Source: a bacterium
GTDB taxonomy: Bacteria; Verrucomicrobiota; Verrucomicrobiia; Verrucomicrobiales; Akkermansiaceae
Assembly: GCA_018222765.1 (NCBI GenBank)
Contig: JAAEZT010000031.1
Location: forward strand, 1-37,955
Reading direction: 5' to 3'
DNA length: 37,955 nt
Notes under the pieces: generated by a model
Seen by the model: the letters and a program-made list of their open reading frames with translations, nothing else
The model's database searches: none
Told to the model about the DNA's origin: nothing
Made by a program: the position numbers and the translations under genes
Shown: one piece after another, positions 1-37,955 of the stretch
How the letters are laid out: each line of letters begins with the position of its first letter
How positions within the stretch are numbered: the first letter of the stretch is position 1

Positions 1-155
1 ACTTTTTCGACACCGATGATGGGAGCTGGGGTTGGACTCGCATGTCAGAGGTGAGACTTGACGGCAATGCGGTTGTTACCATTCCCGAACCTTCAAGTTT
101 CGCTCTCTTCGGACTGGCTGGATTTACCTTAATCTGCTTCCGCCGCCGCAAGTAA
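1..155 (+). CDS. PEP-CTERM sorting-signal protein, C-terminal fragment
   Basis: An open frame enters from the left edge and stops at TAA 153-155. Its last residues form a complete PEP-CTERM tail: a Pro-Glu-Pro triad (IPEPSS), a hydrophobic segment of about 15 residues (FALFGLAGFTLICF), then a basic RRRK end. In this family the tail directs an exported protein to exosortase, which processes it at the envelope. About 25 residues of the upstream domain are visible, too few to name it. A strong terminator follows about 40 bp downstream, so this is the end of its transcript. Confidence 0.8.
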   Translation, partial: FFDTDDGSWGWTRMSEVRLDGNAVVTIPEPSSFALFGLAGFTLICFRRRK

Positions 156-191
156 GCGCGACACAAAAAGAAGTTCGATATTAATTTCAAA

Positions 192-225
192 CGGGGCGGC
201 CTATCTTGTAGGCTGCCCCGTTTTT
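192..225 (+). terminator. Rho-independent terminator after the PEP-CTERM gene
   Basis: A GC-rich stem of 10 bp (CGGGGCGGCC at 192-201 with GGCTGCCCCG at 211-220, one G-U pair) encloses a 9-nt loop and is followed directly by TTTTT at 221-225. This is a textbook intrinsic terminator for the PEP-CTERM gene. It separates that gene from the large gene at 294. Confidence 0.9.
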
Positions 226-293
226 CTTGTGTCAGATCTAGCACCTCCTCATCTTCTTGAAGAATACGCAGCGCGATTTGCCCAGTCACTTGT

Positions 294-3200
294 ATGAAAT
301 CTCCTGATAGTCACACGGATACAGCAACGAGTTCGCAATCTAGAAACCGGAAACGGAGGGTGATCATCGGAGTCTCTCTGCCGCTCATAGCCGCGATCTT
401 CGTAGGAACCCAATCAGACGAGAACGACACGTCCGCTGATACGCTTGATAAGCCCTATCTGGTCCCTGCACCGTCAGAGCCGCCCATGGAGAGCTTGGAC
501 GATCCCAACGCTGACGGCTGGCCTACCGAAGCTCTGGCAAAGCAGGCCAAGGAACAACTCAAGGGAATCGGCAAGTTGATTCTGAACCGCGAGAAAATCG
601 ACCGCAAAACACTCCGACAATTCATCACGGAAGACATTTCATTTAACACCTTGAAGCCGGTGAAGCTCGACGCGGCTTATTCGGATTCTGCGCTCAATGT
701 TGTCCGCATGACAAATCAGTCAGCTGCGGTAAAGCGGCAAGGTCTCGCCGAACTCGAAGCCGCGCTTCGCAAGCTTGGCAATCCGCTGACAGGAGCGACC
801 GACCTCCGTTTTGAGCCCAAGGTGTTTCGGGTGCAGCAGGAAGCAGACTCATTTACCACACAACAGTATGTCGCCATCTCAGGAATCACGGAAAGCGGAG
901 CCATCGAACAGCATGCCACTTGGCACACCCGCTGGGTCAATGGCTTCGGCGACGGCCTGCCCCGCCTCACTTCACTCGAGGTCAGCGATTTCGAGCAGGT
1001 CAACTCCCATACGCCTGGCCGAACCCTATTTTCAGATTGCACCCAGTCCGTTCTGGGCTCGACTACTTCATTTCAACAACAACTCGGGCGAGGTTACGGT
1101 CACTGGCTTCGGCACATCCAGGACACCCAATACTTTTTCTGGTTAGGCAATCCGGGCATCGCCCTTGGTGACGTCAATGGCGACGGCCTCGATGACCTCT
1201 ATCTCTGCCAGGAAGATGGACTACCCAACCGACTCTACGTTCAAAACCCTGACGGCACCCTGCGCGACGAATCAGAAAAATCCGGCGTTAATTGGCTGGA
1301 GGGGTCCCGCAGCGCCCTGCTCGTGGATTTTGACAACGACGGAGATCAGGATCTCGCCGTAGCAATCATCGGCGGCATCATCCTGGCGGCTAATCAAGGC
1401 GACGGTCGCTTCGAATTTCAAACCCTGATCCCCACTGCCGACGACCTCATGTCGATGAGCGCTGCAGATTACGACGAAGACGGACTCCTCGACCTCTACA
1501 TCTGCACCTATTATCAAAACGGCCCCCAGGGCCCTCAATCCCGTTCAAGCGGAATCGGTGGAGCATTTGTTTACCACGATTCAAACTCCGGCGGGCCCAA
1601 CAGTCTTTTCAGAAACGAAACAACGAGGGGAGGCGAATTTAAATTCCGCAACGTAACCACTGAAACCGGCCTCGACGACAACAACCTGCGATGGAGCCTC
1701 GCCGCTTCCTGGGAGGACTACGACAATGATGGCGATCAGGATCTCTACGTCGCTAATGACTTCGGACGAAACAATCTCTTTCGCAACGACGGAGGAAATT
1801 TCATCGATGTTGCCGCCGAATCGGGGGTCGAAGACAGCGCGTCTGGAATGGCTGTCACTTGGGGAGACTACGACCGCAATGGCCACATGGACGTCTATGT
1901 CAGCAACATGTTTTCAGCCGCCGGGAACCGCATCACCTTTCAAGAGCAATTCAAGCCGGATGCCCCCAAAGAAGTGCGATCCCGACTCCAGCGTTTCGCA
2001 CGCGGCAGCACTCTCATGAAGGCTCTCGAAAACGGCTCGTTTGAAGACATAAGCGATTCAGCCTCAGTTGCCATGGCTCGCTGGGCGTGGGGAACCAGTT
2101 TTGTTGATCTAAACAACGATGGTTGGCAGGACATTGTCGTCGCCAACGGAAACATAACCGGCGAAGACCCGGGCGATTTGTGAAGTTTCTATTGGCGACA
2201 GGTCGTGTCGCAGTCACTCAACAAAGCCGACGAGCAAAAAACAAGCCAGTTGGAAGAAGCCAACGCCACCTTCGGCGCCATGATGCGTCGCGGCCGATCC
2301 TATAGCGGAAGGGAACGAAACTGCGTCTTCCTCAACACCGCAAAGCCAGACGGACGCTTCGCCAACATCTCGGCCACCTCTGGAATCGATCTCCCTGACG
2401 ATGGACGGGCCTTGGTTGCCACCGATTGGGATCACGATGGCGATCTCGATGTATGGATCTCAAACCGAAATGCCCCACGACTACGATTCTTCCGCAACGA
2501 CGTTCCCTCCGACCACCACCATCTGGCACTCCGCCTTCAAGGCACTGCCAAAACCACAAACCGCGACGCGATCGGCGCCCGAATTGAAGTGATTCTCGCC
2601 GACGGACAAGCTCTGATCAAAACCCTGCGAGCGGGACAATCATTTCTCTCCCAGTCCACCAAATGGGTTCATTTCGGCCTGGGAGATTCCGACACCATCA
2701 AATCAGTGAAGGTGCAATGGCCGGGCGGAGAGACTGAGACCTTTACCAATCTCGAAGTCGATCAACGCTACCGGCTGATCCAAAACAATGGTAACGCTGA
2801 AAAAACCAAAACACAAAAACGTCAAACCTCAATCTCTCCCTCTCCCGTCGATTTACCTCCTGCCAACAGCAAGGCCCGCATACCTCTGGCCACTCTCCTC
2901 CCCATGGCGAACTTGAATTATAGGACTTTCAGGGGAGCCTCAAAAGCCCTGCCTACCGGACAGGGCAAAGCTTACGTGCTAAGTCTTTGGGCAAGCTGGT
3001 GTCCACCATGTGAAGAAGAATTACAGGAGCTGAAAGAGCGGGCACAAGAGCTTCGCGATGCCGGCATCGAAATCATCGCCCTCGCCGTCGATGGTCTTGA
3101 TGAGGACAGCTCGAAAGCTCCCGACGCCCAAAAAATGGCCAAGCAGCTGGAGCTTCCCTTCGCCAACGGCAGAGCAACGAGAGAGTTGATCAGCTACCTT

Positions 3201-4001
3201 CAAGCCGCCCATGACTACCAAATCACCGGTGCCCAAACGCTGCCCGTTCCCGTCAGTTTCCTAATCGATGACAACGGGAAAATTGCGGTCATTTACAAAG
3301 GCAAACTGAACCCCGACGATCTGAAAACAGATCTCGGGCACTCAAAGGGGACACCGCTCGAACGCTTTGCCCGCTCCGCCCCCCTCCCCGGCCGGACTCT
3401 TCCAATTCCAAGCGTTTCCCGTCACCGCAATCAATACGAAGCGCAATACCGATTCGCTACCTTCCTGCAACAGCGAGGGCACACAAGACTTGCCAATGCT
3501 GAAAACCGGGCGCTGATTCAATCCTTTCCAAAAAATGCTGGACCACACAACAATTTGGGAATTTCTCATATCAGGGCTAAGAAATTCGATCTGGCTGAAG
3601 CCAGTTTCCGGGAGGCCCTACGCATCCAGTCCGACCACAGTGAAGCCAATGCCAACTTGGGCACTCTCCTTGCTCAGAAGGGCAATCTCCCCGAAGCCGC
3701 CAACCATTTTAAAAGAGCCCTCAGAGGAAATCCACAAGACATTAAGAACCTGACGATCCTGAGCAGGCTGTTGCTCAAATTGGAGCGTTGGCCCGAAGCG
3801 CAAGTTGCTCTGGAAAAAATGTTGATAACAGAGCCCGATTCCGCAAATCATCACACCAATCTTGGCCTTGCACTGGCAAAGCAAGGGCAATTCACCCTCG
3901 CAATTACTCACTTGGAAATGGCGCTCAAACTTCAGCCCAACCACGCGGAGGCACAGCAGAACCTGAAGGTCCTGCGCCGCTTGGGAGACAAAGGGAGCTA
4001 G
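294..4001 (+). CDS. Putative selenoprotein: FG-GAP/ASPIC-UnbV (CRTAC1-like), thioredoxin-fold and TPR fusion, exported
   Basis: This is a single 1235-residue reading frame interrupted only by TGA at 2181-2183 (residue 630). The basic N-terminus and hydrophobic residues 22-40 form a signal peptide or membrane anchor. FG-GAP/VCBS calcium-binding repeats (DVNGDGLDD, DFDNDGDQD, DYDEDGLLD, DYDNDGDQD, DYDRNGHMD, DLNNDGWQD) run from about 289 to 615. Another, DWDHDGDLD, lies after the TGA near 705. An ASPIC/UnbV domain covers about 755-825. A TlpA/ResA-like redox domain has WASWCPPC with cysteines 903 and 906. About five TPRs fill 1045-1235. The FG-GAP/UnbV domain is split by the TGA yet continues in the same frame (GDL-stop-SFYWRQVVSQS), and a SECIS-like hairpin lies just downstream. 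I therefore read the TGA as selenocysteine. Alternatives are a nonsense mutation, or two proteins with the second starting at GTG 2205, which has no ribosome binding site and sits inside the hairpin. The exact role is unknown; an envelope redox function is inferred. Confidence 0.75.
2181..2211 (+). promoter_or_regulatory. Candidate bacterial SECIS element following in-frame UGA
   Basis: Seventeen nucleotides after the UGA (2181-2183) a perfect 6-bp stem, GCGACA (2195-2200) with TGTCGC (2206-2211), closes a 5-nt loop GGTCG. Published rules for bacterial SECIS ask for a stem-loop just downstream of UGA, an apical loop of 3-14 nt starting 16-37 nt after the UGA, and a G in the first two loop positions. 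All three are met. The stem is short and was found by eye, so folding and conservation still need testing. Confidence 0.65.
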
Positions 4002-4013
4002 AGGCCCGAAACC

Positions 4014-6044
4014 CTACGCCAAACCAGATCGCTCCAGCAGGGCTACCTGATCCGGGTCACGCCCCATAAAGGCGCGGTATGATTCGTCGACGGGCCGGGA
4101 GTTCCCTTTGGAGAGGACTTCGGCACGGAAGGACATGCCGGTGTCAGTGTTAAGGACGCCTTCATCGCGGAAGCGGGTGAAGGCGTCGGCGTCGAGGACT
4201 TCGGCCCACTTGTAGGAGTAGTATCCCGCCGCGTAGCCAACGGGCGAAGAAAAGAGATGATTGAAAGCCCGCGCGAAACTGGGGCTCGGAGTAGCGAGTT
4301 TCGCTTTGTAACCGGCGAGAATTTCCTTGTCCACCTCATCTAAATCACGCCCGCGGTATTTTTCGGGATAGAGGTGAAGCTCGAGGTCAAGTTTGCCGAG
4401 CGATAATTGACGCATAAACGCGGTGGCAGACATGTAGTTTCGCGCTGCGACCATTTTTTCAAACAGCTCGTCGGGAATGGTTTCGCCCGTTTCGTAGTGC
4501 TTGGCAAAGAAGTCGAGCGACTCGCGATCCCAGCAGAAGTTCTCCATAATCTGCGAGGGCAGCTCAACAAAGTCCCAAGGCACATTGACGCCGGCGAGCG
4601 ATTTAATGGAGACATCGGAAAGAAGGTGATGAAGGAGGTGTCCGAATTCATGAAATACCGTTTCGACTTCACGGTGAGTTAGCAACGCGGGCTTATCCCC
4701 GGTCGGCTTGCTCATATTTCCGCAAATCAATCCAAGGTGCGGCTTGCGCGGTGAAGGGAGGCCGGTCTCGAGATAGTTCATCCAGGCGCCACCGCGTTTC
4801 GATTCGCGAGGATGCCAGTCGGCATAAAAGGAGCCGAGGTGATCGCCGGAAGCGCTGTCGTGAATTTCGTAAAAGCTTACCTCTTCATGCCACGCTTCAG
4901 CATCGGACGGAGTGATCTTAATGCCAAAGAGACGTGAGGTCAGCGAGAAGAGACCATCCATGACCTGCCCCACCGGGAAGTAAGGGCGGAGCGCTTCGTC
5001 GTCGAAATCAAACCGCTCCTTGCGGCAACGCTCGGCCCAGTAGGCGGTTTCCCAAGGGTGAAACGGCCCGGGCTCGCCTCCGGTCTTTTCTGCTTTGTAC
5101 TCCTGCAGCTCTTTTTGCTCGGCATTGAACAAATCGAAGATTTTATCGTGAAGGTTTTCGGTAAAGCCCAGCGCTCCCTTGCCATCCTTCGCCATGCGGC
5201 GTTGCAGCGTGAGATCACCAAAGTTTGCGAAACCAAGTAGCTCAGCTTTCTCCTGGCGGAGACGAAGAATCTCCCAAACCAAGTCCGAATTATCGTGCTC
5301 GCCGCCGTGACCGATGGTACAGCCGCCTTTCCAGATTTCTTTCCGGAGCGAATCATCCTCGGCGTATTGCATGACAGGATACATCGAGGGAAACTGCTGG
5401 GTGAAGCGCCACTGCCCCTCCTTTCCTTTTGCTTTGGCATCTTCCGCTGCGCCGGCCTTGACTGACTCAGGAAGCCCGGCGAGACGGCTTTCGTCTGCGA
5501 CGAAAAGCTCCCAGGCATTGGTTGAATCGAGCACGTTCTCACCATACTTCTGCGTCACTTGCGCGAGTTCGGAATTGAGTTCAAACATGCGCCTCTTGGC
5601 CTCGCCATCGAGGTCGGCACCGGCGGACTTAAAGTCGTCGCAAGTTTCTTCCAGGAAGCGTTGTTGGATCTCAGAAAGTCCGGAGGCGGAACCGGCGAAT
5701 GACTTGAGCACTTTCCAAAGATCGCTATCGAGTGAGATCGACGAAGAGAATTCCGAAACCACCGGAAGCATTTTATTAAGCGCCGCGCGGAGCTCCTCGG
5801 AGTTGGCGACCGAGTCGAGATGATTGACGCGACCCCAGGAACGGTCGAGGTCTTCGGTGGCACTCTCGAGAGCACCGAAGGTGTTTTCAAAAGTGGCCTC
5901 CTCGGGAGCAACCGCCTTGATGGCTTCAATGTTGGCCTTCCCCTGCTCGATGGCATGGGTGACGTCGGCAGAGACATGATCGGGAGTCAGGGTGGACCAG
6001 CGGATTTGAAATTCTTCAGCGCAAAATGGATGGGCTTCGCTCAT
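4014..6044 (-). CDS. M3 family metallopeptidase (oligopeptidase A-like)
   Basis: This is a zinc oligopeptidase of about 676 residues, the usual size for the oligopeptidase A/Dcp (thimet) family, which degrades short cytosolic peptides. The zinc site HEFGH is at about residues 465-469, and the downstream glutamate helix (ELPSQIMENFCW) follows about 28 residues later. The rest matches the family: helical N-terminal half, no signal peptide and a C-terminal YAAGYYSYKWAEVLDAD block. I chose the start MSEAHPF at 6044; an in-frame ATG 12 nt upstream (6056) is possible. The gene lies 38 nt behind the uracil-DNA glycosylase gene on the same strand and is probably cotranscribed. It converges on the selenoprotein candidate with a 12-nt gap. 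Confidence 0.93.
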   Translation of the reverse strand: MSEAHPFCAEEFQIRWSTLTPDHVSADVTHAIEQGKANIEAIKAVAPEEATFENTFGALESATEDLDRSWGRVNHLDSVANSEELRAALNKMLPVVSEFSSSISLDSDLWKVLKSFAGSASGLSEIQQRFLEETCDDFKSAGADLDGEAKRRMFELNSELAQVTQKYGENVLDSTNAWELFVADESRLAGLPESVKAGAAEDAKAKGKEGQWRFTQQFPSMYPVMQYAEDDSLRKEIWKGGCTIGHGGEHDNSDLVWEILRLRQEKAELLGFANFGDLTLQRRMAKDGKGALGFTENLHDKIFDLFNAEQKELQEYKAEKTGGEPGPFHPWETAYWAERCRKERFDFDDEALRPYFPVGQVMDGLFSLTSRLFGIKITPSDAEAWHEEVSFYEIHDSASGDHLGSFYADWHPRESKRGGAWMNYLETGLPSPRKPHLGLICGNMSKPTGDKPALLTHREVETVFHEFGHLLHHLLSDVSIKSLAGVNVPWDFVELPSQIMENFCWDRESLDFFAKHYETGETIPDELFEKMVAARNYMSATAFMRQLSLGKLDLELHLYPEKYRGRDLDEVDKEILAGYKAKLATPSPSFARAFNHLFSSPVGYAAGYYSYKWAEVLDADAFTRFRDEGVLNTDTGMSFRAEVLSKGNSRPVDESYRAFMGRDPDQVALLERSGLA

Positions 6045-6082
6045 GGGCCAAATCAAATCATCGATTGCGCGGAACGCACTGA

Positions 6083-6901
6083 CTATTTCTTAAAAAAGCC
6101 ACGTTGCCTCTCGGAGATAGGCAGCCTGAGCTTCTCCATCACCGCGAGCATGTCTTCCCAGACCTGACGCTTTTCCTTAAGCCCTTCCTGTTGGTGGAGG
6201 AGATAAGAAGGATGGAAAGTCACGCGGAGAGGAATTCCTTGAAACTGGCGCCACTCACCCCTCAATTTGCTCACGGTCTGGCCCTGTTTGAGGAGACCTT
6301 CGGAGGCCGTTGCCCCGAGGGCAATGATGACGTCTGGTCGCACCACATCGATTTCCGCACAGAGGAAAGGCAGCGTCGCAGCCATTTCTTCGGAAGAGGG
6401 TTTGCGATTTCCCGTCGTCTGATTCTTCATGGCCGGGCGAAACTTACAAACGTTGGAGAGGTAAACCTCTTCGCGCGATAGCCCCATCGCTTTGAGAATA
6501 GCATCGAGCTTCTGTCCCGCCGGGCCCACAAAGGGCTGCCCCTGCCGCTCCTCTTGATAACCGGGAGCCTCACCCACCAACATCAGGCGGGCGTCGGGAT
6601 TCCCCACGGAAAAGACCATCTTGTCCCGCAAGGTGCCCAAAGCCTTCACCGCAGACCAGTTTGCGGCCTGAGTTGCAAGCGAGGCGATTTTCTCGGCCGA
6701 TGTCGTTCCAACGACCTGAATCGTTTGCGCCACGGGGGCAACAACGGGCTGTTTCCGGGCACTTCCGCGGGTATAGAGCTCCCGAAGAACCGCTCTGGCC
6801 TCATCGTCGATCTCCACATACTCCACGCCCTGGCGCTTGAGTTGCTTGAGGTAATCGAGGATCGTCGGCACGACAAAAGATGACCATATCGAGCTTCCCA
6901 T
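6083..6901 (-). CDS. Uracil-DNA glycosylase, family 4-like, lacking the Fe-S cysteines
   Basis: This 272-residue protein carries the two signature motifs of family 4 uracil-DNA glycosylases: GEAPGYQEE at 110-118 and HPSYLL at 230-235, with VFSVGNPDARLMLVGEAPG leading into the first. The family removes uracil from DNA to start base-excision repair. Usual members hold a 4Fe-4S cluster with four cysteines, a CxxC before the first motif and two further on. Here the region before the motif has no cysteine, and the only cysteines are C152 and C181, both shifted from the canonical places (KCRP reads KFRP, AACRPFL reads AATLPFL). I chose ATG 6901, because the longer frame to 7177 would run through the rpmB promoter and start. 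The residue 1-80 extension is low in complexity, as in many SPO1-related homologues. It is probably cotranscribed with the M3 peptidase. Confidence 0.88.
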   Translation of the reverse strand: MGSSIWSSFVVPTILDYLKQLKRQGVEYVEIDDEARAVLRELYTRGSARKQPVVAPVAQTIQVVGTTSAEKIASLATQAANWSAVKALGTLRDKMVFSVGNPDARLMLVGEAPGYQEERQGQPFVGPAGQKLDAILKAMGLSREEVYLSNVCKFRPAMKNQTTGNRKPSSEEMAATLPFLCAEIDVVRPDVIIALGATASEGLLKQGQTVSKLRGEWRQFQGIPLRVTFHPSYLLHQQEGLKEKRQVWEDMLAVMEKLRLPISERQRGFFKK

Positions 6902-6947
6902 GACCAGTCTGACCTGTCGAAAAAGCAGGAAAGTCCAAAGAAACCTC

Positions 6948-6975
6948 TTGACCCTTCCGCGGATCTGCCTATCTC
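6948..6975 (+). promoter_or_regulatory. Possible sigma70-type promoter for rpmB
   Basis: TTGACC at 6948-6953 and TATCTC at 6970-6975 are separated by 16 bp and end 25 bp before the rpmB ATG. The -35 match is good (5/6) and the -10 match is weak. The site lies between the divergent UDG and rpmB genes. Confidence 0.4.
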
Positions 6976-7000
6976 TCGCCGCCAACCAGTTTTTAGACCT

Positions 7001-7264
7001 ATGTCGAGAGTTTGTAGCATTCGCGGATCCAAAGTAAGAGTCGGACGAAAAATTCACCGTTCCGGTTTGGCAAAGAAAAAGGGCGGCATCGGTCGTCACG
7101 TCACCAAAACCGTTAAGCGGAAGGTGTCTCCTAACCTGCAAACCAAGCGCGTTTGGGTGCCTGAGCTCGGCAAGCACGTGAAAGTTAAGGCCACCGCCAA
7201 AGCGTTCAAAACCATCAACAAGAATGGTGCCTACGCGACACTCAAGAAGGCCGGCCTCATTTAG
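7001..7264 (+). CDS. rpmB: 50S ribosomal protein L28
   Basis: This is an 87-residue basic protein beginning MSRVCSIRGSKVRVGRKI and containing the L28 block VKRKVSPNLQTKRVW, followed by the conserved C-terminal KAFKTINKNGAYATLKKAG. L28 is a structural protein of the large ribosomal subunit. Only one cysteine is present, so this is the zinc-free form. The gene stands alone with a possible promoter upstream and a strong terminator 30 bp downstream, which suits a monocistronic ribosomal gene. Confidence 0.97.
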   Translation: MSRVCSIRGSKVRVGRKIHRSGLAKKKGGIGRHVTKTVKRKVSPNLQTKRVWVPELGKHVKVKATAKAFKTINKNGAYATLKKAGLI

Positions 7265-7291
7265 GGTCTGGCGTTCTCATTAATTTCTACA

Positions 7292-7319
7292 AAAGCGGGT
7301 CAGTCGACCCGCTTTTTTT
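7292..7319 (+). terminator. Rho-independent terminator after rpmB
   Basis: GCGGGTC (7295-7301) pairs with GACCCGC (7306-7312) around a 4-nt AGTC loop. AAA flanks the left arm and a seven-T run (7313-7319) the right. The A/T flanks would also let it work for the oppositely oriented vapC gene that ends at 7324. Confidence 0.9.
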
Positions 7320-7323
7320 GTGC

Positions 7324-7716
7324 CTACTCCCCCAGCCTTTCGATCCCGTATTGATCAAAGGTCTCGTCGAGAGAGACGATTGGGATATTCCGGGAAATTG
7401 CCTCCGCCACCAAGAGACGATCGGTGGCGTCCGCATGATGCAAGGGCAGCGAGGCCGCGCGGCGCATCACGCTCCAGTCAAGCGGGAGCACATCAAACCC
7501 CTCCTCCAGCAAGAGCGCGGGAAAATCAGGCCGTTGGGCTGCTGCGAAGCGCACCAAGCCTTGGGCCGTTTTCTGGGTTAACTCCCACAAGCTCGCCAGA
7601 GACACCAAAGAGCGCCGTTCCGGCGCCTCAATCCGCCGCGCAAGCGCGTCCGGCAGACTGGGATCATTCTGGAGAAAGAGCAGGAGCACCCGGGTATCCA
7701 GGAGCTGCTCGATCAT
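7324..7716 (-). CDS. vapC: PIN-domain toxin, VapC family
   Basis: This 130-residue PIN-domain protein has the pattern of VapC ribonuclease toxins, which cleave RNA with a metal-bound acidic cluster. Visible acids are D7 (LLDTRVLL), E45 (SLWELT), D99 (DATDRLLVAEA) and D117 (IVSLDETFDQYGI). Its start ATG overlaps the antitoxin stop by 4 nt (ATGA) in the same transcript, the usual arrangement of a type II toxin-antitoxin operon. The protein is inferred to be active because all four acids are present. Its target RNA cannot be told from sequence. Confidence 0.88.
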   Translation of the reverse strand: MIEQLLDTRVLLLFLQNDPSLPDALARRIEAPERRSLVSLASLWELTQKTAQGLVRFAAAQRPDFPALLLEEGFDVLPLDWSVMRRAASLPLHHADATDRLLVAEAISRNIPIVSLDETFDQYGIERLGE

Positions 7717-7982
7717 TGCCGTGGTTCGTCTTCAGGAGGCTGCGGAGGATCCACTCGGGGCGGACTTGGAGGTGAAAGCGGCTTCGGGTGATCAAATTCA
7801 GGCGAGATGTAGAAATTATCGCCCTGAAAGCTCCCCCGCGACGGTGTCCCGCTCGATGGCAAACGTAGTTCCGCCACGACCTGGCCGTGCTTTGTCAGGG
7901 AGACCGGATCGCCAGACTCAATGAGAGCCGAGACGAGCGCGGAGAGCTTGGATTTGGCTTCGTATAATCCCACTTGCTTCAT
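7713..7982 (-). CDS. vapB: Phd/YefM-type antitoxin (VapB partner)
   Basis: This is an 89-residue protein whose first 45 residues match the Phd/YefM DNA-binding fold (VGLYEAKSKLSALV, VSLTKHGQVVAEL). Such antitoxins dimerise, bind their own promoter, and neutralise the toxin through a flexible tail. Here the tail from about residue 64 is very proline-rich and acidic at its end (PPEDEP), consistent with a disordered toxin-binding region. It is the first gene of the pair and overlaps vapC by 4 nt. Direct repeats just upstream are a likely autoregulatory operator. Confidence 0.85.
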   Translation of the reverse strand: MKQVGLYEAKSKLSALVSALIESGDPVSLTKHGQVVAELRLPSSGTPSRGSFQGDNFYISPEFDHPKPLSPPSPPRVDPPQPPEDEPRQ

Positions 7983-7987
7983 AAGAT

Positions 7988-8016
7988 TCAGACTAGACCA
8001 GTCAGACTAGATATTA
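7988..8016 (-). promoter_or_regulatory. Toxin-antitoxin promoter with direct-repeat operator
   Basis: On the minus strand a TAATAT -10-like box (8011-8016) is followed toward the antitoxin start by two exact copies of TCAGACTAGA (plus-strand 7988-7997 and 8002-8011), 14 bp apart and ending 5 bp before the ATG. Repeats at this position are typical of autoregulated type II toxin-antitoxin operons. No clear -35 box is visible. Confidence 0.5.
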
Positions 8017-8076
8017 GCAAGACAAAAAATAGAAACTCTGAAAATAAAGCTTCGCAGAAAGGAGTCGCACCGCCCT

Positions 8077-8123
8077 CGGCGCCTGGATGGCCGGGCCAGC
8101 GAAGCCCAGCAGCGGGGGCGCCG
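8077..8123. repeat. GC-rich inverted repeat downstream of lipA
   Basis: CGGCGCC (8077-8083) and GGCGCCG (8117-8123) are perfect 7-bp arms around a GC-rich 33-nt spacer, in the gap between the toxin-antitoxin promoter and the lipA stop. There is no T run. It may be a weak transcript-end structure for lipA or a degraded REP-like element. Confidence 0.35.
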
Positions 8124-8141
8124 CGGCTTCATTCCCCGGCT

Positions 8142-9110
8142 CTAGGGCGTCATCGCCGCGAGATCTGCCTCGATAGCCTCGATCACATCTTCCTCAGGCC
8201 TAAAGTCGGCGGCGTGGTAGGAGCTGCGCACCAAGGGCCCGCTCGCGACGTGGCGGAAGCCCTTCGCGAGGGCGACTTCCTTCCATTCTTCGAATTTTTC
8301 CGGTGTGACGTAGTCCACGACGGGAAGATGCATTTGGGTCGGACGAAGATACTGCCCCAAAGTCAGCACAGTGACGTCAGCCGCCCGAAGATCGTCCATT
8401 GCCTGTGAGATTTCCTCATCGCGCTCTCCCAGCCCAAGCATTATTCCACTCTTGGTGGCGACTTTCCCTCCGGCCATCTCCTTGGCCTTTTTGAGGACAG
8501 CCAGCGAACGAGCGTATTGCGCACGACTTCGAACCAAGGGAGTGAGACGTTCGACGGTCTCCAGGTTATGATTAAAAATATGTGGCCGGGCTCGCATCAC
8601 CATTTCGAGCGCCCAATCCTTGTCGTTGAAGTCCGGAACCAACACCTCGATGATGATCTCGGGATTCTCGGCCCTCACGGCTTCGATGGTATGCTGAAAA
8701 TGTTCGGCGCCGCCGTCTTTCAGATCGTCCCTTGCCACGGCGGTAATCACGACGTGATTGAGCTTCATCCGCCTGGTCGCCTCAGCCACCCGCTCGGGTT
8801 CGTCCGCCTCCAAAGCATCGGGTTTGGCAGTCTTCACTGCACAGAAGCCACAGGCACGCGTGCATTTCTCCCCCGCTATCATGAAAGTCGCCGTCCCCTG
8901 CCCCCAACACTCCCAACGATTGGGGCACTGGGCCTCTTCACACACGGTGACGAGATTGAGGTCCTTGACGAGCGACTTCGTATCCCAAAAGACGGGATTA
9001 TTGGGCAACCGAACCTTGAGCCATTCCGGCTTTTTCTCCTTGTGGAGAGACGCGTCCATTTTCATGCGGGGGCCAAAGACCCGACCTTTGCTGCCACCGC
9101 AACCGCTCAT
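8142..9110 (-). CDS. lipA: Lipoyl synthase (radical SAM)
   Basis: This 322-residue enzyme inserts two sulfurs into protein-bound octanoyl groups to make lipoyl cofactor. Both iron-sulfur sites are visible: the auxiliary cluster CEEAQCPNRWEC (C57, C62, C68) and the radical-SAM cluster CTRACGFC (C83, C87, C90). The C-terminal RSSYHA motif supplies the conserved serine ligand near residue 300. A short cysteine- and glycine-containing leader (MSGCGGSKGR) precedes the conserved part, so translation might instead begin at the MDASLHKEKK methionine. The partner octanoyltransferase gene lipB is not adjacent; it lies at 32901-33539. Confidence 0.97.
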   Translation of the reverse strand: MSGCGGSKGRVFGPRMKMDASLHKEKKPEWLKVRLPNNPVFWDTKSLVKDLNLVTVCEEAQCPNRWECWGQGTATFMIAGEKCTRACGFCAVKTAKPDALEADEPERVAEATRRMKLNHVVITAVARDDLKDGGAEHFQHTIEAVRAENPEIIIEVLVPDFNDKDWALEMVMRARPHIFNHNLETVERLTPLVRSRAQYARSLAVLKKAKEMAGGKVATKSGIMLGLGERDEEISQAMDDLRAADVTVLTLGQYLRPTQMHLPVVDYVTPEKFEEWKEVALAKGFRHVASGPLVRSSYHAADFRPEEDVIEAIEADLAAMTP

Positions 9111-9234
9111 GAGCGACTCCTACTCCTAATTTGCGTGAAGAGCAATGCCGGATGTTCCCACAAAATAGCGTGGTCTAGCCTCGACCGCCCCAGCTCGGAG
9201 CAATCGTTTCCACATACAGCACAGTTCCCCGGAC

Positions 9235-10389
9235 CTACGGAGCCTCCTCCACACGGAAAAAGACCTTCGTGGGAGCGTCTCCGAAAACCGCACCAAGATT
9301 ATAAACTTTAGTGGTAAACTCTCCGGCATCTGCCGCAGCACTATCGTCAATGTCACTCGTCCAATCAACCATGTCGGAAGAATACTTAATAATATAGAAT
9401 TTCCCCGGCTTGGAATTCCAAGTGAGAGAAACCTCCCTGCTCGCAGGTGAATAATCGAACTCTGAAATTGTAAGCGGAGCGATTGGCCCCGCTCCGGGCG
9501 CGACATCGGCAAATGTCGTTCCAAATCTAATTTCGTCAAAGATCGTTGATCCAGTATCCTGAAGAGAGAGCAAACTAAAGTTGGATTGATCAAAATCCGC
9601 CGCTAAGGATGCGATGGCGTCACCGTCAACAGGCTCGGTCGAAACGCCAGGCACGATATTGAAGAGCAACAACTCGTCGTCCGTGCCATTGGCCTTCCAA
9701 TTGATTTTTCCAACGATCAACGAAACATCGTGATGAGACGAGCCATCAACGAAGGGCGGGACGTAACTCCCAACCGCGACTGTCGCGCTCGAGGAATTCA
9801 CAAAAGCGACCGCATTGGGGCTTCCGACGCCACTCCCGAAAAGACCGCCATTATCTGTTCGAAATCCCACTCCAAAAGCCTGGCCTGTCGGAGAGCTCAG
9901 ATTGCCGTTCTCGGAACTTCCTGGTATCGCAATCATCGGGTCAGTGCCAAAGATCAAAGTCCCAAATTTGTTTCCACTGGGAGCGCAGGCTAACACACTA
10001 AACCAGATGGTGGAATTATCCGCAGTGAGAGCGGCTTGAGCATCGGCGGTAAGATTCCGATGGGCTTCCTGCTGACCCGCTGTTCCAAATCGCCCCAGAG
10101 CGCTTCCCGCCGAAGGATGCCCTTCAAGATCCAGGCCACCACGATCATTTACGATAAGGCTGGAATCACCAAGGGCATACACGGTCCGTCCGATGTCATA
10201 GGGACGCCCCCAACCTACAACCTCCCAGGCGCCGTCAAAACCCTGCCCCCCATCAAAGCCGTTGAATGGAGTGTCGACACCTTCATAGTCAAACTGCTCC
10301 AGTAGGATAAGCTCCGCTTGAAGCAACGGACTGGCAACCATCACTGCCGTGGTTAACCCAAGGCCCAAATTGATTCCACTGTTTTTCAT
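9235..10389 (-). CDS. Exported protein with verrucomicrobial C-terminal fn3-like domain
   Basis: This is a 384-residue protein with a clear signal peptide (MKNSGINLGLGLTTAVMVAS, cleavage near LLQA-E). The body is rich in Gly, Asn and Asp and resembles the beta-sandwich, LamG-like exported proteins common in Verrucomicrobia, with the typical opening LEQFDYEG and closing DTGSTIFDEIRFGTTFADV. The last 60 residues (LTWNSKPGKFYIIKYSSDM to KVFFRVEE) match a small domain often found at the ends of such proteins. There is no PEP-CTERM tail. The frame extends upstream to 10515, but the signal peptide fixes the start at 10389. Function is unknown; surface location is inferred. Confidence 0.8.
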   Translation of the reverse strand: MKNSGINLGLGLTTAVMVASPLLQAELILLEQFDYEGVDTPFNGFDGGQGFDGAWEVVGWGRPYDIGRTVYALGDSSLIVNDRGGLDLEGHPSAGSALGRFGTAGQQEAHRNLTADAQAALTADNSTIWFSVLACAPSGNKFGTLIFGTDPMIAIPGSSENGNLSSPTGQAFGVGFRTDNGGLFGSGVGSPNAVAFVNSSSATVAVGSYVPPFVDGSSHHDVSLIVGKINWKANGTDDELLLFNIVPGVSTEPVDGDAIASLAADFDQSNFSLLSLQDTGSTIFDEIRFGTTFADVAPGAGPIAPLTISEFDYSPASREVSLTWNSKPGKFYIIKYSSDMVDWTSDIDDSAAADAGEFTTKVYNLGAVFGDAPTKVFFRVEEAP

Positions 10390-10456
10390 CGTTTTTGCAC
10401 TGAACGCTTCACAATTCTCCCCAAAAAAAAATGAACTAAAAGAAACAAATCTCCCA

Positions 10457-10495
10457 TGATCCTGCCTACCATTAAGCAGGTAGCACCCAGGATCA
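10457..10495 (-). repeat. Nested inverted repeat in leader of the exported-protein gene
   Basis: TGATCCTG (10457-10464) and CAGGATCA (10488-10495) are perfect 8-bp arms. Inside them CCTGC (10461-10465) can alternatively pair with GCAGG (10476-10480), giving two mutually exclusive hairpins about 70-105 nt upstream of the ATG at 10389. This could be a regulatory leader or an operator. No known riboswitch class is recognised. Confidence 0.35.
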
Positions 10496-10558
10496 ATGAG
10501 CCAATTAGCACGCATGAGGAAATATGCCGTACTCTCTTTTCTTCGTTATAAGGGAGCG

Positions 10559-10575
10559 CTCAGATTGTAATATCT
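10559..10575 (+). promoter_or_regulatory. Promoter-like motif shared with 12664-12680
   Basis: The 17-mer CTCAGATTGTAATATCT differs by one base from the 17-mer at 12664-12680. Each contains a -10-like box (TGTAAT here) and sits 68 nt here, or 36 nt there, upstream of a small gene. A common promoter or operator is inferred. Confidence 0.35.
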
Positions 10576-10642
10576 CGCGGAATTTTGTTCCTACACGATC
10601 ACGAACCTATATCCCCCGCTCTACTCAAACAAATCCTGAAAA

Positions 10643-11340
10643 ATGAAAGAAGATAACTCAGAGATTATTCTTTATCATAACTCTGCCAATTTCGCACCTG
10701 TATTGGGACTGTTGAGCTTGGCCACGCTTCTATGCTTCTCTTCCGCTTACAAGATATTTCCCACTCACCCTTGTGGCAGTTATTTCTGCATAGCGGGTGG
10801 AATTATTTTAACAGGATTAACCCTGATATTCCGTGGTTCCAAAAGCGAGTATCTCAAGCTTTCTCAAAGTGCAGTAGAGTGGAAATCACCATTCTCTTAC
10901 AAAAGAGTTTACAAAGCTTTATGGACGGAGATCGAAAGCATAAATTTATTTTTTTTAAAACAGTAAAACCAAGGGCAATAAGTAATCCATCCATAAGAAT
11001 TGAGACCAACCGCCAGCCCTTCGTCGGCATTACCTACACCGGGGCAAGCGGCAGAAAACCTTCACGTTTCATTCGGAAAATAAACAAGCGATTCGCTGGA
11101 GGTGCAGATGTAAACATACCCCTCTATTTTAATTCAATAGAGATCAGGGATCTCTATCTATTAGTTTACGCCTGGAAACTAGGCTTCAACCCAACCCATC
11201 TAGAATTCCTACACAACCAAGAGGAAGAGGTGCGAGCCGGCATTCTCGAATATGAAAAAACCTTACAGAATTCTACAAGCTCGAGGGAAAACTCCAATGC
11301 AGTTTCAATGACCACTGACGACCAAAAACTTCTCAAATAA
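10643..11340 (+). pseudogene. Two-TM hypothetical protein with a -1 frameshift (broken or programmed)
   Basis: The reading frame from ATG 10643 encodes two membrane segments (about residues 18-36 and 48-64) and a soluble start, then hits TAA at 10964. The continuation lies in the -1 frame and runs to the stop at 11340 with sensible protein (ITYTGASGRKPSRFIRKI, LYLLVYAWKLGFNP). The join falls at a run of eight T's (10949-10956). In the original frame this reads T TTT TTA at 10951-10957, a classical -1 slippery heptamer. Restoring one T, or slipping -1 there, gives about 232 residues. The simplest reading is a one-base deletion by mutation or sequencing error in the homopolymer; programmed frameshifting is possible. 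I recognise no family, though it resembles membrane-anchored PH-like proteins. Confidence 0.6.
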
Positions 11341-11471
11341 TCCCGATTCACCCCTCCCCCCCTTCCTGATTCGGGAAACAAGAGACCTGGGTTGGGGAAG
11401 AGGAATCGATTAACTATTGAAAGCCTACACTGCCTCTGGCACCCTCCGCACATAGTCCGGAATGACCAACA

Positions 11472-11684
11472 ATGATTAGACGAACTTTATCAGCACTGTT
11501 TGGAGCTTTCCTATTCAGTATTATTACCCCACTGGCGTACTTTTTTCTATTCGAATCATTCCCACTTGAAGGCTTAAAGGGTCTCGGAGCCGTTAGCGTG
11601 GCAGGTGCAATTTTTGGTGCGGTTGTTGGTGCGATATTCCCACGCGTCTTCGGTTTTATTTTCGAGATATTCTTAGACATCTGA
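11472..11684 (+). CDS. Small hypothetical membrane protein
   Basis: This is a 70-residue protein with two hydrophobic stretches, about residues 9-27 (AFLFSIITPLAYFFLFES) and 39-66 (glycine- and alanine-rich, AGAIFGAVVGAIF), joined by a short charged turn. A basic MIRRT start suggests both ends face the cytoplasm. There is no strong ribosome binding site and no recognised family. The small glycine-zipper-like second helix (GAIFGAVVGAIF) is typical of oligomerising small membrane proteins. It sits among other small hypotheticals on the same strand. Confidence 0.5.
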   Translation: MIRRTLSALFGAFLFSIITPLAYFFLFESFPLEGLKGLGAVSVAGAIFGAVVGAIFPRVFGFIFEIFLDI

Positions 11685-11728
11685 TTCGCTGCTGGATTGC
11701 CCGGTATCTACCAACTCTGAACCCCCTA

Positions 11729-11790
11729 CCCCGAATAGAGAGGCAGGGATTTGGGAAGAAGGATCGGGGTAAAGGAATCGAGGTTCGGGG
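11729..11790. repeat. G-rich inverted repeat in an intergenic gap
   Basis: CCCCGAA (11729-11735) is complementary to TTCGGGG (11784-11790), and ATCGGGG (11763-11769) can compete for the left arm. The interval is purine-rich. Similar phrases (TTTGGGAAGAAGGATC, AAAGGAATCGAG) recur around 11365-11410 and 12540-12560, so it may be the remains of a degenerate dispersed repeat. Confidence 0.3.
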
Positions 11791-11923
11791 CTCAAGATGG
11801 GAGCACCAATGGCAGGCTGGAAAGGTGCAGGGAATGCGGGCTATTTCGGTAGTTCTGCCGCTGCTCGTGTGCGGTGGGTATAGATAAACTCTCAAAGAAG
11901 TAGGAACACACCTGCCTCTGACC

Positions 11924-12373
11924 CTACTCCTGACCCCACAACTTCTTCCTCTTCCTCCTTCTCCTCTTTCCCCTTCGCCTCTTCCCTGCATTAACTAATT
12001 CGTTTAGTTTCGACCGATTCTGACCAAGCTTGGTCATGAATGCGTATGAAACCTTTTTCATATTCGCATCCACGCCTTGAATCGATATATAGCTCGCAAA
12101 GTCCCAACGCCTTCTCACTCTGATCCTCTCGATCTGGCCCAACGGGATGTCTATGCACCATTTCGAGTCAAGATAGCGGGCATCGATCTCTTGGACATTT
12201 CTCGAGAACTGGCCGATAAGCCCCGATTCTCCATCACTAAGAAAAAGAAACCGACGATTTGTTACAACCACTGAGCCGTATTTTGTGCCAAAAACAAAAA
12301 AATTCGCGGTAGGCCCGACCGACCGCATCATATGCGACTCCCAGCTAACCACGATTTCCTTATCTGCATTCAT
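11924..12373 (-). CDS. PH/GRAM-like hypothetical protein with basic tail
   Basis: This is a 149-residue soluble protein. The middle (YGSVVVTNRRFLFLSDG, then IPLGQIERIRVRR) is the strand pattern seen in bacterial PH or GRAM-like domains, where a 'lTnrRllf' strand precedes an 'i.l..I..v' strand. The last 25 residues are almost entirely Arg and Lys (KRRRGKRRRRKRKK), which suggests contact with nucleic acid or acidic lipid. I chose MNADKE at 12373; an ATG three codons earlier (12382) is equally possible. It has no operon partners. The domain call is inference from pattern only. Confidence 0.6.
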   Translation of the reverse strand: MNADKEIVVSWESHMMRSVGPTANFFVFGTKYGSVVVTNRRFLFLSDGESGLIGQFSRNVQEIDARYLDSKWCIDIPLGQIERIRVRRRWDFASYISIQGVDANMKKVSYAFMTKLGQNRSKLNELVNAGKRRRGKRRRRKRKKLWGQE

Positions 12374-12382
12374 AAACCACAT

Positions 12383-12715
12383 TTATGGACCTTTTGCTAT
12401 TTAGCCCATTACAATTCCCGAAAAAGATCGTAGGGCAGATTGAAGGCGACAGCCGCACTTCTACATGCGTGCAAGTGGCCAGCTTTAGGTAACTTTTTAT
12501 ACTGAGAAAGACCGTTAATCCATCGACAAAGATTCCACCCTTTCCTGATTTGGGGATACGGCCTAGGGGGGTCGGTGATTCTAAAATCTTAGTGACACAA
12601 AGCCGGCCTGTCGCACGGACAAACGGCTGAGCCGTGCTGTCTACTGAGCCTTATAAATTTCTACTCAGATTATAATATCTTACTCCAAGGCCCCTCCCCA
12701 TCATCCCTAAAGAAT
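12383..12715. other. Intergenic region between divergent hypothetical genes
   Basis: These 333 bp between two divergently transcribed genes hold no convincing reading frame. Visible items are a short hairpin (ACGGC 12623-12627 with GCCGT 12631-12635, alternatively GCACGG/CCGTGC), a purine-rich stretch near 12545-12575, and the promoter-like 17-mer at 12664-12680. Confidence 0.5.
12664..12680 (+). promoter_or_regulatory. Promoter-like motif shared with 10559-10575
   Basis: CTCAGATTATAATATCT contains a perfect TATAAT (12672-12677 region) and matches the copy at 10559 in 16 of 17 bases. It lies 36 nt upstream of the lipoprotein start at 12716. AGAT and ATCT flank the box as a short inverted repeat, so a repressor site overlapping the -10 is conceivable. 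No clear -35 box is visible. Confidence 0.45.
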
Positions 12716-13279
12716 ATGAAAGAGTCCAAATCATCGAAGAACAATTATACCGGAAAATTAAAGAGACTACTCTTAACTGCTTTCACCATGCTAGCTGTCG
12801 GATGTGGCGAAAAAAATGATTTAAGTGAGTCAGGCTGGTCCAACTCTAAATATGGAATTGGATTAGATCCGCCGGAAGGATGGACCGTAAATGAAAGCGG
12901 CCAGCTGGGTATCCTAGTATTGTTTACGAAGACCCTAGACAATGGAAAGACTGTCTCGATCAACCTAATGCAGCCCGCCGAACTTGGCGACCTATCCTTG
13001 ATGGAAACTGCAAAACAAAGTATTCAGATGAGTAAATCAATCTTACAGAGCTATGAACTCATTTCTGAAGGTAGAATAAAAATTAACTCTATGGATGCAT
13101 GGGAAGTTATTTCTACTATGACCGTTGGCAAAACTCTTGTGAAAACCAGGTCTGTAATGGTAGAAAACAGAGGGGGAATGTATGCGTTTGCTTATGCCGC
13201 TGAAACCTCTAATTACGATGAGTATGCACCTCATTTTGATGACTGCCTGAATTCATTGAAGGTCACCCTTTCCCCATAG
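12716..13279 (+). CDS. Putative lipoprotein, PsbP/DUF1795-like
   Basis: This is a 187-residue protein with a basic start, a hydrophobic signal (about 17-29) and a cysteine at 30 in LAVGC, which fits a loose lipobox and implies an envelope lipoprotein. The mature part (YGIGLDPPEGWTVNES, then NLMQPAELGDLSLMETAKQS, and a final CLNSLKVTL) follows the pattern of PsbP/DUF1795-type domains: a short 'f.i..P.gW' strand, a central helix, and a closing 'f...l.Sl...' strand. The function of such domains in non-photosynthetic bacteria is unknown. It is transcribed alone from the motif at 12664 and ends at a terminator about 45 bp downstream. Confidence 0.75.
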   Translation: MKESKSSKNNYTGKLKRLLLTAFTMLAVGCGEKNDLSESGWSNSKYGIGLDPPEGWTVNESGQLGILVLFTKTLDNGKTVSINLMQPAELGDLSLMETAKQSIQMSKSILQSYELISEGRIKINSMDAWEVISTMTVGKTLVKTRSVMVENRGGMYAFAYAAETSNYDEYAPHFDDCLNSLKVTLSP

Positions 13280-13323
13280 CTACCTTAAATCAACAAGCAG
13301 AATCCGACCATTCAACTGTAACC

Positions 13324-13358
13324 AAAACCCGCTTTGCTGTTTCAGCTGGCGGGTTTTT
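13324..13358 (+). terminator. Rho-independent terminator after the lipoprotein gene
   Basis: AACCCGC (13326-13332) pairs with GCGGGTT (13349-13355). An inner GCTG/CAGC hairpin with a TTT loop extends the stem, and five T's follow (13354-13358). Confidence 0.85.
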
Positions 13359-13519
13359 CTTTGAACCCTCATTCGTGTATCTTTTATCCCTGTTCCAGCA
13401 AGAGGGGTTCACGCAGGGAAACCACTCGGGATTTCCCTTCCTCGATCTTCCCGAAAAAGGGGTTAGCAGGTTGCCGTGGCACGCAAATCAGTGGTCACTA
13501 AAAATAATGGACGGTTTTA

Positions 13520-14821
13520 TTATTGCTTTTTCTTTTTGGAAAAGTGGATTGCACCGATGTCCCATGGACCGGTTTTTGGTAGTGGGTTACCGGCGAAATC
13601 TCTTTCGTAATGCTGTCTCAGGTTCAGCCCTTTTCCGCGGAGAGGACTATCGGCGCGGAGGCGGAAGTCTTTACCCTTAATGTCAACGAGTAGGGGGTTG
13701 CCATCGCTCTTCGTTCCGTCGACCTGCCAGAACCAGCAGTTCTTCGAGATGACGCGTTCTTTCTTTTTGTAGGGTCCGCCTTGGAAGCATCGATTTGTTC
13801 CGACATAGAGATTGTTGCGGAAGGTAATCCCATCGAATGCAGTGTAGACAATGTCGTACATGTTCGAGCCGAATCCTTCTGTGCGGATCACGGTGTTATT
13901 ATCGAAAGTCGTGTTGATGCAGGGCGCGTGCATATAAACGAAGCTCTGGCCATCGTAACTGACGTTGAAGGCGATGCGAAGGTTGTAAACCTTCTGGACG
14001 AATGGATTGTAGTCAGCCTTCCAGCTTGATTCAAAGAAGCCGGCGTTTCCTTCAGTGTAGTTGTGGTGAATGTGGACATTCTTCTTGTGATAACGACCGT
14101 CATCCAGTTCGATTGCACCGCCGTCAGATCCATAGGGGCTGCTGATGGTCAGGTAGTTCTTGATGGTGTTGTAGGAAACCTCTTGATTTCCGATCCCTAG
14201 CTGAATCCCCATTGGTCCCCACCCACCTTTGGCGCCAGGCTTCGTCCACAGTGGGTGACTGGGACCGTCCATGGTGTTCTTCGTAATGAGTGTGAATTCG
14301 CCCGTCGACTGGATACCTTTGGTGCACTTGGTAAAGGTGTTCTCGCGAATGACGTTATGCTTAGCGCCGAACATGTTGAAGACTGCCCCCATCTTAAAGA
14401 TGCTCTGTAGCCGACCCGCGTTCTTGGTCGGCGGCGTGTCGTGGAAGTGGAGTTTCTCGACGATTATGTAGCTACCCGAAATGCGAATGCAGTTACCATT
14501 CATATTCAGGTCATTTGGGTTGGTAAACCGGGGCGCCTCACCTTTACCGTAAACTGTCAAAGTGATCGGCTTCTCTATCGTGCCCGACTCCGTGATATGG
14601 ATAGGCCCGTTGAACTGCGATCCACACTTGAACATGACGACGTCGCCGGGCTTGAGTTCCGCCTCCTGTGCCATGGTATGCGACTTCCACGGCTGGGCCT
14701 CAGAACGACCTTTATTCCCATCATTACCGTTCTTGGAATCCACGTAGTAAGTCGACGCAACGACAGTTCCCAAGAGTAACTGGGATACTAGCAATATTAG
14801 ATTGAGTGCTTGTCTATTCAT
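13520..14821 (-). CDS. Exported right-handed parallel beta-helix protein
   Basis: This is a 433-residue protein with a signal peptide (MNRQALNLILLVSQLLLG, cleavage near VVAS). The mature start TYYVDSKNGNDGNKG, the 'W....A...LKPGDVVMFK' segment and the 'GTIEKPITLTVYGKG' turn are typical of secreted beta-helix proteins related to polysaccharide lyase family 6 and pectate-lyase-like folds. Repeated Asn-rich coils follow (NVIRENTFTKCTKG, FDNNTVIRTEG, ITFRNNLYVG). Members bind or cleave acidic polysaccharides. Catalytic residues cannot be assigned by eye, so substrate and even activity are open. The frame reaches 14941, but the signal peptide sets the start at 14821. Confidence 0.82.
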   Translation of the reverse strand: MNRQALNLILLVSQLLLGTVVASTYYVDSKNGNDGNKGRSEAQPWKSHTMAQEAELKPGDVVMFKCGSQFNGPIHITESGTIEKPITLTVYGKGEAPRFTNPNDLNMNGNCIRISGSYIIVEKLHFHDTPPTKNAGRLQSIFKMGAVFNMFGAKHNVIRENTFTKCTKGIQSTGEFTLITKNTMDGPSHPLWTKPGAKGGWGPMGIQLGIGNQEVSYNTIKNYLTISSPYGSDGGAIELDDGRYHKKNVHIHHNYTEGNAGFFESSWKADYNPFVQKVYNLRIAFNVSYDGQSFVYMHAPCINTTFDNNTVIRTEGFGSNMYDIVYTAFDGITFRNNLYVGTNRCFQGGPYKKKERVISKNCWFWQVDGTKSDGNPLLVDIKGKDFRLRADSPLRGKGLNLRQHYERDFAGNPLPKTGPWDIGAIHFSKKKKQ

Positions 14822-15009
14822 ACAATTGGATAGATCGGTTCGGAGGGATTTGTTCCTCGTCTTTTCCATGAACTCAAACGACAACCCCCTTTCGCCCCCA
14901 TGTAAACTCCCAAACCCTAGTTCCCCCGACACTTCCCGCAATAGAACCTGCTAAAACCCGCATTTAGGGACATTTGGGAGCAGTTTTGAACACTCCTTTC
15001 TGAAAAGGC

Positions 15010-15044
15010 GAAAGCCCCTAACTCGCTATGAGTTAAGGGCTTTC
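15010..15044 (-). terminator. Strong hairpin downstream of tRNA-fMet
   Basis: A 15-bp stem with one mismatch (15010-15024 with 15030-15044, GAAAGCCC outer and TAACTC inner arms) closes a 5-nt loop immediately after the encoded CCA end of the tRNA. A TTTTC tract lies a few bases beyond on the minus strand. Termination is likely; the hairpin may also guide 3' processing. Confidence 0.75.
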
Positions 15045-15046
15045 AT

Positions 15047-15123
<77 letters not shown>

Positions 15124-15378
15124 GTTTGTTCCAGTCACCCTCTCGGGGACGGCAAGATCTTGAGCGGATTCCCTGACAACGCAAGGTTTATTTTACAGAG
15201 TTTGAGGGGGTTCACCCTTCGTAAATCTCCACCGAGATTCATGGCGAATCACTCAGGGTAGTCCCAAAGTCCGAAATGAAATTTCCTCTTGAATCAGGCA
15301 GACCAAAAGAATGGAAATGGATTCGGTGCTCTTGCCATCTCCGGATCTATTTCCGATAAGTCCGGAGTAACAACTCTC

Positions 15379-16257
15379 ATGCCTTCCGATCTTGAAACCC
15401 CTCCCGTGTTAGAGACTTCCGAGTGGAAACACTTGGCGTCGTCCCATCGGGTAGAAGTCGAAAAGATCACCGTCCCGATGCGGAAGCGGAGATCCCGACG
15501 GGAAAAGCATCCCGTATACGATTTCCTCAACACTTATTATTCCTTCTCACTCGGACGCCTGGAAGGCTGGCATCCGGGAGTCGGAGTGGTGCTGGAAGAT
15601 GATCCCAAGCACGAGTTCTCCCCAAAATACTATCGCCGTGAGAATGGCGTGGTGAGTATCGACACCTCCCGGCTCACCAACAAGGGACGCGAACGTCTGC
15701 AGTGGATTCTGCAACTTCTCAAACTCACCCAATCCCGCCCGCCCAATCTTGCCTGCCACGGACTGCACGAGTGGGCCATGGTTTATCAAGGAGGCGATAT
15801 CCGCCATCGGGAAAGCGCCCCGCTGCGTCTCTCCCAGAAAGAAATTGACGCCCTAGTCGCCTCTCGCCCGATCTGTTGCTCCCACTTCGACGCCTTCCGC
15901 TTCTTCACGCCCACTGCCATTTCGCTCAACAAGCTCTCCCCCTCCCTGCATTCCCGCGAAGAACACGAGCAACCCGGCTGCATCCACACCAATATGGACC
16001 TCTACAAGTGGGCTTATAAAAGCTCGCCCTGGATTTCCTCCGATCTCCTTCGTGAAACTCTCTTCTTTGCCATCGAGGCCCGCGAGGTCGACATGCGCGC
16101 CTCGCCCTACGACCTCACCAATTATGGCTACCCGGCCATCCCCATCGAAACCCAGGAAGGACGGCGTCAATATGAGACCGAACAGCTCGCTCTTTATCAA
16201 AAAGGCCTCCCGCTTCGCGAAAAACTCATCGCAGCACTGAGCTCCGTGCTGATTTGA
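15379..16257 (+). CDS. Conserved protein of the group often labelled 3-methyladenine DNA glycosylase
   Basis: This is a 292-residue soluble protein from ATG 15379 (MPSDLETPP). An in-frame TTG at 15289 would add 30 residues. The conserved core HPVYDFLNTYYSFSLGRLEG followed by WHPGVGVVLED, and later PNLACHGLHEWAMVY, matches a family in actinobacteria and Verrucomicrobia commonly annotated as 3-methyladenine DNA glycosylase. I see no helix-hairpin-helix or AAG-type catalytic motif, so the enzyme name rests on database habit as I recall it, not on visible chemistry. HGLHEWAMVY and the repeated HxxF segments could be a metal or nucleotide site. It lies 47 bp upstream of purB on the same strand. 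Confidence 0.6.
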   Translation: MPSDLETPPVLETSEWKHLASSHRVEVEKITVPMRKRRSRREKHPVYDFLNTYYSFSLGRLEGWHPGVGVVLEDDPKHEFSPKYYRRENGVVSIDTSRLTNKGRERLQWILQLLKLTQSRPPNLACHGLHEWAMVYQGGDIRHRESAPLRLSQKEIDALVASRPICCSHFDAFRFFTPTAISLNKLSPSLHSREEHEQPGCIHTNMDLYKWAYKSSPWISSDLLRETLFFAIEAREVDMRASPYDLTNYGYPAIPIETQEGRRQYETEQLALYQKGLPLREKLIAALSSVLI

Positions 16258-16304
16258 AGCGGTTTTGGGTTTCAATTTGCAGCATTTAGGATTTTGCTCG
16301 CGGC

Positions 16305-17723
16305 GTGATCCCAAACGTCCTCGCCGAACGCTACGCCGCCGCCCAAATCCGTGACATCTGGTCTCCCGAAGGCCGCATCATCCTTGAACGCGATTTCTGG
16401 ATCGCGGTCATGAAAGCCCAGCAGAACCTCGGTCTGGATATCCCGGCCGAAGCTATCGCCGCTTACGAATCAGTCAAAGGTCAGGTCAACCTCGCCGCCA
16501 TTGACGAGCGCGAGCGGATCACCCGACACGACGTGAAGGCCCGCATTGAGGAATTCAACGACCTCGCCGGCCACGAGCACATTCACAAAGGCATGACCTC
16601 GCGTGACCTCACCGAGAACGTGGAGCAACTTCAGGTTTACCGTTCCCTTGAAGTCATCCGCAATAAAACCGTCGCTGTCCTCGCCCGCATGTCCGAGCGC
16701 GCCGACCAATGGTCCGATCTCATGATTACCGCGCGCACCCACAATGTCGCGGCCCAACCCACCACCTTTGGAAAACGTCTCTCCATGTTTGGAGAAGAAT
16801 TACTCAGCGCCTTCCACAACATCGAGTCAATTCTCAATGCCTACCCCGTCCGCGGACTCAAGGGAGCAGTCGGCACCCAGATGGATCAGGTTTCTCTCTT
16901 CGATGGTGATACGGAAAAAGTCGCCGCACTCGACGAACAAGTCCGCGAACACCTCGGCCTTCCCAAGGCCTGGACCAACGTCGGACAAGTTTACCCGCGT
17001 TCACTCGACTTCCGCATCGTGAGTTCGCTTGTCGATCTTGCCTCCGGTCCTTCTTCCCTCGCCAAGACCCTCCGCCTGATGGCCGGTCACGAGACCGCCA
17101 GCGAAGGATTCGCCAAGGGTCAAACCGGTTCCTCCGCAATGCCGCACAAGATGAACTCCCGTTCCTGTGAACGCGTTAACGGTTTCCATGCCATCCTCAA
17201 AGGGCACCTTGCCATGGCATCCAACCTCGCCGGCGACCAATGGAATGAAGGCGATGTTTCCTGCTCGGTCGTGCGCCGTGTGATGCTACCCGATGCCTTC
17301 TACGCCATCGACGGACTTTACGAAACCTTCCTGACTATTCTTGGGCAGATGGATGCCTATCCCGCCGTCATCGAAAAGGAAAACGCACACTATCTCCCCT
17401 TCCTTCTCACCACGACCATCATGATGGAAGCGGTCAAAGCTGGCGTGGGACGCGAAACCGCGCACGAAGCGATCAAAGAACACGCCGTCGCCACCGTGCA
17501 CGACTTGCGCAATGGCAAGGCGTCCACCAACAACCTGCTCGAGCGTCTCGAAGCCGACGAGCGACTCCCTCTCGACCAAGCGCAACTTACCGCTATCCTT
17601 GAGCAAGGCCGCAGTAACGTTGGTCAGGCCAAAGTGCAAATCAAGCACTTCGGCAAAGCCATCAACGATCTTTCTTCCGCTCACCCCGGAGCAGCCGATT
17701 ACTCACCAGGTTCGATTCTCTAA
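16305..17723 (+). CDS. purB: Adenylosuccinate lyase
   Basis: This is a 472-residue enzyme of the fumarase/aspartase superfamily that releases fumarate from SAICAR and adenylosuccinate in purine synthesis. The superfamily signature GSSAMPHKMNSRSCERV lies near residue 275. The other active-site blocks are also present: GMTSRDLTEN (near 97), TARTHNVAAQPTTFGKR (about 146-162) and TASEGFAKGQ. It uses a GTG start (MIPNVLAERY), the usual length for the family. It may form a short unit with the upstream conserved gene, and the rhodanese gene follows after 9 bp. Confidence 0.96.
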   Translation: MIPNVLAERYAAAQIRDIWSPEGRIILERDFWIAVMKAQQNLGLDIPAEAIAAYESVKGQVNLAAIDERERITRHDVKARIEEFNDLAGHEHIHKGMTSRDLTENVEQLQVYRSLEVIRNKTVAVLARMSERADQWSDLMITARTHNVAAQPTTFGKRLSMFGEELLSAFHNIESILNAYPVRGLKGAVGTQMDQVSLFDGDTEKVAALDEQVREHLGLPKAWTNVGQVYPRSLDFRIVSSLVDLASGPSSLAKTLRLMAGHETASEGFAKGQTGSSAMPHKMNSRSCERVNGFHAILKGHLAMASNLAGDQWNEGDVSCSVVRRVMLPDAFYAIDGLYETFLTILGQMDAYPAVIEKENAHYLPFLLTTTIMMEAVKAGVGRETAHEAIKEHAVATVHDLRNGKASTNNLLERLEADERLPLDQAQLTAILEQGRSNVGQAKVQIKHFGKAINDLSSAHPGAADYSPGSIL

Positions 17724-17732
17724 ATCGATCTT

Positions 17733-18101
17733 ATGAAAACATTATTCCTCACTATCCTTCTTCTTCCGCTTGCCCTCCCTGCTGAAGATATCACTCCTGA
17801 GAAAGCGCAGACTCTTCTGTCGATGAAGAACCCTCCGCAAGTGATCGACATTCGCACGCCCGAGGAATTTGCCAAAGGTCACATCAAGGGAGCCAAGCTG
17901 GTCAATTTTTTCGGGAGGGACTTTGAGAAAAAACTCGCCGAACTGGACCCCCAAAAAGCCTACGTGACACACTGCAAGTCAGGCGGACGCAGCGGGAAAT
18001 CACTCCCCATCTGGAAGAAACTCGGCTTCACCAAAGTCTATCACCTTCACTCCGGATTCGACGGTTGGAAGGCAGCCAAACTTCCCATTGTTAAACCATA
18101 A
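17733..18101 (+). CDS. Exported rhodanese-like domain protein
   Basis: This is a 122-residue protein with a signal peptide (MKTLFLTILLLPLALPA) and one rhodanese domain: VIDIRTPEEFAKGHIKGA, then the active loop THCKSGGRSGK with nucleophile C81, then the GFDGWKA end. Single-domain rhodaneses carry sulfur on the cysteine as a persulfide. A periplasmic form may act in sulfide handling or redox relay, which is inference. It starts 9 bp after purB, so it is probably read from the same transcript, and ends before the SDR gene start at 18184. Confidence 0.88.
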   Translation: MKTLFLTILLLPLALPAEDITPEKAQTLLSMKNPPQVIDIRTPEEFAKGHIKGAKLVNFFGRDFEKKLAELDPQKAYVTHCKSGGRSGKSLPIWKKLGFTKVYHLHSGFDGWKAAKLPIVKP

Positions 18102-18183
18102 TCTCAGGGCTAATCTTTCCGCGCATGTCGCTCAGCCTGACATTCCAACCGCTACCAAAATCAAATCCACCCCCTCATTCGCA

Positions 18184-18942
18184 ATGTCTCAATACTCACT
18201 TAAGGGCCACGTCGCCCTCGTCACCGGAAGCAGCAAGGGCCTCGGAGCCGAAGTCGCCATGGGCCTCGCCGATGCCGGAGCCAGTGTCGTCGTCAATGCC
18301 TTCAATAATATCGCCCGCGGAGAAAAAGTTGCGGAGGAAATCATCGCCAAAGGCGGCAAGGCCATCGCAATCAAAGCGGATGTTTCAAAGGAATCCGAAG
18401 TCAAACGCCTCATCGAACAAGCGGGTAACGAACTGGGCGCTGTCGATATTATCGTTCCCAACGCCACGCCGGACCAGCCGCAGAAACCGATCGAGGACTA
18501 CGACGAGGAATTCTACCGCTCGATGCTTGATTTCTTCGTCATGAGCCCCCTCCTTCTCGCCCAGGCCGCACTCCCAAGCATGAAAGAAAAAGGATGGGGC
18601 CGCTTCATCAACATCACCTCCGAGGTCTATGCCCACTCGGTCCCCAACTTCTCGGCATACGTCGCAGCGAAAGGCGGACAGATCGGATGGTCACGCAGTA
18701 TGGCCAAGGAACTCGCCCCTTTTGGCATTACCGTTAATATGGTCGCGCCCGGATGGATTCCCGTCGAACGACACGAAAAAGATCCACAGGAAATGAAAGA
18801 CGGTTACCTTGCTCAAATCCCTGCGGGACGCTGGGGCACACCAACCGACGTCGCCAATGCGGTGAGATTCTTCGCACTGGAGGAATCTTCCTTCATCACC
18901 GGACAAACCCTGCACGTTAACGGCGGGGGGACGCCTTGGTAG
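18184..18942 (+). CDS. Short-chain dehydrogenase/reductase, FabG-like
   Basis: This 252-residue classical SDR starts at MSQYSLKGHVALVTG. It has the cofactor motif TGSSKGLG (14-21), the acidic-substrate segment ADVS (65-68), the catalytic serine S146, and Y159xxxK163 (YVAAK). The closing GQTLHVNGG is typical of 3-oxoacyl-ACP-reductase-like SDRs that use NAD(P)H. The usual NNAG motif reads VPNATP, so substrate binding may differ from FabG. A longer frame begins at 18088 but overlaps the rhodanese stop and has no conserved sequence. The last 26 bp overlap the convergent gene at 18917. Confidence 0.9.
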   Translation: MSQYSLKGHVALVTGSSKGLGAEVAMGLADAGASVVVNAFNNIARGEKVAEEIIAKGGKAIAIKADVSKESEVKRLIEQAGNELGAVDIIVPNATPDQPQKPIEDYDEEFYRSMLDFFVMSPLLLAQAALPSMKEKGWGRFINITSEVYAHSVPNFSAYVAAKGGQIGWSRSMAKELAPFGITVNMVAPGWIPVERHEKDPQEMKDGYLAQIPAGRWGTPTDVANAVRFFALEESSFITGQTLHVNGGGTPW

Positions 18943-19843
18943 GCTTTCCGTTTGTCGTCAGAACGTGAATTTCATGAACTCCCTTGAATTTGGGGGCCTT
19001 GAACTCCCAGACTACCTTGTGATCCTTCGTCACCTCGAAGACCTTGGGTTTGTCGTCTGCTCTTTGTCCGTAAGAGCAGATCACAAAATTTCCATTTGCT
19101 AAGGCCTGACCACCGCAAGGGTCGGCAAAGCGACCGGCAACCTCTTTGTTGGTAGCCTTCCAAACCACCTTGCCGCCCTGATCAAACACCACGGTCTTAT
19201 TTCCGTTGGTAAGATTGGCCATGATCTTCCCATCATCGAGCATGATCGCAGTGAACGGCCAGTTGCGTTCCTTTCTTCCGCCCAGTTCGTCCAAGTCGGT
19301 CTTGATTACTCTGACCACTTTCCCGTCTGGCGTATATTCCTTGATTGCAAAGGCCAAAAGGTGAGGGGCGAGATAATTTCCACTGGGCAATTTACGAGCC
19401 ATTCGGGTCTGCATGTGGGCATTGTCCGTGTCCGGCTTTAGGGGACAATCCACTACGAGTTTCCCGTCGGAGGAAACCTCCAGTAATCGAGGCTTCCCGC
19501 CCAATTCCGTGATCAGGGTGTTGCCATTGGCCAACCTCTTGGCAGTACCTATTTCGCTATTCTCCTTACTCAGCTTGTAGTGGAATACCACCTTCTTATC
19601 CCGCGTGAATTCCCTCACCTCTTTTCCGAAAGCAACGAGAACATTACCATTTGGCAAGACCTCACCATCGCGTGATCGTTGTGGAACCTCCCAAATGATT
19701 TCCGAGTCCTCACTGACGATAGCGGTCTTGGTTCCAGTAATCAGAAAGGAGTGCCGAATCCCGGACTCGCTAATTTGTTGCCCAAAAGGAGCCGAAAATA
19801 CGGCGCCGACGCCGAGAACAGAAAGGAAAAGTAGCTTCATCAT
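18917..19843 (-). CDS. Exported beta-propeller (PQQ-like) protein
   Basis: This is a 308-residue protein with a signal peptide (MMKLLFLSVLGVGAVFS, cleavage after A-P). At least six repeats of the form 'G.vv....dg...Lpn.NgN.Lv' are visible (DGEVLPNGNVLVAFG, AKRLANGNTLITELGG, RKLPSGNYLAPH, IMLDDGKIMANLTNGN, GQALANGNFVICSYG), each followed by a strand ending in VVW or VV. This is the pattern of PQQ-like or 'arylsulfotransferase-like' propellers, which are often binding domains without a known enzyme activity. An ATG further upstream in the same frame (19888) would place residues before the signal peptide. It converges on the SDR gene with a 26-bp overlap. Confidence 0.8.
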   Translation of the reverse strand: MMKLLFLSVLGVGAVFSAPFGQQISESGIRHSFLITGTKTAIVSEDSEIIWEVPQRSRDGEVLPNGNVLVAFGKEVREFTRDKKVVFHYKLSKENSEIGTAKRLANGNTLITELGGKPRLLEVSSDGKLVVDCPLKPDTDNAHMQTRMARKLPSGNYLAPHLLAFAIKEYTPDGKVVRVIKTDLDELGGRKERNWPFTAIMLDDGKIMANLTNGNKTVVFDQGGKVVWKATNKEVAGRFADPCGGQALANGNFVICSYGQRADDKPKVFEVTKDHKVVWEFKAPKFKGVHEIHVLTTNGKPTKASPRR

Positions 19844-19985
19844 CAGAAGCGAGACTAGGCACACAATAGAGGCAGGACCATCTCTCATTTCGCCAAATCC
19901 CAGTCAATTCCAACTGGAACAATCGCGCAACCTGAAGGTTCTCATTGCTGATTTCCAAAAATTCAATATTCATCTCGCCAAAGAC

Positions 19986-20447
19986 ATGCACCACACCAGA
20001 CGTCCGGAGATGGCTCGCGCCATCAGAATATCCAGCCTCTTCCTCATCCTCAACCGCTTCGCCGTCCTGGCTTTGTTGGGTGGGATCGGATACGCTTGGT
20101 ACGAGCGCTCGGAGCAATCTCACTGGGTCGCCCTTACGGTAGGCCTCGTCTGTATCTTCACGTGGATCGTCTGTGCATTCTGGTCCGCCCGCTGCCGCTG
20201 CCAGCTTTGCATGGCCCCGCTACTCTCCCGCGCCAAGTGCAACGAGCATTACAATGCTGAAAAATTATTCGGGAGTTACCGAACCCGCCTCGCCGCAACC
20301 GCCCTGATCATCGGCCGATTTCGTTGTTATTTTTGCGGAGAGGAATTCAGCCTGGAACAACCGCCGAAAAAAACCGAGCAGAGACCGGTCAAAGATCGTC
20401 ATGTCGCGACAATCCGCCAAAGCGGTTCCCTTCCCAAAAAACATTAG
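19986..20447 (+). CDS. Small membrane protein with zinc-ribbon-like cysteine pairs
   Basis: This is a 153-residue protein with two membrane helices (about residues 17-37 and 48-66), followed by a cytoplasmic tail. Cysteine pairs C72xxC75 and C114xxC117 (CYFCGEEF), with extra cysteines C70 and C85, look like a split zinc ribbon. A basic C-terminus follows. I chose ATG 19986, because the upstream part of the frame lies inside the oppositely oriented propeller gene. No family is recognised. It ends 17 bp before the convergent SMC stop. Confidence 0.6.
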   Translation: MHHTRRPEMARAIRISSLFLILNRFAVLALLGGIGYAWYERSEQSHWVALTVGLVCIFTWIVCAFWSARCRCQLCMAPLLSRAKCNEHYNAEKLFGSYRTRLAATALIIGRFRCYFCGEEFSLEQPPKKTEQRPVKDRHVATIRQSGSLPKKH

Positions 20448-20464
20448 GAAGAACCCCCTTCAAC

Positions 20465-23400
20465 TCAGGCATCTAGCCTCATCGCCGCTTTTTGGGCGGC
20501 CGATTTCCCTCCCCCTTTCGGATTGTCCTTCTCAGAGGTGAGGCGCATTCCGACCGGCTTCGAGACCCCGAACTCTTCCATCGTCACGCCATACATGACA
20601 TCGGCACGCTCCATAGTGCGCTTGGAGTGCGTCACGATGATGAACTGACTTTGATCGATGAAGGCATCGAGCACTTTCAGGAAGCGCCCAATGTTCGATT
20701 CATCAAGCGGCGCATCCAACTCATCTAGAACACAGAACGGACTGGGTTTGACCATATAAATCGAGAAGAGCAGCGCAACTGCCGTCATCGAACGCTCACC
20801 ACCCGACATCAAAGTGATTGACTGCAGCTTCTTACCCGGAGGTTTCGCAATCACCTCGATACCGCACTCAAGCGGGTCATCTTCGTCCTGAAGAATAAGA
20901 TCTGCCGTCGCCTTATCACCGAAGAGACGTTTGAACATTCCTTTGAAGTTCTTGGCAACGGCCTTAAAGGTCTCGGCGAAGAGGCGCTCGGACTCAATGT
21001 TAATTCGTTCAATGATCTCCAGAAGCTTGGCTTTGGAATTCACCAAATCGTCGTGCTGATTCTTGGTAAAAGTGTGGCGCTCCTCAAGCTCGTCAAATTC
21101 TTCAATGGCATCGAGATTCACGGGGCCCATTGAGTCGAGACGGCGTTTCAGGTCAGCCACGACGGCCTCTACAAAGTCCCAATCGGGACCTTCTTCGGGA
21201 AGCGCCGCTTTAATAACTTCTTCAACGGGCTCTGCGACCACCTCTTCCTCAACTGCTTCATTTTCTTCGCCCTGGGATTCCTCGCCAGACTCAGTATTTT
21301 CCACAACCGACTTGCGGCGCCTTCCTTTTTTCTCAGCTTCCTTGCGCTCGTTGATACAGGCAATCAAGGCGTGGCTGTCAGGACGGAAGATGGTAAGGTC
21401 AACCTGGTGACGCTCCATCGTTGACTCGAGAAGATTCTCCATCCGAAGATCCAGCTTGGTCGCCGAAACTTCCTCTTTACTGATCTGATTAACCACCTTG
21501 GACTGGCGATTGCGAATTTCAGAGAAGGAAGCTTCCGCACTCTCAATACCTCGCGCCAACTCCTTCCGTTGCTCGTCTGACTGACCAAGTTCGCCAGTCA
21601 ATTTCCCAACCTCGACCTTGTAGCCTTCCATCTCCTGACGGAGCCCGATATTTTCCTCATCTCCTTTGCCGATCCGTTCCTTCGCCGCTGCGATTTCGTG
21701 CTTCCGGCGCGAGTTCAACTCAGCTAATTCACGAATACGGCGACTCATGGGATCCTGCTCCTTGGCGGCGGAATCACGGGCCTGACGTTCCACGGCCAAA
21801 GCGGTTCGCGCCTCGTTTAATTGTTCGGAAGCCTCTTTCTCACTCTTGATCGATGCTTCGAGTCGGGACTGCAGGTTCCGGCTGTCGTCTTCCAGGGCCG
21901 TGAGACGTTCCCGCGCCCGAGCCAATTCATTTTCCAAGGCCGAACGACTATCAGTAGCAGTCTTTTCGCGGCCTTCGAGTTCCTCACGCTCCCACTGGTT
22001 GTTCCCAACTTTCGAGTCAATACTGTCCGCTTCGCGTTTCGCCAGTTTAAGCTGCCCGCTAAGGGTGGACTCTTCAACACGATGACGCTGCAGACGATCT
22101 TTCGCCTGCTCCAACTCTTCGCGCAGTTCCTTGGTTCGTTCCTCGGCGGTGAGAATTTCCCGCTGGGCCGTTTCCTCCGCCTTGGCGAGTTCCCCCACCT
22201 CGGCGGAGAGAGCATTGATCTCGTTGTTTCGCTTGAGAACAGAATTGTCCTTCCCTCCGCTACTGCCTCCTCGAAGAACTCCCTCGGGCGTCAAAATTTC
22301 ACCGCTCTTGGTCACAAAGGTCAGCTCGGGGTATCCGGAACGAAGCTTCAATGCGGCCGCGCGGTCCGGCACGATGAGCACTTCACTGAGAAGTTTTTCC
22401 ATCAAACCAACAAACTTGGCGTCCACCTTAACCACATCCAGAGCCCATGCTGACGCTCCCTCCGGAAGAGCTTCGATTTGCGTACCTTTGGAGGCTGGCA
22501 GAAAGCTCTCGGGAATGATCGAGGCCATTCCTTTTTTCCCTTCGAGCAAACGCTCGACAATCACATCAGCGAGCTCCTCATCGCGCACGATGATAGCCTG
22601 TAAATAACGATCGAGCGCGGATTCCACAGCAACCGCGTATTCGTCAGGCGCCTTAAGTTGCGCACCCAGCAGGCCTTTCAAACCAGGCTTAATCAAATCT
22701 GGATCATTTAGTCCCTTGAGAACAGCCTGGGTTCCTTTTTGAAGTCCCTCACCACTGGCAACCAATTGCTTCAACACCTCCAAGCGGGAGGATTTTTGGG
22801 CCAAAGTCCGGTGGGCTTCCTCCGCCGTTCTTCGGGCAACATCTAGTGAAGCTCGTACTTCTTCAAATTCTCTCTTCGTCTTCTCAAGTGCTTCCTCAAG
22901 ACCAGGTAGGGCTTTCTGGTGTTCTTCGAGAAGTTTCACGAACTGATCACGCTCGGCAACCGCCTTGGTCTGTTCGCCACGAAGACGCTCGGACTCTTCA
23001 ACGAGCTGCTTCATGCGATCCTTGTTGCCTTCCATTTGGCTCAAGGCGCTTTCGATCTTAGCCTGGGCCGAGGCGATAATATTCTGGGTGGCGTTGGCTT
23101 CCGCCCGGGCCCGACGAAGCTGATTTTCGACCTCATGCCGTTCTTTGGCGAGTGACCCGGAAGCCTCGCGGCGTTCCTCAGCCTGCGCTTCTTTTTCCGC
23201 AATGCGCTTTTCCAACTCCTCGAGAGCCGCCTGACTTTGTTGCAAGGTCTGCTGCTGCTCGATGAGATTGGAGTCGGTCTCGTTGATTTCATTTTCATTC
23301 TGCTCGAGACGCTCGCCAAGTTCCCCTTTTCGCTCTTCATTGAAAGCAATACGATTTTTAGCCACGGCGATGGCATTCTTCTTATCCGAAAGTCTCTGCC

Positions 23401-24259
23401 GCAACCCGGAAAGTTCGGCATCGAGAGCCTGCGCCTTGTCGCGAGCGTTGACCACCGCGGCTTCGTGTTGCGGCATCTCGACCTCGATGACATCGCGCTG
23501 CTTTTCCAAGGAATTCAGTGAAACGGTCAATTCCTCACGCTCTCCGGTGAGTTTTTCATAAAGTCGATGACTCAGGTGGGTATCAAGAACCCTGACATCT
23601 TTCGCAAGAGCCTGATAGCGGCGAGCCTTGGAAACCTGCCGCTTCAGGGAATTGATCCGACGATTCTGTTCGGCAAGAACATCAGAAACCCGAAGCAAAT
23701 TACCTTCGGTATATTCCAATTTCCGCAAGGCCTCCTTTTTCTCCTTCTTCGACTTGGTAATTCCAGCCGCTTCCTCGAAAACCTGACGACGATCCTCCGG
23801 GCGTGCCGAGAGCAACATATCGATCTTCCCTTGCTCCATGATAGAATAGGAAGAACGACCGATACCGGTATCCATAAATAACTCCCCGATGTCGCGAAGG
23901 CGACAGCGGGTTCCGTTAATCAAATACTCCGATTTTCCATCTCGGTAGACCCGGCGGGTCACGGAGACTTCATTAAATTCTGTTTTTAGTGCCTGCTCAC
24001 AATCGGCCAGAGTGAGTGTGACTTCCGCCATCCCGTGCGCTTTCCGCTTATCCGCTCCATTAAAAATAACGTCTGCCATCTCACCTCCACGAAGCGCTTT
24101 GGCCGAGGTCTCACCCAAGACCCAACGAACCGCATCAACGACATTGGACTTGCCACAACCATTGGGGCCCACAATCCCCGTCACTCCCTGGGAGAATTCA
24201 AAGATCGTTTTATCGGCAAATGACTTAAAGCCGTGGAGAGAGAGAGATTTTAAATACAT
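20465..24259 (-). CDS. smc: Chromosome segregation protein SMC
   Basis: This is a 1264-residue SMC ATPase that compacts and segregates chromosomes with ScpA and ScpB. The Walker A box GPNGCGKS is at residues 31-38. Two long coiled coils flank a hinge near the middle (GLKGLLGAQLKAPDEYAVAVE, then EGVLRGGSSGGKDN). The C-terminal head has the ABC signature LMSGGERSMTA and Walker B/D-loop FCVLDELDAPLDESN. It is about 70-90 residues longer than typical SMCs, mainly from a charged insert near residues 975-1030: a KKGRRRK patch followed by a Glu-rich, Val-rich stretch, lying in the second coiled coil before the head. The scp partners are not in this window. Its ATG overlaps a divergent, unconvincing frame. 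Confidence 0.96.
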   Translation of the reverse strand: MYLKSLSLHGFKSFADKTIFEFSQGVTGIVGPNGCGKSNVVDAVRWVLGETSAKALRGGEMADVIFNGADKRKAHGMAEVTLTLADCEQALKTEFNEVSVTRRVYRDGKSEYLINGTRCRLRDIGELFMDTGIGRSSYSIMEQGKIDMLLSARPEDRRQVFEEAAGITKSKKEKKEALRKLEYTEGNLLRVSDVLAEQNRRINSLKRQVSKARRYQALAKDVRVLDTHLSHRLYEKLTGEREELTVSLNSLEKQRDVIEVEMPQHEAAVVNARDKAQALDAELSGLRQRLSDKKNAIAVAKNRIAFNEERKGELGERLEQNENEINETDSNLIEQQQTLQQSQAALEELEKRIAEKEAQAEERREASGSLAKERHEVENQLRRARAEANATQNIIASAQAKIESALSQMEGNKDRMKQLVEESERLRGEQTKAVAERDQFVKLLEEHQKALPGLEEALEKTKREFEEVRASLDVARRTAEEAHRTLAQKSSRLEVLKQLVASGEGLQKGTQAVLKGLNDPDLIKPGLKGLLGAQLKAPDEYAVAVESALDRYLQAIIVRDEELADVIVERLLEGKKGMASIIPESFLPASKGTQIEALPEGASAWALDVVKVDAKFVGLMEKLLSEVLIVPDRAAALKLRSGYPELTFVTKSGEILTPEGVLRGGSSGGKDNSVLKRNNEINALSAEVGELAKAEETAQREILTAEERTKELREELEQAKDRLQRHRVEESTLSGQLKLAKREADSIDSKVGNNQWEREELEGREKTATDSRSALENELARARERLTALEDDSRNLQSRLEASIKSEKEASEQLNEARTALAVERQARDSAAKEQDPMSRRIRELAELNSRRKHEIAAAKERIGKGDEENIGLRQEMEGYKVEVGKLTGELGQSDEQRKELARGIESAEASFSEIRNRQSKVVNQISKEEVSATKLDLRMENLLESTMERHQVDLTIFRPDSHALIACINERKEAEKKGRRRKSVVENTESGEESQGEENEAVEEEVVAEPVEEVIKAALPEEGPDWDFVEAVVADLKRRLDSMGPVNLDAIEEFDELEERHTFTKNQHDDLVNSKAKLLEIIERINIESERLFAETFKAVAKNFKGMFKRLFGDKATADLILQDEDDPLECGIEVIAKPPGKKLQSITLMSGGERSMTAVALLFSIYMVKPSPFCVLDELDAPLDESNIGRFLKVLDAFIDQSQFIIVTHSKRTMERADVMYGVTMEEFGVSKPVGMRLTSEKDNPKGGGKSAAQKAAMRLDA

Positions 24260-24443
24260 GATCGTCGTCGCTGAAAAATTGCTTGAAGAAGGCTACTCCA
24301 AGGAACCCGAAGAGGTTACGACGATGATGGAGACCCGACAAGGGATCACGCATAAAAACACAATATATTGGGCTATTTATGAAAAACAGCACAATATAGT
24401 GTGCTTCCCATTATTTAGGAAAAGTGAAATGAATCGCAAATTC

Positions 24444-25292
24444 TCAGCCCTTGAAAGCATGAGCTGGAAGCCCTTTAACCCCCAATCCCTTGATCACAAA
24501 CAAGCGCCCGGCATGCTCTTCCACCTCGCTCTTGTGCTTGCCAGTCGTAACGTAGAGATCCGACAAATCCTCACCCCCAAATGCCACCGCTGTTGTCTCA
24601 AGACACGGTAAAGCAACCCGTTGCACTTCAGATCCGGTGGACGGATCATAGCAAATCACGCAGGCTCCATGACAAAAAGCCACCCAGAGGTGGCCGTTTT
24701 CATCGATCGCCATGCCGTCCGGCGAGGAGTCCAAACCCGCTGTCGAAACCACCTCCCGGGGATTAGTAAGAACACCCCCATCGTAATCAAAAGCCAAAAT
24801 CTGCTTGGTGGGGGTGTCAATATAGTAGCAAATATCGCCCTCAGCCGACCAAACGATCCCGTTCGAATTCGTCACCGGCCCATAGGCTTCCGACACCTCG
24901 AGCTCGGGACTCAAGCGATAAAGCCGCGCATCCCCCTCATTTTTCACCAAGCTGATCGTCCCCGCGAAAAAATGCCCATCCGGGGCACATTTCCCGTCAT
25001 TGATACGATTATTTTTCTTATCAGACTCAGGATCAGTGATTTGTGTGATTTTCCCATTTGTCTCATCAAGAAACAAAAATCCCGTATCTCCTCCAATCAC
25101 CAAGCCTCCGCCTTCCCGGGGAACCACCGTGCCCACGCGCTGACCAACATCCCAAGTCTCCTCCAATCCAATCTCCGGATCGAAACGAATAACCCGATGC
25201 CCTTCAATATCAACGTAAATTAGCTTTCCCTGCCACCAAATAGGTCCTTCACCCCAAATTGCCCGATAGTCTCCGATTGGTTCAATTGTCAT
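24444..25292 (-). CDS. SMP-30/gluconolactonase-like protein
   Basis: This 282-residue six-bladed beta-propeller is of the SMP-30/LRE family, calcium- or zinc-dependent lactonases of sugar-acid metabolism. The metal ligands are visible: the Glu of WGEGPIWW near residue 15, Asn in RINDGKCAPDGHFFAGT, Asn in TNSNGIVWS, and Asp in SSPDGMAIDENGHLWVAF. The size is normal and there is no signal peptide, so it is cytoplasmic. The true sugar lactone cannot be told. It lies downstream of smc's start region on the minus strand but separated from it by 184 bp. Confidence 0.9.
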   Translation of the reverse strand: MTIEPIGDYRAIWGEGPIWWQGKLIYVDIEGHRVIRFDPEIGLEETWDVGQRVGTVVPREGGGLVIGGDTGFLFLDETNGKITQITDPESDKKNNRINDGKCAPDGHFFAGTISLVKNEGDARLYRLSPELEVSEAYGPVTNSNGIVWSAEGDICYYIDTPTKQILAFDYDGGVLTNPREVVSTAGLDSSPDGMAIDENGHLWVAFCHGACVICYDPSTGSEVQRVALPCLETTAVAFGGEDLSDLYVTTGKHKSEVEEHAGRLFVIKGLGVKGLPAHAFKG

Positions 25293-25409
25293 CTCTTGGC
25301 GAGAAAACCGAGGAATCGCCCTTTTGTCCAGCGCTTCCCCGAGATAACTCCCCCCTCCCCAAGGTAAGTTTTTTCCTTAAGAAACGAGATGATTTAACGG
25401 TTCCAATCC

Positions 25410-25438
25410 TTGACATTCCCTAACAAACAGCCCATTAC
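25410..25438 (+). promoter_or_regulatory. Possible promoter for the glycosyltransferase gene
   Basis: A perfect TTGACA at 25410-25415 is followed, 17 bp on, by CATTAC at 25433-25438. The -10 box is weak. The site is 75 bp upstream of ATG 25513. Confidence 0.3.
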
Positions 25439-25512
25439 GAGTCAACGGCTGGAACATTCTATCACGGATTCCCCTTCCTCTTTCTCATTGCTAGAAGCTT
25501 TCCCCAATTATT

Positions 25513-27021
25513 ATGTCATACGACTTTTCATCCTGGGCCTGGTATTTCTCATACATCGTCGTCCTCCTTGGCCTTGCCGGCTACGGTTGCTATCGCTGGT
25601 CGACACTCTATCTCTACTTCAAGCACGGCAAAAAACGCCCACAGCCTGATCGTGAATTCACCGCTGACGAAATGCCCCTCGTCACCGTTCAACTTCCCGT
25701 CTTCAACGAGATGCATGTGGTCGATCGCCTCCTTGATGCTGTCGCAGCCTTGGACTACCCTCAGGACAAACTTGAGATTCAAATCCTCGATGACTCGACC
25801 GACGAAACCACCGACATTTCCATGGCCGGAGCCGCCCGACTTCGTGGGAAAGGGTTCGACGCCGAGTGCATTCACCGCACCGACCGAACTGGCTTCAAGG
25901 CCGGCGCTCTCGAGAACGGCATGAAAATCGCCAAGGGAGAGTATATTCTCATCCTCGACGCTGACTTCGTTCCCAATCCCGACTTGCTTCAGGAAACGAT
26001 CCACCATTTCACCAACGACAAGATTGCTCTCGTGCAAACCCGCTGGGGGCACTTGAACCGCAATTACAACGCACTCACCCGCGTGCAGGCATTGTTTCTC
26101 GACGGACACCTTGAGCTCGAGCAGACCGCCCGCAACCGCTCCGGTCGCTTTTTCACTTTCAATGGAACCGGCGGGATCTGGCGTAAATCAGCCATTGAAG
26201 ACGCAGGTGGCTGGGAACATGACACCCTCACCGAGGACATGGACCTCAGCTATCGCGCCCAGCTCAAAGGTTGGAAATTCATTTTCCTTAAGGAGGTCGA
26301 AACTCCCGCCGAACTTCCCGTCGACATGGCCGGATTTAAGAACCAGCAACACCGCTGGACCAAGGGCTCCATTCAGTGCTGCAAGAAGTGCCTTCCCTCC
26401 ATCTGGAGAAGTAAATATCCTCTTGCTGTGAAGTTGGAGGCAACGGCCCACCTGACGTCCAATTTCGCTTATCTTCTTCTGATCGCTCTTTGCTTCCTGA
26501 TCTACCCAAAAAACCAGTGGGCTCCTGATCTCGGCACAATGGGACGCGTTCTTGTAGACTTCCCTATCTTCTTCTTCGCCTCAATCTCCGTCGTGGCCTT
26601 TTACACCGTCGCCCAAATCGCGATCAATCCGAAGACTTGGCTCAAAGAAATCTGCTACCTTCCACTCTTGCTTGCGCTTGGGATAGGAATGGCCGTCAAC
26701 AACGCCAAGGCCGTGATCGAAGCTATCGTGGGGCATGAAACCGGATTTGTCCGCACCCCCAAATATGGCATCGAAGGACAGAAGAAAATGGAGATCCGAA
26801 AGAGTCGCTATAAGGCCATCAAGAGCCTCACTCCGATCTTCGAACTCGTCTTCGGCTTCTTTTTCCTCTTTGTCGTGCTCGACGCCGCCATTGCGGGCAA
26901 TTGGCCTTCGGCAATCTTGCTTCTTCCATTCCCCGTTGGATTTTTCTATACTTCCCTCAGTTCTTTGAAACAGATGGTGAGCCTAGAGCAGTTCATGCCC
27001 GCATTTTTGAAAAAGGACTAA
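25513..27021 (+). CDS. Membrane glycosyltransferase family 2 (cellulose synthase-like)
   Basis: This 502-residue enzyme has an N-terminal membrane helix (about 10-26), a GT-A catalytic domain, and four C-terminal helices (about 310-500). Processive GT2 motifs are in order: DD (93-94, ILDDSTD), DAD (149-151), TED (240-242) and QQHRW (278-282). This pattern marks CESA/CslA-type beta-glycan synthases that use nucleotide sugars. No PilZ domain is present. The sugar made is unknown; a beta-mannan- or glucomannan-like product is possible because the sequence resembles CslA-type enzymes, which is inference. The L,D-transpeptidase gene follows after 20 bp. Confidence 0.92.
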   Translation: MSYDFSSWAWYFSYIVVLLGLAGYGCYRWSTLYLYFKHGKKRPQPDREFTADEMPLVTVQLPVFNEMHVVDRLLDAVAALDYPQDKLEIQILDDSTDETTDISMAGAARLRGKGFDAECIHRTDRTGFKAGALENGMKIAKGEYILILDADFVPNPDLLQETIHHFTNDKIALVQTRWGHLNRNYNALTRVQALFLDGHLELEQTARNRSGRFFTFNGTGGIWRKSAIEDAGGWEHDTLTEDMDLSYRAQLKGWKFIFLKEVETPAELPVDMAGFKNQQHRWTKGSIQCCKKCLPSIWRSKYPLAVKLEATAHLTSNFAYLLLIALCFLIYPKNQWAPDLGTMGRVLVDFPIFFFASISVVAFYTVAQIAINPKTWLKEICYLPLLLALGIGMAVNNAKAVIEAIVGHETGFVRTPKYGIEGQKKMEIRKSRYKAIKSLTPIFELVFGFFFLFVVLDAAIAGNWPSAILLLPFPVGFFYTSLSSLKQMVSLEQFMPAFLKKD

Positions 27022-27041
27022 CACACCTGCCTTTCTCAACC

Positions 27042-27659
27042 ATGCGTCACTTTCGCCTAATCACGTTCGCATCCCTGGTTCTTCTCCCCCTCCTCACTAC
27101 CAGCTGTGGGCCATCCTTTGATGAACGGAACAAGATGGTCGTGAGCGTTCGTGACCAGAAAATGCTTCTGGTTAACGATGGAAAACCCGTCAAAGCCTAC
27201 CCGGTATCAACCTCCAAATTTGGCTTGGGAAGTGGCCGCGGGACTCACCGGACACCTCTTGGCCGTCACGTTGTTGCCAAAAAGATTGGTGGTGGCGCCC
27301 GCTCTGGAACTGTATTTAGGAGCCGCCGTCCCACTGGCGACGTCGTTCGTCCAAACTCACCGGGACGCGACCCTATCGTAAGCAGAATCCTTTGGCTCAG
27401 CGGTCGTGAAAAACACAACCGAAACACTTTTAGTCGATGCGTCTACATTCACGGCACCGCCGCCGAGAGATACATCGGGCGTCCCGCATCTTATGGGTGT
27501 ATTCGCATGAAATCCCGCCATATCATCGATCTTTACGAACGCGTTGGGGTCGGTGCCGAAGTTCGCATCATCCGAGGTTCGCTCGACACTCTCCCCGCCG
27601 GCCGTAGTTACTATGCCCGCTGGGGCGGACGGGACAAGGCTACCGCCACGCGTTGGTAA
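27042..27659 (+). CDS. L,D-transpeptidase (YkuD) lipoprotein
   Basis: This is a 205-residue protein with a signal and a probable lipobox cysteine C22 (LLTTSC). The YkuD domain has the substrate-strand residues GTHRTPLG and the catalytic signature H137-G...S150-Y-G-C153-I-R-M. Such enzymes cross-link peptidoglycan or attach proteins to it through the active cysteine. The histidine two before the catalytic cysteine, usually SHGC, is tyrosine here (SYGC), a variant also seen in the family. The frame continues upstream, but the signal peptide fixes ATG 27042. It is probably in one transcript with the glycosyltransferase and overlaps the glnD start by 7 nt. Confidence 0.9.
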   Translation: MRHFRLITFASLVLLPLLTTSCGPSFDERNKMVVSVRDQKMLLVNDGKPVKAYPVSTSKFGLGSGRGTHRTPLGRHVVAKKIGGGARSGTVFRSRRPTGDVVRPNSPGRDPIVSRILWLSGREKHNRNTFSRCVYIHGTAAERYIGRPASYGCIRMKSRHIIDLYERVGVGAEVRIIRGSLDTLPAGRSYYARWGGRDKATATRW

Positions 27660-30400
27660 TTAATTATTCATCACCCTCCATTCGGACAGTGTCACTGGAT
27701 CTCGACCCCGTAGCATTGCGCGGGCTCTCTGAGCCCGAGCGTCTCTCCTTCATCAAAGAACAAATCACCCTGGAGAACGAAGACCTCCATCGGCGCCATC
27801 TTGCCGGCGAAGCTGGACTGGCTCATTCCGAAGCCCGTTCCATGGCCGCCGACGAGTTAATTGTCGCCCTTTTCAACACCTTTCTCCCGGACCCGGAAAA
27901 TCCACCCGCACTCGCCCTCGTGGCCAATGGCGGATACGGGAGAGGCCTAATGAATCCTGGTTCGGACATCGACCTCCTCTTTTTGGTCGATCGACCTGCG
28001 ACCAAGATTTCAGACGAGGCCAAGCAAATTGTTAAGGGTATTCAAATGATTATTTGGGACCTTGGATTCAAGTTCCTCCCCTCGACGCGCTCGGTTACTG
28101 AATGCATCGCCGAAGCCAAGATAGAACCGCAGTCCCGTACCGCCCTTCTTGATTCACGTCTCGTCGTCGGAGACCAAAAACTCTTTCGCAAACTCCGCGA
28201 CCGCTTCCGCAAGGACTGTATTGAAAAAGACAAGACCCGTTTTTTTGAAGAGCGCAGCCTCGATATCAACACCCGCCACGCCAAGTGGTCTCACACCGTT
28301 TTTCTTCAGGAACCCAACATCAAGGAAAGTCCAGGAACCCTCCGCGATTACCACAATCTCGATTGGATCATTGATGCCGAGGCTGGAACCCGCTCGATGA
28401 CCGAGCTTGTCCGGCAACGTATTCTCACCCGTCACGCCCGCCGGGAGCTCAAGGACGCCTTCAACTTCCTTCACCGCGTCCGCAACGCCCTTCACTACCA
28501 CGACAAAGGAAACGACATCCTCACCCTTCGTTTCCAGGGCATCATCGCCAACGAATTTGGCTACCCTCAAAAAACAATCCTCCGTCGTATCGAAGTGTTC
28601 ATGCGGGAGTATTACACTCACGCTCGCAGCGTGCACAACCACACCCGCTCGATCTTCGAGATCTTCGAACTCCAGCACAAAGAAGAGGGTCACACCAGCA
28701 TTCGCTCCCGTCTTACTTTCGGCCTCATCAAAAAGAAGCCCAAAACCCTGGACGATTACACCATTCAAAACGAACGGCTTTCAGCACGCCGAAAAAACAT
28801 TTTTGAAGAAAACCCCAATCGCCTCATCCGCCTCTTCGTCTACTGTCAAAAATATCAGGTCACGCCTTCTCCTTCCCTTCGCAAGCTCATCAAAAAAAGC
28901 TGGGACCTCATTGATCGCTCCTTCCGGGTCAGACGCGAAAACCGCGAGGCGTTCCGGGAGATTCTCGAACGCAAAGGGCAAGTTGCCAGCACCCTGCGCC
29001 TGATGCATCGATGTGGAGTCCTTGGGCGCTACCTCCCCGAATTCGGCGCCCTCGACTGCCTAGTCCAACACGAATTTTTTCACCGCTACACCGCCGACGA
29101 ACACACTCTTCGTTGCATTGACCAACTCGACGCTCTCGTCGAAAACGACGACCCGAAAATCTCTATCTACCGGGACATCATCGTCAAACATCCCGATCCC
29201 TACGCCCTCTATATCGCTCTGATTCTTCACGACACCGGACGCGCCGAAAACGTAAGGGAGCACATCGACGGCTCGGCCATACTGGCAGCCCGTCTCTGCA
29301 AACGCCTTCAGATCACCGGAGGCCGCCGTGCCCTTATCATGTTCCTGGTGGACCACCACCTGACACTCTGGCGTTTCGCCACCAAGAAAAACATCGACGA
29401 CCCCGAAGTCATTGAGGAATTCGCCGAACTCATGCGGGACAAACACCGCCTTGACGCCCTTCTCCTTTTTACCTTTGCCGACTCCAACGGAACCAACGAA
29501 GAAGCCTGGTCCCCGTGGAAGGAAAGCCTCATTCTCCAACTCTACAAAAACACCCGGAGCTTTTTAGTCGAAACAGAAACCAGCCGAATCAAACTTCACG
29601 CCGCTGAATTTGAAGAAGTCTGCGCCGAGGTGAAAGCCTCCCTCAAAGAAAAGTATCATGCCACTTTTGATGAGCATTGCTCGCTTATGCCCAAGCGCTA
29701 CTTTCGCTTCCGCAGCAAACGAAGCATCAATAAACACATTGTCGCACTCTGGCAATATATCGACCGACGCGCGCGACGGCCAAACACCGAGTTTGAATGC
29801 GCTGTTCAGTGGATCGAGCGAAAAAAGTTTGGCTACAGCGAACTCATCATCGCTACTCACGACAGCAAACGCCTCCTCGAAAAAATTTGCTGCACCCTCG
29901 CCTCTCATCAAATCAGCATTCTCTCCGCCGATGTCTATACCCGCCCCGACGGCATCGTCCTCGATCTCTTCAGAGTCTGCAACGAGGACCTCAAGGCAAT
30001 CGAAGACCGAAACATGCAGAAGGCCATCGTAAAAACACTCTACGACATCAGTGAGAACGAGGATTTTGATGCTGCAAAATACCTTCAAAAGAAGGTCAAT
30101 TTCCTGAAGCCGGAAACCGAGCAAGTTGTCAAATTCCCCGTCCGAGCTTGGGTCAGCAACCAACTCGACCCCCATTTTACGGTCATTGAAATTCAAGCGC
30201 TCGACCGGATTGGACTTCTTCACGACGTTCTAAAAACTGTCAATGACCACGGATTGCAAACCGTCCACTCACGAATCTGCACTGAGAAGGGTGCAGCCCT
30301 CGATTCCATCTTCGTCCAAACACTCAAAGGTCGCAAACTTGTCGACCCAGAAGCTATCAAGGGCCTGGAGGAATCGATCAGAAAGCTCTTGAGCGGTTAG
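27653..30400 (+). CDS. glnD: PII uridylyltransferase/uridylyl-removing enzyme (GlnD)
   Basis: This 915-residue bifunctional nitrogen sensor uridylylates and deuridylylates PII protein in response to glutamine. Domains in order are nucleotidyltransferase (GGYGRG...GSDIDLLFLVD near 93-113), helical and linker regions, HD domain (LHDTGRAENVREHIDG near 526), and two C-terminal ACT domains (ELIIATHDSKRLLEKIC near 730 and VIEIQALDRIGLLHDV near 845). All signature residues look intact. The start is uncertain: TTG 27653 overlaps the upstream stop by 7 nt, and GTG 27689 is an alternative. Neither has a clear ribosome binding site. No PII or amt gene is in the window. Confidence 0.93.
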   Translation: MVINYSSPSIRTVSLDLDPVALRGLSEPERLSFIKEQITLENEDLHRRHLAGEAGLAHSEARSMAADELIVALFNTFLPDPENPPALALVANGGYGRGLMNPGSDIDLLFLVDRPATKISDEAKQIVKGIQMIIWDLGFKFLPSTRSVTECIAEAKIEPQSRTALLDSRLVVGDQKLFRKLRDRFRKDCIEKDKTRFFEERSLDINTRHAKWSHTVFLQEPNIKESPGTLRDYHNLDWIIDAEAGTRSMTELVRQRILTRHARRELKDAFNFLHRVRNALHYHDKGNDILTLRFQGIIANEFGYPQKTILRRIEVFMREYYTHARSVHNHTRSIFEIFELQHKEEGHTSIRSRLTFGLIKKKPKTLDDYTIQNERLSARRKNIFEENPNRLIRLFVYCQKYQVTPSPSLRKLIKKSWDLIDRSFRVRRENREAFREILERKGQVASTLRLMHRCGVLGRYLPEFGALDCLVQHEFFHRYTADEHTLRCIDQLDALVENDDPKISIYRDIIVKHPDPYALYIALILHDTGRAENVREHIDGSAILAARLCKRLQITGGRRALIMFLVDHHLTLWRFATKKNIDDPEVIEEFAELMRDKHRLDALLLFTFADSNGTNEEAWSPWKESLILQLYKNTRSFLVETETSRIKLHAAEFEEVCAEVKASLKEKYHATFDEHCSLMPKRYFRFRSKRSINKHIVALWQYIDRRARRPNTEFECAVQWIERKKFGYSELIIATHDSKRLLEKICCTLASHQISILSADVYTRPDGIVLDLFRVCNEDLKAIEDRNMQKAIVKTLYDISENEDFDAAKYLQKKVNFLKPETEQVVKFPVRAWVSNQLDPHFTVIEIQALDRIGLLHDVLKTVNDHGLQTVHSRICTEKGAALDSIFVQTLKGRKLVDPEAIKGLEESIRKLLSG

Positions 30401-30402
30401 CC

Positions 30403-31077
30403 TTACTCTTCCATCGCCTTCAGAATATTGGCCTTGGCCTCCGCTGCAGCCGCATCTTCCGGGTGCTTTTTGAGAACTTTTTCGAAACAATCTAACGCCT
30501 CCTGCAGCTGCCCGGTTTCAGCCAAAACCATTCCGCATTCATAGCTCGCCAGAATCAAACCTGGCTCCAATGCCAACGCTTTATCGTAGGCTTCCAAAGC
30601 TTCTTCTTTTTTGTTCGAGAGTCGGAGAATTCTCCCCCGGGCATACCAGGCCGAAGCATCTTGCGGGGTCAATTCCACAGCCTTAGCCGAGGCTTCGACC
30701 GCATCCTTAGCATACCCGCCCTGCATCAACACCAAGGCGTAACTGACATACACCTCGGCTCGTTCCGGCTCTAATTCCAAGGCATCCTCGTAATGCGTAA
30801 TCGCCAAATCCGTCTTTCCCTGACCAATGGCATCGGCCGCCTTCATCACCAACTCATCCGCTTCGCTGAGCCCGAGTTCCTTAACCTTAGCCATGGCGTT
30901 TCCCGCCTTTTCGGTCTCACCAAGGGCATTGAGAATCACCGCATATAATTGCCAGCTCTGCACATCGTTGGGACCCTCGATCAAGGACGCTTCGATTGCT
31001 TTGAGAGCCTCGGGAAGTTGCCCGGACTGAACCGCATCAATCGCGGCGTTGTATAATTCAATTTTAGGCTCTGCCAT
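30403..31077 (-). CDS. TPR-repeat protein
   Basis: This 224-residue protein starts MAEPKIELYNAAIDAVQSG and consists of about six TPR units (for example DLAITHYEDALELEPERAEV, KKEEALEAYDKALALEPGL, QEALDCFEKVLKKHPEDA). It has no signal peptide and therefore probably acts in the cytoplasm as a protein-binding scaffold. The partner is unknown. Its stop lies 2 bp after the glnD stop, so the two converge. A longer frame to 31395 runs across the divergent polX start and is not used. Confidence 0.85.
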   Translation of the reverse strand: MAEPKIELYNAAIDAVQSGQLPEALKAIEASLIEGPNDVQSWQLYAVILNALGETEKAGNAMAKVKELGLSEADELVMKAADAIGQGKTDLAITHYEDALELEPERAEVYVSYALVLMQGGYAKDAVEASAKAVELTPQDASAWYARGRILRLSNKKEEALEAYDKALALEPGLILASYECGMVLAETGQLQEALDCFEKVLKKHPEDAAAAEAKANILKAMEE

Positions 31078-31161
31078 GACTCGCGAGAGAGCTATCAAAT
31101 CAAACCCGCCAAGCCGAGGCCTTAGTCTTGCAAATATGCCCGCTGGGAGCATCCTGCTGTC

Positions 31162-32904
31162 ATGGCAACAGTGACCCGTGAAACCTTGGTGGCGACTCTG
31201 GAAGAAATCGCCCTCCTGCTGGAACTCAAAGGAGCCAACCCTTTCAAAACCCGGGCCTATCGACAAGGTGCGGAAATCGTTCAAAATTTCGATGGCGACA
31301 TCGTCGAGTTGGCTGCCAATGACGAACTCAAAGGCATCAAGGGATTCGGCGCGGCCCTCCAACAAAAACTCCATGAACTGGCATCCACCGGTCAATTGGA
31401 ATACTACAACGATCTCAAAGCTGAGTTCCCGGAAACGCTCTTCGAACTCTTCGAGCTTCAGGGACTCGGCCCTAAAAAAATCAAAGCACTCTACGACAAG
31501 CTCAATGTCGATTCCATTGACGCCCTTAAAAAGGCCTGCGAATCAGGCAGCATCGCCGAACTCGCCGGCTTCGGCGCCAAGTCGGTGGAAAAAATTCTCT
31601 CCTCCATTGCCAATCGGGAAAAATTCGCGGACCGCTTTCGCCTTGGTGACGTCGCTCCACTCGCGGAAACCCTTTTGGATCGACTGCGTGACCACCCCAA
31701 AGTCTCCCGCTCGGCCATCGCGGGCTCCTACCGGCGTTCCAAAGAAACTCTTCACGACCTCGATTTCCTCGTTGCCACTTCAGAACCGGCAGAACTCACC
31801 GACTTCTTCGCCAACTTCCCCGAAGTCCATGAAGTGATTGCCAATGGCGACACCAAGGCTTCGATTCGGCTCGAAAACGGTTTACAATGCGACCTCCGCG
31901 CCGTGAGCAACGATCATTTCCCCTTCGCCTTGCAATACTTTAGCGGCAGCAAGGAACACAATGTCGCCCTCCGCGCCCTTGCGCTCAAACAAGGACTCTC
32001 GCTCAACGAATACGACTTCACCCCAAGCGACGAAACGACCGTTCCTGAAGTTCACGAAGAAAAAGACATCTACGCTGCACTCGGCTTGCAATGGGTCCCA
32101 CCCGAGCTCCGGGAAAACCGAGGAGAGATCGAAGCCGCCGACAAAGGGAAACTTCCGGAACTTATCGAACTCGAAAACCTCCGCGGCACTTTCCATAATC
32201 ACACTATCGCTTCAGACGGGAAAAACACCCTCGCCGAAATGGCGCAAGCCGCCCGTGAACATGGTTTGCAATACCTCGGAATCGCAGACCACTCGAAAGC
32301 CTCCTTTCAAGCCAACGGCCTCGACGAGGAACGCCTCCTGAGTCAAACCAGAGAAATCAAATCCTTCAACGAGAACTCGGATGACTTCACCCTTCTGGCC
32401 GGCACCGAGGTCGACATCCTCAAAGATGGCTCGCTCGACTTCAGCGATGAAATCCTCAGCCAACTCGACTATTGTGTCGCATCCGTTCACAATGCCTTCA
32501 CCCTCGATGGAGAAACCATGACCAAGCGCCTTATTTGCGCCATGGAAAATGAACACGTTACCATGCTTGGTCACCTCACCGGAAGGCTCCTTCTCAAGCG
32601 CGATCCCTATCAGGTGAATATCGAAAAGATCATCGATTGTGCCGCTGAAACCCGCACCGTCATCGAACTCAACTGCAACCCTTGGAGGCTCGATATGGAT
32701 TGGCGCTGGTGGCACAAAGCCAGGGACAAAGGGGTGCTTTGCTCGATCAACCCTGATGCCCACGCCACTGAGCAACTTCAATTTTTAGCCTACGGAGTTC
32801 GCTTGGCCCGAAAAGGATGGTTGCGACGCCAGGACGTCGTAAACTGCCGCCCCATCAACGAAATCCTGAAGTGGCTCTCGCTCCCCAAGGACAGACGATC
32901 ATGA
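31162..32904 (+). CDS. polX: DNA polymerase/3'-5' exonuclease PolX
   Basis: This 580-residue family X polymerase joins a helix-hairpin-helix domain (about 60-145), a nucleotidyltransferase palm ([18 protein letters not shown] near 190, with aspartates of DLD and a third in CDLRAV) and a C-terminal PHP exonuclease. PHP metal ligands are visible: HNH in [12 protein letters not shown] (near 342), ADHS, EVDIL, SVHN, HLTGR and NPDAH. It fills short gaps in base-excision repair. The HhH motif [10 protein letters not shown] is intact. Its TGA stop overlaps the lipB ATG (ATGA at 32901-32904), so the two are translationally coupled. Confidence 0.94.
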
Positions 32905-33539
32905 CACTCGCTCTACGTGACCTCGGAGATGCTCGGGATTTTGAGAAAACCTGGCACCTTCAGGAATCTCTGGTTCAGCAACGGCGCGAGGGAGTAATCT
33001 CCGATACCCTACTGCTCTTGGAACACTCTCCCGTTTACACCATCGGACGCACCAAAGATCAAAGCAGTCTCCGCGACACCTCACACCTCCCGCATCCAAT
33101 CGTTGAAATCAATCGTGGAGGGCAAGGTACTTATCACGGACCGGGACAACTGGTTGGATACGCCATTCTCGATCTCAATGAATCCAAACGCGACCTCCAC
33201 CTCCACTTGCGAAATCTCGAGGAAGCTCTCATTCAAACCTTGGCAGACTACCACATTCAAGCGCATCGACGTGATGGCCTGACTGGAGTCTGGGTAGAAG
33301 ATCGCAAAATCGCCTCACTCGGAGTAGGGGTGCGCCAATGGATCACCCTTCATGGATTTGCCCTCAATGTCCAAAGCTCATCGCTTCCACCGTTCCAATA
33401 CATCACCCCCTGTGGATTGGACGGGGTTTCGATGACTTGCGCGGAGAAGGAAGCGGATCGACCGATTTCCATGGCTGAAATCAAACCCCTCGTCTTTACC
33501 CACCTCCAAGATACTCTCTCGAAAGAGTGGAAGGACTAA
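32901..33539 (+). CDS. lipB: Lipoyl(octanoyl) transferase
   Basis: This 212-residue enzyme moves octanoate from acyl carrier protein to lipoyl domains, the step before LipA. It has the family block RGGQGTYHGPGQLVGY (72-87), the catalytic lysine K136 (DRKIASLGV) and the catalytic cysteine C171 (TPCGLDGV). It starts at MTLALRDLG, overlapping the polX stop by 4 nt, which implies translational coupling of lipoate and repair genes. lipA is 24 kb away in this window. It converges on the gene at 33557 with a 17-bp gap. Confidence 0.95.
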   Translation: MTLALRDLGDARDFEKTWHLQESLVQQRREGVISDTLLLLEHSPVYTIGRTKDQSSLRDTSHLPHPIVEINRGGQGTYHGPGQLVGYAILDLNESKRDLHLHLRNLEEALIQTLADYHIQAHRRDGLTGVWVEDRKIASLGVGVRQWITLHGFALNVQSSSLPPFQYITPCGLDGVSMTCAEKEADRPISMAEIKPLVFTHLQDTLSKEWKD

Positions 33540-33556
33540 ATCAGCTCCTCGCCTCT

Positions 33557-35152
33557 TTATTCACTTTTTTCAGATTCAAGCATCTTTTTCCACGTATCAT
33601 CCAAAGAGGGAAGTTTCTCTTCCTCACTTGCCTCCAGAGAACCTACAAGTCCGATAACTTTTCTAAAGGTATCATCAGGCTCCTCCAGAGTCCCCTTAAG
33701 TTCAAAAACGACAGTGTGATATGCCTTTACATCCTCGCCAGCAAAAGCCGGCAGACTTTTCACTTTTGGATAGGAGCTAATCAACCCGTTGTTAATCGAA
33801 AGCCTCATCTGCCCCCCGATTCTTCCTGACTTTGAGATGAGGATGTTTCCTTTAAGGACCAAAATATCTTTCTGGGACAACTTCAGATTCTCGATGGATA
33901 CCCCGCGGGAATTCGCACGAAAAGTTCCCCCAATATCATTATCAAAAACAACATCCGTATACAGCTCCCGGGAAAACATCTTCTCCAGATTGATCAAAAA
34001 CGGGAACTTATGAAGTTGCAGCCGAAAGGCTTTGAAGCCGATAGCTACCTCATCGTAACTTGTCTCTCCGAAAGTGTAGTCAACAGTTCCTGATGCCTCT
34101 CCGACCGGCCCGGACATTAATGTTCCCATGTGCTTGCCAAACAGGTGTTCCATCGGAAACCCAGAGGTTGATAGATCCATTTGCATCTTTTCCCCCACCG
34201 TCAGCGGAACCATTCCACTCAGCTTAATCGTAGACGAAATCCCACCCCGACCAGCCCCCGGCTCGTTGAGAATCAAGGTCTCCATATTCACCTGGTCTTT
34301 CGAAAATTTAAAAACGCCATTGTTGATCGGGAGATCATCCCAACCATTCAATGTGAGCATACCTTGATCCACACTCAGACGAAAACCGGTTCCGTTAATG
34401 TAGCGAAAACTGCTGTCTGTTCCCTTGACCGAAAACTGACTCGCTTTCCCGAAAGAAATATCCAAGGCGTCGCAATAGTAGCCATGAAAGTCAAAGGGGA
34501 AATCAGGCTCTTCCAAATCTTGCCCTACAATCCCATTCTCCGTGGGCAATTGAAAATTCAACACTCCGACCTTTCCACCCAGTTCACGCCCCCCCAAACG
34601 GGCCCACAAAAAACTTGTCAGATTAGCATGCCCCGAAAGATTCCGCATTGTTAAATCCTTGAGAAAGGACTGCTCCGGCCACTGGAACGACGCATTGCTA
34701 ATGGAAATATTTCCCGGCATTAATTTGAGTCCCTTGAGTTCAACCTCCGCGCCAGTCCATGATGAGGCCCGTTCTTCGACTTTTCCCCGGTAGGCTTTAC
34801 TATTGTATCCCACAATCGTAAAGAGGGCTCCGAGCACGGCGAAGAGAACCAAGGAAACACAAATCACCAACTTCCAGAGAAAACGCTTTTTCTTTTTTTC
34901 GGGAGTGGTCGGTTTGGACTTGGTCTTTTCCGGTTGATCCGACCGTCTTTTGCGGCGCTTTACCCGATGAACAACGCTCCCATCCGCCCGCGTAACCACC
35001 TCGCTAGTCGACTCTCGTTCCCTCTCTCCATCCCGGAGAGCTTTCATCATCTCATCGAGGGTATAACTGTCCTTCTCAGAGTCTGATGACACCGGAGAAT
35101 TGGCAGATTCGGCCTTCGGTTGCTTCGACCGTGGAGGCAGGGATGAACTCAT
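33557..35152 (-). CDS. Membrane-anchored AsmA-like protein, secretin-coupled
   Basis: This is a 531-residue protein with a long charged cytoplasmic start (about 1-90, rich in Lys, Arg, Ser and Glu), one membrane helix (about 91-115), and a periplasmic beta-rich part. The repeated 'l.L....G.l.l......g' strands and the C-terminal GGQMRLSINNGLI segment recall AsmA/DUF748-type proteins. Its ATG overlaps the secretin stop by one base (TAATG), so the two are translationally coupled and probably act together in the envelope. In Akkermansia the secretin homologue lies in a pilus operon with assigned partners; I do not recognise this gene as one of them. Confidence 0.7.
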   Translation of the reverse strand: MSSSLPPRSKQPKAESANSPVSSDSEKDSYTLDEMMKALRDGERERESTSEVVTRADGSVVHRVKRRKRRSDQPEKTKSKPTTPEKKKKRFLWKLVICVSLVLFAVLGALFTIVGYNSKAYRGKVEERASSWTGAEVELKGLKLMPGNISISNASFQWPEQSFLKDLTMRNLSGHANLTSFLWARLGGRELGGKVGVLNFQLPTENGIVGQDLEEPDFPFDFHGYYCDALDISFGKASQFSVKGTDSSFRYINGTGFRLSVDQGMLTLNGWDDLPINNGVFKFSKDQVNMETLILNEPGAGRGGISSTIKLSGMVPLTVGEKMQMDLSTSGFPMEHLFGKHMGTLMSGPVGEASGTVDYTFGETSYDEVAIGFKAFRLQLHKFPFLINLEKMFSRELYTDVVFDNDIGGTFRANSRGVSIENLKLSQKDILVLKGNILISKSGRIGGQMRLSINNGLISSYPKVKSLPAFAGEDVKAYHTVVFELKGTLEEPDDTFRKVIGLVGSLEASEEEKLPSLDDTWKKMLESEKSE

Positions 35153-37581
35153 TAACGATTTCGATAAGGTTTTCCGGCAGCATCGACTAACTCGACATTC
35201 ACCATGATGATCACGTGACGCGATTCGGACTCCAGAGCATTGGTTTGGAAAAAGCGACCAAACCAAGGAATATCACCGAGAATGGGCACTCTGTCTTCCA
35301 CTTTCTTGCGTGACTCGGTCAGTAAACCGCCTATCACAATTGTATGACCATTTTGAACGACCACATTAGTGTTCGTGGTGACCTCTTTAAAAACAGGAAC
35401 AAGAATATCATTGGTCGTCAACACGCCCACATTCCCACTTTGCGACAAGATACCTCCCGCAATATCAAAGCTGGTCGATGTGGAACTCCCCACAATAGGT
35501 GTCCCGTAGTTCACAAATCCTTCGAACTCACGAATAGTGGGCTTAACCGCCACTTCGATAAACTGACGGTCGGCACTCACCTCCGGAAGAACTTCCAGCA
35601 TCACACCTAGGTTTTTCACCTCAAAAGAAGTCGGAGTCGCAGGGGTCACGACACTTTCCCCTGCTCCCACGGAATTGGGAATTTCGGGTGGTTCGAATTC
35701 AGTCGGATAGGTGAACTCCTGAATCGAAGCGATCTCGGCGTTCTGCCCCGAACGAGTAATCACCTCCGGACGCACCATGACGTCAGCCCCCTTTTTTTGA
35801 TCAAATCCGCGTATGAGTAACTCATGCGCGTTTTCATCGATTAGCGCTCTGAAGCTCAGCACACCGGGAGACCGGGTCGTTCCACCTCCCCCGCCAGTTG
35901 GGGCAGTAATAGACGACGAAGCTGCCCCCCCACTGCTGGCAAAAGCTCCAGATGCTGTCGGCGGAGCCGTTCGGTTAATGATCGCGTCTAGACTATCAGT
36001 CCCGCCGGTGAGCTCTCCAATTCTCAGGCCCGAACTCGCCGGGTTACCGCCAATCGTATCAGTAATGGCGGTCCCCGATCCAGTCGTTCCTCCGGAGAGC
36101 TTATAGTTGCTTCCGACATTCAATTCGTTGATGATGGAGTCAAAACCCAACTCCTCAAAATCAGTCTGGGAGATATCAATCACGGTGGTCTTGATCACCA
36201 CTCCAATAGGCTCCTGAGAGGCCACGGTATTTACGATCTCGGCAACATACTCGAGATTCTCTGCGGTATTGCGAACCGAAAGAACTCCTCCATTAAAACT
36301 TGCGGTAGCTCCTTCGGGAAAGGGCAACCCAAGGGACTTTAGTTTCTCGGTCGCGTTCAAGCGCTTGGCAATCAGGCTGCCAGAACCAGCTTCCGGAGTT
36401 GCGAATGGATCGTCGCCTCCACCGCCGGTACCGTTCAAGGCGCTGCTGGAAAGAAAATTCGCAGGCACTCGGAAGTCACGACGAATCAGAGTAGGGTCCG
36501 CTGCTCCGGTGGGATAAATCACAACCGCAAACTCATCGATCCGATACTGCGTCCCTGTCGCTTCGGTGATCACCTTAAGAGCCTGCTGCAAAGAAACATT
36601 TCTCAGATTCACGTTGATCCGGGCTTGGTTTACCGCCTGTACTTTCGGGTTGTCAGGACTTCCCAGTTGGAGAATGAAATCGAGACCTTTGGCGCTCTGC
36701 TCAACGCTTGCCGTGTCATTTGCGCGCGAGGCAATCCGAAGAAAATCTAGGGATTCGTCCAAGCTCGCGTCCTGAAGATCGACACTGGGCACCATAATGG
36801 TGTTCAACTTACCGACCAAAGTCTCGTTTTGGGGACCTTGCCCCCCCTCTGTCTGCTCATTGAGAAGCGGGACTTCAAGATTTAGGCGGGAGCGATCTTC
36901 CCAGGCCGCATCCACATCCTGAAGAACTTCGGAACGGGCCTGATCACGGGCAGAAGTTCCATACTGTGAAATGGCATGACTCACCCTCTCCATCCCCCGG
37001 CGCGCGGCCTTGTTAAATTTGTCAATCCGGAGAACATCCTCGTAGGTCATCTCGGCACGATCATACAATCCTAAATCATAGTAACCCTGGGCTTCGTAGA
37101 GCAAGCGTCGTACTTTATCGACATTTCTAGTGTGTTCCGCAGTCAAAGAGGGATTGGTGCGGATTGGATCATCCATTTTCTTGCGAAACTGACTTACCCC
37201 AAAATTATCCGGATCCACCCTGTCTACTTCATCTAACAAAACCTGAATTTCGTCGTATTGTCCTGACCGCTGAAGTTCCTGAGCCCGGACCAAAGAGGCC
37301 TGCGAAAATCGCTGCACCGCCGAAACCCGCAACCCCCTTGTCGCTAGAGCATTCATGGGCAAATTACTGATCGCCTCGGCATACTTTTGAACAGCCGTGG
37401 CGTAATCAGCCGCGCGGTAGGCATCGTCTCCACTCTTCAAAGATGCATAGGCACCCTGCGCATTTTCCGAGCGTTTAACAATTTCGCTGGCCGCAAGAGA
37501 ACTTTGCGCGGCTACCATTGGTGCGTATGAGGACATACACACCAGCAAGCCACGTTGGATAAAGGTATTCAAATCACCCAT
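35152..37581 (-). CDS. Type IV pilus-like secretin, Amuc_1098 family
   Basis: This is an 809-residue outer-membrane secretin. It has a signal peptide (hydrophobic residues about 8-25, cleavage near VAAQS) and TPR-like repeats (about 40-210, with YDLGLYDRAEMTYEDVLRID). A secretin N-domain follows (RINVNLRNVSLQQALKVI, an STN-like fold, about 325-360). A glycine/serine/threonine-rich linker occupies about 495-570. The C-terminal secretin pore has NGHTIVIGGL and the VPILGDIPWFGRFF signature. Verrucomicrobial homologues include Akkermansia Amuc_1098, part of a type IV pilus-like locus whose neighbour Amuc_1100 is known from host work. No PilM, PilN or pilin genes lie downstream, so the usual order is altered or continues elsewhere. 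Confidence 0.88.
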   Translation of the reverse strand: MGDLNTFIQRGLLVCMSSYAPMVAAQSSLAASEIVKRSENAQGAYASLKSGDDAYRAADYATAVQKYAEAISNLPMNALATRGLRVSAVQRFSQASLVRAQELQRSGQYDEIQVLLDEVDRVDPDNFGVSQFRKKMDDPIRTNPSLTAEHTRNVDKVRRLLYEAQGYYDLGLYDRAEMTYEDVLRIDKFNKAARRGMERVSHAISQYGTSARDQARSEVLQDVDAAWEDRSRLNLEVPLLNEQTEGGQGPQNETLVGKLNTIMVPSVDLQDASLDESLDFLRIASRANDTASVEQSAKGLDFILQLGSPDNPKVQAVNQARINVNLRNVSLQQALKVITEATGTQYRIDEFAVVIYPTGAADPTLIRRDFRVPANFLSSSALNGTGGGGDDPFATPEAGSGSLIAKRLNATEKLKSLGLPFPEGATASFNGGVLSVRNTAENLEYVAEIVNTVASQEPIGVVIKTTVIDISQTDFEELGFDSIINELNVGSNYKLSGGTTGSGTAITDTIGGNPASSGLRIGELTGGTDSLDAIINRTAPPTASGAFASSGGAASSSITAPTGGGGGTTRSPGVLSFRALIDENAHELLIRGFDQKKGADVMVRPEVITRSGQNAEIASIQEFTYPTEFEPPEIPNSVGAGESVVTPATPTSFEVKNLGVMLEVLPEVSADRQFIEVAVKPTIREFEGFVNYGTPIVGSSTSTSFDIAGGILSQSGNVGVLTTNDILVPVFKEVTTNTNVVVQNGHTIVIGGLLTESRKKVEDRVPILGDIPWFGRFFQTNALESESRHVIIMVNVELVDAAGKPYRNR

Positions 37582-37798
37582 GTCGTAGGAGCCCTTGGTA
37601 TAGCGAGGAATTCACGGCACAGTAAGCTGAAAATCGGAAAATCTCACATTTCTGAAAGATATCCAACCCTACCGAAATGGCAGCTCCAACTGGGTCGAAC
37701 GGGACCGAGCTCGACAAAAGCGGATTTTTCGCTTCAAAGACCAAATTCGACTACGGACGAGGCGCATTTTCCAACGGGCCCACCCCAGTCTGACCCTC

Positions 37799-37832
37799 CA
37801 ATTTAATCTGTTCATAAGAACAGCTTAAATTG
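37799..37832. promoter_or_regulatory. Perfect LexA-type palindrome within a long inverted repeat
   Basis: TGTTC-ATAA-GAACA at 37809-37822 matches exactly the LexA consensus published for Verrucomicrobia (TGTTC-N4-GAACA). It lies inside a larger inverted repeat: CAATTTAA (37799-37806) and TTAAATTG (37825-37832) flank it with one mismatch. The repeat is 20 bp after the stop of the topoisomerase-like gene and about 220 bp before the secretin start. It may be an SOS operator, a transcript-end hairpin, or both. Confidence 0.5.
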
Positions 37833-37852
37833 AGATTTCTGAACGACAAGCA

Positions 37853-37955
37853 CTAAGATTCATCCAAATCCGTCGTCGAGGCCCGCACCACCCGGTCAAT
37901 GGCGTGCTTGGTAATGATATTGCCCTTGGAACCACGGCCTTTCACCGTGATTTCC
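37853..37955 (-). CDS. DNA gyrase/topoisomerase IV A subunit-like protein, C-terminal end
   Basis: The last 33 residues of a minus-strand gene run in from the right edge and stop at TAG 37853-37855. The sequence VKGRGSKGNIITKHAIDRVV is like the basic end of a beta-pinwheel blade in GyrA/ParC, where RGSKG loops bind wrapped DNA. The final TTDLDES is an acidic tail. Too little is visible to tell gyrase from topoisomerase IV. The gene lies upstream of the secretin and on the same strand. Confidence 0.6.
   Translation of the reverse strand, partial: EITVKGRGSKGNIITKHAIDRVVRASTTDLDES

Follow-up and report, generated by a model that had tools for sequence, protein, structure and literature searches.

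The prokaryotic selenoproteins catalogued in Table 1 of PMC13188914 have in common with the gene described here an in-frame UGA codon, a hairpin that follows the same bacterial SECIS model, the SelA/SelB/tRNA-Sec machinery, and the exchange of selenocysteine (Sec) for Cys in homologues. The propeller and UnbV fold of the gene product is that of the CRTAC1/ASPIC-UnbV FG-GAP proteins (Pfam PF13517 and PF07593; PDB 9etn, murine CRTAC1), and its TlpA/ResA-like thioredoxin domain recurs in the ResA-like WAxxUGC selenoproteins (NF041054) and in the UGC-containing TlpA family. MsrA, including its Sec form, is related by proposed analogy only; in the available text of a 2026 review, its scheme consists of a catalytic residue, a resolving Cys and recycling by thioredoxin. 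A 2016 planctomycete paper (PMC4807772) also reports selenoproteins, and its S9, a list of the candidates of two planctomycetes, could include a gene of the kind analyzed here. Here, we present an analysis of a 37,955-nt window (positions 1-37,955 of contig JAAEZT010000031.1, from an Akkermansiaceae bacterium) and of the homologues of one of its genes. We consider it very probable (about 0.95) that the UGA at codon 630 of this gene is a Sec codon read by the SelA, SelB, SelD and tRNA-Sec of its own genome and that the gene belongs to an uncatalogued selenoprotein family, whose members occur in Planctomycetota, Verrucomicrobiota and a few other phyla.

Positions 294-4001 on the plus strand form an open frame of 1235 residues, the sole interruption of which is a TGA at 2181-2183 (codon 630); the original prediction of an in-frame UGA splitting a frame of this length was thereby reproduced. 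Read with table 11, the same interval yields two ORFs, 294-2183 and 2205-4001, and a full-length product would require that the UGA be read. Matches from four homologous loci (L021-L024) cover residues 1-1233 or 1-1234 of the 1235-residue protein. Pfam finds FG-GAP_3, UnbV_ASPIC, AhpC-TSA and TPR families in the read-through protein, in agreement with the FG-GAP/UnbV-thioredoxin-TPR fusion that had been proposed. The end of the upstream gene (window positions 1-153) encodes what we take to be a PEP-CTERM-like tail (PEPSSFALFGLAG...RRRK). The features of the locus are as follows.

294-4001, plus strand: predicted complete coding sequence, 1235 residues with Sec630; stop codon TAG at 3999-4001.
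294-413, plus strand: basic N-terminal stretch and a single hydrophobic segment, residues 1-40, read from the sequence.
999-2501, plus strand: FG-GAP beta-propeller with the CRTAC1 fold, about residues 236-736; Pfam FG-GAP_3, E 4e-40, 136.7 bits (cut-off 26.9).
2181-2183, plus strand: UGA codon, predicted to encode Sec630; TGA in 83/83 site rows and in 137/166 rows when rows fetched for lacking a stop are included.
2195-2211, plus strand: candidate SECIS hairpin, 6-bp stem 2195-2200/2206-2211, loop GGUCG at 2201-2205; the UGA is separated from the stem by 11 nt and from the loop by 17 nt.
2322-2324, plus strand: Cys677 of an SGxERN-C motif, candidate resolving residue; Cys in 60/62 aligned rows.
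2568-2771, plus strand: UnbV_ASPIC domain, residues 759-826; Pfam PF07593, E 1.8e-20, 73 bits (cut-off 23.4).
2937-3290, plus strand: TlpA/ResA-like thioredoxin domain, residues 882-999, with WCPPC (Cys903 and Cys906); Pfam AhpC-TSA, E 3.7e-14, 53.2 bits.
3546-3965, plus strand: C-terminal TPR repeats, about residues 1085-1224; Pfam TPR families, and helical repeats in the AlphaFold model.

Because a basic stretch is followed by one hydrophobic segment at the N-terminus, this region is probably an export signal or anchor and the protein probably exported; some other family members begin, in translation, with lipobox-like signals. An AlphaFold2 model of residues 41-1235, built from a 62-row alignment with Cys substituted for Sec, has a mean pLDDT of 90.4 and a pTM of 0.90. 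In this model, residue 630 (model residue 590) is predicted to open a helix that spans model residues 589-600 and lies between propeller strands. Based on structure comparison, the propeller and UnbV part matches CRTAC1 (9etn_A; Z 41.0, 460 residues, rmsd 2.3, 23% identity) over model residues 196-792, the UnbV part included, and the VIA-align rows ranked below CRTAC1 show merely that many propellers resemble each other. The thioredoxin domain resembles its counterparts at the domain level only, and whole-protein models score below their thresholds (ResA, 51.1 bits against 170; TlpA, 43.2 against 230). Its cysteines are nearly constant in the main group (Cys903 in 60/62 and Cys906 in 61/62 aligned rows).

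The UGA is conserved. Each of the 77 loci, which were fetched by six peptide patterns, none spanning the UGA site, has at least one homologous site, and the 83 sites in total are without exception TGA; in this comparison, 68 of 151 tblastn rows (identity at most 30.1%), which aligned to other FG-GAP blades or to other genes, were dropped. Identity across the site ranges from 37 to 87% in the 83 site rows, and the downstream frame is conserved. According to their titles, the 77 loci derive from Planctomycetota, Verrucomicrobiota, Acidobacteriota, Lentisphaeria and Thermodesulfobacteriota, and nearly all are from MAGs. The genome that carries the window has eight family copies, i.e., seven UGA paralogues besides 294-4001, each with one TGA, together with four further short partial matches without a stop. 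Asp628, Leu629 and Ser631 are invariant in 62 aligned proteins; the invariance of the site itself and of Trp634 and Arg635 in this alignment is by construction, because the pattern required TGA followed by Trp-Arg. The same pattern picked the 90-member set used for the hairpin (see below), whereas the 83-site comparison is free of this bias. One locus, L167 (G357:C78:24254-25987), from a genome positive for SelA, has three in-frame TGA codons, of which one occupies the Sec site and the others lie in the linker that follows it; the additional codons possibly encode further Sec residues or mark a frameshift or a decayed copy. Another, L083, is titled Akkermansia muciniphila and forms a tight tree group at the family locus with L077 (Verrucomicrobiales LJ.21), and its name may be wrong.

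The hairpin downstream of the UGA has the geometry originally described, with 6 bp beginning 11 nt past the codon and a loop that lies at 17 nt and starts with GG. It falls within the constraints of the published bacterial SECIS model, i.e., a loop of 3-9 nt, a stem of 4-16 bp, a G in the first two loop positions, a spacing of 16-37 nt and an MFE of at most -7.5. Its folding (-9.3 kcal/mol, z -1.32) is equalled by 25 of 200 shuffles; thus, the single sequence is weak evidence for the element that had been proposed, whereas the family-wide signal is far beyond chance. Among the 90 members (93 pattern matches minus two own-genome repeats and one short or ambiguous sequence), 84 conform to the SECIS model compared with 28.2±4.7 (maximum 38 in 30 runs) under synonymous shuffling. 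Similarly, 129 of 136 UGA members conform to it compared with 9 of 29 members without UGA, and a loop beginning GG or GU at 16-20 nt is present in 99/136 and 1/29, respectively. The hairpin columns are paired in 92.7% of cells (84 distinct rows) compared with 13.7-67.7% in slid versions. Two-sided changes occur in two of the six pairs, a count reached by 59 of 500 shuffles; in its covariation score and in its paired share, the hairpin exceeds all 500 shuffles. The fold energy of the 48 nt downstream of the UGA is ordinary relative to synonymous shuffles (mean z -0.29; 90 members), and the unusual feature of this region is the placed loop rather than the overall fold energy. Moreover, the hairpin region shows fixed codon choices whose shares far exceed the general usage in the family: Ser631 is AGY in 88/90 members (34% background), Val638 is GTG in 77/90 (31%) and Ser639 is TCG in 75/90 (24%). 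Three distant UGA members with a different protein sequence past the site (L195, L197 and L199) have stems unrelated in sequence to those of the main group and keep the GGUC loop, 21 nt past the UGA.

The sel genes that had been suggested as a check are present in the genome: SelA (488 bits; cut-off 268), SelB (272 bits; cut-off 242) and SelD (374 bits; cut-off 125) exceed their cut-offs, and a tRNA-Sec with anticodon tca exceeds its gathering score (54 bits; gathering 47). The SelD gene (L010:1501-2430) also contains a UGA, which corresponds to the U of SSCGGUASK. SelA was found in 46 of 50 family-carrying genomes, in 45 of them over the cut-off (50 of about 60 such genomes, by contig-prefix count, entered the search), and SelB was over the cut-off in three of the four that miss SelA. 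As a baseline, SelA was present in 17 of 288 sampled Verrucomicrobiota, among which the UGA form was found in the window's own genome only (best 12-13 candidates per genome scored), and in 193 of 294 Planctomycetota, of which 81 were family-positive among the matches listed (best 12-13 candidates per genome). Within Planctomycetota, 68/81 family-positive and 125/213 family-negative genomes have SelA (Fisher p 3e-5), a modest association because SelA is common there anyway. A SelB search limited to the 13 family-positive, SelA-negative Planctomycetota genomes gave six over the cut-off; overall, SelA or SelB is present in 74 of the 81. One planctomycete, G398, has TGA at the site though SelA was not found and SelB was not over the cut-off. 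In G319, a 9.2-Mb MAG and the genome of L060, there are 28 family matches, 24 of them with one TGA, and SelA and SelB were not found; it contains either a very large selenoprotein set or represents a mixed and incomplete bin. Incompleteness likely explains the machinery gaps in both G398 and G319.

Homologues were expected in the original prediction to have Cys or UGA at position 630, and indeed TGA is found at 83/83 sites in close relatives and Cys in 11 distant rows. The accompanying view that any other residue would count against Sec agrees with the closest relatives, which all have TGA, but not with some paralogues, which have Glu, Gln, Ala, Arg, Asn, His, Thr or Asp. In the 166 of 189 aligned rows kept for the residue tally and the tree, all distinct, Sec accounts for 137, Cys for 11, and Arg, Glu, Asn, His, Ala, Gln, Thr or Asp for 18; 137 site codons are TGA and 11 are TGC, the latter comprising all Cys rows. 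These shares are not frequencies, L151-L166 having been fetched for lacking a stop. The motif of the Cys clade is DYC(T/S)xxW, and with E-values of about 1e-20 to 1e-28 to the profile, this clade lies far from the main group. In the 166-row tree, which is quick, has long branches and is approximate, its members form one group (support 84) adjoining the Asp row L111 and the Sec rows L168 and L169. Family matches were re-searched in 17 Planctomycetota genomes and in G319. Seven Planctomycetota genomes have the family with neither SelA nor SelB over the cut-off; among their matches, five (G341, G434, G511, G569 and G589) have Cys only, while G503 has Thr and G398 has TGA. The matches in two SelA-positive genomes, G403 and G413, are likewise of the Cys form only; hence, genomes lacking the machinery are not the sole setting for Cys. 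The 18 rows with neither Sec nor Cys, 16 of which come from SelA-positive genomes, are not what one would usually expect of a residue with a purely redox role. In sixteen paralogues (L151-L166), all from SelA-positive genomes, the Sec position is taken by Glu (3), Gln (2), Ala (2), Arg (4), Asn (3) or His (2), with the following Ser retained in 15 and Trp-Arg in 14; a swap of Sec for residues other than Cys, as seen here, is unusual.

A lone in-frame stop usually points to an error, and the TGA could in principle reflect a sequencing error, a pseudogene or a general reassignment of UGA. We regard these explanations as refuted and their probability as negligible. Independent assemblies of several phyla (by record titles) share the identical TGA at this codon, at 83/83 sites, and therefore a misread TGG or TGC, as considered in the original prediction, is excluded. 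Further arguments against this group of explanations are the eight copies in one genome, the conserved downstream frame, and TGA still terminating other ORFs in the window (3 of the 15 checked, including the SMC gene at 20465-24259), in line with the earlier statement that UGA is a normal stop elsewhere in the window. If the UGA were a true stop, two proteins would result, one comprising residues 1-629 and another initiated at the GTG at 2205, and these correspond exactly to the ORFs given by table 11. However, both pieces are in one frame in 77/77 loci, the stop is always TGA and never TAA or TAG, the split falls within the propeller, and distant homologues have Cys and other sense codons at the site; in addition, the GTG at 2205 is the codon of Val638 (Val in 55/62 rows) inside the hairpin, its first G being the final loop base. 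We therefore reject split genes and consider this reading highly improbable. Equally hard to sustain is a programmed UGA readthrough in which a near-cognate tRNA inserts an ordinary residue and the hairpin acts as a readthrough stimulator. The occurrence of Glu, Gln, Arg, Asn, His, Ala, Thr or Asp at the site in some homologues would fit this idea; however, the placement and loop of the hairpin match the published SECIS model, the family is associated with SelA/SelB, and most genomes in which no machinery was detected have Cys at the site.

The conserved TGA, the family-wide SECIS, the sel genes and the Cys homologues, together with the domain architecture, support that 2181-2183 is, as originally proposed, a probable Sec codon, all of this being evidence read from sequences. 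According to this Sec reading, the hairpin that starts 11 nt past the UGA would direct Sec insertion at codon 630, and the product would be a 1235-residue selenoprotein with an N-terminal anchor, a Sec-bearing CRTAC1-type FG-GAP/UnbV propeller, a TlpA/ResA-like thioredoxin domain and TPRs. Our best guess is that the protein is an extracytoplasmic redox enzyme whose own thioredoxin domain recycles it. We infer that Sec630, at the predicted helix start on the propeller, would act as a reactive nucleophile in an extracytoplasmic redox reaction, and we find this reasonably likely. More tentatively, and by analogy to MsrA, we speculate that Cys677 could resolve the oxidised Sec, which the WCPPC thioredoxin domain of the same chain would then re-reduce. 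Cys677 is confined to Sec members (102 of 134 evaluable rows, compared with 0 of 22 others). Of the evaluable Sec rows, 98 have both Cys677 and the thioredoxin motif, 16 the motif only, 4 Cys677 only and 16 neither, the motif having been called by a crude regular expression. The presence of Cys677 only in Sec members, and mostly together with the motif, therefore suggests a Sec-Cys pair reduced by the attached domain. In a tree test, the link between Cys677 and the thioredoxin motif was not significant, and because only three independent pairs lie on supported branches, it may reflect shared ancestry. Around 17 family loci, neighbourhoods judged by eye contained no conserved partner gene, and none of the nine other window proteins scanned points to the role of the 1235-residue protein.

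It is also conceivable, though we deem it less likely, that the Sec is real but has a structural role or serves to bind a metal or metalloid instead of catalysing a redox reaction, with the thioredoxin domain acting elsewhere. FG-GAP repeats often bind Ca2+. Moreover, the Glu, Gln, His, Asn or Arg of the non-Sec paralogues could be ligands or polar stand-ins, 20 of the 134 evaluable Sec rows are without the thioredoxin motif by the crude pattern, and metal binding by Sec has been inferred in other families in the available text of the 2026 review. The polar residues in some paralogues thus leave room for a metal-binding or structural role. In contrast, TGA at 83/83 main-group sites, an exchange with Cys, which is the usual redox pattern, and the near-constant CxxC of the fused thioredoxin domain in the main group argue for the redox function that we favor.

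If the Sec reading is true, many family genes are probably annotated as two pieces, estimates of the selenium demand of the bacteria that carry them are too low, and a propeller that has a thioredoxin domain in its own chain would be a testable new selenoenzyme. The eight UGA copies in the window's own genome and the 24 in one MAG compare with a bacterial record that is reported, in the text available, as at least 46 selenoprotein genes in total. The chances are about even that these propeller selenoproteins constitute a large superfamily, so far uncatalogued and numbering up to tens of copies in a genome, that Planctomycetota and some Verrucomicrobiota are among the heaviest bacterial selenium users, and that in this superfamily the Sec chemistry is rarely replaced by Cys and elsewhere by polar residues, with the reductase domain on the same chain. 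According to the deep-Sep paper (2025), its filter retains candidates that have either a known Sec homologue or two or more Cys homologues in the top ten matches; the authors further note that Cys homologues now seem to exist for all known selenoproteins and that their method could overlook families that have none. A filter of this type could miss the propeller family, because its close relatives have Sec, some paralogues are non-Cys and the Cys clade is distant.

The literature behind our judgement of novelty, as far as its text was available, includes PMC13188914, PMC12013277, PMC4807772, PMC1088965 and PMC8938466. The whole of Table 1 in PMC13188914 (2026), with 119 families and subfamilies, has no FG-GAP, UnbV or propeller entry; this is in line with the original remark that no established selenoprotein family has such an architecture, the unnamed "hypothetical protein" rows of the catalogue being excluded through NCBIfam scans only. 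In NCBIfam 20, no model was over its cut-off among the matches listed (best 25 of 35; a single propeller match). Among the papers that our literature searches listed, judged by title and the start of the abstract and with preprints and most subscription papers outside their scope, none appears to be a prior report of such a selenoprotein, and the relevant terms have zero occurrences in PMC9312934 and PMC5029168. In plasmid records, only distant propellers were found; the 10 matches listed are mostly annotated as CRTAC1 family protein and align in the propeller/UnbV part only.

Compared with CRTAC1, with which it shares the propeller and UnbV fold, the family protein has a predicted Sec in a helical insert and fused thioredoxin and TPR domains. 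Compared with the ResA-like and TlpA selenoproteins, its thioredoxin domain has ordinary Cys residues and the Sec would lie in the propeller; in agreement with this difference, the protein scores 35.8 bits against NF041054, far under the cut-off of 300. MsrA is a different protein class, and in the analogous scheme proposed here the thioredoxin would be part of the same chain, in a family known here from sequences. Altogether, we conclude that this is a new family within a known process, in which the decoding mechanism is known and the protein class lies outside the catalogue.
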